Of a stretch of 64,000 nt of DNA, positions 1 to 64,000 are shown piece after piece (position 1 is the first letter of the stretch; the number at the start of each line of letters is the position of its first letter). Made by a program: the position numbers and the translations under genes. The stretch comes from Anaeromyxobacter sp. GTDB taxonomy: Bacteria > Myxococcota > Myxococcia > Myxococcales > Anaeromyxobacteraceae. Under the pieces are notes generated by a model, which saw nothing but the letters and a program-made list of their open reading frames with translations, was not told where the DNA came from and did not search any database. Location: NCBI GenBank assembly GCA_025360965.1, contig JANYBC010000021.1:22199-86198 (forward strand), written 5' to 3'.

Positions 1-1974
1 CTCTTCTCCGACGCCCGCCTCGACGAGGACGACCAGCTCACCCCGCGCAAGATCCTCTGGCGCATCGACGCCTGGAAGAACGAGGCCACCACCGCGGCCC
101 AGGTCAAGGTGCCGCACCACGACCTCTCCGGCGCGGCGGCCCGCGATCTCTACCTGAAGTACGAGGCGGCGCTGGCCCGGGCCGGCGCCGTCGACTTCGG
201 CGACCTGCTGGTCCGGCCGCTGCGGATGCTGGAGGAGGACGAGGGGCTGCGGTCCCGCTGGGCCGGCCGCTTCCGCCACGTGCTGGTGGACGAGTTCCAG
301 GACACCAACCCGGTCCAGTACCGGCTGCTGCGCCACCTGACCGGCCCGGCCCGGAACATCTGCGTGGTGGGCGACGACGACCAGGCCATCTACCGCTGGC
401 GCGGCGCCGACGTGCGCAACATCCTCGGGTTCGACGGCGACTTCACCGGCTGCCGGGTCGTCAAGCTGGAGCGCAACTACCGCTCGTCGAGGAACATCCT
501 CGACGCCGCCCACGCCGTCATCGCGAAGGCCCGGGTGCGGCGCGAGAAGAAGCTCTGGACCGAGGCCGGGCCGGGCGACGCCCTGGCCCTGCTGGTGGGG
601 CAGGACGAGCACGACGAGGCCGAGCGGCTCACCCGCGCCATCGTCGCCGAGCGGGCCCGCGGTACCCGCGCTGACCAGGTGGCGGTGCTCTACCGCCTCA
701 ACGCCCAGTCGCGAGCGATCGAGGCCCAGCTGCGCGCCGCGCGCATCCCCTACGTGATCGTCCGCGGCACCAGCTTCTACGACCGCGCCGAGGTCAAGGA
801 CGCCGCCGCCTACCTGCGCCTGGCGCTCTCCCCGCGCAGCGACCTCGACCTGGAGCGGATCGTCAACCGGCCGCCACGCGGGATCGGGGAGAAGACGGTG
901 GAGCGGCTCCGGGCCCACGCCGCTGGCCTGGGCGGATCGCTCTTCGAGGCCCTGGCCGACGCGCAGCGCATCGAGGGGGTCAAGCCGCAGGCCCGGCGGG
1001 CCCTGGCCGAGTTGCACGACGCCATCGCCGCCCTCAGCGCCACGGTCGGGGAGCAGGACGCCGGGGACGCCGTCGAGGCCACGCTGCAGCGCTCCGGGCT
1101 GATGGGCCGGCTCGAAGCCGAGCGGACCGACGAGGCCGAGGAGCGGCGCGAGAACCTGGTGGAGCTGGTGGCCGCGGCGCGCGAGTTCGACGAGCAGCTC
1201 GCCGACCAGGCGCCCTCGCACGACCCCGACGAGCCGGTGCCGCCGCCGCCGCTGGCCCGCTTCCTCGAGCAGATCGCCCTGCTCGGCGAGGCCGACGCCG
1301 AGACGCCGGAGGGGCGGGTGGCGCTGATGACGCTCCATGCCGCCAAGGGGCTGGAGTTCGACGCCGTCTTCCTGGCCGGGCTCGAGGACGGGACGCTCCC
1401 CCACGAGCGCCCCTGGGACGAGAGCTCCGGCGCCGAGCGGCAGGCGGCCGAGGACGAGGAGCGGCGGCTCTGCTACGTGGGGATGACCCGCGCCCGGAAG
1501 CGGCTCACGCTCTCGCTGGCGAGGCGGCGCATGACCTACGGCGAGGGCGGCGCCTTCTACCGCACCATGGAACCGTCGCGCTTCCTCGCCGACCTCCCGC
1601 CGTCGCTCTTCGGCCTGGCCCCCGAGCCGGCCAAGCCGACGGCCGTCCGCGGTCCGGTCATCAGGCGCCACTCGGGCTCGCTGCCGGGCGATCCGCACAT
1701 CGAGGTCGATGACCAGTCGCCCGAGCCACCACCGCGCCCGCCCAGGAGCCGGGCCGGCGACGAGGGGCCGAGCGTCGACTACAGCTTCGACCAGCGCCCC
1801 GAGGCCGCGGCCCGGCCTTTCACCCGTGGTGACACGGTCGCGCACCAGGTGCTGGGCGAGGGCAAGGTGCTGGCCTGCGATGGCGGCGGACGCGAGGCCA
1901 AGGTCACGGTCCACTTCTGGGAGGCCGGCGAGAAGCGGGTGCTGGCACGCTTCCTCCGGCTGGCCCACCACTAG
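1..1974 (+). CDS. uvrD: UvrD/PcrA-type ATP-dependent DNA helicase, 5'-truncated by window edge
   Basis: Superfamily 1A 3'-5' DNA helicase acting in excision repair and replication-linked DNA unwinding. The frame is open from base 1, so the Walker A region lies outside the window; the internal GTG at 109 is not the true start. Visible motifs in order: DEFQDTN (motif II, near base 290), GDDDQAIYRWRGA (III), LERNYRSS (IV), TLHAAKGLEFD (V) and CYVGMTRAR (VI). A Pro/Arg-rich linker leads to a C-terminal piece (GEGKVLACDGGG onward) resembling the Tudor-like tail of PcrA/UvrD. The next gene starts two bases after the stop, so the two are probably cotranscribed. UvrD versus PcrA versus Rep cannot be settled from this part. 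Confidence 0.93.
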   Translation, partial: LFSDARLDEDDQLTPRKILWRIDAWKNEATTAAQVKVPHHDLSGAAARDLYLKYEAALARAGAVDFGDLLVRPLRMLEEDEGLRSRWAGRFRHVLVDEFQDTNPVQYRLLRHLTGPARNICVVGDDDQAIYRWRGADVRNILGFDGDFTGCRVVKLERNYRSSRNILDAAHAVIAKARVRREKKLWTEAGPGDALALLVGQDEHDEAERLTRAIVAERARGTRADQVAVLYRLNAQSRAIEAQLRAARIPYVIVRGTSFYDRAEVKDAAAYLRLALSPRSDLDLERIVNRPPRGIGEKTVERLRAHAAGLGGSLFEALADAQRIEGVKPQARRALAELHDAIAALSATVGEQDAGDAVEATLQRSGLMGRLEAERTDEAEERRENLVELVAAAREFDEQLADQAPSHDPDEPVPPPPLARFLEQIALLGEADAETPEGRVALMTLHAAKGLEFDAVFLAGLEDGTLPHERPWDESSGAERQAAEDEERRLCYVGMTRARKRLTLSLARRRMTYGEGGAFYRTMEPSRFLADLPPSLFGLAPEPAKPTAVRGPVIRRHSGSLPGDPHIEVDDQSPEPPPRPPRSRAGDEGPSVDYSFDQRPEAAARPFTRGDTVAHQVLGEGKVLACDGGGREAKVTVHFWEAGEKRVLARFLRLAHH

Positions 1975-1976
1975 CC

Positions 1977-3725
1977 GTGCCAGCGTCAACCTCGCCGCGC
2001 GTCGTGACCGACCAGATCCACGCCATCGCCGAGCTGGACGCCGCCCCGTTCGGCCCGCTCGCCTTCGGCCCGCCGGACTCCGTCATCGAGGCGTGGTCGC
2101 TGGCCGAGGTGCGGCCAGCCCTGCGAGCCGTCGACGCCGCCGCCCGGGCCGGGAGCTGGGCGGTCGGCTACCTGGCGGCCGAGGCGGCGCCTGCCTTCGA
2201 CCCGTCGCTCACCGTCGGTGAAGCTGGCCCCGGTCCGCTGCTCTGGTTCGGCCTCCACGACGCGCCGCTCGGCCGGCCGCCCCCCGGGTCCATGGAGGCC
2301 CGGCTGGTCGAGCTGCGCCCCGAGCTCGACGCCGCGGCCCACGCCGGCGCGGTCGAGCGGCTGCGCGCCGCCATCGGCGCAGGCACGGCCTATCAGGTCA
2401 ACCTCACGCTCCGCTTCCGGGGGCGGCTGGAGGGGTCGCCGCTGGCCCTCTACCGGCGGCTGCGGGCCGCGCAGGGGGGAGGGCAGACCGTCTACCTGCG
2501 CGCCGGCGACCGTGCCGTGGTCTCGGCCTCGCCCGAGCTCTTCCTGCTGCGCGCCGGACGCCGGGTCGTGGCCCGCCCCATGAAGGGGACGGCGCGCCGT
2601 GGCCGCTGGAGCGAGGAGGACGAGGCGGTGGCCGGTGCGCTGGCCGCCTCGCCCAAGGAGCGGGCCGAGAACGTCATGATCACCGACCTGCTCCGCAACG
2701 ACCTCGGCCGCGTCGCCGAGACCGGCTCGGTCCGCGTCAGCTCGCTCTTCAAGCCGGAGCGCTACCGGACGGTCTGGCAGCTCACCTCCACCGTCGAGGC
2801 CACCGTCCCGCCCGAGGCGACGCTCGAGGCGCTCTTCGTCGCCACCTTCCCCTGCGGTTCGGTGACCGGCGCCCCCAAGGCGAGCGCCATGCGGCTGATC
2901 GCGGCCGAGGAGCGGTCGCCGCGCGGCGTCTACTGCGGCGCCGTCGGGCTGGTCGCACCGGGGGGCGACTTCGCCTTCAACGTCGCCATCCGGACCGTCG
3001 AGGTGGCGCTGGCCACGGGCGCGGCCAGCTACGGCGCCGGTGGGGGCGTCACCTTCGCCTCCTCGGCGGCCGGAGAGTGGGACGAGCTCCAGGCCAAGGT
3101 GGCGGTGCTGGCGCACCAGCCGGCCCACCCCACGCTGCTCGAGACCATGCGGCTGGAGCGGGGCCGGGTGGCGCTGCTCGATCGCCACCTCACCAGGCTG
3201 GCCGGTTCGGCCCGGTACCACGCCACCCCGCTCGACCTCGAAGCGGTCCGCGCTCTGGTGGAGCGCGAGCGTGGCGACGGACGTCTGCGGCTCCTGCTCC
3301 CCCCCGATGGTCGACCCCGTCTAGAGCGGTCGGAGCTGCCAGCGCCACCCGGCGGCCCGGTCCGGGTTGCGCTGTCCGCCGAGCCGACCTCATCCCTCGA
3401 CCCGGCCCGCTTCCACAAGACCGCCGACCGGGCCTTCTACGAGGCACGCCGGGCGGCGAGGCCCGACTGCTTCGACGTCATCCTGCTGAACGAGGATGGG
3501 GACCTGGCCGAGTGCACGGTGGCCAACCTGGCGGTGGAGCTGGAGGGGTCGACCTGGACTCCGCCGCTCCACGCCGGCCTGCTCCCCGGGGTGCTCCGGG
3601 CCGAGCTGCTCGCCATCGGACAGCTCCGTGAACGAACGTTGACGGTCGCGGACCTGCGGCGCGCCGAACGGCTCTGGCTCATCAACGCGCTGCGCGGGTG
3701 GGTGGAGGCCCGGCTGGTCGATTGA
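1977..3725 (+). CDS. pabB: Aminodeoxychorismate synthase component I fused to aminodeoxychorismate lyase (PabB-PabC)
   Basis: Bifunctional p-aminobenzoate enzyme for folate synthesis. Residues ~1-380 are a chorismate-binding domain: SASPELFLL, then PMKGTARRG, whose Lys is the residue that separates PabB (KGT) from anthranilate synthase (AGT), then ENVMITDLLRNDLGRV and CGSVTGAPKASAM. Residues ~385-582 are a class-IV PLP aminotransferase fold of the PabC type: LLETMRLERGRVALLDRHL, a candidate PLP lysine in FHKTADRAFY, and ECTVANLAVE followed by LLPGVLRAELL. The GTG start sits two bases after the helicase stop. The glutaminase partner PabA is not in the window. The fused layout is known in several bacteria, and 582 residues fits it. 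Confidence 0.9.
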   Translation: MPASTSPRVVTDQIHAIAELDAAPFGPLAFGPPDSVIEAWSLAEVRPALRAVDAAARAGSWAVGYLAAEAAPAFDPSLTVGEAGPGPLLWFGLHDAPLGRPPPGSMEARLVELRPELDAAAHAGAVERLRAAIGAGTAYQVNLTLRFRGRLEGSPLALYRRLRAAQGGGQTVYLRAGDRAVVSASPELFLLRAGRRVVARPMKGTARRGRWSEEDEAVAGALAASPKERAENVMITDLLRNDLGRVAETGSVRVSSLFKPERYRTVWQLTSTVEATVPPEATLEALFVATFPCGSVTGAPKASAMRLIAAEERSPRGVYCGAVGLVAPGGDFAFNVAIRTVEVALATGAASYGAGGGVTFASSAAGEWDELQAKVAVLAHQPAHPTLLETMRLERGRVALLDRHLTRLAGSARYHATPLDLEAVRALVERERGDGRLRLLLPPDGRPRLERSELPAPPGGPVRVALSAEPTSSLDPARFHKTADRAFYEARRAARPDCFDVILLNEDGDLAECTVANLAVELEGSTWTPPLHAGLLPGVLRAELLAIGQLRERTLTVADLRRAERLWLINALRGWVEARLVD

Positions 3726-3815
3726 GTGGCGACCGGGGCTTTCCTCGGCAAGGAACCCTTCCTCAAGGGTCACCCCGTCACATCCGGAGCCGGGACCGGT
3801 CCAAGAGGCTGTGCC

Positions 3816-4160
3816 ATGCACCACGCCATCGATGCCACCCCCACCACGCCCCCCGCCCCGCAGTCGACGGGCCAGGCCGGGGACCGCTGGACTCTGATCC
3901 AGGCCTTGCGCCTCGAGGCCGATCACCAGCTCGAGGTGATCGCCTTCCGGGTCGGCTCCGACTCGCGCCTGCACCGCCGCTGCCGGGAGGTCTGGGGCGA
4001 CTGGGAGCGCGAGGCGCTCACCTCGATCATGCACGGCGACTTCGCCAACGCCGAGGTGCTGCTCGACCGCGGCGTCCACGCGCTCCGCCACGCCCTCGAC
4101 CTGGCCCAGAAGGACCGGCTCACCGAGGACGACCTGCTGGCGCTGATCGCCGCGGCCTGA
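3816..4160 (+). CDS. Hypothetical protein, small, mostly helical
   Basis: I do not recognise this 114-residue protein. I chose ATG 3816 because AAGAGG lies 7 bases upstream; a GTG at 3726, directly after the pabBC stop, is in the same frame but would add a low-complexity leader. The first ~20 residues are Pro/Thr-rich. The rest (DRWTLIQALRLEADHQLEVI onward) is predicted helical, with regularly spaced charged and Leu residues and an acidic C-terminus (TEDDLLALIAAA). No signal peptide or membrane segment is seen. It follows pabBC on the same strand and converges on the membrane-protein gene at 4185-4523. Cytosolic location is inference. Confidence 0.6.
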   Translation: MHHAIDATPTTPPAPQSTGQAGDRWTLIQALRLEADHQLEVIAFRVGSDSRLHRRCREVWGDWEREALTSIMHGDFANAEVLLDRGVHALRHALDLAQKDRLTEDDLLALIAAA

Positions 4161-4184
4161 GGCGGGCGGCTCGGCCGCCCCGGA

Positions 4185-4523
4185 TCACTCCGAGCGGAAG
4201 GTCTTGACGCCCAGCAGCCACTCCACCAGCCAGGAGAGGAAGACCAGGCCGAGCGCCAGCATGGCGGCCTGCACGAAGCCGAGGCCGTAGGCGGTCACCA
4301 CCGTGACCAGCCAGATGAGCATGTAGAGCAGCCACGGCAGCAGCAGGAACCAGAGGAACTTGGCGAGCGTCAGGTAGTAGGCGATCGAGAGCACGATCGA
4401 GATGAGGACCGCGTGGGCGAAGCTGTTCTCGGGGTTCTGGGGCGACACCAGCCCGACGCCTACCCAGAGCACCCCCGCGGAGACCACCAGGCGGACCACG
4501 AACGCGGTCAAGCGACGCATCAT
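4185..4523 (-). CDS. Small integral membrane protein, holin-4-like
   Basis: A 112-residue very hydrophobic protein with about four transmembrane segments (FVVRLVVSAGVLWVGVGLV; HAVLISIVLSIAYYLTLA; FLWFLLLPWLLYMLIWLVTV; GFVQAAMLALGLVFLSWLVEW) and a short charged C-terminus. The size and layout resemble the Phage_holin_4_2/YvlD-like family of small bacterial membrane proteins, which are usually not phage-encoded; I hold this loosely. It is divergent from add, whose start is only about 50 bases away. Function unknown. Confidence 0.6.
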   Translation of the reverse strand: MMRRLTAFVVRLVVSAGVLWVGVGLVSPQNPENSFAHAVLISIVLSIAYYLTLAKFLWFLLLPWLLYMLIWLVTVVTAYGLGFVQAAMLALGLVFLSWLVEWLLGVKTFRSE

Positions 4524-4574
4524 GCCCCGATGATGTCATGCGCCGGGCCGGGCGTGGGGGCGTAAGATGGGCAT

Positions 4575-5675
4575 ATGGACGCCGCCCCGCGCCGCACCGC
4601 CGCCCCCCCGGTCACCGAGGCGCTGGTCCTGGCCCTGCCCAAGACCGACCTGCACTGCCACCTCGACGGCTCGCTGCGGCTCACCACCATCCTCGAGCTG
4701 GCCGAGCAGCAGGGCGTGCGGCTCCCCGCCCAGACGCCGGAGGGGCTGGCCGCCGCCATCCACCAGGGCCAGATCTGCCGATCCCTCGAGGACTACCTGG
4801 TCGCCTTCGACGTGACCCTGGCGGTGCTGCAGACCGAGCAGGCGCTGCAGCGGGTGGCCTACGAGTTGGCGCTCGACTGCGCCGCCGAGAACGTCCGCTA
4901 CCTCGAGGTGCGCTACTCGCCGGTGCTCCACACCCGCGAGGGGCTCAAGCCGACCGCCATCGTCGACGCCGTGCTCGACGGCCTGCGGCGCGCCAAGCGC
5001 GAGACCGGCATCCGCTCCCACGTCATCATCTGCGGCATCCGCCACATGGACCCGGCCACCTCGGTGCGGCTGGCCGAGCTGGCGGTGGCCTACAAGGGGA
5101 AGGGCGTGGTCGGCTTCGATCTGGCTGGCGCCGAGGAGGGGAACCCGCCCAGGCACCACCGCGAGGCGCTGCAGCTCATCCTCGACAACAACGTCAACCT
5201 GACCATCCACGCCGGCGAGGCCTTCGGGCCCGAGTCGATCGCCCAGGCGGTCCACGTCTGCGGGGCCCACCGCATCGGCCACGGGGTGCGGCTGCGCGAG
5301 CATGGCGATCTGCTCAACTACGTCAACGACCACCGCATCCCGCTGGAGATGTGCCCCTCCTCCAACGTCCAGACCGGCTCGGTGACCGGGCTGGCGGCCC
5401 ACCCGCTCAAGTTCTACTTCGACTTCGGCCTGCGGGTGACCGTCAACACCGACAACCGGCTCATCACCGACACCACCTGCACCCGCGAGCTGATGCTGGC
5501 GCACCGCGAGCTCGGCTTCACGCTCGACGACCTCTGCACCCTCACCGTGCAGGGGTTCAAGAGCGCCTTCCTGCCCTACCGCGAGAAGGCCGAGCTGCTG
5601 GCGCAGGTCAACCGGGAGATCGCCGAGGTGCGGGCCCGCTTCGCCGCGCCGGCGCCGCCGGGGGGCAGCGGGTGA
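4575..5675 (+). CDS. add: Adenosine deaminase
   Basis: Deaminates adenosine to inosine in purine salvage using a metal-bound water. Metal and catalytic motifs in order: HCHLDGSLR (residues ~25-33), HAGEAFGPES, HRIGHGVRL, EMCPSSNVQTGS and VNTDNRLI. The last motif reads NTDN where the animal-type enzyme has NTDD; this variant is, as I recall, common in actinobacterial and related ADAs, so it is not a defect. The length (366) is normal. There is no Shine-Dalgarno; a TAAGAT box ends 6 bases before the ATG, so the mRNA may be leaderless. The stop overlaps the start of ogt (GTGA), implying translational coupling. Hpt at 29.5 kb could use the downstream hypoxanthine. Confidence 0.93.
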   Translation: MDAAPRRTAAPPVTEALVLALPKTDLHCHLDGSLRLTTILELAEQQGVRLPAQTPEGLAAAIHQGQICRSLEDYLVAFDVTLAVLQTEQALQRVAYELALDCAAENVRYLEVRYSPVLHTREGLKPTAIVDAVLDGLRRAKRETGIRSHVIICGIRHMDPATSVRLAELAVAYKGKGVVGFDLAGAEEGNPPRHHREALQLILDNNVNLTIHAGEAFGPESIAQAVHVCGAHRIGHGVRLREHGDLLNYVNDHRIPLEMCPSSNVQTGSVTGLAAHPLKFYFDFGLRVTVNTDNRLITDTTCTRELMLAHRELGFTLDDLCTLTVQGFKSAFLPYREKAELLAQVNREIAEVRARFAAPAPPGGSG

Positions 5676-6163
5676 GCGCCAGGACCCGCTTCCGCGCCCC
5701 CTTCGGCTGGCTCACCATCGAGGCCAGCGATCGCGGCGTCTTCGGCCTGGTCTTCGGCGAGCAGGGCGCCGCCGGGCAGGCGGTCTCCACCCTGGCCCGC
5801 GGCCACCTCGAGGCGGCGCGCGCCGCCCTGGCCGACTACTTCGCCGGGCGGGCCCCGCAGCTCCCGGCCCTCGACCTGCGCGGCACGCCGTTCCAGCTCC
5901 AGGTCTGGCGGGCCCTGCTCGACATCCCCTTCGGCGAGCAGCGCACCTACGGCGAGCTGGCCAGGACGCTCGGCCACCCGGGCGCGGCGCGGGCGGTCGG
6001 GGCGGCCAACGGCCGGAACCCGGTGGCGATCCTGGTCCCCTGCCACCGGGTGGTGGCGGCGGGGGGCCGGCTCGGCGGCTACGGCGGCGGTCTCGAGGTG
6101 AAGCGGCGCCTGCTGGCCCACGAGGCGGGGCACGGGCCGGCGCTGCGCCCGAGCGCCGGCTGA
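5672..6163 (+). CDS. ogt: Methylated-DNA--[protein]-cysteine S-methyltransferase
   Basis: Suicide repair protein that transfers alkyl groups from O6-alkylguanine to its own cysteine. The C-terminal domain carries the active-site motif VPCHRVV and the preceding helix-turn-helix region (FQLQVWRALLDIPFGEQRTYGELA), with the GAARAVGAANGRNPVAI segment typical of Ogt/MGMT. The N-terminal half is the short Ogt-type ribonuclease-like domain, with no Ada regulatory part. GTG start at 5672 overlaps the add stop codon by four bases (GTGA), so it is probably translated by re-initiation. Length 163 is normal for Ogt. Confidence 0.93.
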   Translation: MSARTRFRAPFGWLTIEASDRGVFGLVFGEQGAAGQAVSTLARGHLEAARAALADYFAGRAPQLPALDLRGTPFQLQVWRALLDIPFGEQRTYGELARTLGHPGAARAVGAANGRNPVAILVPCHRVVAAGGRLGGYGGGLEVKRRLLAHEAGHGPALRPSAG

Positions 6164-6274
6164 CCGGCCCGGGGGCCTGCGCTGTGATCGGATCGCAGAC
6201 GCGAGGCCCGATCCTTGCCCGGCCTGCTGCGCGGCCGTAGATTTGGAGCACGACTCCAGGGAGGGGTCCTCAGC

Positions 6275-7513
6275 ATGGCGAAGCTCCTTGCGATGATCCT
6301 TGCCGGCGGTGAGGGGCGGCGGCTCGATCCGCTCACGCGCGACCGCGCCAAGCCGGCCGTCCCCTTCGGTGGCCGCTACCGCATCATCGACTTCGTGCTC
6401 TCCAACTTCGCCAACTCCAACATCCTCAAGGTGAAGGTGCTGGTGCAGTACAAGTCGGAGTCGCTCAACACCCACGTGCAGCGGGCCTGGCGGCTCTCGG
6501 CCTTCCTCAACCAGTACGTCGAGATCGTCCCGGCGCAGATGCGCTACGGCCCCAAGTGGTTCGAGGGGTCGGCCGACGCCATCTACCAGAACCTCAACAT
6601 CATCACCGACGAGGAGCCGGAGTTCACCTTCGTCTTCGGCGCCGACAACATCTACCGCATGGACGTGCGGCAGATGCTCGACTTCCACACCGACCGGAAG
6701 GCCGACCTGACGGTGGCGGCCATCCCGGTGCCGATCGCCGAGGCCAGCGACTTCGGCATCATCGAGGTGGACGGCGAGGGGCGGATGATCGGCTTCGTGG
6801 AGAAGCCCAGGAGCAACCCCACCACCATCCCTGGCGATTCGACTCGCTGCCTGGCCTCGATGGGGAACTACCTCTTCACCACCAAGGAGCTGGTGCAGGA
6901 GATCGTCAACGACGCCAGCGACGCAGCGAGCGCCCACGACTTCGGCAAGTCGATCGTCACCGGGATGTACAAGCGCAAGAACGTCTTCGTCTACAACTTC
7001 GCCACCAACGACGTGCCCGGGCAGACCGAGCGGGAGCGCGGCTACTGGCGCGACGTGGGGAACCTCGACGCCTACTTCCAGGCCAACATGGACCTCGTCG
7101 AGGTGGACCCCATCTTCTCCCTCTACAACGACCGCTGGCCCATCTACACCCACCACGCCAACGCCCCGCCGGCCAAGTTCGTCTTCAACAACGCCGAGGA
7201 GCGGCGGGTCGGCAAGGCGACCGACTCGCTCATCTCGGAGGGCTGCATCGTCTCCGGCACCTCGGTCCACCACTCGATCCTCTCCCCCAGCGTCCGGCTC
7301 AACAGCTACTCGACGGTGGAGGACTGCATCATCTTCGAGAAGGTGACCATCGCCCGCCACTGCAAGATCCGGCGCGCCATCATCGACAAGCACGTCGAGG
7401 TCCCGGCCGGCACGGTGATCGGCTACGACGCCGAGGCCGACAAGCGCCGCTTCCACGTCACCGAGAGCGGCATCGTGGTGATTCCAAAGGGGATGCGGGT
7501 CGAGCCAGGGTAG
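6275..7513 (+). CDS. glgC: Glucose-1-phosphate adenylyltransferase (ADP-glucose pyrophosphorylase)
   Basis: Makes ADP-glucose from ATP and glucose-1-phosphate, the committed step of bacterial glycogen synthesis. The N-terminal nucleotidyltransferase fold starts with [15 protein letters not shown] and [37 protein letters not shown] and GFVEKP follow, and the C-terminal half is a left-handed beta-helix with hexapeptide-like repeats ([20 protein letters not shown]). ATG 6275 is chosen over an in-frame upstream start because AGGGAGGGG lies 8 bases upstream. Length 412 is close to the E. coli enzyme (431). Its pathway partner glgA is 34 kb away at 41578. Confidence 0.95.
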
Positions 7514-7564
7514 CCGGAGCCGCTGCGAACCGGGCCGGTCCAGGCGGCGCCGCGGCGCCGCGCC

Positions 7565-10114
7565 TCAGCTGCTCCAGTACCAGGTCCACTTGGCCAGCGC
7601 CGTGTCGCGCGCCGGGCCCCGCGAGAGCTCGGGAGGCCAGAGCGCCGGCTGCGCTCGGCCCGCCGGCCCCTGCGCCTGGTGGGTGTAGACGAGGTAGAGC
7701 GTCGAGCCGAGCCGGTACTCCCAGCGCAGCAGCACGCTCAGGTTGAGCGCCGAGTCCTGGAAGTCGGAGCCGCTCGAGGTGGCGCCCACCGGCGTGAGGC
7801 TGGGGAAGCCGATCACCCCGCCGCGCTGGCCGCTGGCCGTGTAGGTGGCGCCGGTGCGGCCGTAGTCGGTGAAGAGCTGGGCGTAGCCCTGCACGGTCAG
7901 GCGCCTGGTCAGCACCACCAGCTGGCGCACCGTCACCGAGGCGGACGGAGCGTGGAGCGCCGCCAGCGTGAAGTCGACGGCGCCGGGGCCGGCGTCGGAG
8001 ACCAGGCGGGCCGGCCAGGCCGAGTCCTCGAAGGAGAAGTCGAGCCCGGTCTCGAGGCGCGGGTGCGGGCGCAGGGCCATCGACCCCCCGATCCAGCCGT
8101 AGCGGGTGGCGGGCATGGGGCCCCGGGCCGGGACCCGGCCGGTGGCGGCCCAGGCCTGGATCCAGAAGGCGCGCCCCCTGTCGGAGGCGAACCAGAGCTC
8201 CGCGTTCCAGTCCCCCGGCCGCCGCAGCGCAACGCCGGACTGCTGCAGCTCGCGCACGTCGTCGAAATCGGACGAGGCGTTCAGGTTGGTGCCGAAGTTG
8301 TCAAAGCTGCGGAGCTGGAACTCGGCGGCGAGGAAGAGGGCGTTGCCGCGATGCCGGCCGGTGCCGTCGGTGGTGAAGCGGCTCTCGCCGCCGAGGTGGA
8401 CGCCCCAGGAGTGGAAGGGACCGCCGCCGCTGGGCTGCACGAAGCGCAGCACGGCGCGCCCCTTCTGCTCGTTCTGGGTCCGCTGGTAGCCGAGGGCGTT
8501 GAGGTCGAGGCGGGGGGCCTCGTGCTCGTAGGTCAGGTCGAAGCGCCAAGGCTCCCCGCCCGCAAGCCCGGCGGAGACGAAGCCGCCTCCGCCGAGGTCG
8601 CCGCGACGAAGCACCGTGCCGTCGGCCAGGACCTCGGACGGCGGGCCGCCCAGCCGCTGCGAGCCGGTCAGCTGGCCGCGCAGGAACCAGGCGTCGTCGC
8701 CGGAGTTGAGGCTCCAGTTGACCGACGCGGCGTTGGCGAGGGCCACGTCGCAGCCGGCAGGCCGCTGACCGTCCGGGAGGATGGCCTCGGCCTCGGTGCA
8801 GCGGCGCTCGAGCGGCACCGCGCTGGTGATGGCGCCGCCCAGGGCCAGGGACGAGGAGGGCTGCCAGCGGGCGGTGGCGGCCAGGAAGTTCCGCGTCGAC
8901 GGCGCCACCTCGGGGTAGGCGTCCCCAGGCGCGAGGTAGAGTGGCGTCCAGGGGGACCAGTGGAGCGCGCGGCCGGGTGGGACCGGCGCAGCGGCGCCGG
9001 CCACCACGGCGTCGAGGAGGCCGAGCTGCACGCTGTCGCTGACCCGGCCGGTCAGCTTGACGGCGCCGAGGATGGGAGCGTCGAGGCCGATGCGGCGCGA
9101 GTAGAAGAGCTGCTGTGGCGAGGGTCGGTTGTTCGGCCGCACCCCCTGGAAGAGGTCGAGCCCCTGGGTGAAGAAGGGGCGCTTCTCCGGCAGGAAGAGC
9201 TCGAAGCTGGAGAGGTTCTGCTGGATGGTGTCGGCCTCCACCTGGCCGAAATCGGGGTTGAGGCTGGCCTGGAGCGAGAGGCCGCGGCCGAGGCTGGCGC
9301 GCAGGTCGACGCCGAGGTCGGCGGAGGGGTCGAGGCGCCGCGGACGGGGCGCAGCGTCGCTCTCCGGCCTCCAGACCAGGCGGGCGGCGGCGTAGGGGGC
9401 CACCGAGAACTCCTGCACCGGCTGCAAGGCGGTGAGGCCGGTCAGGTCGGCCAGCCGGGCCACGACGCCCCGGTCGCTCCGCTTGAGCGGGATGCTGAGC
9501 GACTCCTCGTGGGTGCGAGCCACCACCCGCCGAACCCCGATGCCCCAGGTCTGGTCGCCGGCCGCCGAGAAGCGGAGCACCGAGAGCGGGATCATGAACT
9601 CGGCGGTCCAGCCCCCGGCGTCGGTGGTGACCGCGCCGTCCCAGACCGCGTCCCAATCGTCGTTCGACTCGTCGTCGCCGAAGAGGAGCCCGTCGCCCTG
9701 CACGCCGCCGGCGGTCAGCTCGAAGTAGTAGGCGGTGCGCCGGTCGCGGTTGGAGTCGATGAACACCGAGACCGAGTCGGAGAAGGGGGCGTGGTCGCGC
9801 CGGCCCAGCGGGTGGGCCAGCGCCGCGGCGTTGCCGTCGGCGCAGCGGACGCCGACGTAGACGGCCCGGTCGTCGTAGAGCACCCGCACCTCGGTCCGCT
9901 CGGTGGCCGGCTTCCCCTCCTCGGGGAAGAGCTGCTGGAAGCCGTCGAACGGCTCGGCGGCGGACCAGGCCGCCTCGTCGAGCCGGCCGTCGACCGTGAT
10001 GGGGCCGCTGGCCCGGGAGGCGCGGAGTGGCTGGCCGGGCGAGGCGGCACGCCCCGGCGCGGGGCCGAGGAGCAGGGCCGCGAGGGCCAGCGCGTGCCGG
10101 AGGCGTGCAGTCAC
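7565..10114 (-). CDS. Secreted/outer-membrane DUF5916 protein with N-terminal CBM9-like domain
   Basis: 849 residues with a signal peptide (residues 1-23, ending PGRAAS). Next comes a family-9-carbohydrate-binding-like domain (ITVDGRLDEAAWSAA near residue 38 through TAEFMIPLSVLRF), then a long DUF5916 region with the family marker FLPEKRPFFTQGLDLF. The C-terminal half is rich in alternating hydrophobic/polar strands and aromatic residues, as expected of an outer-membrane beta-barrel. DUF5916 proteins are widespread in Bacteroidetes and Myxococcota; their biochemical role is not established. GTG start at 10114 is placed just before the signal peptide. It is divergent from the nuclease gene at 10237. 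Confidence 0.85.
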   Translation of the reverse strand: MTARLRHALALAALLLGPAPGRAASPGQPLRASRASGPITVDGRLDEAAWSAAEPFDGFQQLFPEEGKPATERTEVRVLYDDRAVYVGVRCADGNAAALAHPLGRRDHAPFSDSVSVFIDSNRDRRTAYYFELTAGGVQGDGLLFGDDESNDDWDAVWDGAVTTDAGGWTAEFMIPLSVLRFSAAGDQTWGIGVRRVVARTHEESLSIPLKRSDRGVVARLADLTGLTALQPVQEFSVAPYAAARLVWRPESDAAPRPRRLDPSADLGVDLRASLGRGLSLQASLNPDFGQVEADTIQQNLSSFELFLPEKRPFFTQGLDLFQGVRPNNRPSPQQLFYSRRIGLDAPILGAVKLTGRVSDSVQLGLLDAVVAGAAAPVPPGRALHWSPWTPLYLAPGDAYPEVAPSTRNFLAATARWQPSSSLALGGAITSAVPLERRCTEAEAILPDGQRPAGCDVALANAASVNWSLNSGDDAWFLRGQLTGSQRLGGPPSEVLADGTVLRRGDLGGGGFVSAGLAGGEPWRFDLTYEHEAPRLDLNALGYQRTQNEQKGRAVLRFVQPSGGGPFHSWGVHLGGESRFTTDGTGRHRGNALFLAAEFQLRSFDNFGTNLNASSDFDDVRELQQSGVALRRPGDWNAELWFASDRGRAFWIQAWAATGRVPARGPMPATRYGWIGGSMALRPHPRLETGLDFSFEDSAWPARLVSDAGPGAVDFTLAALHAPSASVTVRQLVVLTRRLTVQGYAQLFTDYGRTGATYTASGQRGGVIGFPSLTPVGATSSGSDFQDSALNLSVLLRWEYRLGSTLYLVYTHQAQGPAGRAQPALWPPELSRGPARDTALAKWTWYWSS

Positions 10115-10236
10115 GGGGATCGGGACATCCTACGATCGGGGCAGCCGGATCTTTCGCCGCTCCGTAGAGGGAGGTCGATTGTGGCCAAACGTGACGCCCG
10201 GCGCCGCCTCGACGGGGCTATTCTCGCCCCCCACAC

Positions 10237-11166
10237 ATGGCCGACCTCAAGAACGACTTCAGCTGGTCCAAGTCGAGGCACGACAAGTTCCAGGAGTGCC
10301 GGCGCGCCTACTTCAACACCTACTACGGCAGCTGGGGGGGCTGGTCGGCGCCGGCCAGCTCGCCGGTGCGCGAGCTCTATGTCCTCAAGAAGCTCTCATC
10401 GCGCTGGCAGTGGGCCGGCTCGGTGGTGCACGACGCCATCAAGCAGCTGCTGACCCGGGCCCGGGCCTCGGGGGACCTCTGGCCGCTGGAGCGGCTCCAG
10501 GAGCAGACCCGGGCCAAGGCGCGCGCCCAGTTCGCCGCCTCGCGCGAGAAGAGCTACTGGCGGGAGTCGTCCCGCATCGTCGGGCTCACCGAGCACGAGT
10601 ACGGCGAGCCGGTGACCGACGCCGACTGGAAGCGGCTCTACGAGACGGTCATCGACGGCTCGCTGCGCGCCTTCTTCCAGTCGGAGGTGCTGGAGGAGAT
10701 CCGGCGCACGCCGCGGGAGCGCTGGCTCGGGGTCGACGAGCTCGATCACTGGTTCTTCGAGGGGACCAAGATCTGGGTGGCGGTCGACTTCGCCTACCGG
10801 GACGCTGAGGGGCGGGTCCACCTGCTCGACTGGAAGACCGGCAAGGAGCGCGGCGTCGACCACACCCAGGTGGCCAGCTACGCGCTCTATGCCCGGCAGA
10901 AGTGGGACGTGAAGCCGGACGGGGTGGTCGGCGGGCTGGTCTACCTGGTGGGCGAGGAGGGGCGGCCGGCCGAGCGGACCAGCGTGGCGGCCGACGAGGC
11001 GACGCTCGAGGCCTGCCGGACGCTGATGCGCGGCTCGATCGCCGAGATGCGGGCGGTGCTCACCGACCGGGAGAAGAACGCCGCCCGGGTCGAGGACTTC
11101 CCGCAGACCGAGGACCGCGACCGCTGCCGCCGCTGCGCCTTCCGCCGGCCATGCGGGCGGATCTGA
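10237..11166 (+). CDS. RecB/Cas4-like PD-(D/E)XK nuclease-family protein with a four-cysteine cluster
   Basis: Stand-alone member of the PDDEXK_1 family. Motifs fit the RecB nuclease signature: His in VVHDAIKQLL, Asp in VAVDFAYRD, the D-x-K core in LLDWKTGK, and QxxxY in QVASYALYA. One cysteine near residue 21 (QECRR) and three at the C-terminus (CRRCAFRRPC) match the iron-sulfur staple layout of AddB and Cas4. 309 residues, no helicase domain and no cas genes nearby. A TATTCT box lies 12 bases before the ATG. The stop is 3 bases from the argG stop on the other strand (convergent). Predicted role is DNA end processing; the exact substrate is unknown. Confidence 0.8.
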   Translation: MADLKNDFSWSKSRHDKFQECRRAYFNTYYGSWGGWSAPASSPVRELYVLKKLSSRWQWAGSVVHDAIKQLLTRARASGDLWPLERLQEQTRAKARAQFAASREKSYWRESSRIVGLTEHEYGEPVTDADWKRLYETVIDGSLRAFFQSEVLEEIRRTPRERWLGVDELDHWFFEGTKIWVAVDFAYRDAEGRVHLLDWKTGKERGVDHTQVASYALYARQKWDVKPDGVVGGLVYLVGEEGRPAERTSVAADEATLEACRTLMRGSIAEMRAVLTDREKNAARVEDFPQTEDRDRCRRCAFRRPCGRI

Positions 11167-11169
11167 TCT

Positions 11170-13847
<2,678 letters not shown>

Positions 13848-13991
13848 TCGACTCCTCCCGGGAGGAACGGATTCATCATCCCCCTCTCCAAAGCCAGAAC
13901 CATGCCAGCATCGTGCGGCTCAACTCCTCGGTATTCTTGGGCCCATGGCCGGGAGGACAGCCGAAAGCCGGGCCGATCTGTGGCAGGAACT

Positions 13992-14491
13992 TCACGGCTT
14001 GCGGCCCGACTTGGTCATCCGCACGGCCGGAAGCGCGCCGCCCCCTGGCAAGGGCGAGCGGACCGGCCGACCACGCCGCCAGCCGCGCGCTGCGTAATAG
14101 GCGGCCACACCGGGCGCCGCCACCATCCTGAGCCTTCGCGCCCCGCCCGCCACCGCCTCGGCCTCGATGCGCGCCAGCAGCTTCGCACCCAGCCCGCGCC
14201 CGGCCTCCGCCGGCCGGACGAAGAGCGCAGTCAGCTCACCGGCTCGCCAGGCCGCGTACCCGATCAACCGTCCTCCGCGCACCGCCACCAGGTAGCGCTC
14301 GCCGCCGGCGGTCATGGCCCAGCGGTGGTAGAGCGCCGGGAGGCGCGCCCAGGCGGCCAGCAGCCGCTCGGGGTAACGACCGCGCTGGCCGAGGACCGCC
14401 GCCCGCATCACGCGGGCGATGGCCGCTGCCTCCTCCGGCCGGCCGCCCCGGATCCGGACCGACGCCGGCCCGCCTCGCGCCGGCCCGGCGC

Positions 14492-14495
<4 letters not shown>
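13992..14495 (-). CDS. GNAT-family N-acetyltransferase
   Basis: 167 residues with the GNAT fold: an acceptor-side N-terminus (RPEEAAAIARVMRAAVLGQ), the beta4 strand ELTALFVRPAEAGRGLGAKLL carrying the acetyl-CoA-binding R/Q-x-x-G-x-G/A-type loop (AGRGLG), and the C-terminal strand AAYYAARGWR. The acceptor substrate cannot be told. The GTG start overlaps the stop of the NtrC-type regulator upstream (GTGA), so it is the fifth gene of the cytochrome operon. Whether it modifies an operon product is unknown. Confidence 0.8.
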
Positions 14496-15867
<1,372 letters not shown>

Positions 15868-15871
<4 letters not shown>

Positions 15872-17364
15872 GCGGTGCCCTCCCCGGGCGGCTGGTCGCC
15901 GGCGCCCGGCCGGGCGGCCGGCAGACGGATGCGGAAGGGGGCCCCGCGCCCGGGCTGGCTCTCCAGCGTCACCGTCCCGCCGTGGGCCTCTACCGCCTGC
16001 CGGACGATCGGCAGCCCCAGCCCGGTCCCCTCGGCCTTGGTCGTGAAGAAGGGCTCGAAGATGCGCCGCGCCACCTCCGGCTCCAGCCCCGGGCCGGTGT
16101 CGCTCACCTCGACCACCACCTGCTCGCCCTCGACGCTGGCCCGGGCGGTGAGGGTCCCGCCCCCCTGGTCGCGCATGGCGTGGACGGCGTTGACGCAGAG
16201 GTTGAGGAAGGCCTGGCGCAGCAGCCCGGCGTCGGCCACCACCGGGGGGAGCGGCCCGGCGATGCGGACCGTCCGCTCGACGCCGGCCTGGGCCGCGGCC
16301 GGGCCGACCACCTCGACCGCCTCGCGAAGGATCGGCTCGATGGCCTGGGCGTGGGCCCGGGAGTCGCGGGCCCGGGCGAAGACCAGGAAGCGCTCCAGCA
16401 TGGCGGCGGCCCGCCCGGTCTCGCGGCGGATGGCCACCACGTCCTCGCGGTTGGCGTGGTCGGCCGGCAGCTCCCGCTCGGCCATCGAGGCGTAGCCGCG
16501 GATGACGTTGAGCGAGTTGCCGATCTCGTGGGCGAAGCCGGCGGCGATGCCGCCCAGCGTGGCCAGCCGGTCGGCCCGCAGCAGCTCGCGGGTCTTCTGC
16601 TCGACCCGCTCCTCCAGGCTGGCGATGAGCCGCTGGTTCTCGTCGCGCCGCTCCTCCAGCCGCCGGGACATCTGGTTGAAGGCGTGGACCAGGTCGCGCA
16701 GCTCGCGGTCCTCGGGTTCATCGAGCTGGACCCCCCGCTCCTCGGCGAGGTGACCGGCCGCCTCGATCAGGTCGACGACCGGCTTGGTCACCTGGCGGAT
16801 GAAGAGTGCGGCCATCATCAGGCCGAGCGTGATCCAGATGAAGCCGACCAGGCTGGCGCCGATGGCCAGCTCGCGGGCCGAGCCGATCACCTCCTCGTGG
16901 CTGAAGTCGACGCAGACCGCCCCCACCACCTCGCCGCCGTGCAGGACCGGGGCGCGGGCGATGAGCCCCTCCGGGTTGACGAGCCGCTTGAGGGCCTGCA
17001 GCGCCCAGTCGGCGCTCTCGAACTCGTTGGGGTAGAAGCCCGAGGGGCAGGTCTCGCCGGTGCGCGAGGCGCAGGCCAGCAACGCGCCGCTCCGGTCGAC
17101 CACCCAGGCGCGGTCGAGCGGCGCCGACTTGAGGAGCCGATCGAGGATGGCTGGCAGGGCCTGGGTCGAGCCCGGCTCGGGTCCGGAGGGGCCGATCCAG
17201 TGCGAGGCGCCGGCGGCGGCGGTCGAGGCGATGGCCACGCCCTCGCGGACCAGCAGCTCCTGCCCGCGGATCAGCTCGCGCCAGAGCGCCATGGCGGTGA
17301 CGCCGGTGGTGGCGAAGAAGATGGCCCCGGCGATGAGGACGAAGAGCTTGAGCCGGAGGGTCAC
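15868..17364 (-). CDS. Membrane sensor histidine kinase
   Basis: 498 residues, GTG start at 17364 overlapping the cytochrome stop (GTGA). Layout: TM1 (LKLFVLIAGAIFFATTGVTA, ~4-24); a periplasmic sensor domain of about 130 residues with a Cys pair (LACASRTGETCPSGF); TM2 (IGASLVGFIWITLGLMMAAL); HAMP; a coiled linker; HisKA with H-box FAHEIGNSLNVIRGYA; and HATPase with N box NLCVNAVHAM, DTGPGLE and GTGLGLPIV. The sensor ends in a PAS/Cache-like strand (GEVVGAVCVDFSHEEV). Cotranscription with two multiheme cytochromes suggests it senses redox state or an electron acceptor (inference). Confidence 0.93.
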
Positions 17365-18284
17365 GGTGGCGGGATGTCCGAAGGGGCGCGGGGCGGCAGC
17401 GGAGCGCCGCCGAAGGCGTGGCAGGAGGCGCAGCCTTTCTTCTCGGCGTGGCTGCGCGCGCCGGCGTGGCAGGCGAGGCAGGCCGGGTCCTCGGACTTCC
17501 AGGTGTGGGGCTTGTGGCAGTCGACGCAGCGCTGGTGGCCGGCGCGCCGGTGCAGGCCGCCCTTCTTCATCTCCTTGTGGCAGCTGGCGCAGGCCAGCGT
17601 CCCCTGGCCGGGCGGCGCGTGCGGCTTGTGGCAGGCGGCGCAGGCCATCTCCATGGCGCTGCCGTGCTCGGCCATGGGGGCGTGGATCCCCTGGGCGGTG
17701 TGGCAGCGCAGGCAGTCGCGGCGCGTCGGGCGCAGCCCCGGCTCGTTGGTGAGGAACTCGTGGCAGGCGAAGCAGTGGAGCCGGGTCATCCCGGCCACGC
17801 CCACCAGGTGCTTGCCGTGGCAGGCGACGCAGGCGCTGGAGACCGGCTCGAAGCCGTGGACGCCGGCGGCGTGGCACTTCACGCAGGCGATCTTCTGCTG
17901 CCCGAAGTGGATGCGGTGGCCGCGCGAGGCGCCCACCTGCGGCCAGCGCGGGTCGTGGGAGAGGTGGCAGGCGGCGCAGGCCCCGACCTCGACGTCGGCG
18001 TGGCGGCCCTTGGGCATCTTGCCGGCCAGGAAGGCCCGCAACATGGCCACGCCCTGCTCGGGCGTGGAGTGGTGGCACTTCTGGCAGGAGACCGACTTGT
18101 GGCTGCCCTGCAGCCAGAGCGAGAACTCGGGGCTGGCCCGGTGGCAGGTGGCGCAGAGGCGCGGGTCCTCGTCGACGAACTTCTTGAAGCGGAAGAAGCC
18201 GCCGAGCCCCGCGACCAGCAGGATGGCGGCGGCGGCGATCAGCAGGTTCCGCGTGCCCGGGCCGAGGGTCATGGACCCGGGCAT
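17361..18284 (-). CDS. Membrane-anchored dodecaheme c-type cytochrome
   Basis: 307 residues containing twelve CxxCH heme-binding motifs (in order CATCH, CQKCH, CAACH, CVKCH, CVACH, CFACH, CLRCH, CAACH, CASCH, CVDCH, CLACH, CASCH), about one heme per 25 residues. An uncleaved N-terminal TM (NLLIAAAAILLVAGLGGFF) anchors it to the inner membrane. The first heme segment (LCATCHRASPEFSLWLQGSH) resembles NapC/NrfH quinol-dehydrogenase starts. It lies 22 bases after the CbcL-like gene and overlaps the kinase gene. It probably relays electrons from the membrane to periplasmic or outer-surface acceptors; the partner is inferred from the operon. Confidence 0.92.
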   Translation of the reverse strand: MPGSMTLGPGTRNLLIAAAAILLVAGLGGFFRFKKFVDEDPRLCATCHRASPEFSLWLQGSHKSVSCQKCHHSTPEQGVAMLRAFLAGKMPKGRHADVEVGACAACHLSHDPRWPQVGASRGHRIHFGQQKIACVKCHAAGVHGFEPVSSACVACHGKHLVGVAGMTRLHCFACHEFLTNEPGLRPTRRDCLRCHTAQGIHAPMAEHGSAMEMACAACHKPHAPPGQGTLACASCHKEMKKGGLHRRAGHQRCVDCHKPHTWKSEDPACLACHAGARSHAEKKGCASCHAFGGAPLPPRAPSDIPPP

Positions 18285-18306
18285 CCTACCTGCTTTCGGC
18301 CCCCAC

Positions 18307-20013
18307 CTACTTGAGCTTGTCCTTGAGCCGCTCGTACTCGGCCGGGTGCTCGTGCTTCAGGTTGGCCACCGTGATGCGGCCGTTGAGCCAGGCCCAGTTC
18401 ATGGGGAAGATCGAGGGCTTCAGGTGCACGTTGTAGAAGTGCACCACGAAGAGGAAGGTGATGGCCAGGGTGGCCTCCTCGCCGTGGATGATCTGCGCCG
18501 CGGTGATGATCCAGGAGGGCGTGTACTTGGCGAAGAAGACCGGGAACCAGAAGACGAACCCGGTGCCGACCATCATGACGATGCCCCAGAACACCGCCCA
18601 GTAGTCGAACTTCTCCAGGTACATGTAGCGGTCGAACTGGGGACGATCCTTCTTCAAGCCCAGCATGAAGAGGATGTTGTCCTTCATGTCCATGGCGTCC
18701 TTGGGCACCGGCAGCATGGAGAGCGGCAGCCGCTTGTTGGCCGCCAGGAACGTCAAGTAGAAGAGGTGGTAGACCGACGAGATGATGATCAGCACCGCGC
18801 CGACGCGGTGCCAGAGCGCCGCGCCCTGGGCGCCGCCGAAGAGCTTCATGAAGGCGGTCGAGTAGGCCGAGGCGTCGAGGTTGCCGATCAGCGGCGCGCC
18901 CGTGAAGACGCCGGCCCCGCGCAGCGGCCAGCCGGTCAGCCCCAGCAGGATGACGCCGGAGAGCATGAACCAGTGCTGGGCGCGCTGGTGGATGTCGAAG
19001 CGGACCACGCTCCTCATGTCATCGGCGGTGACGCCGTGCCCCTTGGCGGCCAGGCGCTGGCGCAGCTCGTAGATGAAGTCGATGAACACGTGGAAGGCGA
19101 AGAAGAGCAGGGTCAGCGTGGTCAGGTAGGAGAAGGCCACGTGGGTGACGTGGGGGACGATGTGGCCGCCGGTCTCCTGGATCGACTTGTGGGCGATGAG
19201 GGTGGCGAAGTTGTCGGTGGCCCCCTCGTGGCAGCGGGCGCAGGTGTTCTTGCGGGTGGCGGCGAAGACCGGCGAGGCCGGGTCGCCCTTGGCGACGATG
19301 CCGTGCGAGCCGCCGGCCGCCTTGTCGGAGGCGTGGCAGGAGACGCAGGCCGGGGCCACCGGGTTGCCGACCCGCACCAGCCGGCCGTGGATCGAGTCCT
19401 GGTAGGTCTGCTTGACGTCGGCGCTCATGCCGGCCGACCTGGCGAACTCCTCGTTGCCGTGGCAGGACTCGCAGGACTTCTGCATGGCGCGGCGATCGGC
19501 CGGGACGTCGGCGCGGGCGCTGGCCAGCGGCGCGTAGGGCGCCAGCTTCTTCGCCAGCGTGTGCGGCGAGCCGTGGCAGCTCGCGCAGATGGGGCCCGCC
19601 ACCGAGCTGTCCTCGCGCAGCCACTTCGCGTGGATCGACTTGCCGAAGAAGGCCTCGGCCGGCTCGGCGTGGCAGGTGGCGCAGGCCAGGTAGGCGGCCG
19701 GGGCGGTCACCTTGACGGCGCGCTCGCCCTCGCCCCAGGTCGCTCTCCCGAGCCGCGCCACCACCGACTGCTCGGCGGCGGTGCGCGTCGGTCCCTGCCC
19801 CTGGTGCGGCCCCTCGCCGTAACCGTCGTGGCAGTCGGTGCAGGAGATCGAGGCCTGGCCGTGGAGCGAGGCGGCGAAGAGCTTGTCGTCCACCCTGCGG
19901 CCGGTGCTGTCATCGGCGTGGCAGGCGAGGCAGTCGGCGTCGCCGAGCTTCTTGGGGGCGGCGCTGGCGGCGCCGGCGAGGAGCAGCGAGACGGCGAGGA
20001 ACAGGAGGCGCAT
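18307..20013 (-). CDS. cbcL: CbcL-like fusion of heptaheme cytochrome c and membrane diheme cytochrome b
   Basis: Signal peptide (MRLLFLAVSLLLAGAASA) followed by a periplasmic part with seven CxxCH motifs (CLACH, CTDCH, CATCH, CASCH, CESCH, CVSCH, CARCH), then a C-terminal FdnI/HydC-type cytochrome b with four TMs and candidate heme-b histidines (HVTHVAF, FHVFIDF, RAQHWFMLSG, LWHRVG, YHLFYL, VVHFYNVHL). This c-b order is that of Geobacter CbcL, an inner-membrane menaquinol oxidase for low-potential Fe(III) respiration; CbcL has more heme-c sites as I recall, so orthology is not certain. ATG 20013 is chosen for the signal peptide. ATG 20055, 14 bases from a TAGAAT box, is a real alternative. 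Confidence 0.88.
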   Translation of the reverse strand: MRLLFLAVSLLLAGAASAAPKKLGDADCLACHADDSTGRRVDDKLFAASLHGQASISCTDCHDGYGEGPHQGQGPTRTAAEQSVVARLGRATWGEGERAVKVTAPAAYLACATCHAEPAEAFFGKSIHAKWLREDSSVAGPICASCHGSPHTLAKKLAPYAPLASARADVPADRRAMQKSCESCHGNEEFARSAGMSADVKQTYQDSIHGRLVRVGNPVAPACVSCHASDKAAGGSHGIVAKGDPASPVFAATRKNTCARCHEGATDNFATLIAHKSIQETGGHIVPHVTHVAFSYLTTLTLLFFAFHVFIDFIYELRQRLAAKGHGVTADDMRSVVRFDIHQRAQHWFMLSGVILLGLTGWPLRGAGVFTGAPLIGNLDASAYSTAFMKLFGGAQGAALWHRVGAVLIIISSVYHLFYLTFLAANKRLPLSMLPVPKDAMDMKDNILFMLGLKKDRPQFDRYMYLEKFDYWAVFWGIVMMVGTGFVFWFPVFFAKYTPSWIITAAQIIHGEEATLAITFLFVVHFYNVHLKPSIFPMNWAWLNGRITVANLKHEHPAEYERLKDKLK

Positions 20014-20063
20014 GGGGAGGCTCGTTTCCCGGGTGCGGCGAATGAGGACAGCCATCCGAAAGG

Positions 20064-20099
20064 CGGCGGATTCTAGTCGGATCGGGAGGCACTGCGTTG
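20064..20099 (-). promoter_or_regulatory. Probable promoter of the cytochrome/two-component operon
   Basis: On the minus strand a TAGAAT hexamer (plus coordinates 20070-20075, five of six to TATAAT) stands out in GC-rich DNA; the -35 side is weak. Transcription would start near 20063, giving a ~50-base leader to ATG 20013 or a very short one to ATG 20055. No sigma-54 -24/-12 element was found here. Confidence 0.45.
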
Positions 20100-20220
20100 A
20101 TCAGTCGCAACCCGGCGGGGATCTGCGGCACTTGACCGCAGGGGGATGCGGCGAGCCCCGGTCGGCCCCTCGCAGGTGGAGAGGGGCCGTCCCCGGCGAC
20201 CGTCGTCCTGGTGTCTTCGG

Positions 20221-20275
20221 ATTGCGCCGCGCTAGCGCGGCGCAATTGGGGTTGCGCCGACTGAAGCCGGCGCGA
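20221..20275. terminator. Tandem hairpins downstream of mreB
   Basis: 20221-20246 is a perfect 26-base palindrome (11-base arms around CTAG). It is followed at 20251-20275 by a second stem of about 9 pairs including one G-U. Both lie immediately after the mreB stop and between it and the next minus-strand operon. There is no T-run, so intrinsic termination is uncertain; they may act as 3' stability or Rho-linked elements. Confidence 0.5.
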
Positions 20276-21938
<1,663 letters not shown>

Positions 21939-21947
21939 GTCGGCCTC

Positions 21948-22355
21948 CTACGGCGTCCCGGCCGAATAGGGCAGGATGGCGAGCATGCGGGCCCGCTTGA
22001 TGGCGGTGGCGATCTCGCGCTGGTGCTTGGCGCAATTGCCGCTGATGCGGCGGGGGATGATCTTGCCGCGCTCGGTGAGGAAGTACTTGAGCGCCTGCTG
22101 GTCCTTGTAGTCGACCTTGAGCGCCTTGTCGGCGCAGAACCGGCAGACCTTGCGCCGGCCGAAGCCGCGGCCCTCGCCGCCCTCCCCGCGCTCGCCGCGC
22201 TCCTCGCGGTCGCCGCCGCGGCCACCGCCACCGCCGCCGCCGCCGTAGCCGCCGCCACCACCACCACCGCCGCCGAAGGTCTTGCCGCCGCCGTAGCCGC
22301 CGCCGCCACCACCACCGAACGACTTGGCACCACCACCGCTGTCAGGACGGGCCAT
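21948..22355 (-). CDS. rpsR: 30S ribosomal protein S18 with long glycine-rich N-terminal extension
   Basis: The S18 core is residues ~67-135 ([17 protein letters not shown] through [10 protein letters not shown]), with the CxxC pair and the [20 protein letters not shown] signature. In front of it lies an extension of about 65 residues: runs of up to nine glycines broken by Tyr, Phe, Lys and Ser, then an Arg/Glu-rich stretch. Normal S18 is about 70-90 residues in total. The gene is two bases after rpsF. S18 forms a heterodimer with S6 on the 30S platform; the extension would project from there. Confidence 0.95.
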
Positions 22356-22357
22356 GG

Positions 22358-22813
22358 CTATTCCTCCCCCCGCTCGTGGGTCTCGGGCTCGAAGCCCTCA
22401 TCGCGGTCACCGAAGGCGCGCTCCTCGCGCGGCCTGGCGGTCTCCTCCTCGACGGGCATGATCTTGACGTCGGCCTCGACCTGCCGGGCGTCGAAGTCGA
22501 CGTCCTCGGCCAGCCTGACCGACTGGAACTTGGTGACGAGATCGATCATGCGCAGGTTGCGCTCGAGCTCGGCCACCAGGCCGGACTTGCCGATGTAGAG
22601 GCACTGCATGTAGAGGGCGCGCCCGTTCTTGGCCACCGGGAAGGCGGTCTTCCGCTTGCCCTGGTTGGTGAACCGGATCACCTTCCCGCCCTCGCGGCTG
22701 ACCACGCCACGGAGCCGCTCCTTGATCTCTTCCACCTGGTCGTCAGGCGTATCCGCCTTGAGCAGGTAGACAGTCTCGTACTCTCGAACGAGACGCTTCG
22801 TCGCTTCGGCCAT
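22358..22813 (-). CDS. rpsF: 30S ribosomal protein S6
   Basis: S6 fold: [25 protein letters not shown], the KRKTAFPV strand and the [18 protein letters not shown] helix/strand. ATG 22813 (MAEATKRL) is chosen, with GGGGAG just upstream, rather than an in-frame ATG seven codons earlier. The C-terminus (~residues 115-151) is an acidic/Arg-rich tail beyond the core ([20 protein letters not shown]), longer than minimal S6. First gene of rpsF-rpsR-rplI. Confidence 0.96.
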
Positions 22814-22941
22814 CGGTACTCCCCTCGGATTCACAGCGGCGGTTCACCCGCCGCGAGGAGCCAGCTGTTCACGCGTCCCGGGTGCACCATGCACCCGGCG
22901 CCGCGCCCTGCGGTGCTGCCTGCTTCGGTGATGCGTCCTGC
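22814..22941 (-). promoter_or_regulatory. Structured leader between pth and rpsF (possible S6:S18 autoregulatory RNA)
   Basis: About 128 bases with two strong stem-loops on the minus strand: 22878-22898 (9-bp stem, 3-base loop) and 22836-22854 (7-bp GC stem, 5-base loop). Between the second stem and the Shine-Dalgarno lies a CCGAGGGG segment. Many bacterial rpsF operons are autoregulated by S6:S18 binding a leader with an exposed CCG. This leader has suitable elements, but the first hairpin could equally be the terminator of pth. Confidence 0.35.
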
Positions 22942-23517
22942 CTAGGCCGGCTCGCGCCGGCGGTTCACCTGGTTCATCGCCTTCACCGCGCCCAGCTCAC
23001 AGGTGAGCCGGACCGCCTCCGCCGCCACCACCACGCAGCCCTCCACGACGGCGTCCTCGGCCCGGGGGAAGCGGCCCAGCACGTAGTCGGCCGGGTCCAG
23101 CTTTGCCGGTGGGCGCCCCACGCCGACGCGCACGCGCGCGTAGTCGGGAGAGCCCAGGTGGGCGTTGATGCTCTTCAATCCGTTGTGCCCGCCGTGGCCC
23201 CCCCCGACCTTGAGCTGGACCCGGAACGGGTCGAGCTCCATGTCGTCGTGGACCACCACCAGGTCCTCCAGCTCCAGCTTCCAGAACTTCAGCGCCGGCC
23301 CGACCGACTCGCCGGAGTGGTTCATGAAGGTCTGAGGCTTCATGATCCAGATCCGCTCGTCGCCGGACCGGGCCTCGGCCAGCTCCGCCCCGAACTTGTC
23401 GGGCGCCGAGCGGGCCGAGAGGTGACGCGCCAGGTGGTCGGCCACCAGCCAGCCGACGTTGTGGCGCGTCCGCGCGTAGGCGTCCCCGGGGTTGCCGAGT
23501 GCGACGACGAGCTTCAC
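22942..23517 (-). CDS. pth: Peptidyl-tRNA hydrolase
   Basis: Releases peptides from dropped-off peptidyl-tRNA. Contains [20 protein letters not shown] with the catalytic His (~residue 20), [45 protein letters not shown] with the second signature and catalytic Asp, and [19 protein letters not shown]. Length 191 is typical. It sits 5 bases after rplY, the common rplY-pth pair. Confidence 0.96.
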
Positions 23518-23522
23518 GGTCG

Positions 23523-24263
23523 CTACTTCTTCTTCTCGCCGCCCTTGGCCGCGGGAGCCGCCGGGGCAGCGCCCTTGGCGCCAGCCGCGGGAGCCGCGCC
23601 AGCCGCCGGAGCGGCACCGGCCGCGCCAGGAGCCGCGCCAGCCACCGGAGCGGCACCAGCCACGCCCTCCGTGCCTGGGACGGCAGCCACCACCGCGACG
23701 ACCTCCTCCTTCTCGGGGATGGCGACGAAGGCGATGACGATGTCGGCCTGGTAGACGAAGGTGCAGCCGACCGGGGCCTTGAGCTCGGAGATGTGGATCG
23801 AGGCGCCGATCTTCAGCTCGGTGACGTCGACCTCGATCTTGAGCGGGATCTTGGTGGGCAGCGCCCTGACCACGATGTCGTGGGTGGCGACCGAGAGGAT
23901 GCCGCCCTCGGCGGTGCCGATGGCCTTGCCGACGATGGCGACGGGGACCTCGACCCGGACCGGCTCATCGAGCGCGACCTCGAGGAAGTCGGCGTGCAGG
24001 AGCTGCCGGGTGACCGGGTCGACCTGGTAGTCCTTGAAGAGCACGAAGCTCTCGCCGCCCGCCACCTGCAAGGTGAGCAGGGTGTTGAACTTGTGCGGGT
24101 TCTCGATGGCCTTCAGCAGGAAGGTCGGATCGAGCGCGAGGTGCTTGGGGGCGCCCTTGCGGCCGTAGACGACGGCGGGGATGAGACCCTTCTGACGGAG
24201 CCGGCGGGCCGGGCCCTTGCCCTTGCCTTCACGCTGCTCCGCGCTGAGAACGACCTTATCCAT
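23523..24263 (-). CDS. rplY: 50S ribosomal protein L25 / general stress protein Ctc
   Basis: 5S-rRNA-binding protein of the long (CTC/TL5) type: N-terminal L25 domain ([45 protein letters not shown]) and a C-terminal beta domain to about residue 190. It ends in a ~55-residue Ala/Pro/Gly tail of repeated AGAAPAA-type units closing with GGEKKK. ATG 24263 is chosen because GGGAGGC lies just upstream; an in-frame upstream extension has no family similarity. It forms an operon with pth and the rpsF cluster. Confidence 0.94.
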
Positions 24264-24480
24264 GGTGCCTCCCAATGGACTCGTGCCGGCCGCATGATCG
24301 GCTCGGGCGAGGGGCGACGCCTGGCGGCGGCGGCCCTGGGTTGATGTTGCGAAGAAGGGCCCGGTGATCTGGAACCCCAAGGAAGGCGGGTGATTACTCG
24401 ATCACGGGGTCCCCGGTCAAGAGGCGGGCAGCTTCTGGCGCCCCGGCCGCCGTGCTTAACTGCTAGATCCCCACCCCGCC

Positions 24481-26499
24481 ATGGTCCCCCCCGATCCCCC
24501 GGCCGTCGCAGATCCGCAGGCCCCCGCCCCCGCGCCGCCCTCCTCCCCGATCCAGACCCGCGGCGACCTCCCGGCCGTCGCCGAGGCGCCCCACTCGGCC
24601 ACCGAGCAGGCCCGGACCACCCCGCACGGCGGCGCGCTGGCGGCGCTGGCCCTCGGCGCGCTCGGCGTCGTCTACGGCGACATCGGCACCAGCCCGCTCT
24701 ACGCGTTCAAGGAGTGCTTCACCGGGCACCACGGCGTCGAGCCGACGCCAGACAACGTGCTCGGGGTCCTCTCGCTGGTCTTCTGGGCCATGACCTTCGT
24801 GGTCACCTTCAAGTACCTCTCCTTCGTGATGCGCGCCGACAACCGCGGCGAGGGGGGCATCCTGGCCCTCCAGGCGCTGGTCTCGCGCAAGGACCCGAAC
24901 CGGCGCGGCCGCATGGTGCTGCTGCTGCTCGGCCTCTTCGGCGCGGCGCTGCTCTACGGCGACGGGGTCATCACCCCGGCCATCTCGGTGCTCTCTGCGG
25001 TGGAGGGCGTGGCGGTGGCGGCCCCGGCGCTGACCCCGCTGGTGGTGCCGCTCACCGTGCTGCTGCTGGCCGGCCTCTTCCTCATCCAGCGCAGCGGCAC
25101 GGCGCGGGTCGGCGCCGTCTTCGGACCCATCATGCTGGTCTGGTTCGCCGTCATCGGGGCCCTGGGCGTCCACGGCATCCTGCGCGACCCCTCGGTGCTG
25201 GTGGCGGTCAACCCGGTCCATGCCGTCCGCTTCTTCGGCCAGAACGGCGGGCACGGCTTCCTGGTGCTGGGCGCGGTGGTCCTCTGCATCACCGGCGGCG
25301 AGGCGCTCTACGCCGACATGGGCCACTTCGGGAAGCGCCCCATCCGCCTGGCCTGGCTCACCGTCGCCATGCCGGCGCTGATGCTCAACTACTTCGGGCA
25401 GGGGGCGCTGCTGCTGCACGAGCCGGCCGCGCGTGAGAACCCCTTCTACCTGCTGGCGCCCTCCTGGGCGCTCTACCCGCTCATCGGCCTGGCCACCCTG
25501 GCCACCATCGTGGCCTCGCAGGCGCTCATCTCCGGGGCCTTCTCGCTGACCCACCAGGCGGTGCAGCTCGGCTACTGCCCGCGCGTCACCGTGAAGCACA
25601 CCTCGACCACCGAGATGGGCCAGATCTACATCCCCGAGGTCAACTGGGCCATCGGCGGCGCCTGCATCGCGCTGGTGCTCGGCTTCAGGAGCTCCTCCAA
25701 CCTGGCCGCCGCCTACGGCATCGCCGTGACCGGCACCATGAGCATCACCACGCTGCTCTTCCACCGCGTCATGCGCGACATCTGGCGCTGGCCGCGCTGG
25801 CAGAGCTGGCCGCTCACGGTGGCCTTCCTGGCGGTCGACCTGAGCTTCTTCGGCGCCAACGTCGTCAAGATCGAGGAGGGGGGCTGGTTCCCCATCGTCG
25901 CCGCCATCGTGGTCTTCGCCTTCATGTCGACCTGGAAGCGGGGCAGGGCGTTGCTGGCGGCCATGCTGCGCGACGCCGGCCTGCCGCTGGAGCTCTTCCT
26001 CGCCGACGTGGCGCGGCGCAAGCCCCTCCGAGTCTCGGGGACGGCGATCTTCCTGACCTCCAACCTCGGCAGCGCGCCGCCGGTGATGCTCCACCACCTC
26101 AAGCACAACAAGGTGCTTCACGAGCGGGTCATCCTGGTCTCGGTCCTCACCGAGGAGGTCCCGGCCGTGCCCGAGCCCGAGCGGGTGGTCTCTCGTGACC
26201 TGGGCTTCGGCTTCTTCCAGGTGGTGGCCCACTACGGCTTCATGGAGCAGCCCAACATCCCGGCGCTGCTTGAGTCGCTGGCGACGCGCGAGGGGGCCGG
26301 GGCCCGGCTCGAGGTGAAGCCGCTGGAGGTCTCCTACTACCTGGGACGCGAGACGCTGCTGGCGACCGGTTCGGCCAGCCTGGCCACCTGGCGCAAGAAG
26401 CTCTTCATCATCATGTCGCGCAACTCGGCGACCGCCAGCGCCTTCTTCGGCCTGCCGCCCAACCGGGTGGTGGAGCTGGGGGCGCAGATCCAGCTGTAG
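24481..26499 (+). CDS. kup: Low-affinity potassium transporter Kup
   Basis: Proton-coupled K+ uptake protein of the KUP/HAK family, 672 residues. After a ~48-residue Pro/Ala-rich cytosolic N-terminus come about 12 TMs with the hallmarks GVVYGDIGTSPLYAFKECF, ALLYGDGVITPAISVLSAVEG, CITGGEALYADMGHFGK, and GQIYIPEVNWAIGG; the C-terminal cytosolic domain includes FLTSNLGSAPPVMLHHLKHN and VSYYLGRETLL. It is the only plus-strand gene between prs and rplY, so it interrupts an otherwise colinear minus-strand housekeeping block. Confidence 0.96.
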   Translation: MVPPDPPAVADPQAPAPAPPSSPIQTRGDLPAVAEAPHSATEQARTTPHGGALAALALGALGVVYGDIGTSPLYAFKECFTGHHGVEPTPDNVLGVLSLVFWAMTFVVTFKYLSFVMRADNRGEGGILALQALVSRKDPNRRGRMVLLLLGLFGAALLYGDGVITPAISVLSAVEGVAVAAPALTPLVVPLTVLLLAGLFLIQRSGTARVGAVFGPIMLVWFAVIGALGVHGILRDPSVLVAVNPVHAVRFFGQNGGHGFLVLGAVVLCITGGEALYADMGHFGKRPIRLAWLTVAMPALMLNYFGQGALLLHEPAARENPFYLLAPSWALYPLIGLATLATIVASQALISGAFSLTHQAVQLGYCPRVTVKHTSTTEMGQIYIPEVNWAIGGACIALVLGFRSSSNLAAAYGIAVTGTMSITTLLFHRVMRDIWRWPRWQSWPLTVAFLAVDLSFFGANVVKIEEGGWFPIVAAIVVFAFMSTWKRGRALLAAMLRDAGLPLELFLADVARRKPLRVSGTAIFLTSNLGSAPPVMLHHLKHNKVLHERVILVSVLTEEVPAVPEPERVVSRDLGFGFFQVVAHYGFMEQPNIPALLESLATREGAGARLEVKPLEVSYYLGRETLLATGSASLATWRKKLFIIMSRNSATASAFFGLPPNRVVELGAQIQL

Positions 26500-26509
26500 G
26501 GTCGCGGCA

Positions 26510-27475
26510 CTAGACGAACAGGCTGCTGAGCGAGTCGCCGCCGTGGATCCGCCTGATCGCCTCGGCGAAGAGCGGGGCGCAGGAGAGGGCGCGGATCTTG
26601 GTGCAGGCGGCCGCGGTCGGCGAGAGCGGGATCGAGTCGGTGACCACCACCTCCTCGATGGGGCTCTTCTGGATCCGCTCCACGGCCGGGCCGGAGAGCA
26701 CGGCGTGGCTGGCGTAGGCGAAGACCCGGGCCGCGCCCTTGTCGACCAGCGCGTTGGCAGCCTGGGTGAGCGTGCCGGCGGTGTCGATCATGTCGTCGAG
26801 CAGCACGCAGGACTTACCGGCGACGTCGCCGATGACGTTGAGCACCTCGGCCACGTTGGCCTTCAGGCGCCGCTTGTCGACGATGCAGAGGGCGGCGCCG
26901 AGCCGCTTGGAGTAGGCGCGGGCGCGCTCCACGCCGCCGGCGTCCGGGGAGACGATGACCAGGTCGTCCGACTTGCCCTCGAACCGCTTGCGCATGTGGT
27001 CGAGCAGGACCGGGGCGGCGTAGAGGTGGTCGAAGGGGATGTTGAAGAAGCCCTGGATCTGCCCGGCGTGCATGTCCATCGAGACCACCCGGGTGGCGCC
27101 GGCCGCCTCGAGCAGGTCGGCCACCAGCTTGGCGGTGATGGGGCTGCGCGAGGCGACCTTGCGGTCCTGCCGGGCGTAGCCGTAGTAGGGGAGGACCGCG
27201 TTGATGGTGCCGGCCGAGGCGCGCTTGAGCGCGTCGATCATGATCAGCAGTTCCATCAGGTTGATGTTGGCGTCGGCGCAGGTCGACTGGATGATGTAGG
27301 CGTCCTGCCCGCGGATGTTCTCGCCGATCTCCACCTGGATCTCGCCGTCCGAGAAGCGGCCGACCATGGCCGGAGAGAGCGGGCGCCCCAGGGTGGAGGC
27401 GATGGCCTCCGCCAGCTTGCGGTTCGAGTTGCCGGCGAAGAGCTTGTAGTCAGGCCTGGACCCGTTGACGGACAT
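26510..27475 (-). CDS. prs: Ribose-phosphate pyrophosphokinase (PRPP synthetase)
   Basis: Makes PRPP from ribose-5-phosphate and ATP for purine, pyrimidine, His and Trp synthesis. Motifs: [74 protein letters not shown] (flexible/catalytic region) and the PRPP loop [16 protein letters not shown] 27475 is chosen (AGAGGGGG upstream); the longer frame adds an unrelated 41 residues. Final length 321 is typical. Hpt at 29494 would consume its product. Confidence 0.96.
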
Positions 27476-27594
27476 CAGCACCCCCTCTGGAGGAGCCGCC
27501 TCAATAGCAGACCGGGGCGACCGCCGTCGACGGCCACGTGGAGGCGACGCCAGCCGGCCCACCGGCGGGCCGGTGAGGGCGCCGGAGAGGCTGC

Positions 27595-27900
27595 TCAACC
27601 ACCGTGCAGGTGCCCCTCGGTCCCGGCAGGGCGGCCGGCCGGGGCGCGGTGGGTCTCGGCCTGGTAGGCGGCCAGGATGGCCCGCTCGAAGCGCTCCCGG
27701 GTCTCGGCGTTGAGCGGGTGGGCCACGTCCTTGAAGGTCCCGTCCTTGCGCCGCTTGGCCGGCATGGCGACGAAGAGCGCGGTGGCGCCCTGGATGACCT
27801 TGAGGTCGCGGATCACGAAGCAGCCGTCCAGCGTGACGGTGACGTAGGCCCTCAGCTTCTCCTCGTCGACCGGGTAGACGCGGACCTCGGTGATCTCCAT
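27595..27900 (-). CDS. spoVG: SpoVG-family septation/regulatory protein
   Basis: Core residues 1-85 match Spo[64 protein letters not shown]. In Firmicutes SpoVG is a nucleic-acid-binding regulator of septation and virulence; in deltaproteobacteria it is present but less studied. The C-terminal ~16 residues are Gly/Pro/His-rich and variable. GGAG lies upstream of the ATG. Its 5' end overlaps the ispE 3' end by 49 bases, so coexpression is likely. Confidence 0.92.
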
Positions 27901-28766
27901 GACGACACTCCAGGCTGCCGCGTCACCGTACGCGCCAGGTGGACCTCCAGGTCCGGCCCGGCCGCCGCGCTCAGCGCCTTCGCCGCGCGCCGGGCAGTGG
28001 CCCGGCTGGCGAAGAGTCCAAGGACGGTGGGGCCGCTCCCGGACATCAGCGTCGCGGTGGCGCCGACGGCGGTGAGCCGCCCCATCAATCGATCTAAGGG
28101 GGGATGGCGAGCCACGCAGGGGGGCTGGAGGTCATTCCCCAGAAGGGTCGGTCGCCAGCGAGATGCGCGAGCCAGGGGCGGGACCGGGCGGGCGCCCCGA
28201 TCCTCGTCCAGCCAGCGGTAAGCCTCTGCAGCGCGGATGGCCAGTGATGCAGCGCGCGGATAGAGGAGGACGAGGTGGAGCGGCGGTACCGTGGCCGGCC
28301 GGAGCTGCTCGCCGCGGCCGGCGGCCCAGGCCGGGCCGGGGCCGAGGAAGAAGGGGACGTCGGAGCCGATCGAGAGGGCGACCTCGGCCAGCGCGGCGGC
28401 GTCGTGGATGCGGAAGGCGCGGGCCAGGCAGCGCAGCACCGCCGCGGCGTCCGAGGAGCCGCCGCCGAGGCCGGCGGTGATGGGTGTCCGCTTCTCGATG
28501 CCGATGGCGATGGCGCGGTCGACCGAGAAGCGGCGCCGGAAGGCCTCCGCGGCGCGGGCCGCCAGGTTGCCTTCGCCGTCGAGCTCGCGGTGGCCGGGGA
28601 CCTTGCAGGTGACCGGGCCGGGCCGGGCGCCGACGCGAACCTCGACGCCGTCGCCGAGGTCGAGCGGGACGAGGAGCGTTGAGAGGTCGTGGTAGCCGTC
28701 GGCGCGCGGCGGGCCGACCCGCAGCACCAGATTGACCTTGGCCGGCGCGGTGGTGAGGAGGCGCAC
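27852..28766 (-). CDS. ispE: 4-diphosphocytidyl-2-C-methyl-D-erythritol kinase
   Basis: GHMP kinase of the non-mevalonate isoprenoid pathway. N-terminal [22 protein letters not shown], the ATP-binding [16 protein letters not shown], and C-terminal [12 protein letters not shown] are diagnostic. GTG start at 28766. The last ~20 residues ([17 protein letters not shown]) are encoded inside the spoVG gene in another frame and look like a non-conserved read-through tail. It starts the ispE-spoVG-prs block. Confidence 0.95.
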
Positions 28767-28778
28767 CGGTTTTCTCTA

Positions 28779-29165
28779 TCACGCCGGCGCAAGCCGGAGC
28801 GGCGCGAGGCCGGCCAGCTTCGAGAAGATCCGGTCCTCGGTGAGCAGGTCGGCGCCGAGGTCCAGAACGCACTGGGCCACGTGGGCATCCGGCGTCGAGA
28901 CGGCCAGGCCACGCTGGCCGAGCGAGGCCCGCAGGCGGCCGACCCGGTACCAGTGGGCGCGGTCGGCCGGCACCAGCGGCAGGTCGTCGAGGAGCGAGGT
29001 CAGGGCCCGCCGATCCGAGGCCGAGAGCCGGCCGCTCAACAGCTCGCCGGCCACGATGGGCGGGAGGTGGACGCGCCGCTCGTCGAGGGCCTGCTGGACC
29101 AGCTCCGACCCCCCGCCGGCCAGGAAGGAGATCCAGCTCGAGGTGTCAATGACGAGGGCGTTCAC
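28779..29165 (-). CDS. vapC: VapC-like PIN-domain ribonuclease toxin
   Basis: 128 residues, GTG start. PIN-domain acidic residues are visible: D in VIDTSSWISFL (~7), E in IVAGELLSG (~41), D in STPDAHVAQ and D in LLTEDRIF near the end. Such proteins are Mg2+-dependent RNases that block translation when freed from the antitoxin. The start overlaps the 3' end of the antitoxin gene by 20 bases, standard for VapBC. The target RNA cannot be predicted. Confidence 0.9.
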   Translation of the reverse strand: MNALVIDTSSWISFLAGGGSELVQQALDERRVHLPPIVAGELLSGRLSASDRRALTSLLDDLPLVPADRAHWYRVGRLRASLGQRGLAVSTPDAHVAQCVLDLGADLLTEDRIFSKLAGLAPLRLAPA

Positions 29166-29370
29166 GGGAGGCCTCGAGGTCCAGCTCGATCCGGAGCTTG
29201 CCGCGAAGGGCCCGCGCCTTGGACGCCGCGGACGCGCGGCGGACCAGCTCGAGTCCCTCGACGAGGGTCTCGGTGATCCCCTTCTTGGTGACCCGGCGGG
29301 CGCGATCCAGCAGGTCGACCGGGAGGTTGGCGGTGACGCGGCGGGTCCGGGGTAGCGGGCGGGTGCGCAT
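29146..29370 (-). CDS. vapB: VapB-like ribbon-helix-helix antitoxin
   Basis: 74 residues. Residues 10-40 (RRVTANLPVDLLDRARRVTK...ITETLVEGL) fit a ribbon-helix-helix DNA-binding domain; the rest (ASKARALRGKLRIELDLEA) would wrap the toxin. In-frame ATGs also occur at 29382 and 29400. I chose 29370 because the -10 box TATGAA ends 7 bases upstream of it, making this ATG about +1 of the transcript. It should repress its own promoter through the inverted repeat at 29376-29397. Confidence 0.85.
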   Translation of the reverse strand: MRTRPLPRTRRVTANLPVDLLDRARRVTKKGITETLVEGLELVRRASAASKARALRGKLRIELDLEASRERPRH

Positions 29371-29375
29371 GGCGT

Positions 29376-29406
29376 CATTCATATCATCGTATGAATGCAT
29401 CGGCAA
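29376..29406 (-). promoter_or_regulatory. vapBC promoter with embedded inverted-repeat operator
   Basis: Minus-strand -35 TTGCCG (29401-29406), a 17-base spacer and -10 TATGAA (29378-29383). A perfect inverted repeat with 8-base arms (CATTCATA and TATGAATG, 6-base spacer) at 29376-29397 covers the -10 and spacer. This is where an autorepressing VapB would bind. The segment is AT-rich against a very GC-rich background. Confidence 0.65.
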
Positions 29407-29493
29407 TGCCAGCCAGCCCCCCTCTACGGCCCCTCCTGCGCGACGCCTCGAGGAGCTCCACCCCACTCGGCCGCGCGTGTACCATGGCGGCCC

Positions 29494-30027
29494 ATGACCG
29501 CCCCGTACCGCACCGAGGTCCTCCTCTCCGCCGAGCAGATCCAGGCCCGCATCGCCGAGATGGGCAAGGAGATCGCCCGCCAGCACACCGGCAAGCGGCT
29601 CATCTGCGTCGGGGTGCTCAAGGGGAGCTTCATGTTCCTCGCCGACCTGGTCCGCGCCATCCCGCTCCCCGAGCTTGAGGTCGACTTCATCGGCGTCTCC
29701 TCCTACTCCGGTACCGAGACCACCGGCGTGGTCCGCATCACCCACGATCTGGCCCGCAGCATCCAGGGCGAGGACGTGCTGCTGGTCGAGGACATCGTCG
29801 ACACCGGCCTGACGGTTCGCTACCTGCTCGACAACCTCGCCACCCGCCACCCGCGCACCTTGAAGGTGGCTGCGCTGCTGGAGAAGCCGGCCCGCGCCAA
29901 GGTGCACGTGCCGATCGACTACAAGGGCTTCACCATCGAGGACAGGTTCGTGGTCGGCTACGGCCTCGACCACGACGGCCGCCTGCGCAATCTGCCCCAC
30001 GTGGCGCTGCTGCAGCTGCCGGCGTAG
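29494..30027 (+). CDS. hpt: Hypoxanthine phosphoribosyltransferase
   Basis: Purine salvage enzyme converting hypoxanthine (or guanine) and PRPP to IMP/GMP. Motifs: GVLKGSFMFLADLVRAI, the flexible-loop dipeptide region VDFIGVSSYSG, the PRPP-binding LLVEDIVDTGLTVRYLL, and VVGYGLDHDGRLRNLPHV near the C-terminus. ATG 29494 gives 177 residues, normal for Hpt. A TACCAT box ends 8 bases upstream and no Shine-Dalgarno is evident. Links to add (4.6 kb) and prs (26.5 kb) as one salvage route. Confidence 0.95.
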   Translation: MTAPYRTEVLLSAEQIQARIAEMGKEIARQHTGKRLICVGVLKGSFMFLADLVRAIPLPELEVDFIGVSSYSGTETTGVVRITHDLARSIQGEDVLLVEDIVDTGLTVRYLLDNLATRHPRTLKVAALLEKPARAKVHVPIDYKGFTIEDRFVVGYGLDHDGRLRNLPHVALLQLPA

Positions 30028-30042
30028 CGCGCATCGGCCCGG

Positions 30043-30061
30043 CCGGCGCCCCGGGCGCCGG
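30043..30061 (+). terminator. GC hairpin after hpt
   Basis: Eight-base perfect stem (CCGGCGCC / GGCGCCGG) with a 3-base loop, 16 bases after the hpt stop. It is followed by a pyrimidine-rich stretch with short T pairs rather than a T-run. Plausible transcription end. Confidence 0.45.
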
Positions 30062-30228
30062 GCCCCAGGCCTTCTTCTTCACGCGGCGCGGCGACCAGGA
30101 AAGATCCCGTCGATCCGGCGGTTTGGAAAAAGCGATTCCGCGCCTGTCAGATCCGTCCCGGTCCCTTGTCGAGACTTCAGAAGGCGCGAACCACCAACCA
30201 GCGCCGCCGAACTCGAAAGGGAGAGACC

Positions 30229-30396
30229 ATGACCACCACCAGCAACACCCCGAAGTTCACCGTCCGCTCCAGTTCCTCCGGCCTCCGCGCCCTCTTCATC
30301 GCCGCCCTCTGCGCCTTCATCGTCACCACCTTCCTGGTCGACCTGAACCGGGGCGCCGCCCCGTCGGGCAACGCGCAGGTCGAGCAGCGCACCTAG
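30229..30396 (+). CDS. Small single-pass membrane protein (55 residues)
   Basis: I do not recognise this protein. AAAGGGAGAG lies 5 bases before the ATG, a strong Shine-Dalgarno. A Thr/Ser-rich N-terminus is followed by one hydrophobic segment (ALFIAALCAFIVTTFLV, ~24-40) and a short polar tail ending VEQRT. The stop codon TAG lies inside the first base positions of the inverted-repeat element starting at 30393, so the original C-terminus could have been altered by insertion. The strong ribosome site suggests it is really expressed. Confidence 0.6.
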   Translation: MTTTSNTPKFTVRSSSSGLRALFIAALCAFIVTTFLVDLNRGAAPSGNAQVEQRT

Positions 30397-30575
30397 CGCC
30401 GCGACCCAGGCAAGATGCCTACTGCGAGAGCCGATCCTCTCGCTGCGGCAGGCGGCCTCGTCGGTCCGCTGCTCAGCGTAGATCTACCGCGCTTCCGCTG
30501 CTCCCTCCTCGGGCGCCAGCCTCGCTTCGGTCTCGGCCCTCTCGTCAAGTCATCTTGCCTGGGTCGCGGCTCTAG
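30393..30575. repeat. 183-base element bounded by 25-base inverted repeats (MITE-like)
   Basis: The left end 30393-30417 and right end 30551-30575 are inverted copies matching at 24 of 25 positions, each beginning with CTAG then GCCGCGACCCAGGCAAGATG (one mismatch after CTAG). An inner hairpin GCGAGAG...CTCTCGC sits at 30424-30443. No coding potential is seen inside. The left CTAG supplies the stop of the upstream small gene, and the right CTAG is shared with the edge of the IS remnant. It could be a miniature inverted-repeat element or a large RNA hairpin. Confidence 0.6.
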
Positions 30576-30916
30576 CAGGCTGTTGAAGAATGGCCCCTCG
30601 GCCCCGGCTGACCCCTCAAGCGGGCCGGCGGGGCTCCATCGCGCTCGCCATGGCCGTTGGCCAGGTCGCTGAGCCTGGCCGGCTGGTTGTTGCCCTTGCG
30701 CGCCAACCTCGCTTCCGGGTCGGTCGTGGACTGGTGGGTCTCGTTGGATCGCTTCTGGCCGTGGAAGTTCACGGTCGGGTTGCCGCGGTCGTCGCTCATC
30801 AGCGTGGCGGCTTTGGCGGTGCTCACGATCTCGGCGAGGGCCTTGATGCGCCGCAGGGGGTGGTCGGCTGGGACCCGCCGATCGAGCCTGTCGATCCTTC
30901 GGACCGGCTTTCTCAA
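30572..30916 (-). pseudogene. IS5/IS1182-like transposase fragment, internally deleted and shifted
   Basis: The reading frame joins a transposase N-terminus (RRVPADHPLRRIKALAEIV) directly to a segment normally far downstream (NPTVNFHGQKRSNETHQSTT then DPEARLARKGNNQPARLSDL). The DDE catalytic residues between and after these are absent. After LANGHGE the frame no longer matches transposase, which suggests a further frameshift. Non-functional. Confidence 0.75.
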
Positions 30917-30926
30917 CAGCCTGTTA
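30573..30926 (-). mobile_element. Decayed insertion sequence remnant with both terminal inverted repeats
   Basis: 354 bases ending in imperfect inverted repeats: left 30573-30590 (TAGCAGGCTGTTGAAGAA) and right 30909-30926, which reads TAACAGGCTGTTGAGAAA on the other strand, 15 of 18 matching. TAG occurs at both outer edges (30573-30575 and 30925-30927) as a possible target duplication. Inside is a transposase fragment of the IS5/IS1182-like type with most of its middle missing. The element cannot move by itself. Confidence 0.75.
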
Positions 30927-32177
30927 GCGCGCGGGCCCTCTTCGCGGACCTGCCGGATGGCGCCTTACCAATTCCTCTGAGGCCATCTCCACTTCCGCCG
31001 GATACAGTTTGGGGAAGAAGTACGGCACGGTTTCCGCTGGAAAGCCCAAGCACAGTGGCCCCTTGGGGGTTGAGGACTGAAGCAGACCACGGGCTACCAA
31101 CTCCGAGACGATGCTGCGGCCAACTCTTTCCCCGGTCCCAGTGATCCTCGCTGCCTCTCCACGCTGAACCTCGCCACGAGCCAGAACGTCGAGCAGGAGG
31201 CGACCCGCTTCGCGGCGAAGTTCCCTGCGGCTCACCAAGCGCTCCACGTACCCGCCGAGACGGGCCTCGAGCCCCGCAAGTTCCAACAGGCCTGCCATGA
31301 AGTCGATCTGGTCGGTGGCCGTCTCCAGAAAGAACCGGCAGAAGGCCACCAGCCGCGCGTTCGACATGTTCCCGCGTCCGTCCAGGTCCCCCTGCCGCGG
31401 GGAGTCGGCGGCGTTCAGGGCGGCGAAGTAGGCGCTGCGGTTGCGCCCCAGGCCACGGGACATGGTCCAGAGCCCGTGCCCGTCCACGCCGCACCGCGAG
31501 AGGTAGGCGTGGGTGAAGAGCCGGCAGACCCGCCCATTGCCGTCGAGGAACGGGTGGATCCAGGAGAGGCGGTGGTGCGCCGCCGCCGCCGCTACAACCC
31601 GCTGCGCGGCCCCTCCGAGACGGTCCGGGCTGTATTCCTGCTGGAATCGTTCGAGGAACGTGCGGAGTTCTTCTGGTTCCGGCGGGAGGTGGTCCTGGAT
31701 GGCCACCTGGCGGTCCCGGAGGCGGCCGGGTTCCACCTCGATCCGCGTTCCGTCGGGCGCGGCGAGGCCCCGAAACTCGGCTGGCATCCGGTGGTAGAAC
31801 TCACCGTGGATCCACTCGAGGAACGCTGGTGCAGTTGGGTCCAGGGCCGGTTCCGCTTCCAGGCGGCGGTCGATCAGCTCCTGGACCTCAAGGTGCGCCA
31901 GGGCCTCGAGCTGGAGCGCACGCTTGGCGGGATCCGCAGCGTAGTCCCGCCGGAGGGCGCGCTCCACGTCGACGGGATGCGTGTTGTGGCCCTCGATGAG
32001 GTTCGAGTAGTAGCCGTTCATCTGGCGGAGTGCGGCTGCGAGCGGCCGACGCAACTCCGGCCGCAGTGATCCCCCAAGCGCGGCCGCCCCCTGCAGGACG
32101 CCAACTCCAAGCTCCGAGAGACTGCCCGACGGATCCTCTGGAATGTACGGAGTCAAGCGATCGGCGGGACTGATCAT
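30924..32177 (-). CDS. fic: Fic-domain protein (class II, self-inhibited) with C-terminal winged helix
   Basis: 417 residues. The Fic core motif HPFLDGNGRVCR (~residues 205-216) has all catalytic positions, so AMP transfer to a target protein is likely. An N-terminal inhibitory motif of the S/T-x-x-x-E-G type is present (SNLIEGHNT, ~58-66), which puts it in class II, regulated within one chain. The C-terminal third is a helix-turn-helix-like domain (GEAARITGTGERVGRSIVSELVARGLL) and the common ending PYFFPKLYPAEVE. The last ~20 residues run into the IS remnant, whose right end supplies the TAA stop. Target unknown. Confidence 0.9.
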   Translation of the reverse strand: MISPADRLTPYIPEDPSGSLSELGVGVLQGAAALGGSLRPELRRPLAAALRQMNGYYSNLIEGHNTHPVDVERALRRDYAADPAKRALQLEALAHLEVQELIDRRLEAEPALDPTAPAFLEWIHGEFYHRMPAEFRGLAAPDGTRIEVEPGRLRDRQVAIQDHLPPEPEELRTFLERFQQEYSPDRLGGAAQRVVAAAAAHHRLSWIHPFLDGNGRVCRLFTHAYLSRCGVDGHGLWTMSRGLGRNRSAYFAALNAADSPRQGDLDGRGNMSNARLVAFCRFFLETATDQIDFMAGLLELAGLEARLGGYVERLVSRRELRREAGRLLLDVLARGEVQRGEAARITGTGERVGRSIVSELVARGLLQSSTPKGPLCLGFPAETVPYFFPKLYPAEVEMASEELVRRHPAGPRRGPAR

Positions 32178-32300
32178 GGGCTGCCATCATGCCGATCTCA
32201 ATGCCGATCTGCAAGGCTGTAACTTACTGCCAAACAACGATATTATGGAGTTTACGCGTCTGTTAACGCGTCAGTCGTGCCGATCTTAATGCCGATGTCT
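32178..32300 (-). promoter_or_regulatory. fic upstream region with four copies of a ten-base motif
   Basis: ATGCCGATCT-like decamers occur at 32189, 32201, 32277 and 32289 (one or two mismatches in the last two). They form two pairs, each with 12-base start-to-start spacing, 88 bases apart. Between the pairs lies AT-rich DNA with TAATAT on the minus strand (candidate -10) and a doubled ACGCGT. This looks like an operator region for fic. The rest, to 32427, holds nothing I recognise. Confidence 0.45.
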
Positions 32301-32427
32301 AGTGGAGCCAACCGGATAGACACACATGCGTGATACCAAGTGCCCGCGGCGAGCATACGGCTCGGCCCCGCACCGAACCCGTAGGAGGGGTCAGCCGGGG
32401 CCGGGGCGGTCACCCTTCGACAGCCTG

Positions 32428-32913
32428 CTACCCCAGCAGCCCGCGCTCGCGGGCCAGCTCGCCCAGCTTCGCCTTGACCCGCTCGAACCGCTTCATCAAC
32501 GTGGCCGGGTCGACCGCCGTGCCCTCGGCGGCCAGCACCTCGGCCACCTCGCTCCAAGAGAGCTGCTGGTCGATGCGCAGCACCAGCAGCGAGCGGTCCT
32601 CCTTGCTGAGCGCCTGGCGCAGCTCATCGAGTGCCTGGCGCTGCCGCTCCACCACCACCACCGACCTCGTCCGGATCGAGTCGGCCAGCGCCGAGGCCTG
32701 GCCGCTCGAGAGCCGCTGGCCGCGGAAGCCGGGCAGGCCGGTCCAGACGTTCTCCGACCACTGCGAGAAGGCGTCGGCGGCGTCCTCCTCGACGCGCAGC
32801 ATGGAGCGCAGGTAGCGCAGGATGGCCGGGCCGAGCGCCTCGATGAGCGCGGTGGCGGCGCCGTCGGGGCCGTCCGCTGCGAGCCGTTCGCGTACCTGCT
32901 GGTAGAGCTCCAT
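32428..32913 (-). CDS. ECF sigma-factor-like protein lacking the usual region 2.3-2.4
   Basis: 161 residues. The start resembles sigma region 2.1-2.2 (ILRYLRSMLRVEEDAADAFSQWSENVWTGLPGFRG) and the end resembles region 4 (LDELRQALSKEDRSLLVLRIDQQLSWSEVAEVL... MKRFERVKAKL). The helix normally following FRG (of the RTWLYRIARN type, for -10 melting/recognition) is missing; the sequence jumps to QRLSSGQASALADSIRTRS. ATG 32913 has a TACCAT box 7 bases upstream. Divergent from the coiled-coil gene, 79 bases apart. It may be defective, an anti-sigma-like decoy, or a specialised regulator. Confidence 0.65.
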   Translation of the reverse strand: MELYQQVRERLAADGPDGAATALIEALGPAILRYLRSMLRVEEDAADAFSQWSENVWTGLPGFRGQRLSSGQASALADSIRTRSVVVVERQRQALDELRQALSKEDRSLLVLRIDQQLSWSEVAEVLAAEGTAVDPATLMKRFERVKAKLGELARERGLLG

Positions 32914-32992
32914 GGCGGCGATGGTATCGACTCGGCCCGGCCTCGGCCACTTCAGCGACAGGCCCGCCGCGCCGGGGTAACATCGCGCCATC

Positions 32993-35644
32993 ATGGCCTC
33001 CTTCTTCGCGCGCCACGGCGCCGGTGAGATCCTCGCCCGCTACAGCTTCATCGAGCCCCTGCTCCCCGGGCGCCGGGTCCTCGAGCTCGGCGCCGCGGCC
33101 GTCACCGGCGGCGCCAGCGCGCTGCTGCTGGCCGAGCGGGGGGCCGCGGCGGTGCTGTCGCTCACCGAGGGGAGCGAGGCCCTGGAGACGGCGCGGTCGG
33201 CCGGGCACCACCCCTTCGTCCGCTTCGACGACGCCTCCCCCGACCAGCTCCCGGCCGGCGCCTTCGATCTGGTGCTGCTGGCCGACGGCGCCGCCCTGGC
33301 CGACGACCCGGCCCGGCTCACCGCCCTTCGCCGGCTGCTGGCCCCGGGCGGCCACCTGGTCACCGCCATCCCGGCCGCCGGCGGCCGCTCGCTCGCCGAG
33401 CTGGCCGGCGACACCACGCCGGTGCAGAGCCCGAGCTACGAGACCTTCATCGCCGCCCTGACCGAGCACTTCCCCTGGGTCGAGGTGGCCACGCAGTCGG
33501 CCTCGGTCGGCTACATCATCGCCGTCCCGCCGCCGGAGGGATCCGAGGCCGAGGTGAGCATCGACGGCTCGCAGGCCGGCGACGCCGACGCGGCCGCCTA
33601 CGTGGTGCTCTGTGGCGAGGGGCCGACCGGCCTCGGCGGGATCACCATGGTGGCGCTCCCCTCGAGGCAGCTGCTCGACGCCGCCGCGGGTGCGCGCCAT
33701 GCGGCGGTGGAGGGTGCGGCCCAGGCCGGCGGCGCGGCGGCGGCCCTCGAGGCCCGGGTCGCGGCGCTCTCGGCGGCCGGCGAGGCGGCCAGCGCCGAGC
33801 TGATCCGGCTGACCGAGGAGCGGGCCGGGCTGGCGGCGGAGCGCGACACGCTCATGCTGCAACGGCAGCTGGCGCTCGAGGAGCGTGAGGCGCTGCTGCA
33901 AGACCGCGAGGCGGCCATGGCCGGCGAGGCCGAGGCCCGCGCGGCGCTGGAGCAGCTCTCCAAGGAGCGGCAGGGGAGCGCCGCCGGCCATCGCGAGCTG
34001 GAGCAGTCGCTGGAGCGGCTGCGCGGCGTCGAGGCGCTCTGCGATGCCGAGCGGGAGGCGGGCGCCGCGGCGCGGACCGACGCCGAGCGGCTCGGCAGCC
34101 AGCTCGGGCTGCGCGAGCGCGAGCTCGGCGAGCTGCGGAGCCAGCAGGAGGGGCTGCGGCAGCGGTTGGCCGAGGCCGAGCTGGAGGTGGCGCGGCTCGG
34201 CGAGGAGCAGACCCGGGCGGTCACCGAGCTGGCCGAGCGGTCGAGCTCAGGCGCCGAGGCCGAGGCCGGGCTGCAGGCGGCGAGGGCGGAGGCCCAGGCG
34301 GCCAGAAGCCTGCTGGAAGGCTCGCTCACGCGCATCGACGCTGCCGAGGCGCGAGTGCTGGAGCTGGAGGAGGGTCTCGACGGGCGGGTCACCGAGCTGA
34401 GCGCTCTGCGCGTCGAGCTGGAGGCGGAGCGGGCCCAGCTGGGCGGCGCCGCCGAGCTGGAGATCACCTTGCGGGCGCGAGCCGAGGTCTCGGAGCTGGC
34501 GCTGCTCGAGGCCCGCGCCGGGCTCGACCGGCTGCGCGAGGAGGCGGTGACGGCGCGCGGCGAGTCGGACGTGGCCCTGCGGGAGATCGACGAGGCGCGC
34601 GGCGAGGCCTCGCGGGCCACCGCGGTGCTGGCCGAGCTGCGGGTCGAGCTGCGGGCCACCGGCGAGGCGCTGGAGGAGGCGCGCGGCCAGCTCGACCTGG
34701 CGCGGGCCGAGGCCGAGCTGCAGCGCGCCCAGCTGGAGGAGCTGCGCACCACCCCGCCGCCGCCCCCGGTGGAGCTGCAATCGCCGGAGCAGGAGGCGCG
34801 GCTGGCCGAGCTCAGCGGCGAGGTCGAGCGGCTCGGGGCCGAGGCCACCCGGCTGGTGGCGCAGGCGTCGCTAGCCGCGGGCGAGCGCGACGGGATCGCG
34901 GCGCAGCTCGAGGAGGCCCACCGCCAGGCCGACACCGAGCGCGAGCAGCTGGTGGCCCAGCTCGACGAGGCCCGGGCCATCATCCAGGGCGCGGCCGACC
35001 GGCTGCGCGAGCTCGAGGCGCAGCGCAGCTCGGCCGAGGCCGAGGCGCGGCTGCAGCGGGAGCGGGCTGGAGAGGCGCTGGGCCGGGCGCGCGACGCCGA
35101 GGGGGCGCTGGTCGAGGCGAGGAGGGCCACCGAGGCGGCCCAGGGCCAGGCGGCCGAGATCGACGCCGAGCTGCAGGCCATCCGCTGGGAGAAGGAGGAG
35201 GTCGAGCAGCGGCTCACCGCGCTGCAGCAGCGCGAAGGCCAGGAGCAGGCCGGTCGGGGCGATGCCGCGGCGGCCGAGGTGGCACGGCTGCGGGCCGAGC
35301 TCGAGGCGCTCCGCGGAGAGCAGGAGCCGCTGCGGGCCGAGTTGGCCCGGGTGCGGGGCACCGAGGAGGCCCGCGAGCTGGAGCTGGAGGGGCTGCGCGC
35401 CGAGCTGGTGCGGGTGCAGGGCGAGCTGGCCGAGCAGGCCACCTCCCCGAGCCTCGACGTGGCGCCCGAGATGCTCACCCGGCTGGTGGCCGAGAAGGAG
35501 CAGCTGGCCGCCGCCATCGCCGACCGCGACCTCAAGCTTTCGCGGCTCCACCGCGAGGTCACCGACAAGACCGAGCGGCTGGGCCGGCTGGCCGTCGAGC
35601 TGGGCGAGCTCAAGGCCAAGGGGATCGGGAAGATTTTCCGCTAG
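32993..35644 (+). CDS. Methyltransferase-like domain fused to a ~620-residue coiled coil
   Basis: 883 residues. Residues ~1-200 look like a Rossmann SAM-methyltransferase fold: LLPGRRVLELGAAAVTGGAS (motif I), FDLVLLADGAALADD (motif II region), LRRLLAPGGHLVTAIPA; the Gly-rich loop is unusual and catalysis is uncertain. From ~245 to ~860 there is almost continuous Leu/Ala/Glu/Arg heptad coiled coil, with a Pro break (TPPPPPVELQSPEQE) near 590. The C-terminus is basic (KAKGIGKIFR). TAACAT ends 9 bases before the ATG. Architecture recalls myxobacterial polarity/motility scaffolds; the PilZ gene follows 21 bases on. Confidence 0.75.
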   Translation: MASFFARHGAGEILARYSFIEPLLPGRRVLELGAAAVTGGASALLLAERGAAAVLSLTEGSEALETARSAGHHPFVRFDDASPDQLPAGAFDLVLLADGAALADDPARLTALRRLLAPGGHLVTAIPAAGGRSLAELAGDTTPVQSPSYETFIAALTEHFPWVEVATQSASVGYIIAVPPPEGSEAEVSIDGSQAGDADAAAYVVLCGEGPTGLGGITMVALPSRQLLDAAAGARHAAVEGAAQAGGAAAALEARVAALSAAGEAASAELIRLTEERAGLAAERDTLMLQRQLALEEREALLQDREAAMAGEAEARAALEQLSKERQGSAAGHRELEQSLERLRGVEALCDAEREAGAAARTDAERLGSQLGLRERELGELRSQQEGLRQRLAEAELEVARLGEEQTRAVTELAERSSSGAEAEAGLQAARAEAQAARSLLEGSLTRIDAAEARVLELEEGLDGRVTELSALRVELEAERAQLGGAAELEITLRARAEVSELALLEARAGLDRLREEAVTARGESDVALREIDEARGEASRATAVLAELRVELRATGEALEEARGQLDLARAEAELQRAQLEELRTTPPPPPVELQSPEQEARLAELSGEVERLGAEATRLVAQASLAAGERDGIAAQLEEAHRQADTEREQLVAQLDEARAIIQGAADRLRELEAQRSSAEAEARLQRERAGEALGRARDAEGALVEARRATEAAQGQAAEIDAELQAIRWEKEEVEQRLTALQQREGQEQAGRGDAAAAEVARLRAELEALRGEQEPLRAELARVRGTEEARELELEGLRAELVRVQGELAEQATSPSLDVAPEMLTRLVAEKEQLAAAIADRDLKLSRLHREVTDKTERLGRLAVELGELKAKGIGKIFR

Positions 35645-35665
35645 CTGGGTGCTATCTTCCCGGGC

Positions 35666-36238
35666 GTGAGCGACCCGACGCGCCGATACGAGCGGATCGA
35701 GATTGAACTCCCGGTCCGGCTCTTCATCCCCGGGCACGACGGCCTGAAGTTCGAGGCCTACTGCACCTCCCGCAACCTCGGCCTGGGCGGCCTCTTCGTC
35801 GCCTCCAGCTTCCTGCTGCCCGAGGGGCTCGGCGTCCACGTCGAGCTCAAGCTCCCCGACAAGCTGCTGGTGGTCCGGTCCACCGTGGCCCACGCGGTCC
35901 AGCTCGAAGACGACGAGCTGGCGCCGGGCATGGGGATCGAGTTCCTCGACGTCGACGCCCACGGCCGCGAGACGCTGCTGCGCTACTTCACGCCGCAGCG
36001 CTACCAGGCCTTCTTCAAGGACTTCATCGGCGAGTTCCCCCACCTCAAGAAGGACCTCCCGCTCCCCGACGTCTCCCTGATGCTCAACCTCTGGGAGGAG
36101 TGGAAGGTGAAGCAGGAGGGCGGTCCGGCCTTCACCGCGTCGGGTGCGCCCCCGGCCACGGCGCGCCGCGCCGGTGACGCCACCGCCAGCCCGCCCCGCC
36201 ACGGGGCCCGCCCGGCCCCGCGCCGCCCCCGGCGCTGA
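35666..36238 (+). CDS. PilZ-domain c-di-GMP-binding-type protein
   Basis: 190 residues. PilZ domain at ~1-105 with the RxxxR motif (RRYER at residues 5-9) and a second motif SRNLGLGGLFV, where canonical PilZ has D/N-x-S-x-x-G; here the Ser is Gly, which may weaken c-di-GMP binding. Residues ~110-150 add a helical segment (YFTPQRYQAFFKDFIGEFPHL), followed by a disordered Pro/Ala/Arg tail. GTG start, no Shine-Dalgarno, TATCTT box ending 7 bases upstream. It follows the coiled-coil gene and probably acts with it. Confidence 0.85.
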   Translation: MSDPTRRYERIEIELPVRLFIPGHDGLKFEAYCTSRNLGLGGLFVASSFLLPEGLGVHVELKLPDKLLVVRSTVAHAVQLEDDELAPGMGIEFLDVDAHGRETLLRYFTPQRYQAFFKDFIGEFPHLKKDLPLPDVSLMLNLWEEWKVKQEGGPAFTASGAPPATARRAGDATASPPRHGARPAPRRPRR

Positions 36239-36263
36239 GCCGCCCCAGGCGCGCACGCACCCG

Positions 36264-38441
36264 ATGGCACCGGTCCGTCTCGCCTTCCTGTGGCACATGC
36301 ACCAGCCCCTCTACCGGGAGCCGGAGACGGGCGAGTACCTCATGCCCTGGGTGCGGCTCCACGCCACCCGCTCCTACTACGACATGGCCTGGATGCTGGA
36401 ACGCCACCCCGGCATCCGCTGCACCGTCAACTTCACGCCGGTGCTCCTCGAGCAGCTCGAGGAGTACGTCGCCGGGACCGCCCGCGACCGCTTCCTCGAC
36501 CTCACCGCCCGCCCGGCCGCCGACCTCTCCCCCGAGGAGCGCGAGGCGGTGCTGCGCCAGTTCTTCATGGTCGACTGGGAGACCAACATCCGGCCGCTGC
36601 CCCGCTACTGGGAGCTGCTCCACCGCCGCGGCCGCGACCTGCGAAGCGTCGACTTCGAGCGGGTGGCGGCCGGCTTCACGACCCAGGAGCTGACCGACCT
36701 GCAGGTGCTCTTCAACCTCTCCTGGGTCGGCTTCGGGGGGCTCCGCGACGACCCGGGCCTTCAGGCGCTGCGCGACAAGGGCCAGGGGTTCGACGCCGGC
36801 GACATCGACTACCTGGTGGCCGGGCAGCGCCGGCTCCTGGCCGCGGTGGTGCCGCGCTGGCGGCTGCTGTCCGAGCGGGGTCAGGTGGAGCTGAGCTCGA
36901 CGCCCTATTACCACCCCATCCTGCCGCTGGTCTGCGACAGCGACGCTGCCCACCGAGCGCTGCCCGGGCTGGAGCTGCCGCCCCGCTTCCGCCGCGTCGA
37001 GGACGCCCGCTGGCAGGTGCGCGAAGCCATCGAGAGCCACGCCCGCCGCTTCGGGGCGCCGCCGGCCGGGATGTGGCCGGCCGAGGGGTCGGTCTCGCCC
37101 GAGGCGCTCGAGGTGCTGGCCAGCGAGGGGGTCGGCTGGGCCTGCTCCGACGAGGGCGTGCTGCTGCACTCGCTGCCTCCCGACGCCTCGCGCAACGCTT
37201 CGGTCTACCGGCCCTGGCGGGTGGCGGCCGGCGCTGGCGGCGAGATGAAGATGCTCTTCCGCGACCGCTCGCTCTCCGACCTGATCGGCTTCAACTACGC
37301 CCGCGCCGGCGCCGTCGAGGCGGCCACCGACCTGACTAACCGGGTCGAGGAGATCGGCCGGACCTGGCTGCGCGAGGGCAACCACGGCCCGGCCACGGTC
37401 GGCGTCTTCCTCGACGGCGAGAATGCCTGGGAGCACTACCCGAACTCGGGGTTTGACTTCCTGGACGCCCTCTGGAGCCGGATCGAGTCGCGGCCGACGA
37501 TCACCACCACCACCGTGGGCGACGCGGTCAGGGACGCCGCCGGCCCGGTCATCGAGCGCATCCACTCGGGGAGCTGGATCGAGGCCTCCTTCCGGATCTG
37601 GATCGGCCACGCCGAGGACCGACGCGGCTGGACCGCGCTCGGCAAGGCCCGCGACGCCGTGGAGGCCGCCGAGCGGGCCGGCGGTGACGGCGAGCGGCTC
37701 AAGCGGGCGCTGCGCCACTGCTATGCCGCCGAGGGCTCCGACTGGTTCTGGTGGTACGGCGACGACTTCGCCTCCGAGCAGCTGGCCGAGTTCGATGCCC
37801 TCTTCCGGGGTCACGTGGCGCGGGCGGCCCGGCTGGTCGGGGCGCTGCCGCCGCCCGAGGCGCTCGAGCCGATCAAGCACGTCGAGGCGACCGCGGCCAG
37901 CGCCGAGGCCCGGCCGTTGCGCGACCCGACCGTGCTCTTCACGCCCGTCCTCGACGGGCGCGAGACCTCCTTCTTCGAGTGGCAGGGCTCGGGTCTCTAC
38001 CGCCCGGGCCAGCCGCGAGGCTCGATGTACGGCGATGCCCAGGCCTTCGGCGTGCTCCGCTTCGGCTTCGACCTCGCGGCGCTCCACCTCCGGCTCGATC
38101 CGGCCGAGTCGTCCACCCGCGCCGCCGAGATCGGCAACCACCTGCGGCTCGAGCTGGTGAGCCGCGGCCGCCAGGTCGAGGTCGACTTCGAACTGGTGCC
38201 GGACGGCCTGGCGCGGGGCGGGCGGGTGCCGGGCGGAGAGGAGGCGGGGCGGGCGGCCTACCTCGACGTGGTGGAGCTGTCGATCCCCTTCGCGGCCCTC
38301 GGGCTGGCCCCCGGAGACAAGGTGGCGCTGGCGGTCCACGTCCTGCGCAGCCAGGTCGAGGTGGAGCGGCTGCCGCGCTACGGCTTCGTCAACGTCACGG
38401 TCCCGGACAGCGACTTCGACGGCGTCAACTGGCGGGTCTGA
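36264..38441 (+). CDS. Glycoside hydrolase family 57 (alpha-amylase/amylopullulanase-like)
   Basis: 725 residues. GH57 conserved regions are visible: WHMHQPLY (region 1), GMWPAEGSVSPEAL with the nucleophile-position Glu (region 3), and VFLDGENAWEHYP with the acid/base-position Asp (region 4). The start of the catalytic domain resembles amylopullulanase/alpha-amylase members more than the GH57 branching enzymes. The C-terminal ~170 residues form a beta-rich accessory domain. ATG 36264 is used; the longer frame adds only an Arg/Pro-rich stretch. No signal peptide, so it likely acts on cytosolic glycogen or maltodextrin, with galT and glgA nearby. Confidence 0.88.
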   Translation: MAPVRLAFLWHMHQPLYREPETGEYLMPWVRLHATRSYYDMAWMLERHPGIRCTVNFTPVLLEQLEEYVAGTARDRFLDLTARPAADLSPEEREAVLRQFFMVDWETNIRPLPRYWELLHRRGRDLRSVDFERVAAGFTTQELTDLQVLFNLSWVGFGGLRDDPGLQALRDKGQGFDAGDIDYLVAGQRRLLAAVVPRWRLLSERGQVELSSTPYYHPILPLVCDSDAAHRALPGLELPPRFRRVEDARWQVREAIESHARRFGAPPAGMWPAEGSVSPEALEVLASEGVGWACSDEGVLLHSLPPDASRNASVYRPWRVAAGAGGEMKMLFRDRSLSDLIGFNYARAGAVEAATDLTNRVEEIGRTWLREGNHGPATVGVFLDGENAWEHYPNSGFDFLDALWSRIESRPTITTTTVGDAVRDAAGPVIERIHSGSWIEASFRIWIGHAEDRRGWTALGKARDAVEAAERAGGDGERLKRALRHCYAAEGSDWFWWYGDDFASEQLAEFDALFRGHVARAARLVGALPPPEALEPIKHVEATAASAEARPLRDPTVLFTPVLDGRETSFFEWQGSGLYRPGQPRGSMYGDAQAFGVLRFGFDLAALHLRLDPAESSTRAAEIGNHLRLELVSRGRQVEVDFELVPDGLARGGRVPGGEEAGRAAYLDVVELSIPFAALGLAPGDKVALAVHVLRSQVEVERLPRYGFVNVTVPDSDFDGVNWRV

Positions 38442-38453
38442 CTGGGGGCAGCC

Positions 38454-39299
38454 ATGAAGCTCACGCTCGGCATCTCACCCTGCCCGAACGACACCTTCAT
38501 CTTCGACGCCCTGGTCAACGGCCGGCTCGACACCGGCGGCCTCGAGCTCGAGGTGCTCCACGAGGACGTGCAGACCCTGAACCAGTGGGCGCTGGCCGGC
38601 CGGCTCGACGTCACCAAGCTGAGCGCCGGCGTGCTCCCCGAGGTGGCCGGACGCTACGCCCTGCTCGACGCCGGCGGGGCGCTCGGGCGCGGGGTGGGGC
38701 CGCTGCTGGTGGCCCGGCCCGGCACGATCTTCGACCCGGCCACCTCGACGGTGGCGCTCCCCGGCCAGCAGACCACCGCCCACCTGCTCTTCTCGCTGGT
38801 CCACCCCGGCGCCACCGGGAAGCGCTTCCTGGTCTTCTCGGCCATCGAGGCGGCGGTGGCCAGCGGCGAGGTGGACGCCGGCGTGATCATCCACGAGGGG
38901 CGCTTCACCTACGCGGCCCACGGCCTGGTGAGGCTGCTCGACCTCGGCGAGGCCTGGGAGGCGCGGACCGGCGCGCCCATTCCGCTGGGCGGGATCGTGG
39001 CCCGGCGCTCGCTGGGGCCGGCGCTGCTGCGGCGGCTCGACGGCCTGGTGCGCGCCAGCGTCGAGGCGGCCTGGGCCGGCGGCGGCCAGCTCTCGCCCTA
39101 CGTGAGGCAGCACGCCCAGGAGCTGGAGGAGGCGGTGATGCGGCAGCACATCGACCTCTACGTCAACGAGCACTCGCGCTCGCTCGGGGCCGAGGGGCGG
39201 CGCGCCGTCGAGACCCTGCTGGCGGTCCACGCCCGGATGTCGGGGAAGGTGCCCCTCGGCCTCGGCGACGTCCTCGCCCCGCACCTGCTCGCCGGCTGA
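38454..39299 (+). CDS. mqnD: 1,4-dihydroxy-6-naphthoate synthase (futalosine menaquinone pathway)
   Basis: 281 residues matching MqnD: LGISPCPNDTFIFDALVNGR at the N-terminus, VTKLSAGVLPEVAGRYALLDAGGALGRGVGPLLVA, VDAGVIIHEGRFTY, and GAPIPLGGIVARRSLG. Converts cyclic dehypoxanthinyl futalosine to 1,4-dihydroxy-6-naphthoate. Shows that the organism makes menaquinone by the futalosine route, which fits the menaquinol-linked cytochromes at 17-20 kb. It follows GH57 by 12 bases; other mqn genes are not in the window. ATG preceded by GGGGGCAG-type purine-rich sequence. Confidence 0.95.
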   Translation: MKLTLGISPCPNDTFIFDALVNGRLDTGGLELEVLHEDVQTLNQWALAGRLDVTKLSAGVLPEVAGRYALLDAGGALGRGVGPLLVARPGTIFDPATSTVALPGQQTTAHLLFSLVHPGATGKRFLVFSAIEAAVASGEVDAGVIIHEGRFTYAAHGLVRLLDLGEAWEARTGAPIPLGGIVARRSLGPALLRRLDGLVRASVEAAWAGGGQLSPYVRQHAQELEEAVMRQHIDLYVNEHSRSLGAEGRRAVETLLAVHARMSGKVPLGLGDVLAPHLLAG

Positions 39300-39385
39300 C
39301 GGGCCGCACCCCCCCCCCCGCCAGCGGCGCCGACGGCCACACGGGGTCTGCCCCGCCGGGGGCTTCTCGGCTATGTTTCGCCGGC

Positions 39386-40567
39386 GTGAACAAGCAGCTC
39401 GGGATCCTCCTCCTCGTCGTCTTCGTCGATCTCCTCGGATTCGGGATGGTCATCCCGGTGATGCCGCGCTACGCGGCCGAGCTGGGGGCGCCCACCGCCT
39501 GGATCGGCCTGCTGCTGACCGGCTACTCGGCGATGCAGTTCGTCTTCGCGCCCATCTGGGGCCGGCTCTCCGACCGGCTGGGCCGCAGGCCGGTGCTCCT
39601 CGTCTCCATCGGCATGACCGCGGTCGGCTTCGTCGCCTACTCGCTGGCGCCCAGCTTCGGCTGGCTGCTGGCCTCGCGCCTCTTCGCCGGCGCCGCCACC
39701 GCCAACCTGGCCATCGCCCGCGCCTACGTCGCCGACGTCACCACCCCGGAGAACCGCGCCAGGGGCATGGGGCTGATCGGCGCCTCCTTCGGACTCGGCT
39801 TCATCCTCGGCCCGGCCCTCGCCTCCTGGCTCTCGCACTACTCCCTGGCGGCGCCGGGCTACGCCGCCGCCGGCCTGTCGCTGGTCAACCTGGTGGCCGC
39901 CTGGCTCATCCTGCCCGAGCCGGCCAACCGGGTGGCCGCCGCCCACCGGCCCCGCTTCGCGGCCCTGAGCGGCGAGCTGCGGCACCCGGGCATCCGCCGC
40001 CTGCTCCTGACCAGCTTCATCGCCATCCTCGCCTTCGCCGCCCTGGAGGCCACCTTCTCCCTCTTCGCCATGGACGTCTTCCAGCTCGACCAGGCCCACG
40101 TCGGCTACGTCTTCGCCTACATCGGGGTGCTGGCGGTGGTGATGCAGGGCGGGCTGATCGGCCCGCTCACCCGCCGCTTCGGCGAGGCCCGGCTGCTGGT
40201 GGTGGGGCTGGGGCTGCAGGCGGTCACCTTCGTGGCCCTCCCCTATGCCGGCTCGGTGGGCGGCATGCTGGCGGTGCTGGCCCCCATGTCGATCGGCTCC
40301 GGCCTCACCTCGCCCTCGATCTCCTCCATGCTCTCCCGCATGGCCAGGAAGGACGACCAGGGCGGCACCCTCGGCATCGGCGAGAGCGCCTCGGCCATGG
40401 GGCGGATCATCGGGCCCGAGGCCGGGACCTTCACCTACAGCCACGTCTCCTTCGCCTTCCCCTACGTGGCGGGCGGGGTGCTCATGGCGCTGGCGGCGCT
40501 GGTGGCCGCCACCCTGCTGGCCGCCCGGGTCGACGACTCCGGCCCGGCCACCCCGGCGAGGACCTGA
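39386..40567 (+). CDS. Major facilitator superfamily transporter (tetracycline-resistance-like subgroup)
   Basis: 393 residues with 12 TMs. The MFS signature loop between TM2 and TM3 is GRLSDRLGRRPVLL, the N-terminus is VVFVDLLGFGMVIPVMP with the conserved Asp/Gly pattern of the DHA1/TetA group, and TM5 has the motif-C-like GASFGLGFILGP. Substrate unknown; neighbours suggest sugar or drug efflux but prove neither. GTG 39386, no Shine-Dalgarno, TATGTT box ending 8 bases upstream. An 11-base C run at 39309-39319 lies in the preceding gap. galT begins 2 bases after its stop. Confidence 0.9.
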   Translation: MNKQLGILLLVVFVDLLGFGMVIPVMPRYAAELGAPTAWIGLLLTGYSAMQFVFAPIWGRLSDRLGRRPVLLVSIGMTAVGFVAYSLAPSFGWLLASRLFAGAATANLAIARAYVADVTTPENRARGMGLIGASFGLGFILGPALASWLSHYSLAAPGYAAAGLSLVNLVAAWLILPEPANRVAAAHRPRFAALSGELRHPGIRRLLLTSFIAILAFAALEATFSLFAMDVFQLDQAHVGYVFAYIGVLAVVMQGGLIGPLTRRFGEARLLVVGLGLQAVTFVALPYAGSVGGMLAVLAPMSIGSGLTSPSISSMLSRMARKDDQGGTLGIGESASAMGRIIGPEAGTFTYSHVSFAFPYVAGGVLMALAALVAATLLAARVDDSGPATPART

Positions 40568-40569
40568 CC

Positions 40570-41571
40570 ATGCCCGAGCTTCGCCGCGACCCGATCGTCG
40601 GACGCTGGGTGATCATCGCCACCGAGCGGGCCGGGCGACCCAGCGACTTCACCCACCCGAGCCCGCGGCTGCCGGAGGTGCTCTGTCCCTTCTGCCCGGG
40701 GCAGGAGGACAAGACGCCGCGCGAGGTCTACGTGCAGGGCCGGCCGCCGGCCAGTGCGCCCAACGGCCCGGGCTGGAAGGTGCGGGTGGTCCCGAACCGC
40801 TTCCCGGCGCTCAAGATCGAGGGCGCGCTCGACCGCAAGGCCGAGGGGATCTACGACCTGATGAACGGGGTCGGCGCCCACGAGGTGGTGGTCGAGACCC
40901 CGGAGCACCTGAAGCAGTTGAAGGACCTCACCGACCAGGAGGTCACCGAGGTGCTCTTCGCCTTCAAGGCGCGGATCCTCGACCTGCGCAACGACCACCG
41001 CTTCCACTACATCCTGCTCTTCAAGAACCAGGGGCACTTGGCCGGGGCCTCGCTGGAGCACGCCCACTCGCAGCTCATCGCCCTGCCGGTGACGCCGCGG
41101 CAGGTGCAGGACGAGATCGACGGCGCCCGCCGCCACTTCGAGCACCGCGAGCGCTGCATCTTCTGCGACATCGTGGCCCAGGAGCGGAAGGATCGCGCCC
41201 GGCTGGTCTTCGAGAACGAGGATTTCGTGGCCTTCGCCCCATGGGCGCCGCGCAGCCCCTTCGAGACCTGGATCGTGCCCAAGCGGCACGAGTCGAACTT
41301 CGAGGCCGAGCCCAAGGAGCGGCTCGGCCAGTGCGCCCAGGCGCTGCGCTCCACGCTGCGCCGGCTCTCGGCCGGGCTCAGCGACCCGCCCTTCAACTTC
41401 ATCCTCCACTCCAACCCGCTGCGCGACGCCCCCAGCCAGAGCTACCACTGGCACATCGAGGTGATGCCGGCCCTGACCCACGTGGCCGGCTTCGAGTGGG
41501 GCTCGGGGTTCCACATCAACCCGGTGCCGCCCGAGGAGGCGGCCGAGTTCCTCCGCAAGGTGATCGTCTAG
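40570..41571 (+). CDS. galT: Galactose-1-phosphate uridylyltransferase
   Basis: Leloir-type HIT-superfamily enzyme exchanging UMP between UDP-glucose and galactose-1-phosphate. Features: RRDPIVGRWVIIATERAGRP, zinc-site cysteines CPFCPGQE, EHAHSQLIALP (the family has H-x-H-x-Q/S here), CIFCDIVAQE and the final SYHWHIEVMPAL. Length 333 is normal. galK and galE are absent, so it may act as a broader hexose-1-phosphate nucleotidyltransferase. It starts 2 bases after the MFS stop and ends 6 bases before glgA: one transcript. Confidence 0.92.
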   Translation: MPELRRDPIVGRWVIIATERAGRPSDFTHPSPRLPEVLCPFCPGQEDKTPREVYVQGRPPASAPNGPGWKVRVVPNRFPALKIEGALDRKAEGIYDLMNGVGAHEVVVETPEHLKQLKDLTDQEVTEVLFAFKARILDLRNDHRFHYILLFKNQGHLAGASLEHAHSQLIALPVTPRQVQDEIDGARRHFEHRERCIFCDIVAQERKDRARLVFENEDFVAFAPWAPRSPFETWIVPKRHESNFEAEPKERLGQCAQALRSTLRRLSAGLSDPPFNFILHSNPLRDAPSQSYHWHIEVMPALTHVAGFEWGSGFHINPVPPEEAAEFLRKVIV

Positions 41572-41577
41572 CCACCC

Positions 41578-43011
41578 ATGGAGCTGCTCTTCCTGGCCTC
41601 CGAGGTGGCGCCGCTATCCAAGAGCGGGGGGCTCGGCGACGTGCTGGGGGCGCTGCCGGCGGCCCTGGCCGCGGCCGGCGACGCGGTGTCGGTGGTCTGT
41701 CCGCGCTACGGCTTCATCGACGCCGCCCGCCATGGCTTCATGCCGCGCGAGCGGGCGGTGCGGGTGCGCGGCGAGGCCACCACGGTCTGGTCGAGGACCC
41801 AGGGGCGGCTCACCACCTACCTCATCGAGCACGAGCGCTTCTTCGGCTCCCGCCGCGGCCTCTACGCCGAGCACGGTCACGAGTACGGCGACAACGCCGA
41901 GCGGTTCGCCTACCTCTGCCGCGCCGGGCTGGAGGTGCCGGGCGCCTTCGGCCACCGCCCGGCGGTGCTCCACCTCAACGACTGGCAGACGGCGCTGGCG
42001 GCCTGGCTGCTGCGCGCCGAGCACGGCAGCAACCCGGCCCTGGCGCGCACCCGCTCGGTCTTCACGATCCACAACCTCGCCTACCAGGGCTCCTTCGCGA
42101 AGGAGCTGCTCCCGGCGCTCGGCCTGCCCTGGGAGCTCTTCCGGCACGACGCCATCGAGTTCCACGATCGCATCAACCTGATGAAGGCCGGGCTGGTCTT
42201 CGCCGACGCGGTCACCACCGTCTCGCCCACCTACGCCCGCGAGATCACCACGCCGGCCGGCGGGGAGGGGCTCGACGGTGTGCTGCGGACGCGGGGCGGG
42301 ACGCTCTCCGGGATCGTGAACGGCATCGACGCCGTCGAGTGGGACCCGGCCGGCGACCCGCACCTGCCGGCGCACTTCGACGCGCAGCGGCTGGCCGGCA
42401 AGGCGGCCTGCAAGAAGGCGCTGCAGGAGGAGCTGGAGCTGCCGGTCCGGGCCGACCTGCCCCTGCTGGCGGTGGTGAGCCGGCTGGCCGACCAGAAGGG
42501 GATCGACCTGCTGCTGGCGGCGCTCCCGGACCTGCTGCGCCGCGACCTGCAGCTGGCGGTGCTCGGCAGTGGACGGCGCGACTGGGAGGAGGCGCTGCAG
42601 AACGCCGCCCGCCACCACCGCGATCGGCTGGCGGTGCGCATCGGCTTCGACGAGGGGCTGGCGCACCGCATCGAGGCCGGCGCCGATCTCTTCCTCATGC
42701 CGAGCCGCTTCGAGCCCTGCGGCCTCAACCAGCTCTACTCGCTCCGCTACGGCACCGTGCCGGTGGCGCGGAGCGTGGGCGGACTGGCCGACACCATCGA
42801 GGACTTCGACGGGTGGCGCCGGGGCACCGGCTTCCTCTTCAAGGACTACGACCACCGCGCCATGGTCACCGCGGTGCGGCGGGCGCTGGAGCTCTTCCGC
42901 GACAAGCGGGCCTGGCACGCCATGATGAGGCGCGGCATGGCCATCGATCACTCCTGGGCGCGCAGCGCCGAGCGCTACCGGGAGCTCTACCGGAGGCTGC
43001 TCGAGGGCTGA
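41578..43011 (+). CDS. glgA: Glycogen synthase (ADP-glucose type, GT5)
   Basis: Elongates alpha-1,4-glucan from ADP-glucose. N-terminal ASEVAPLSKSGGLGDVLGALP with the K-x-G-G-L nucleotide-binding motif; HLNDWQTALAAW; FTIHNLAYQGSF; VSRLADQKGIDLLLAA; and the C-terminal FLMPSRFEPCGLNQLYSLRYGTVPVAR. Length 477 is the same as E. coli GlgA. Substrate is supplied by GlgC (6275-7513), located apart. Fourth gene of the run mqnD, MFS, galT, glgA. Confidence 0.96.
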   Translation: MELLFLASEVAPLSKSGGLGDVLGALPAALAAAGDAVSVVCPRYGFIDAARHGFMPRERAVRVRGEATTVWSRTQGRLTTYLIEHERFFGSRRGLYAEHGHEYGDNAERFAYLCRAGLEVPGAFGHRPAVLHLNDWQTALAAWLLRAEHGSNPALARTRSVFTIHNLAYQGSFAKELLPALGLPWELFRHDAIEFHDRINLMKAGLVFADAVTTVSPTYAREITTPAGGEGLDGVLRTRGGTLSGIVNGIDAVEWDPAGDPHLPAHFDAQRLAGKAACKKALQEELELPVRADLPLLAVVSRLADQKGIDLLLAALPDLLRRDLQLAVLGSGRRDWEEALQNAARHHRDRLAVRIGFDEGLAHRIEAGADLFLMPSRFEPCGLNQLYSLRYGTVPVARSVGGLADTIEDFDGWRRGTGFLFKDYDHRAMVTAVRRALELFRDKRAWHAMMRRGMAIDHSWARSAERYRELYRRLLEG

Positions 43012-43090
43012 GCCGGGCGCGGGCCGAAGCGGAGGGGGTGCCGCCGGCGGGCCCGCCTTGCTATGGGTCTGGTCTCCCCCGGAGGTCTCA

Positions 43091-44062
43091 ATGCACTCAC
43101 TGCTGCTGTCGCTGCTGCTCACCGCCGAGCCGGTGGTGGTGTCGGAACCGGTGGCCCTGGGGCCAGGCTGGTTCAAGCCGGCGGAGCTGGAGAAGGGGTG
43201 CGTGGGGCGGGCCATCGTGATGCCGCCCGGGCTGGCCGGCTCGGGGCGGGTGGTGGTGAAGTTCGCGGTGCAGGTGGACGGGACGGCCGACCGGGTGGAG
43301 GTCCCCGAGGTGGTCCCCCGGCTCATCGCCGAGGCGATCGCCGCCGCCGTGAAGGGCTGCCGCTTCAGCCCGGGGCGGGCGCCCGACGGGAAACGCGCCG
43401 CGGTCTGGACCACGCTGCCGCTCCGCTTCGAGGAGGAGATCCCCTACGCCGGGACCCCCAGGCCGGCCGCCGCGCCGCCGCCGCCCGAGGGGACGCCGCC
43501 GCGCGAGGCCAGGCCGGGGTGCATCGACAACCAGCTCCACTACCGCTTCCCCCCCAACCGGCTGCTGCACGGGGTGGTGGCGGTCCGGGTGGCGGTCTCG
43601 GCGGAGGGGAAGACCGGCGCCTTCCAGTTCCCGCCCGACCTGCCCGACGACGTCGTCAACGCCTTCACGCTCTCGATACAGGACTGCCCGTACCTGCCGG
43701 CCACCGCGCCGGGCGGGGAGGCGACCGCCGGCACCTTCGAGTACCGGATCAACTTCGCGGCGCCGGGTGACGCCGAACGGGCCAGCGGCGCGGCGCCCAG
43801 GGTGAAGCGCGAGGCCAGGCTCACCAGCCCCACCTGCCTGCAGCGGCTCAGGCCGGCCGGCGTCATCGGCCACGCGGTGGTGCAGGTGACGGTCACCGCC
43901 GAGGGCGAGCCGACCAACTTCCGGCTCCAGCCGGAGAACACGCCGGCCTCGCTGCGGCTGGCGATCTTCGACGTCCTCTCCATGTGCAAGTGGGACCCGG
44001 CCGTCGGGCTCGACGACCGGCCGACGGCGGGCGACACCTCGGTGACCATCAGGTACCGGTAG
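43091..44062 (+). CDS. Exported protein with three TonB-C-like modules
   Basis: 323 residues. N-terminal signal peptide (MHSLLLSLLLTAEPV), then three similar modules separated by Pro/Ala-rich or charged linkers: ~25-125 (GRVVVKFAVQVDGTADRVEV...ALAAAVKGCRFSPG type), ~150-225 (GVVAVRVAVSAEGKTGAFQF...SIQDCPYLPA) and ~245-323 (GHAVVQVTVTAEGEPTNFRL...MCKWDP). Each has the strand-helix-Cys-strand pattern of TonB C-terminal domains, but there is no TonB transmembrane anchor. GGAGGT lies 4 bases before ATG 43091. No exbB/exbD nearby. Role unknown, periplasmic by inference. Confidence 0.7.
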   Translation: MHSLLLSLLLTAEPVVVSEPVALGPGWFKPAELEKGCVGRAIVMPPGLAGSGRVVVKFAVQVDGTADRVEVPEVVPRLIAEAIAAAVKGCRFSPGRAPDGKRAAVWTTLPLRFEEEIPYAGTPRPAAAPPPPEGTPPREARPGCIDNQLHYRFPPNRLLHGVVAVRVAVSAEGKTGAFQFPPDLPDDVVNAFTLSIQDCPYLPATAPGGEATAGTFEYRINFAAPGDAERASGAAPRVKREARLTSPTCLQRLRPAGVIGHAVVQVTVTAEGEPTNFRLQPENTPASLRLAIFDVLSMCKWDPAVGLDDRPTAGDTSVTIRYR

Positions 44063-44087
44063 GGGGCGCGGTGGTCCGCGCCTGATC

Positions 44088-44115
44088 GCTCCCGTCAGGC
44101 CGCGGCCCCGGCGCG
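44088..44115 (+). repeat. Left copy of a 28-base direct repeat
   Basis: Matches 44802-44829 at 26 of 28 positions (core CCCGTCAGG[C/T]CGCGGC). The two copies bracket the DUF2442-DUF4160 gene pair and no other gene. Confidence 0.6.
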
Positions 44116-44149
44116 GTCCGTCGGCCATCGCTGGACGAGGCGTCCAGTC

Positions 44150-44410
44150 TCAGCCGGCGAGATCCCTCGAGGCGGGGCGCAGCCCCCAGCGCAGCACCTC
44201 CGGGTCGAGGTCGGTGCCGTTCGACCAGACGATCGTCCCAAGCTCCGGATCCACCTTCACCGACCTGAAGAAGGCGGCGTTTGCACGATGCAGCTCGAAG
44301 ACGGGACCATGCAGGAATGGGTCGAGGTCAACGGTCCTGGTCGCCCCGTCGGTGAAGCCGAGCTCCACGACAAAGCCTTCGAGGCACCTCACCGAGGCGA
44401 CGCAGACCAT
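44150..44410 (-). CDS. DUF2442 protein
   Basis: 86 residues matching the DUF2442 pattern: VRCLEGFVVELGFTDGATRTVDLDPFL, then FRSVKVDPELGTIVWSNGTDLDPEVLRW. It lies 9 bases downstream of the DUF4160 gene. DUF2442 and DUF4160 genes are often adjacent, which has led to suggestions of a toxin-antitoxin-like relation; this is not established. In such a model DUF2442 would be the partner or antitoxin. No DNA-binding motif is evident beyond the small beta fold. Confidence 0.85.
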   Translation of the reverse strand: MVCVASVRCLEGFVVELGFTDGATRTVDLDPFLHGPVFELHRANAAFFRSVKVDPELGTIVWSNGTDLDPEVLRWGLRPASRDLAG

Positions 44411-44419
44411 GGCGGAAGC

Positions 44420-44680
44420 CTAGTCGAGCGGAGGGATCGATTCCAGAGGCTGCAGGTGACGAGCCCGGTCCCAGTCGGCAACCAGTTCCGGCCGGTGCAG
44501 CAAGGCCCATTCCGCGACCAGGGCCAGGGCTCGTCTCGGCAGCGAGCCGCGCAGGATCTCGAGCGTGTCGATGCGGATGGCAGCCCGGCACCCGGCGTAG
44601 GTGGCGTGGAAATGCGGCGGGAGGAGGTCCTCGTAGTACATGGAGATCACGATCCCGAAGAACGTGCTGATGCGCGGCAT
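44420..44680 (-). CDS. DUF4160 protein
   Basis: 86 residues from ATG 44680 (MPRISTFFGIVISMYYEDLL); an upstream in-frame start at 44719 adds 13 non-conserved residues. The family signature is present: YEDLLPPHFHATYAG, AAIRIDTLEILRGSLPRRAL, VAEWALLHRPELVADWDRA, with the conserved H-x-H. Cotranscribed with DUF2442. Function unknown. Flanked by the 28-base direct repeats. Confidence 0.85.
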   Translation of the reverse strand: MPRISTFFGIVISMYYEDLLPPHFHATYAGCRAAIRIDTLEILRGSLPRRALALVAEWALLHRPELVADWDRARHLQPLESIPPLD

Positions 44681-44998
44681 CCAGCGGAGCAGGGCAAGAT
44701 CGGGGCCGCGCCAAGTCATCGGAAATCCTGGGTGCCCCCGGCCTGACCACGGCCGAACCGCGGACCATGGTCCGCCGGGCGGAACTCTCGGTCAGGCCGA
44801 GGCCCCCGTCAGGTCGCGGCCCCGGCGCGATGGCGCCAGCCAAAGTCGGGCAGTCCGGGTTGGGAAGCCGGGGCAGCCTTGCTATCTTCCCGCTGCGCTC
44901 CGCCAGGGCCCGAAGCGGGCTCCCAGCGCTGGTGAACCAGCCCGCTCGAGGTCGACGGAGTGCGCCGGGACCCCATCCCGGCCGGAAAGAGACCACCG
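44681..44998 (+). promoter_or_regulatory. Promoter and structured leader of the DAHP synthase gene
   Basis: 318 bases without a gene. It holds the right 28-base repeat (44802-44829) and a promoter TTGGGA (44860-44865), 17 bases, TATCTT (44883-44888). The ~105-base leader contains an 8-base stem (44914-44921 with 44939-44946) that competes with a smaller inner stem (44928-44932 with 44937-44941), and GGAAAGAGA before the ATG. Alternative pairings could allow attenuation, but I see no leader peptide rich in aromatic codons. Confidence 0.5.
44802..44829 (+). repeat. Right copy of a 28-base direct repeat
   Basis: Partner of 44088-44115 (26 of 28 identical, same orientation). The start-to-start distance is 714 bases, enclosing the DUF2442-DUF4160 pair. 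Confidence 0.6.
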
Positions 44999-46015
44999 AT
45001 GCTGATCGTGATGAAGCAGAACGCCACCCCCGAGCAGGTCGAGGCGGTGGTGGAGCGGATCAGGTCGCTAGGCCTGACGCCCCATGCCATCCCCGGCGCC
45101 CAGCGGACCGCCATCGGCATCACCGGCAACAAGGGTGGCCTGGAGGGCTCGCCCTTCGAGGGGCTGCCCGGCGTGGGTGAGGTGCTCCGGGTCTCGCAGC
45201 CCTTCAAGCTGGTGAGCCGAGAGGTGCAGCCCGAGGACACGGTCATCGACGTGGGCGGCGTCCAGCTGGGCGGGAAGGCCATCGTGGTCATGGCCGGGCC
45301 CTGCTCGGTGGAGTCGCGCGAGCAGCTGCTGGCCGCGGCGCACGCCGTCAAGTCGGCCGGGGCGCGCTTCCTGCGCGGAGGGGCCTTCAAGCCGCGCACC
45401 AGCCCCTACGAATTCCAGGGGCTGGGCGAGGCCGGGCTGAAGCTGCTCGCCGAGGCGCGCGAGCAGACCGGCCTCAAGGTGGTCACCGAGGTGATGGATC
45501 CCGACGACCTCTCCATGTGCGTGGAGTACGCCGACGTGCTGCAGCTGGGGGCTCGCAACATGCAGAACTTCTCGCTGCTGAAGAAGCTGGGCGGCGTCAA
45601 GAAGCCCATCCTGCTGAAGCGCGGCCCGTCGGCCACCATCCGCGAGTGGCTCATGGCGGCCGAGTACGTTCTTGCCCACGGCAACAACCAGGTGGCCCTG
45701 TGCGAGCGGGGCATCCGCACCTTCGAGACCGCCACCCGCAACACCCTCGACCTCAACGCCGTGCCGGTCCTCAAGGCCCTGACCCACTTGCCGGTGGTGG
45801 TCGACCCGTCGCACGGCATCGGCATCCGGGCCCACGTGCCGGCCATGGCGCGGGCCGGCATCGCCGCCGGGGCCGACGCCATCATCGTGGAGGTCCACCC
45901 CAGGCCGGAGCAGGCGCTCAGCGACGGGCAGCAGTCGCTCACGCCCACCGAGTTCGAGGAGCTGATGCGCCAGGTGCGGATCATCGCCGGGGCCATCGGG
46001 CGGGCCATCGGCTGA
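44999..46015 (+). CDS. aroF: 3-deoxy-7-phosphoheptulonate (DAHP) synthase, AroA-I-beta type with N-terminal regulatory domain
   Basis: First enzyme of the shikimate pathway. Residues 1-65 form the ferredoxin-like regulatory domain known from the Thermotoga-type enzyme ([20 protein letters not shown]). The barrel follows, with [61 protein letters not shown], and [14 protein letters not shown] carrying metal-site residues. ATG 44999 is used; 338 residues is typical. Feedback inhibition by an aromatic amino acid through the N-terminal domain is expected for this class. It would feed chorismate to PabBC (1977-3725). Confidence 0.95.
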
Positions 46016-46016
46016 G

Positions 46017-46346
46017 TCAGGGCTGGTCGGCCTGGCTCATCCACCTCGGCACATCACGCTGGCCGTGCAGGACGCGCCAGACGTCGACGTGGTCGCTTCG
46101 CTCGACGTAGAAGACCAGCTGCGGATGGCGGGCCAGCGGCAAGCAGCGCAGGCCGGGGAGGGCCAGCTCCTGTGCGTAGCGTGGCGACCCGGTGCCGGGG
46201 TGCCGGCCGATCTGGGCGTAGGCCCTTTCCAGGGCGGCGATGAAGCCGAGGGCCGCCTTCGGCGATTTTTCGGAAAGGTACCAGGCGATGGCCTCTTCGA
46301 CGTCGTCGATGGCGCGAAGTCGGGGGACGACCGGCTTGGCCTTCAC
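46017..46346 (-). CDS. parE: ParE/RelE-family toxin
   Basis: 109 residues with the RelE/ParE fold: DVEEAIAWYLSEKSPKAALGFIAALERAYAQI, HPGTGSPRYAQELALPGLRCLPLARHPQLVFYV, and VDVWRVLHGQRDVPRW, the usual ending. Targets gyrase (ParE) or the ribosome (RelE); the long form and partner favour ParE. GTG start overlapping the antitoxin stop (GTGA). The stop lies 2 bases from the aroF stop (convergent). Confidence 0.9.
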   Translation of the reverse strand: MKAKPVVPRLRAIDDVEEAIAWYLSEKSPKAALGFIAALERAYAQIGRHPGTGSPRYAQELALPGLRCLPLARHPQLVFYVERSDHVDVWRVLHGQRDVPRWMSQADQP

Positions 46347-46594
46347 CGGGGCTGGCCGCTCCTGGCCGCGCCGCGAAGCCGCCTGCGCAGGCCCGCGAAG
46401 TAGGGCTTCCCCGCCGGGGCCGAGGGCTTCGACGACGCCCCGGCGAGCAGCAGGCCACGCAGCCGCACGCGATCCTGATCCCTGCGGATCAGCTCGCGAA
46501 GGTACTCGCTGCTGGTGCCGAAGTCGCGCTGGTCGACCTGCTCATCCACGAAGGACTTCAGCGCCTCGGGGAGGGAGATGTTCATGGTGCTCAT
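46343..46594 (-). CDS. parD: ParD-family ribbon-helix-helix antitoxin
   Basis: 83 residues. The RHH domain is MNISLPEALKSFVDEQVDQRDFGTSSEYLRELIRRDQDR (residues ~4-42), very typical of ParD, followed by a toxin-binding tail with AGKPYFAGLRRRLRG. ATG 46594 is used; a TAGCCT box ends 6 bases upstream, so the message may be leaderless. ATG 46585 (MNISLP) is the alternative. It precedes parE in the usual order. Confidence 0.92.
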   Translation of the reverse strand: MSTMNISLPEALKSFVDEQVDQRDFGTSSEYLRELIRRDQDRVRLRGLLLAGASSKPSAPAGKPYFAGLRRRLRGAARSGQPR

Positions 46595-46600
46595 GGCGCC

Positions 46601-46629
46601 AGGCTAGGCAGGTTGGCAAAATTTGGCAA
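46601..46629 (-). promoter_or_regulatory. parDE promoter with repeated TTGCCAAA operator-like motif
   Basis: Minus-strand -35 TTGCCA, 17 bases, -10 TAGCCT (plus 46601-46606). TTGCCAAA and TTGCCAAC repeat in tandem within 46613-46629, overlapping the -35 and spacer, where a ParD repressor would be expected to bind. Confidence 0.55.
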
Positions 46630-46671
46630 GATGTCGGCGCCCCCCGCCGCCAGCTGGCCAGGGCCCGACCG

Positions 46672-47787
46672 CTACTGCACGCCGCCCGCCCCGAACCTGA
46701 GCGGCGAGAACGGCGCCAGCTCGACCGGCGGCGGCTCGCCCAGCACGCAGGCGGCGATGGCGTCGGCGGTGATGGGGCAGAGCAGGATGCCGTTGCGGGT
46801 GTGGCCGGTGGCGTAGAAGAGGCCGGGCACCGCGCCCGGGCCGAGGATCGGCTCGCCGTCGGGGCTGGCGGGCCGGAAGTTGGACCAGCTCTCCACCACC
46901 GGCGCCCGGGCGATGGCCGGGGCGAGATCGATGCCGACCTCGAGGACGTGGCGCAGCCCGCCGGCGGTGACCGCCTTCTCGAAGCCGACCTCCTCCATGG
47001 TCGAGCCGAGCAGGATGCGGCCGTCGGCGCGCGGCACCGCGTAGCCGTGGCCGGAGAAGATGACGCGGGTGAGCAGCGGCGGCGTGGTGGCGACCACGGC
47101 GATCTGGCCGCGCACCGGCCGGACCGCGTTGGCCGGCAGCCCGTGGCCGGCCACCTGCAGGCTCCAGGCCCCGGCCGCCAGCACCACCGCCCCGGCGTCG
47201 ATCGGCCCGCGCTCGTGGTCGACGCCGACGGCCCGGCCGCCTGCCTGGCGGATGCCGAGCACCCGGCCGGCGATGAACGTGGCTCCGGCGGCTCCGGCCG
47301 CCAGCGCCAGGGCCCGTCCCAGCGCCCGCGGGTCGAGCGAGCCCTCGTCCTCGAACCAGAGCGCGCCGCGCGCCTCGGGCGAGAGCCCCGGCTCCAGCCG
47401 CCGCACCTCGGCGTCGTCGAGCACCGTCACCGGCAGGCCGGCCGACTCGATCTTCGAGGCCCGTCCTGCCAGCAGCCGGGCGTGGTCGTCGTCGAAGGCC
47501 ACCTCGAGCGTGCCGCCGCCGCGGTGGCCGACGGCGACCCCGCTCTCCCGTTCCAGCGCCGCGATGAATGACGGGTAGCGGGCCAGCGAGGCGCGCCCCA
47601 GCGCGTAGAAGGGGCCCGGCTCGAGCGCCTCGACGCCGGGGGAGAGGATGCCGCCCGCCGCCGAGGAGGCCTCGGCGCCGGGGATGGCCCGCTCCAGCAC
47701 CATCACGTCGAGCCCAGCCCGCGCCAGCCGCCAGGCCACCGCGCAGCCCTGCACGCCGGCCCCGATCACCACCACGTCGGCTTTCAT
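46672..47787 (-). CDS. thiO: Glycine oxidase ThiO-like FAD-dependent amino-acid oxidase
   Basis: 371 residues of the DAO family. Dinucleotide-binding motif VVVIGAGVQGCAVAWRLARAG at the N-terminus, SSAAGGILSPGVEAL (ThiO-like), VVLAAGAWSLQVAG, PVRGQIAVV, and C-terminal GLFYATGHTRNGILLCPITADAIAACVLG, the strong ThiO ending. ThiO supplies glyoxylate imine for the thiazole of thiamine; no thiS/thiG genes are adjacent, so a general D-amino-acid or sarcosine oxidase role is possible. ATG 47787 has TAGTCT ending 8 bases upstream and no Shine-Dalgarno. Confidence 0.88.
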   Translation of the reverse strand: MKADVVVIGAGVQGCAVAWRLARAGLDVMVLERAIPGAEASSAAGGILSPGVEALEPGPFYALGRASLARYPSFIAALERESGVAVGHRGGGTLEVAFDDDHARLLAGRASKIESAGLPVTVLDDAEVRRLEPGLSPEARGALWFEDEGSLDPRALGRALALAAGAAGATFIAGRVLGIRQAGGRAVGVDHERGPIDAGAVVLAAGAWSLQVAGHGLPANAVRPVRGQIAVVATTPPLLTRVIFSGHGYAVPRADGRILLGSTMEEVGFEKAVTAGGLRHVLEVGIDLAPAIARAPVVESWSNFRPASPDGEPILGPGAVPGLFYATGHTRNGILLCPITADAIAACVLGEPPPVELAPFSPLRFGAGGVQ

Positions 47788-47915
47788 GGGGGAGGAGACT
47801 AGTCCAAACCTGCCGCGTCGCGGAGGCCCGACTTCCACCCCGGCCCCGAACCGCCGGGACCGGTTCGTGGCTCCAAAACCGGGGACGCCCACGCAGCCCC
47901 CAGCCCGGAGCCGAC

Positions 47916-48131
47916 ATGACCACCGAGAAGGCCATCCGCATCACCGCAGGCCTGTTCATCCTCCTCAGCCTCGGCCTCGGTGTCGAGGGCAGCCCGATCT
48001 TCCTCGCCAGGGCCTGGCTCTGGTTCACCGCCTTCGTCGGGGCCAACCTCTTCCAGAGCGCTCTGACCGGCTTCTGCCCCGCGGAGTTCATCTTCCGCAA
48101 GCTCGGCATGAGGCGGGCCGGCGAGGCCTGA
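47916..48131 (+). CDS. DUF2892 (YgaP-like) small membrane protein
   Basis: 71 residues with two TMs (ITAGLFILLSLGLGV and AWLWFTAFVGANLFQSAL) and the family ending TGFCPAEFIFRKLGMRR, which matches DUF2892/YgaP membrane modules that often accompany rhodanese domains. Here it stands alone. GGAG lies 7 bases before the ATG. Role unknown; links to sulfur handling or redox are only by family association. Confidence 0.85.
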   Translation: MTTEKAIRITAGLFILLSLGLGVEGSPIFLARAWLWFTAFVGANLFQSALTGFCPAEFIFRKLGMRRAGEA

Positions 48132-48179
48132 GCGGAGTTTGACCGCCGGCCCGGCGCCGGCCCGTGGCAGCATGCACCA

Positions 48180-48520
48180 GTGACGCTGCTCACCGCCGCC
48201 TCCATGCTGCTCGGCCTGCTCGCCGCCGGGGCGCTCGGGTTCGGCGCGCTCATGGCCCGCAGCATGTATCTGCCGACCCGCGGGCGGCGCATCGACCACT
48301 ACCCCGCGCCACGCCGGGCGCTCCTGGTGCTCGACCTCCAGGAGGGGTACGCCCCCACCGCGAACCGCCAGCCGGTCATGGCCCTCCACTCGACCGGCCT
48401 CTTCGGCGCCGTGAACCGGCTGGTCGCCTGGGCCTCGGTCAATGGCGTCGAGGTCGGCTACGTCACGCAAGTCTTCAGCGCCGGCTGGCTGGCGCGGCTC
48501 CACGGCATGCGGCCAGGTTT
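48180..48520 (+). pseudogene. Truncated isochorismatase-like cysteine hydrolase
   Basis: The first ~113 residues are recognisable: an N-terminal TM (LLGLLAAGALGFGALMA), YPAPRRALLVLDLQEGY with the catalytic-position Asp, and NRLVAWASVNGVEVGYVTQVF. Family similarity stops abruptly after LARLHGMRPG near base 48516. The Lys and Cys of the catalytic triad, and the C-terminal half, are missing. The frame then drifts without a stop into the following gene in the wrong frame. Start GTG 48180. The break coincides with a drop in GC (GGTTTACAAAGCG), which suggests a deletion or insertion junction. Confidence 0.65.
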
Positions 48521-48612
48521 ACAAAGCGTCACATTCGTACCGGGCCCGTTGCACACCCACGGTGAGAGGAGTAGGAGTCCACGCCCACCACCCAGAGTCG
48601 GAAGGAGCACCG

Positions 48613-49409
48613 ATGCGCGCGCTTCGCCTCGCGGTAGCCACGCTCGTCCTGTCGCACGCCCTCGCCGCGGCCGCCCAGGCGGGTGCGCTGCCGGCCGCCG
48701 CGGTGCCCGCCTCCCCCGACCAGAAGCAGGTTCGCGCCCCCAGCCCGGACAAGGTGGTGCTCACCACCGGCGTCAGCTTGAGTGGAACGGTCAAGGGTCA
48801 GGACGACCGCAAGGTCTACCTCATCACGCCGAGCGGACGGATCAGCGAGATCCCCCTGTCGGTGGTGGAGCGGGTCGAGCTGGGGGAGAGGCCACCTGCA
48901 CCCGCCGTCGCGCCGGTCGTGGCGGCACCTGTTGCGGCGGCTGAGGTGGCCGCCGCCGCGGCACCGGCCAGTGTGGTGGGGATGGCGCAGGACGCCACTG
49001 CCAACGACGCCAGCGAGGGACCGTCGGTCTCCGTCGGTCTCGGGGCCGGGCTCTCCGGGGACGGAGCCAGCTTCCTCTACCTCCCCATCCAGCTCAAGGG
49101 CGGCTTTCTCTTGGAGCCGGAGGTCGGCTTCGAGCGCGTCCACGCGAGCGGGCAGACCCTCTCGACCCGGCACATCGGCCTCGGGCTCTTCATGGTCGAT
49201 CGGATCGACCCGCTGGCGCGTGTGCACTATGGCATCCGGACCTACACCGAGCGCGACACCCTGGCCAAGCTGGACACCCTGGGCGCGGCGCTGGCCGTGG
49301 GTGGCGAGTGACGCCAACGGCGAACGTGGCGGTCGGCGTGGAGGGGCAGCTCCACTATCGATCGAGCGAGGGCTACGAAGGCGACACCACGGTGCCTTCC
49401 ACCTCATAG
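48613..49409 (+). pseudogene. Outer-membrane beta-barrel-like protein with one envelope module, frameshifted near the 3' end
   Basis: Signal peptide (MRALRLAVATLVLSHALAAAAQA), then a module KVVLTTGVSLSGTVKGQ...ISEIPLSVVERVELGE that resembles the duplicated module at 12585-13847, an Ala/Pro/Val linker, and a barrel-like region (SVSVGLGAGLSGDGASFLYL...). In frame the protein ends at 49311 (...AALAVGGE), but the next frame continues with TANVAVGVEGQLHYRSSEG, a natural barrel continuation, to a stop at 49407-49409. A frameshift or small deletion near 49305-49312 is therefore likely. GAAGGAG precedes the ATG. It may also be a short functional form. Confidence 0.6.
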
Positions 49410-49448
49410 ATGGAAGCTTCAGTCCGTGCTCTTCGTCCGAGTCTTCCT

Positions 49449-49469
49449 CGGGCCGTAGAGAACGGCCCG
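49449..49469. terminator. Hairpin between convergent genes
   Basis: Perfect 8-base stem (CGGGCCGT / ACGGCCCG) with a 5-base loop, placed between the convergent frameshifted barrel gene and the TetR gene. No T-run on either side. A bidirectional terminator is plausible. Confidence 0.5.
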
Positions 49470-49501
49470 CCAACGTCGCAGGCCTGGCGCGCCTGCAGCG
49501 A

Positions 49502-50158
49502 CTACGTCGTCGCCGCGGCGGCGCCGAGCGGGCGCTGGCCGGCGCGCGGCGCCAGGCCATGCAGCAGCAGCTCGTGCACGTGACGGCGCCAGGTCTCGAT
49601 CGGCAGCGGCGTCTCGACGAACGGGCGCGAGGCCTCCTGCGCCGAGGCGAGCAGCGCGGCCAGCCCACCGACCGTGACCACCGCCAGCACCGGATCGATG
49701 GCCGAGTCACGGCCCTCGGCGAGGGCGATGGCGGCCGCGGCCCGACGGACCGGCTCGAGCAGCGCCGGGTCGTCGCTGGCCAGCTGGGCCAGGTGAGGCG
49801 CGCCGTCGAGGTACTCGCGGATGAGCAGCTGGGCGCCCATCTGGTCGCGCATCATGGCGTCGAGGTAGGCCTCAACCACCGCGGCTGCTCCGCCCGGCCC
49901 GTGCTCCACCACCTCGGCGATGTCGGCGGCGGCCTCGATCCAGACGCTGCGGAGGATGTCGAGGTAGAGCGCCTTCTTCGACGACCAGTGGCGGTAGATG
50001 AGCGCCACGTTGCAGGCGGCCCCGCGGGCGATCCCCTGGACCCGGGCGCCGTGATAGCCGCGCTTGGAGAACTCGACCCGTGCCGCATTCCAGATCCGCT
50101 CCGCGATGCCGGTGCGGGGGGGACCGAGACGACGCATGTTGGCGACTGAACCGTCCAT
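49502..50158 (-). CDS. TetR-family transcriptional regulator
   Basis: 218 residues. N-terminal HTH: ERIWNAARVEFSKRGYHGARVQGIARGAACNVALIYRHWSSKKALYLDIL, the TetR pattern with Y-x-H/Y-F/W. The C-terminal ligand domain has no close type I can name. ATG 50158; ATG 50137 is an alternative. It lies divergent from dinB with ~100 bases between, containing the palindrome at 50181-50194, so it may regulate itself and dinB. Confidence 0.88.
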   Translation of the reverse strand: MDGSVANMRRLGPPRTGIAERIWNAARVEFSKRGYHGARVQGIARGAACNVALIYRHWSSKKALYLDILRSVWIEAAADIAEVVEHGPGGAAAVVEAYLDAMMRDQMGAQLLIREYLDGAPHLAQLASDDPALLEPVRRAAAAIALAEGRDSAIDPVLAVVTVGGLAALLASAQEASRPFVETPLPIETWRRHVHELLLHGLAPRAGQRPLGAAAATT

Positions 50159-50180
50159 ACGTAAATGCTTAATCCCAGAA

Positions 50181-50194
50181 TTGACGCGGGTCAA
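50181..50194. promoter_or_regulatory. Palindrome in the TetR-dinB intergenic region
   Basis: TTGACGCGGGTCAA: inverted TTGAC arms with a 4-base spacer. It overlaps a minus-strand promoter for the TetR gene (TTGACC, 16 bases, TTAAGC). Candidate autoregulatory operator. Confidence 0.4.
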
Positions 50195-50257
50195 GTCCCC
50201 TTCCCCCGGTGGGGTGGCACCCGGATGGGTATCTTGGTGGCGGGGTAGGGTGCCGCC

Positions 50258-51505
50258 ATGGCAGGTGAAAAGAGGACCATCCTCCACCTCGACCTCGACG
50301 CCTTCTACGCCTCGGTCGAGCAGCTCGACGACCCGGCCCTGCGCGGCCGGCCGGTCATCGTCGGGGGGCCCTCCAACCGGGGCGTGGTCTGCGCCGCCAG
50401 CTACGAGGCCCGCCGCTTTGGCGTCCGCTCGGCCATGCCGACCAGCCAGGCCCGGCGGCTCTGCCCCGAGGGCGTCTTCCTCAACCCGCGCTTCTCCCGC
50501 TACGGCGCACTCTCCGACCAGGTCTTCGGCGTCTACCGCCGCTACACGCCGCTCTGCGAGCCGCTCTCGCTCGACGAGGCCTTCCTCGACGTCACCGCCA
50601 GCCGGGCGCTCCACGGGGACGGGCCGTCGATCGCGGCCCGCATCAGGCGCGAGGTGCGCGAGGAGACCGGCCTGACGGTCTCTGCCGGCGTGGCCGAGGT
50701 GAAGCTGGCGGCCAAGATCGCCACCGACCTCGGCAAGCCGGACGGGCTCACGGTGGTGCCGCCCGGCGGCGTCGCCGCCTTCTTGGCGCCGCTGGCGGTG
50801 GGAAAGCTCTGGGGCGTCGGTGGCGTCACCGAGGCGGCGCTGCGCAGGATCGGCGTCAGCACCATCGGCGACCTGGCGCGGCTGCCCGAGTCGGCGGTGA
50901 GCGCGGCGCTGGGCGCCGACAGGGCCCGGGGGCTGCGGGCGCTGGCCCGCGGCGAGGATGAGCGCGAGGTGGTGCCGGACGAGGCGGCCAGGAGCGTCGG
51001 TGGCGAGGAGACCTTCGAGCAGGACCTCACGGGCGAGGTGGCGCTGGCCCGCGCCCTGCTCCTTCAGGCGGGGCGGGTGGGGCGCCGGCTCCGCGCGGCC
51101 CGGCTGCGTGGCCGGATCGTCACCCTCAAGGTCAAGTACGCCGACTTCACGCAGGTGACGCGCCGGGTGACGCTGGAAGCGCCGACCGACGACGACCGGC
51201 TCATCTACCGGACGGCGCGGGGGCTGCTGGCCCGCATCGAGGCGGGTCGGCCGGTCCGGCTGGCGGGCGTGACGGTCTCGGGCTTCGACGAGGAGGCCGA
51301 GGCGCCTCCGCAGCTCGACCTCTTCGGCGGACCGGCCGACGCTGGCCTGGCGGCACCGACCGGGGCGAGGCGGCGCCAGGCACTCCATGCCGCGCTCGAC
51401 AAGCTGGCCGACAAGTACGGCGAGCGGACCGTGGCCCCGGCCGACCTCTCCGACCGCGGCGAGGCCGAGCGCTGGCCGGTCCACCGGCGGCGTGACCGGG
51501 AGTAG
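50258..51505 (+). CDS. dinB: DNA polymerase IV (Y-family translesion polymerase)
   Basis: 415 residues. Catalytic acidic motifs HLDLDAFYASVE (residues ~10-21) and SLDEAFLDVTAS; RRFGVRSAMPTSQARRLCP; the helix-hairpin-helix LWGVGGVTEAALRRIGVSTIGDLA; and the little-finger domain ending near QLDLFGG, a beta-clamp-binding motif (QLDLF). A further ~50-residue C-terminal tail follows. ATG 50258 has TAGGGT ending 6 bases upstream and no Shine-Dalgarno. No LexA-like box seen. Confidence 0.95.
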   Translation: MAGEKRTILHLDLDAFYASVEQLDDPALRGRPVIVGGPSNRGVVCAASYEARRFGVRSAMPTSQARRLCPEGVFLNPRFSRYGALSDQVFGVYRRYTPLCEPLSLDEAFLDVTASRALHGDGPSIAARIRREVREETGLTVSAGVAEVKLAAKIATDLGKPDGLTVVPPGGVAAFLAPLAVGKLWGVGGVTEAALRRIGVSTIGDLARLPESAVSAALGADRARGLRALARGEDEREVVPDEAARSVGGEETFEQDLTGEVALARALLLQAGRVGRRLRAARLRGRIVTLKVKYADFTQVTRRVTLEAPTDDDRLIYRTARGLLARIEAGRPVRLAGVTVSGFDEEAEAPPQLDLFGGPADAGLAAPTGARRRQALHAALDKLADKYGERTVAPADLSDRGEAERWPVHRRRDRE

Positions 51506-51568
51506 AGCCACCTCGCAGCCATTCGGGTGCGACGATCCCTCCCGGTCCGCAGGTGGTAAATTGGGTCC

Positions 51569-53713
51569 TTGGGGGGAAGGGCGCTGTCCGGCACCAACGA
51601 CACCGAGCGCGACGCCGACGGCCTGCTGGTCACGTCGCCGGAGACGCTCGCCCTCCGCGCCAGCGAGGAGCGCTTCCGCCAGCTGGCCGAGAACGCCCGC
51701 GAGGTCCTCTGGCTGCTCGAGGTGCCGGGGGGCCGGATCTCCTACGTCAACCCGGCCTACGAAGCGATCTGGGGGCGATCCCGCCAGGCGCTCTACGAGG
51801 AACCCGAGGACTGGCACCGGTCGATCCACCCCGGCGACCGGGAGCGGGTCATCGCCGCCTACCAGGCCGCCCAGGCCACGGCCTACGACGAGGAGTACCG
51901 GATCATCCACGCCGACGGCTCGGTCCACTGGATCCGGGACCGATCCGTCCCGGTGCGCGACGCCGGCGGCACGGTCATCAGGGTGGCCGGAATCGCCGAG
52001 GAGATCACCGCCCGCAAGCACTCCGAGGAGGCGCTGCGAGCGATCAACCGTGCCCTGCTCACCCTGGGGAGGTGCAACGAGGCGCTGGTGCGGGCCCCGA
52101 GCGAGCAGGCGCTCTACGAGGAGGTCTGCCGCCTCATCGTGGAGGACGGCGGGTACCTCATGTGCTGGGTCGGCCTGGTGGAGCACGATGAGCGCCGGAC
52201 CATCCGTCCGGTGGCGCACGCCGGCCTGGGCGAGGGGTACGTCGAGGCCCTCGACCTGGTCTGGTCGGACACCGAGCGCGGCCGCGGCCCGACCGGCACG
52301 GCGGCGCGCACCGGGCGGCCGGTGGTCGGCCGGGACTTCCTCACTGATCCCCTCCTGGCCCCCTGGCGCGAACAGGCGCTGAAGCGGGGGTTCCGGTCCC
52401 TGGCCGCGCTGCCCATGGTCGTCGACGGAGCTTGCCTCGGCGTGCTCACCATGCACGCCGGTGAGCCGGGCGGCTTCGGCGAGGAGGAGATCCGCTTCCT
52501 CGAGCGCCTGGCAGGGAACCTCGCCTTCGGCGTGGCGGCCCACCGCGCCCGCGAAGGGCGGGACCGGCTCACCGTGCAGCTGGCCCACGCCGATCGGCTG
52601 GTCGCCATGGGCACGCTGGCCGCCGGGGTCGCGCACGAGATCAACAACCCGCTCACCTACGTGGTGGCCGCCCTCGACCACCTCGGGGAGGTGCTCGGTG
52701 CCGCGCCAGCCGGGCTGTCGCCCGCGGCCACCCGGGACGCGCTGGCCGTGCTGGCCGAGGCGCGCGAGGGGAGCGAGCGGGTGCGCCTCATCGTCCGGGA
52801 CCTGAGCACCCTCTCTCGCGTGGAGGAGACCCGCGTCGAGCGGGTGGAGCTGCTGCCGATCATCGACTTCGCGGTGAGCATGTCCCGCAACGAGCTGAAG
52901 CACCGCGCCCGGCTCGTGAAGGACTACGGCCCGGTCCCGTCGGTGCTGGCCAACGGGGCCAAGCTCGGCCAGGTCTTCCTCAACCTGCTCATCAACGCTG
53001 CCCAGGCCATCCCGCCCGGCCGGGTGGAGCTCAACGAGGTCCGCGTCACCACCGCCACCGACCCGCAGGGCCGCGCCCTGATCGAGGTCAGGGACTCCGG
53101 GACGGGCGTGGCGCCCGAGGTGGCCCGACGCCTCTTCGAGCCGTTCGTCACCACCAAGCGCGCGGGCGAGGGGACCGGGCTCGGGCTCTCGATCTGCAGG
53201 GCGGTGATCGCCTCGCTGGGAGGCGAGATCTCGTTCGAGGATGCCCCGGAGCGAGGCTCGATCTTCCGGGTCACGCTGCCGGCCGCCGGCCGGCCCGAGC
53301 CGGAGCGGCCGGCCCGGCACGCCGTCGTGGCCACCGGCGCGAGCGGGCGTCGCGGCCTGGTGGCGGTGGTCGACGACGAGCCGGGCGTGCGCCGGGCCAT
53401 CACCAGGATCCTCGGCGCCGAGCACGACGTCGAGGAGTTCGACAACGCCAGGGAGCTGGCCGAACGGATCGCCGACGGCGCGCGCTACGACACCATCCTC
53501 TGCGACCTGATGATGCCCGACATGACCGGCATGGAGCTGCACGGTGTCCTGGCGCGCGCCATGCCGGAGCAGGGCGACGCCATGATCTTCATGACCGGCG
53601 GCATCTTCACCGAGGGGGCCCAGGCCTTCCTCGACGCCGTCCCCAACCCGCGCCTGGAGAAGCCGTTCGAGGCCGGGCCGCTGCGGACGCTGATCCGAAA
53701 CCGGATCGGCTAG
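51569..53713 (+). CDS. Hybrid sensor kinase: PAS-GAF-HisKA-HATPase-receiver
   Basis: 714 residues, soluble. PAS at ~30-150 (EERFRQLAENAREVLWLLEV, WHRSIHPGDRERVIAAYQ), GAF at ~165-325 (HAGLGEGYVEALDLVWSDTERG, RSLAALPMVVDG), H-box GVAHEINNPLTYVVAALDHL, N box NLLINAAQAI, GTGLGLSICRAV, and a C-terminal receiver with Asp in ILCDLMMPDMTG. No ATG/GTG is available at the head; a TTG at 51569 is supported by TAAATT ending 6 bases before it, and the frame has a stop at 51557. The GAF with bacteriophytochrome-like features might bind a small ligand. Its stop overlaps the convergent SDR gene stop (CTAG). Confidence 0.9.
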   Translation: MGGRALSGTNDTERDADGLLVTSPETLALRASEERFRQLAENAREVLWLLEVPGGRISYVNPAYEAIWGRSRQALYEEPEDWHRSIHPGDRERVIAAYQAAQATAYDEEYRIIHADGSVHWIRDRSVPVRDAGGTVIRVAGIAEEITARKHSEEALRAINRALLTLGRCNEALVRAPSEQALYEEVCRLIVEDGGYLMCWVGLVEHDERRTIRPVAHAGLGEGYVEALDLVWSDTERGRGPTGTAARTGRPVVGRDFLTDPLLAPWREQALKRGFRSLAALPMVVDGACLGVLTMHAGEPGGFGEEEIRFLERLAGNLAFGVAAHRAREGRDRLTVQLAHADRLVAMGTLAAGVAHEINNPLTYVVAALDHLGEVLGAAPAGLSPAATRDALAVLAEAREGSERVRLIVRDLSTLSRVEETRVERVELLPIIDFAVSMSRNELKHRARLVKDYGPVPSVLANGAKLGQVFLNLLINAAQAIPPGRVELNEVRVTTATDPQGRALIEVRDSGTGVAPEVARRLFEPFVTTKRAGEGTGLGLSICRAVIASLGGEISFEDAPERGSIFRVTLPAAGRPEPERPARHAVVATGASGRRGLVAVVDDEPGVRRAITRILGAEHDVEEFDNARELAERIADGARYDTILCDLMMPDMTGMELHGVLARAMPEQGDAMIFMTGGIFTEGAQAFLDAVPNPRLEKPFEAGPLRTLIRNRIG

Positions 53714-54636
53714 GCCGGCGGCAGCCCGGCCACGATCTCCTCGGTGACCTCCCAGAGCCTCCGCGCCAGGGCGGCGTCGTCGGCGTCGGCGCGGGGCCGG
53801 GCCAGGTTGCAGTCGGCGAAGTAGGCGCCGGTGGTGGCCGCCACGGCCGGGTGCACCGCCACGTAGACCTCGGTGGCCGCCCCCTGCGCCACGGTCTTGA
53901 GCACCAGCGGCCCGGCCAGCCCCATGGCGAAGTTGGCGATGCCGGGCATGTGCCGCCAGAGGTTGCTCATGATGACGCCGGGGTGGACGGCGTTGGCGGT
54001 CTTGCGCGTCCCTGAGAAGCGGCGCGCCAGCTCCTTGGCGAAGAGCAGGTTGGCCAGCTTCGACTGGCCGTAGTGACCCCAGGGCGTGTAGCCGGTGGCG
54101 GCGGCGAGGTCGTCGAAGAGGATGCCGGCCCGGGGGGCCATCTTGTGGGCGTCGCTGCTCAGCATCACCACCCGCCCGTCCTCGGCGAGCCGGTCGAGCA
54201 GGCCGGTGACCAGCATGAAGTGGCCGACGTGGTTGGTGAAGAGCTGCAGCTCGACGCCGAAGGCCAGCTCGCGCTTCGGCAGCGCCATGACCCCGGCGTT
54301 GCAGATGAGCGCGTCGAAGCGGTGGCCGCCGCGCTTCACCGCCTCGACGCAGGCGCGCACGCTCTGTGGGTCGGAGAGCTCGCAGGCGAAGGGCACCGCC
54401 TGCCCGCCCACCGAGAGGCAGGCCGCCCTGGCCTTCTCCAGCGTCCGCGCCGTGCCGAGCACCCTGGCGCCGCGCAGCACCAGCACCCGCATCGCCTCGA
54501 GGCCGAGTCCGGAGTTGCAGCCGGTGACGAGGACGGTTGTGCCGGCCAGCGCGAGCCCCGCGGTGACCTCCTCGGCGGTGGAGCCGTAGCCGAAGCCGCT
54601 CGGACCGTTCCCCTTGAAGTACTGGATGAGCGACAC
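53710..54636 (-). CDS. Short-chain dehydrogenase/reductase (retinol-dehydrogenase/protochlorophyllide-reductase-like)
   Basis: 308 residues. Rossmann motif VLVTGCNSGLGLEAMRVL (TGxxxGxG), NAGVMALP (NAG), catalytic Ser in VVMLSSDAHK and YGQSKLAN (YxxxK). The extended form with VHPGVIMSNLWRHMP resembles the WW-oxidoreductase/RDH group of SDRs. Uses NADP(H) by type; substrate unknown. GTG 54636 with AAGGAG 7 bases upstream. Divergent from the OYE gene at 54750, so the two reductases may share a control region. Confidence 0.88.
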   Translation of the reverse strand: MSLIQYFKGNGPSGFGYGSTAEEVTAGLALAGTTVLVTGCNSGLGLEAMRVLVLRGARVLGTARTLEKARAACLSVGGQAVPFACELSDPQSVRACVEAVKRGGHRFDALICNAGVMALPKRELAFGVELQLFTNHVGHFMLVTGLLDRLAEDGRVVMLSSDAHKMAPRAGILFDDLAAATGYTPWGHYGQSKLANLLFAKELARRFSGTRKTANAVHPGVIMSNLWRHMPGIANFAMGLAGPLVLKTVAQGAATEVYVAVHPAVAATTGAYFADCNLARPRADADDAALARRLWEVTEEIVAGLPPA

Positions 54637-54749
54637 GGTGCGGCTCCTTGTTGGGGCTGTGAACGACTATCACGGTACACGACGCGCGCCCGGCCTTAAG
54701 TCTAACGCTGGGCGTCATCCTCGCCCGAAAACCTCTCAGGAGCACCACC

Positions 54750-55835
54750 GTGACCAGAGCCTCGCTCTTTGCCCCCGCCTCGCTCGGAAAGCTCGCGCTG
54801 AAGAACCACCTCGTCATGGCCCCCATGACCAGGAGCCGCGCCGTCGAGGCCAACACCCCCAACGCGCTGATGGCCGAGCACTACCGGCAGCGCGCCACGG
54901 CCGGCCTGATCATCACCGAGGGGACCTCGCCGTCCCCCAACGGCACCGGCTACCCCCGCATCCCCGGCCTCTGGTCGGCCGGCCAGGTGGCCGGCTGGAA
55001 GCTGGTGACCGACGCGGTGCACGCCGGCGGCGGGCGCATCGTCGTGCAGCTCATGCACACCGGGCGGGTCGGACACCCGCTCAACCTGCCGGCCGGTGGT
55101 GAGCTGCTGGCCCCCAGCGCGCTGGCGGCGCCGGGCGAGATGTACACCGACGCCGGTGGCATGAAGCCCCACCCGGTGCCGCGCGCCATGACCGACGCGG
55201 AGGTGAAGGCCGCCATCGAGGAGTACGTGGTGGCCTCGAAGAACGCCATCGCCGCCGGCTTCGACGGCGTCGAGCTGCACGGCGCCAACGGCTACCTCAT
55301 GGAGCAGTTCATCAGCCCCGACACCAACCGGCGCACCGACGCCTGGGGCGGCTCGATCGAGAAGCGGCTCGGCTTCGTGCTCGAGGTGGCGAGGCGGGTG
55401 GCCGCGGCCATCGGAGGTGAGCGGGTCGGAATCAGGCTCTCGCCCTACGGCGTCAACGCCGGCATGGTCGCCTACCCGGAGCTCGACGAGACCTACCTGA
55501 AGCTGGTGCCGGCGCTGGTCGCCACCGGGATCCAGTACGTCCACCTGGTCGACCACTCGGCCATGGGGGCGCCGCCGGTCCCGGCCGCGCTCAAGCTGGC
55601 GCTGCGCAAAGCCTGGCCGCGCACCTTCATCCTGTCCGGCGGCTTCGACCGCGCCAGCGCCGAGGCGGCGCTCTCCGAGGGGCGGGCCGACCTGGTGGCT
55701 TTCGGGCGGCCGTTCCTCTCCAACCCCGACCTGGTGACGCGACTGCAGCGCGCCCTGCCGCTCAACCCGCCCGACCCCGCCACCTTCTACACGCCGGGGC
55801 CCAAGGGCTACACCGACTACCCGGTGGCCGGGTAG
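54750..55835 (+). CDS. nemA: Old-yellow-enzyme-family alkene reductase (N-ethylmaleimide reductase-like)
   Basis: 361 residues, FMN-dependent TIM barrel. N-terminal LFAPASLGKLALKNHLVMAPMTRSRA, VVQLMHTGRVGHPLNLPAGG, the HGANGYLMEQFISPDTNRRTD signature with active-site region, and C-terminal DLVAFGRPFLSNPDLVTRLQ. Reduces activated C=C bonds and nitro compounds using NADPH. GTG start with AGGAG upstream. Physiological role probably detoxification; divergent from an SDR gene. Confidence 0.93.
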   Translation: MTRASLFAPASLGKLALKNHLVMAPMTRSRAVEANTPNALMAEHYRQRATAGLIITEGTSPSPNGTGYPRIPGLWSAGQVAGWKLVTDAVHAGGGRIVVQLMHTGRVGHPLNLPAGGELLAPSALAAPGEMYTDAGGMKPHPVPRAMTDAEVKAAIEEYVVASKNAIAAGFDGVELHGANGYLMEQFISPDTNRRTDAWGGSIEKRLGFVLEVARRVAAAIGGERVGIRLSPYGVNAGMVAYPELDETYLKLVPALVATGIQYVHLVDHSAMGAPPVPAALKLALRKAWPRTFILSGGFDRASAEAALSEGRADLVAFGRPFLSNPDLVTRLQRALPLNPPDPATFYTPGPKGYTDYPVAG

Positions 55836-55842
55836 CTTGCTC

Positions 55843-56226
55843 TCAGTGGCGGAGCGGCGGATCCCCGGCGGCGGCCTTCACCCGCGACAGGATGCCGTCC
55901 ATCTTCACGTCGGCCTTGGGGATGTAGCCCTGCACGCCGAGAAGCTCCGCCTCCCACTCGTACCCGTAGGCCGAGAGGATCAGCACCGGGATGGCGGCCC
56001 AGCGCGGCTCGGCCCGCATCCGCTCGATCACGCCCCAGCCGTCGATGCCCGGCATCTTCAGGTCGAGCAGCACCATCCCCGGCACCTCGCCGTCCAGCCG
56101 GACCAAGGCCTCCTCGCCGCTGGCGGCCTGCTCCACCGGGTAGCCGGCCTGCGCCAGCACCTCGCAGAGCGCGGCGCGGAAGTCGTCGTCGTCGTCGACC
56201 ACCAGGATGTACTGGCCGGGGGTCAC
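55843..56226 (-). CDS. Stand-alone response-regulator receiver protein
   Basis: 127 residues, only a receiver domain: acidic cluster YILVVDDDDDFRAAL, phosphoacceptor Asp in MVLLDLKMPGIDGWGV, Ser/Thr in VLILSAYG, and Lys in GYIPKADV. GTG start overlaps the stop of the DHH phosphoesterase (GTGA), so they are translationally coupled. It may be phosphorylated by the hybrid kinase nearby or act as an adaptor on the phosphoesterase; both are inference. Confidence 0.9.
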   Translation of the reverse strand: MTPGQYILVVDDDDDFRAALCEVLAQAGYPVEQAASGEEALVRLDGEVPGMVLLDLKMPGIDGWGVIERMRAEPRWAAIPVLILSAYGYEWEAELLGVQGYIPKADVKMDGILSRVKAAAGDPPLRH

Positions 56227-57191
56227 GGGGTCGCCTCGGCGCGGAGCGCGGCGGCGATCTCGGCGCCGATGCGCCTGGCCTCGTCGGCCTGCCCCGGCGG
56301 CAGCGTCACCGCGCCCACCACCGGGTGTCCGCCGCCGCCGTAGCGCTGGCAGAGCCGGGCGATGTCGTGGCTGCGCGGCACCAGCGGCCACGGGTTGGAG
56401 CCGACCGAGACCTTGGTCCGCTTCCGGTCCTCCGACACCACCACCGTGTAGCGGGCCGCCGGGAAGAGCTCGTAGGCGATGAACTTGTTGGCGCTCTCCA
56501 GCCCGGTGCCGAGCAGGTCGACCTCGACCACGCCCTGCTCCAGGCGCGCCAGGCCGCGGTAGAGCCCGATGGCCGCCTGGTGGCGGGCCAGCAGCGGCGC
56601 CAGCGGCTCGGCGGCCCAGGGAGCGTCCACGATCTGCGCCAGCGTCCGGTGGCGCATGGCCTCGATGATCCGGTCGGGCAGCGCCGGGTCCTGGGTGGCC
56701 TCCAGCAGCGTCATGAGCTTGAGGGCCGGCTCCTCGAGCCGGACCGCCACCGCGGCCGAGGGGAAGCGGGCCGCGTCGATCAGCTCGGCCCAGTGGATGA
56801 GCTCCTCGAGCCCGGCGGCCTCCCAGCCGAACCGGTCGCGCAGGGTGCGGGCGATGAAGCCGGTGCAGGAGGGGGCGGCCGGGTCCCAGAACTGCCGGGG
56901 CGATCGCCGGGCCTCGAAGACCGCCTGGTCGGCCGGCGACATGAAGGCGCTGGCGTGGTGGTCGAACCACCAGTGAAGGCCGGGGTGTGGCGAGAAGCGG
57001 AAATCGACGCAGGCGTTGAGCGGCCCGTCGAAGGCGTCGGCCGGGAAGGGATCGCCCTGGGCGTGAGCCATGGGGCGGTGGCGCACGCCGGAGAGCCGCG
57101 CCCCCTCCCGCTCGGCCATGAAGCGGCCGAAGAGGGCGGTGGAGGCGCAGCCGTCGAAGCAGTTGCCGTGGTACAGGATCGTCAGGTGCAT
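56223..57191 (-). CDS. DHH-family phosphoesterase (DHH-DHHA1)
   Basis: 322 residues from ATG 57191 (MHLTILYHGNCFDGCAST). Metal-binding elements: YHGNCFDG at the N-terminus (in place of the usual HxDxDG), DFRFSPHP, the name motif FDHH in HWWFDHHASAF, and the DHHA1 loop YGGGGHP near the C-terminus. The family hydrolyses short oligonucleotides, cyclic dinucleotides or polyphosphate; motif variation prevents a substrate call. Coupled to a receiver gene downstream. Similar proteins exist in Myxococcota as conserved hypotheticals. Confidence 0.82.
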   Translation of the reverse strand: MHLTILYHGNCFDGCASTALFGRFMAEREGARLSGVRHRPMAHAQGDPFPADAFDGPLNACVDFRFSPHPGLHWWFDHHASAFMSPADQAVFEARRSPRQFWDPAAPSCTGFIARTLRDRFGWEAAGLEELIHWAELIDAARFPSAAVAVRLEEPALKLMTLLEATQDPALPDRIIEAMRHRTLAQIVDAPWAAEPLAPLLARHQAAIGLYRGLARLEQGVVEVDLLGTGLESANKFIAYELFPAARYTVVVSEDRKRTKVSVGSNPWPLVPRSHDIARLCQRYGGGGHPVVGAVTLPPGQADEARRIGAEIAAALRAEATP

Positions 57192-57347
57192 CCGGCCGCG
57201 GAGCATAGCGGCAAGCGACGCCGCGCACCGGGCCGAACCGGGTCCGCCCCACCGGGGCCGGTCTCCGCCGCGCTCCGGGACGAGCGCGCCGGCCGCTCGC
57301 GGCCGGGCGGTAGCGGCGGGCCTGCCCCGCGAGTAGACTCACGGCGA

Positions 57348-58309
<962 letters not shown>

Positions 58310-58313
<4 letters not shown>

Positions 58314-59215
58314 CCGTCGCCGCCCCGCCGCCGTCGGCCCCGGCTGGCCCGGCCGGCCCGCAGCTGGTGATCATCACCGGGGTATCCGGGTCGGGGAAGT
58401 CCACGGCGCTGCGGGCCCTCGAGGACTCCGGCTTCTACTGCGTCGACAACCTCCCCATCGTGCTGCTGGAGAAGCTGCTGCAGCTCTCCGGCCACACCGC
58501 CGGCGAGGTCTCGCGCATCGCCGCGGTGGTCGACGCCCGCGACGTCCGCTTCCTGCCCGAGGCGCCGCGCATCCTCGGCGAGCTGCGGAAGCTCGGCATC
58601 CCCCTCACCGTCCTCTTCCTCGACGCCACCGACGAGTCGCTGGTGCGCCGCTACTCCGAGACCCGGCGCCGCCACCCGCTCTCGGGCGACACGGGGACGG
58701 TCCTCGACGGCGTGGCCGCCGAGCGCCAGGCCCTGGCCGGGCTCCACGCCGTGGCCGACGAGGTCGTCGACACCACCAACCTCAACGTCCACGACCTCAA
58801 GCGGCTGGTGGGCAAGCGCTTCGTCTCCGGCGAGGGGGCCAAGCTCGGCGTCACGGTGGTCTCCTTCGGCTTTCGCTACGGCATCCCGGCCCACTCCGAC
58901 CTGGTGCTCGACGTCCGCTTCCTGCCCAACCCGTACTTCATCCCCGAGCTGCGTTCGCGGGTCGGGACCGAGCCGGCGGTGCGCGACTTCGTGCTGTCCC
59001 AGCCCGACGCCCAGGCCTTCCTCGACCGGCTCTACGACTTCGGGGGCTTCCTGCTGCCGCGCTACAAGGCCGAGGGGAAGAGCTACCTGACCATCGCCAT
59101 CGGCTGCACCGGCGGCAAGCACCGCTCGGTGGCCATCGCCGGCGAGCTGGCCCGGCGGCTCGAAGCTGCCGGCCAGGCGGTCCGCCTCTGGCATCGAGAC
59201 ATCGAGAAGGAGTAG
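58310..59215 (+). CDS. rapZ: RNase adapter protein RapZ / nucleotide-binding YvcJ family
   Basis: 301 residues. Walker [27 protein letters not shown] at the N-terminus, [31 protein letters not shown], and the C-terminal domain with [18 protein letters not shown]. In E. coli RapZ steers RNase E to the GlmZ sRNA; in Bacillus YvcJ binds metabolites/nucleotides. GTG start overlaps the hprK stop. Its PTS context matches the conserved rapZ-ptsO/PTS linkage of proteobacteria. Confidence 0.95.
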
Positions 59216-59229
59216 GTTCCCGCCCCGCC

Positions 59230-59643
59230 ATGGTCGGACTCGTCATCGCAACGCACGGGCAGCTGGCAGCGGAGCTGCTCCGCACCGCCGAGGGCATCGT
59301 CGGCCAGGTGCCGAACGTCACCGCCGTCTCGGTCGACTCCGCCACCTCGGTCGAGGAGGCGCGGGCCCGCCTGGCCACGGCCATCCACCGGGTGGGGACC
59401 GACGGCGAGGGGGTGCTGGTGCTCACCGACATGTTCGGCGGCACGCCCGCCAACCTGGCGCTCACCTTCCTCGATGAGCAGATCGAGGTGGTGACCGGCG
59501 TCAACCTGCCCATGCTGATGAAGCTCGCCAACACCCGCGGCAACGGGCTGGCGGCCGCCGCCGAGCTGGCCACGGCGCAGGGGCAGAAGAACATCACCCT
59601 GGCCAGCGCGCTGCTGCGAGCCCGCGCCCAGTCGGGCCGCTGA
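59230..59643 (+). CDS. PTS system mannose-type EIIA component
   Basis: 137 residues of EIIA-Man type: GLVIATHGQLAAELLRTAEGI with phosphoacceptor His at residue 9-10, VLTDMFGGTPANLAL, and VVTGVNLPMLMKLAN. Receives phosphate from HPr-His15 and passes it to EIIB. It is unfused to EIIB, unlike E. coli ManX. Follows rapZ by 14 bases. Confidence 0.93.
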   Translation: MVGLVIATHGQLAAELLRTAEGIVGQVPNVTAVSVDSATSVEEARARLATAIHRVGTDGEGVLVLTDMFGGTPANLALTFLDEQIEVVTGVNLPMLMKLANTRGNGLAAAAELATAQGQKNITLASALLRARAQSGR

Positions 59644-59656
59644 GCGGGGGCGCCGG

Positions 59657-60151
59657 GTGATCCCCCTCGTCCGCGTCGACAACCGGCTGCTGCACGGGCA
59701 GGTGCTGGAGGCCTGGATGCCGAGGCTGGGGGCGACCACCGTGGTGGTGGCCGACGACGAGGCGGCCCTGAGCCCGCTGGCGCGCGCCGCCATGACCCTC
59801 TGCGTCCCCTGCGAGATCCCGGCCCGCATCGAGAAGCTGGCGGCCGTCGACTTCGCCGCGCTGGCCGACTCCACGGCGGTGGTGCTGCTGCTGGTGCGCG
59901 ACGTGGCCGGGCTGGTCGAGGCCACGACGCGGGGGCTCACCCCGGCGCGGGCGCCGCTCCTCAACCTCGGCAACGTCCACTTCGCCACGGGGCGCCGCCC
60001 CGTCACCCCCTCGGTCTACCTGACCGGGGAGGAGCTGGAGGCCCTGAAGCGGCTGGCCGCGGCCGGGTTCAGGATCGAGGCCCGCGCCGTGCCCACCGAG
60101 GCGCCGGTGGGGCTGGACGAGCTCGAGCGCCGGTACGCCGCCGCCCGATAG
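59657..60151 (+). CDS. PTS system mannose/sorbose-type EIIB component
   Basis: 164 residues: VRVDNRLLHGQVLEAWMPRLG with phosphoacceptor His near residue 14, and VVVADDEAALSPLARAAMTLCVP. The C-terminus has GRRPVTPSVYLTGEELEALKRL as in the family. Phosphorylates incoming sugar via EIICD. GTG start 13 bases after the EIIA stop. Confidence 0.92.
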   Translation: MIPLVRVDNRLLHGQVLEAWMPRLGATTVVVADDEAALSPLARAAMTLCVPCEIPARIEKLAAVDFAALADSTAVVLLLVRDVAGLVEATTRGLTPARAPLLNLGNVHFATGRRPVTPSVYLTGEELEALKRLAAAGFRIEARAVPTEAPVGLDELERRYAAAR

Positions 60152-60169
60152 GCTAGACTCCGCTCCATC

Positions 60170-60865
60170 GTGGGTTACCTCCTCCTCGGCATCGTGGCCG
60201 GGCTGGCTGCAGTGGAGCGCAAGGGCTTCCTGCAGGCCATGCTCTCCCGGCCCATCGCGCTGGCCCCCCTCACCGGGCTGGTGCTCGGCGACGTCGCCGG
60301 CGGGCTGGCGGTGGCGGCGCCGCTCGAGCTGCTCTGGCTCGGCGCCGTCAACCTGGGCGCGGCGCTGCCGGTCCACGAGGCGCTGGGCACGGTGGCGGTG
60401 GCCGGCGGCGCGGTGCTGGCGGGGCAGGCGCTCGGCACCGGCGTGACCCCGGCGCTGGCGGTGCTGGCGCTGCTGGCCGGGGCGCCGATGGCGCTGCTGG
60501 GCCGGCGCGCCGATCGCCTCGTGGAGCAGGGCAACGAGCGGCTGGCCCTCTTCGCCGAGGAGGCGCTGCGACGCCACCACCCGCACGTGGCGGTCCGGCT
60601 CAACCTGGCCGGGCTGGCCATGCCCTTCGCCATCGCCGCGGTGCTGGCACCGGCCGGCGCGCTGGTGGCCAGCACGCTGGCGGTCTGGGTGGTGCGGGCC
60701 GCGCCGCAGCTCGACGGCCCGCTGCGGGTCGGCTGGTGGGCCTTCTGCGGCCTGGCCTGCGCCGCCGGCGCCAGGGCGCTCCGGGCCAGGCGCGCCGGGG
60801 CCATCTTCTCGGTCTCGGCGGCGGCGGCGCTGCTGCTCGGGATGGTGCTGCGGGTGTCGCCATGA
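60170..60865 (+). CDS. PTS system mannose/sorbose-type EIIC component
   Basis: 231 residues, six to eight hydrophobic segments: LLLGIVAGLAAVERKGFLQAML, SRPIALAPLTGLVLGDVAGGLAVAAPLELLWLG, LGTVAVAGGAVLAGQALG and later TMs. It is somewhat shorter than typical EIIC-Man (~260). GTG start; TAGACT box 10 bases upstream may mark an internal promoter. Stop overlaps the EIID start (ATGA). Confidence 0.88.
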   Translation: MGYLLLGIVAGLAAVERKGFLQAMLSRPIALAPLTGLVLGDVAGGLAVAAPLELLWLGAVNLGAALPVHEALGTVAVAGGAVLAGQALGTGVTPALAVLALLAGAPMALLGRRADRLVEQGNERLALFAEEALRRHHPHVAVRLNLAGLAMPFAIAAVLAPAGALVASTLAVWVVRAAPQLDGPLRVGWWAFCGLACAAGARALRARRAGAIFSVSAAAALLLGMVLRVSP

Positions 60866-61629
60866 CCATCCGCCTCCGCACCCGGGCCCACGTCTTCTGG
60901 CGCTGCCTCTTCCTGCAGGCGGCCTGGAACCGGCGCGGCATGCAGAACCTCGGCTTCGCCTATGCCATCGAGCCGGCGCTCGACGCACTCTACGAGGACC
61001 CGGTCCGGCGCGAGGAGGCGCTGGCCCGGCACCTGGGCTTCTTCAACTGCCACCCCTACATGGCGGCCGCCATCCTCGGCGGCGCCATCCACCACGAGGA
61101 GCGGGTGGCCGCCGGCGAGGAACCCGGGGCCGCGCCGCTATCCTACAAGGCGACGCTGCAGGGTCCGCTGGCCGCCGTCGGCGACGGCTTCTTCTGGACC
61201 GCGCTGCGCCCCTTCTTCGGCGCCATGGCGGCGCTGGGGGCGCTGGTGGCCGGCTGGCCCGCCGTGGTCGCGGCGGTGCTGCTCTACAACCTGGTCCACT
61301 TCACGCTGCGCGCCGTGCTCTTCGGCGCCGGCTACCGGCAGGGCGACGCGGTGGTCGGGGTCATCGCCAACCTGGCGCTGCCTCGCGTGGCCGAGCACCT
61401 GCGGTCGGCCGGGGTGGCGCTCTGCGGCGCCGCCGCCGCGGCGGTGGCGCTGCGGGCCAGCGGCGTGGCGCCGGGCACCGAGAACGCGGCGGTGCTGGTG
61501 GTGGCGGCGGCCGCGGGCGCCGGCTACCTGGCGCTGGCCAAGGGCACCCCGCTCTTCCCGGCCGCCTACCTGGTGGCGCTGTCCGGTACCATCATGGCGG
61601 CCGTGACCGGCTGGGACGGGAGACCCTGA
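60862..61629 (+). CDS. PTS system mannose/sorbose-type EIID component
   Basis: 255 residues. Family elements: FLQAAWNRRGMQNLGFAYAIEPAL, HLGFFNCHPYMAAAILGGAIHHEE, KATLQGPLAAVGDGFFWTALRP, and several C-terminal TMs. Shorter than E. coli ManZ (~286) in its membrane part. Together with EIIC forms the membrane channel/receptor. The sugar cannot be told. Confidence 0.9.
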   Translation: MTIRLRTRAHVFWRCLFLQAAWNRRGMQNLGFAYAIEPALDALYEDPVRREEALARHLGFFNCHPYMAAAILGGAIHHEERVAAGEEPGAAPLSYKATLQGPLAAVGDGFFWTALRPFFGAMAALGALVAGWPAVVAAVLLYNLVHFTLRAVLFGAGYRQGDAVVGVIANLALPRVAEHLRSAGVALCGAAAAAVALRASGVAPGTENAAVLVVAAAAGAGYLALAKGTPLFPAAYLVALSGTIMAAVTGWDGRP

Positions 61630-61631
61630 GC

Positions 61632-61904
61632 ATGGCGCGGCTGGAGCAGATCTTCACGATCGTCAACTCGCTGGGGCTCCACGCCCGGCCGGCCTCGCAG
61701 CTGGTGCAGATCGCCAACCGGCACAAGTGCGAGGTGCACCTCATCAAGGACGGCAACTCGGTCAACGCCAAGAGCATCATGGGGGTGCTCACCCTGGCGG
61801 CGGCGCGCGGCTCCAAGCTGACCGTCACCTGCGACGGCGACGACGCCGAGTCGGCCCTGGCGGCCATGGGTGCGCTCATCGCCGCCGGCTTCGGGGAGAA
61901 GTAG
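61632..61904 (+). CDS. ptsH: Phosphocarrier protein HPr
   Basis: 90 residues. GLHARPASQLVQIANRH carries the EI-dependent His15; NAKSIMGVLTLAA carries the Ser46-equivalent site for HprK, so this HPr can be regulated by both. ATG 2 bases after the EIID stop. Normal length. Confidence 0.96.
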   Translation: MARLEQIFTIVNSLGLHARPASQLVQIANRHKCEVHLIKDGNSVNAKSIMGVLTLAAARGSKLTVTCDGDDAESALAAMGALIAAGFGEK

Positions 61905-61916
61905 GAGACCACCACC

Positions 61917-63707
61917 ATGGCGGCCGGCACCACCACCTTGAACGGCATCGGCGCCTCGCCCGGCATCGCCATCGGGCGCTGCTGGCCGATCGATCGGCGC
62001 AAGGTGCGGACGCCCAAGCGCCGGCTCGGCCCCGACGAGATCGAGCCGGAGCTGGCCCGCTTCCGCGTGGCCCTCGAGATCTCCGAGCAGCAGCTCGACG
62101 AGGTGCGACGCAAGGTCACCGCCACCGAGGGGACCGGCGCCAGCGAGCACGTCGCCATCATCGACATCCACCGGCTCATGCTCAGGGACGAGATGCTGGT
62201 CCTCGAGGTGCAGAAGCTGATCCGCGAGGAGCGGCTCAACGCCGAGTGGTCGATCAAGCGGGCGGTGCGGAAGATCAAGGGGGCCTTCGCCGCCGACGCC
62301 GACGAGTACTTCAAGGAGCGGCGCGCCGACGTCGACTACGTCGGCGAGCGGATCATCAAGAACCTGCTCGGCCAGCAGGTCGACGTCGAGGAGCTGCCGC
62401 CGGAGGGGGCCATCATCGTGGCCAATGACCTGACCCCGGCCGACACCGCGCTGCTGCTCCACGAGCGCAAGGTCGGGGCCTTCGTCACCGACGCCGGGGC
62501 CAAGACCAGCCACACCGCCATCGTGGCCCGCGCCCTCGAGGTGCCGGCGGTGGTGGCGGTCGGCAAGATCACCACCCTGGCCGACCGGGGCGACTGGATC
62601 GTCGTCGACGGCACCAGCGGCGTGGTCATCATCAACCCGACGCCGGGGGAGCGGGCCGACTACGAGGCCGCCCGGCAGCGCTTCCTCGCCACCGAGAGCG
62701 ACCTGCTCCGCACCCGCGAGCTGCCGGCCACCACGCTCGACGGGGTCACCGTCACGCTGGCCGGCAACATCGAGTTCGCAGAGGAGGTCCCCAGCCTGCT
62801 CAGCCACGGCGGCGAGGCGGTCGGCCTCTACCGGACCGAGTTCCTCTACCTGCAGCGCGACCGGCTGCCGACCGAGGAGGAGCACTACCAGGACTACCGG
62901 CGGGTGCTGGAGGCGCTTTCGCCGCGCACCGTCACCATCCGCACCTTCGACCTCGGCGGCGACAAGCTGCCGTCCGGCCTCAAGGCCCACGCCGAGAACC
63001 CGGCCATGGGGCTCAGAGCCATCCGCTACTGCCTGCGCCAGCCCGACATGTTCCGCAGCCAGCTCCGGGCCCTGCTGCGGGCCTCGGTGCACGGCCGGCT
63101 CCGGCTCATGTTCCCCATGATCTCCGGGGTGGCCGAGTTGCGGGCCGCCAGGAAGGTGCTGGTCGAGGTGCGCGAGGAGCTGGCGGCGGAGGGGCACGAC
63201 CTGCCGCTGCCGCCGCTCGGCATCATGATCGAGCTCCCCAGCGCCGCGCTCATGGCCGACCGCCTGGCCCGCGAGGTCGACTTCTTCAGCATCGGCACCA
63301 ACGACCTGATCCAGTACACCATCGGCATCGACCGGCAGAACAAGGACGTCGCCTACCTCTACCGGCCGCTCCACCTCTCGGTGCTGCGGCTCCTGAAGCA
63401 GGTCTGCGACGCCGGCCGGGAGGCGGGCATCCCGGTCTCGATGTGCGGCGAGATGGCGGGCGAGCCGCTCAACGCCCTGGTGCTGCTCGGGCTCGGCGTC
63501 ACCGAGCTCTCCATGAACGGCCCCTCGATCCCGCTCGTGAAGCGTGTGGTGCGGGCGGCGCGGGCCGAGGACGGCCGGGCGCTGGTGGCGCGGATGCTGG
63601 CGCTGACCCAGGCCGACGACATCGAGCGCGAGGTTCGCGACGAGATGAACCGGCGCTTCGGCGCGCTCATGGAGCACGACGCCACGGTCGGCCCGGTCTC
63701 GGGGTAG
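61917..63707 (+). CDS. ptsI: PTS phosphoenolpyruvate-protein phosphotransferase (Enzyme I)
   Basis: 596 residues. Phosphohistidine domain with [22 protein letters not shown] (active His in TSHTAI), the HPr-binding helices before it, and the PEP-binding barrel: [60 protein letters not shown] and the catalytic-Cys region [13 protein letters not shown]. Transfers phosphate from PEP to HPr. Last gene of the PTS operon. Confidence 0.97.
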
Positions 63708-63718
63708 CGGCGGTCTCA

Positions 63719-63738
63719 CCCTCCGCTGCGACGGAGGG
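63719..63738 (+). terminator. Hairpin after ptsI
   Basis: Perfect 7-base stem (CCCTCCG / CGGAGGG), 6-base loop, 12 bases after the ptsI stop and before the metK promoter. No T-run follows. Confidence 0.5.
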
Positions 63739-63758
63739 GCGGCGCCGCGTCCGTCATG

Positions 63759-63788
63759 TTGACAGGCACGGTCGCGGGCGCTTAGGTT
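63759..63788 (+). promoter_or_regulatory. metK promoter
   Basis: Consensus -35 TTGACA at 63759-63764, 18-base spacer, -10-like TAGGTT at 63783-63788. The start near 63795 leaves a ~26-base leader with GGGAG before the ATG, too short for a SAM riboswitch. Confidence 0.65.
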
Positions 63789-63820
63789 GCGTCCCTTTCG
63801 TGCTTCCCGGGAGCCGCGCC

Positions 63821-64000
63821 ATGTCCGCCACTGATTTCCTCTTCACCTCGGAGTCCGTCACCGAGGGCCATCCAGACAAGATGGCCGACCAGATCTCCGA
63901 CGCCGTCCTCGACGCGGTCCTCAAGCAGGATCCGAAGGGGCGGGTGGCCTGCGAAACGCTGCTCAAGACCGGCTACGTCATGCTGGCCGGCGAGATCACC
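63821..64000 (+). CDS. metK: S-adenosylmethionine synthetase, 3'-truncated by window edge
   Basis: The first 60 residues ([20 protein letters not shown], then [32 protein letters not shown]) are unmistakable MetK, including the SVTEGHPDK metal/ATP-site segment. Makes SAM from Met and ATP. GGGAG precedes the ATG by ~7 bases. The frame is still open at the window end. Confidence 0.96.

Follow-up and report, generated by a model that had tools for sequence, protein, structure and literature searches.

A conserved operon of a PggH-like DHH-DHHA1 protein and a lone receiver in Anaeromyxobacteraceae

Introduction

Where Orn is absent, bacteria depend on other enzymes for the clearance of dinucleotides; the annotation of DHH proteins of this kind is acknowledged as incomplete (PMC12709177). 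The window described here—the whole stretch of DNA that was analysed, 64,000 nucleotides from Anaeromyxobacter sp.—holds a gene for such a protein that runs directly into a gene for a single receiver domain. The locus raises the question of whether the two proteins act together, as a phosphoesterase controlled by phosphorylation, or are only made together.

Architecture of the locus

The features concerned are as follows, all coordinates being positions in the 64,000-nt window:

56223–57191, minus strand: gene of the predicted DHH-DHHA1 phosphoesterase, 322 aa, with ATG at 57191
55843–56226, minus strand: gene of the single-domain receiver (PF00072 match), 127 aa, with GTG at 56226 and the stop ending at 55843
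56223–56226, minus strand: GTGA stop/start overlap of the DHH and receiver genes (ATGA or GTGA in 20/20 loci)
57192–57347, no strand: region separating the divergently oriented DHH and hprK genes, which presumably contains the promoter of the DHH-receiver operon
57348–58313, plus strand: hprK (HPr kinase/phosphorylase), which opens the divergent hprK-rapZ-PTS operon; a conserved neighbour in the family but outside the pair

The start of the DHH gene was set at 57191, the position from which the relatives align, the mechanical open reading frame beginning at 57206. The stop codon TGA (56225–56223) lies within the GTGA at the receiver start, so that the two genes overlap by exactly 4 bases, just as the sequence-only reading had it. 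Based on the conservation of this overlap, the two genes are counted here as a putative translationally coupled pair.

Concerning the surroundings, the divergent block of hprK, rapZ and PTS genes (EIIA, EIIB, EIIC, HPr, EI) occupies positions 57348–63707 of the plus strand and is conserved in the family. On the minus strand, a ParE-type toxin gene (PF05016; 46017–46594) overlaps by 4 bases a small gene upstream of it, which lies where a ParD antitoxin would be expected and gives no Pfam match, and a small two-gene cassette (44150–44719) consists of DUF4160 followed by DUF2442.

Conservation of the linkage

The family—Anaeromyxobacteraceae, as recognized from its named members, such as Anaeromyxobacter sp. 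PSR-1 (L067)—offered 22 loci with the enzyme. The receiver follows directly in 20 of them, each time with the 4-base ATGA or GTGA overlap, which is preserved identically down to about 60% identity. One of the remaining loci (G023) ends at a contig edge, so that 20 of the 21 relatives open to this check have kept the pairing. The other one, from a genome of 99% completeness (G008), has kept the enzyme and lost the receiver; GTGA is present at the enzyme stop and is followed by an unrelated open frame. In the enzyme tree, the family forms one clade, its stem measuring 0.40 changes per column, and G008 groups with its genus, so that by parsimony the loss of the receiver in G008 is read as secondary.

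It should be pointed out that adjacency alone is weak evidence, since the hprK-rapZ-PTS operon is also kept in the family block. The fixed overlap is stronger evidence. With the gene starts placed by alignment, the gaps within neighbouring same-strand gene pairs of these loci range from 14 to 44 bases (hprK-rapZ), −4 to 121 (EIIA-EIIB), 14 to 26 (EIIB-EIIC) and −4 to 14 (HPr-EI), and unlike these drifting distances, that between the enzyme and the receiver is −4 throughout; such an overlap can, however, also persist because breaking it is mechanically difficult. Outside the family, both genes are present elsewhere but are not linked, and the pairing is therefore a clade-specific, derived operon. 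No fusion of the enzyme with the receiver was found in the 80 named loci, and no conserved context of the enzyme beyond local synteny was seen outside the family.

The lack of a conserved linkage had been named beforehand as what would speak against the pairing; the linkage is there within the family, in the form of the identical overlaps, and it is missing beyond it. The stoichiometric partnership originally deduced from the overlap does not apply in general, since the enzyme is found with no receiver behind it in G008 and in every other family. Four enzyme residues are specific to the linked clade (P40, P107, D255 and R307); all of them are retained in G008 and, as they do not decay after the receiver loss, they were rejected as a signal of co-evolution. 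The PAS-GAF hybrid kinase encoded at 51569–53713 was also rejected as the cognate kinase, not being conserved at the locus in the relatives.

Fold and sequence motifs of the enzyme

The profile libraries barely detect the enzyme: the Pfam DHHA1 model scores 14.5 bits, i.e. below its cut-off of 25.9, and neither a Pfam DHH nor an NCBIfam match was obtained; the DHH assignment is settled by the fold comparison. The AlphaFold2 model, built from an alignment of 52 sequences, reached a pLDDT of 95 and a pTM of 0.89. The comparison with the PDB gave 72 matches at E ≤ 0.001, the best 50 of the 72 all belonging to the DHH superfamily except for 6mtz, listed with no name given. The closest match of the model, by a clear margin, is PggH from Vibrio cholerae (7d62; E 7.7e-17, TM 0.69/0.75); the next protein follows at E 3e-11, and the matches listed after PggH include NrnA-type enzymes (TM about 0.5), PAP phosphatase, GdpP, Rv2837c and RecJ. 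At the sequence level, a profile built from 20 relatives likewise finds PggH (E 2e-14), mainly through the DHHA1 half. Judged by the modelled fold and the motifs other than motif I, the protein is thus very probably a stand-alone DHH-DHHA1 phosphoesterase; the DHH phosphoesterase first read from the letters is confirmed at the level of the fold, with hydrolases of pGpG and nanoRNA as its nearest structures.

The motifs, given here by their invariant columns, are:

Enzyme residues: H8-x-x-C11-F12-D13-G14; D63; DHH 77–79; W134-A-x-x-I138-D139; GSNPW 264–268; GGGGH 285–289

In the alignment of 52 sequences, D77, H78, H79 and G286–H289 are invariant, as are H8, D13, D63 and D139. Motif I reads HGNCFDG in the window enzyme, and the pattern HxxCFDG is invariant in all 38 loci from the order and in all 80 named loci from Myxococcota and Acidobacteriota; the two-aspartate form (HxDxD/DxD) is not found, one aspartate being replaced by cysteine. 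In the NrnA from Bacillus, metal 1 is bound by D26, D80, H103 and D156, and metal 2 by D24 and H20 (PMC5593865). With the residues paired by motif order and spacing rather than by residue-level superposition, D13, D63, H78, D139 and H8 would be the counterparts of D26, D80, H103, D156 and H20, respectively, and the invariant C11 would stand at the position of the metal-2 ligand D24.

The departure of motif I had been taken as a hint of a distinct subfamily. Its invariance in the 80 named loci bears that idea out, and the motif does set a subfamily apart, but many DHH proteins of phages have HGNCxDG as well: when viral contigs were scanned for HGNCxDGF, at least 120 places were found, and 110 of the 120 listed have DHH at the right distance. 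The other motifs are intact in these proteins. The cysteine variant is therefore widespread and not new in itself. A phage origin of the enzyme was considered and rejected, as no phage record matches it. At L046 7137–8069 (minus strand; G031:C94), a genome that also has the standard copy encodes a second, divergent protein of the DHH family, of about 30% identity and with HSPCFDG as motif I.

Taxonomic distribution and likely substrate

Among the 117 relatives from its myxococcal order, 98 have the enzyme gene, nearly always as a single copy. In one acidobacterial class (that of L097), 117 of 121 genomes carry it, whereas carriers elsewhere in the phylum Myxococcota are few. It is thus a core gene in this class and in the order Myxococcales, yet standard profiles leave it unnamed, and its protein is probably an old housekeeping enzyme.

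Orn was not found in any of the 25 acidobacterial carriers searched, nor in any genome of the window's own family. Among the relatives, 14 of the 19 lacking the enzyme have Orn, these being all 14 enzyme-lacking genomes of one family (f4), compared with 50 of the 98 that bear the enzyme; this complementarity is not significant (Fisher p 0.08), is confounded by phylogeny and was taken as suggestive only. Five genomes (G001, G014, G040, G051 and G057) have neither protein, three of them being less than 82% complete and all of them consisting of at least 270 contigs.

The sampled genomes of the acidobacterial class mostly have only one other Pfam DHH match, usually of RecJ size, and nearly all sampled genomes of the order possess, besides RecJ, a second DHH protein resembling pyrophosphatase and NrnA. 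In the window's genome, the second stand-alone DHH protein (L166, G000:C59) carries the motif NPDPDS and lies in similarity between manganese pyrophosphatase and NrnA, no curated name reaching its cut-off.

The host genome contains nine GGDEF matches and a DAC cyclase domain, and it probably makes both c-di-GMP and c-di-AMP; pGpG and pApA are therefore expected products. An exclusion of c-di-AMP for lack of a cyclase was rejected, the cyclase being present. We favour, with somewhat better than even confidence, a hydrolase of linear dinucleotides or nanoRNA, i.e. a predicted short-nucleotide substrate. The distribution fits such a role and falls short of proving it, because the Orn comparison is not significant and clade-confounded and a second DHH protein is present.

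The receiver and its origin

The receiver matches PF00072 (Response_reg) with 70 bits (E 2.4e-19) and has the acidic pair D11/D12, the phospho-acceptor D55, S85 and K104, with no output domain. Its AlphaFold2 model, of moderate confidence (five sequences, pLDDT 77), shows the alternating beta-alpha topology, and the protein can be regarded as a complete, presumably phosphorylatable single-domain response regulator.

A conserved stretch, YEWEAEL at residues 89–95, falls in the model on alpha4, which belongs to the face that receivers commonly use for output. Its counterpart (FEWEAEL) is found order-wide among the receiver orthologs, which share the pattern S-[AG]-[YF]-G-[FY]-E-W-E-[AS]-E-L, and points to a specific protein partner, possibly one older than the linkage. 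Outside the family, the ortholog is present in most genomes of several other families, usually as one clear copy of ~44–57% identity and unlinked to the enzyme. In Myxococcaceae, it adjoins amidohydrolase and ABC transporter genes, and ABC genes flank the receiver also in another family (f3; L054, L055); the unlinked, ABC-flanked position would therefore be ancestral and the linkage derived. At L051 (6173–7938, minus strand) and the orthologous loci, the Myxococcaceae ortholog lies behind the amidohydrolase gene (PF04909), whose product is a possible older partner.

Possible roles of the pairing

The DHH gene and the receiver gene make up a genuine operon, well kept within a single family of bacteria, in which a widespread PggH-like enzyme with no name of its own is combined with a lone receiver of old origin. 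The best explanation, put forward tentatively and at somewhat less than even confidence, is that of an old enzyme with a newly attached switch. The enzyme would be a housekeeping two-metal DHH-DHHA1 phosphodiesterase of the PggH fold, cleaving dinucleotides and nanoRNAs, among them pGpG and pApA, into mononucleotides. In the ancestor of Anaeromyxobacteraceae, the receiver would have come to lie behind it, with the stop-start overlap tying its translation to that of the enzyme and keeping both in proportion. A kinase would phosphorylate D55, and the conserved alpha4 face would then dock on the enzyme and change its activity or its open-closed movement. That the receiver controls the enzyme is plausible, though hardly an even bet. 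If it does, the clearance of dinucleotides would be subject to regulation, and a two-component system could act on the cyclic-dinucleotide pools with no fused EAL, HD-GYP or GGDEF domain involved. The boldest version—the first DHH-superfamily phosphodiesterase under two-component control by a separate receiver, gating the breakdown of linear dinucleotides with feedback on c-di-GMP or c-di-AMP signalling, acting as the principal replacement of Orn in Myxococcales and Acidobacteriota and using a cysteine-containing metal site—is rather doubtful.

The main rival, about equally likely, is co-expression without contact, the enzyme acting as a housekeeping hydrolase of dinucleotides or nanoRNA and the receiver in a pathway of its own, that of its ancestral partner, with an overlap fixed once by chance in the founder of the family and now hard to break. 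The ancient receiver ortholog, unlinked in other families, agrees with it, and so does the alpha4 signature, which is older than the linkage and may serve another partner; the enzyme has also outlived the receiver in G008, where the residues of the linked clade are kept. The age of the alpha4 signature and the persistence of the enzyme with no receiver behind it, in G008 and outside the family, speak at the same time against the switch. Co-expression alone accounts less well for an overlap of exactly 4 bases in 20 of 20 loci while the nearby spacings drift, and the long stem of the linked clade would fit adaptation to a partner, although it may have other causes. The second DHH protein in nearly all sampled genomes of the order also weighs against the best explanation, as does the non-significant, clade-confounded Orn comparison, and so does the cysteine in place of the metal-2 aspartate, with which the activity of the enzyme is not to be taken for granted. 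That replacement could even be read as the loss of metal site 2 in a non-catalytic nucleotide sensor passing its signal via the receiver, C11 standing where NrnA has the metal-2 ligand D24; this appears very improbable, as H8, D13, D63, H78, H79, D139 and the GGGH histidine, invariant in the 52 sequences, preserve the pattern of an active site, and HGNCxDG occurs widely in DHH proteins of phages whose other motifs are intact. It is also unlikely, if less so, that the enzyme acts on another substrate of its superfamily—c-di-AMP, 3'-phosphoadenosine 5'-phosphate or polyphosphate—with control by the receiver conceivable either way: GdpP, PAP phosphatase and Rv2837c are among the structural matches and a c-di-AMP cyclase domain was found in 40 of the 41 relatives searched, but the pGpG-specific PggH is by far the nearest structure (E 7.7e-17 vs 3e-11).

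Comparison with known systems

Among the characterized proteins, PggH is the best fold and profile match of the window enzyme, both being stand-alone DHH-DHHA1 proteins of ~320 aa with GGGGH and the F-D-G of motif I in common; the identity is, however, 17%, and motif I reads TRSDFDG in PggH but HxxCFDG here. PggH is not known to have a receiver partner. NrnA has the two-domain fold in common and its H20, D26, D80, H103 and D156 have the putative counterparts given above, whereas its D24 corresponds to the cysteine, the TM is only about 0.5 and the Pfam DHH model fails to match the window enzyme.

For NrnB, three clades (A, B and C) are described (PMC12709177); the window enzyme, a stand-alone DHH-DHHA1 protein with GGGH, has a short C-terminus like NrnB-B/C. 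The main text of that article names neither Myxococcota or Acidobacteriota nor the cysteine motif.

Phage DHH phosphoesterases resemble the enzyme in that PHROG 4771 matches 51 of its 52 members and in the succession of HGNCxDG and DHH, found in 110 of the 120 viral matches listed (at least 120 in all); no direct protein match to the enzyme was obtained among the phage records, and no relative among the viral contigs at the threshold used. In the literature searched, nothing relevant was found on a receiver acting as the partner of a DHH enzyme, nor on such a phosphoesterase in Anaeromyxobacter. Response regulators with a phosphodiesterase output, such as those with the receiver fused to EAL or HD-GYP, share the idea of nucleotide hydrolysis controlled by phosphorylation; in the present pair, however, the receiver is a protein distinct from the enzyme, which belongs to the DHH superfamily.
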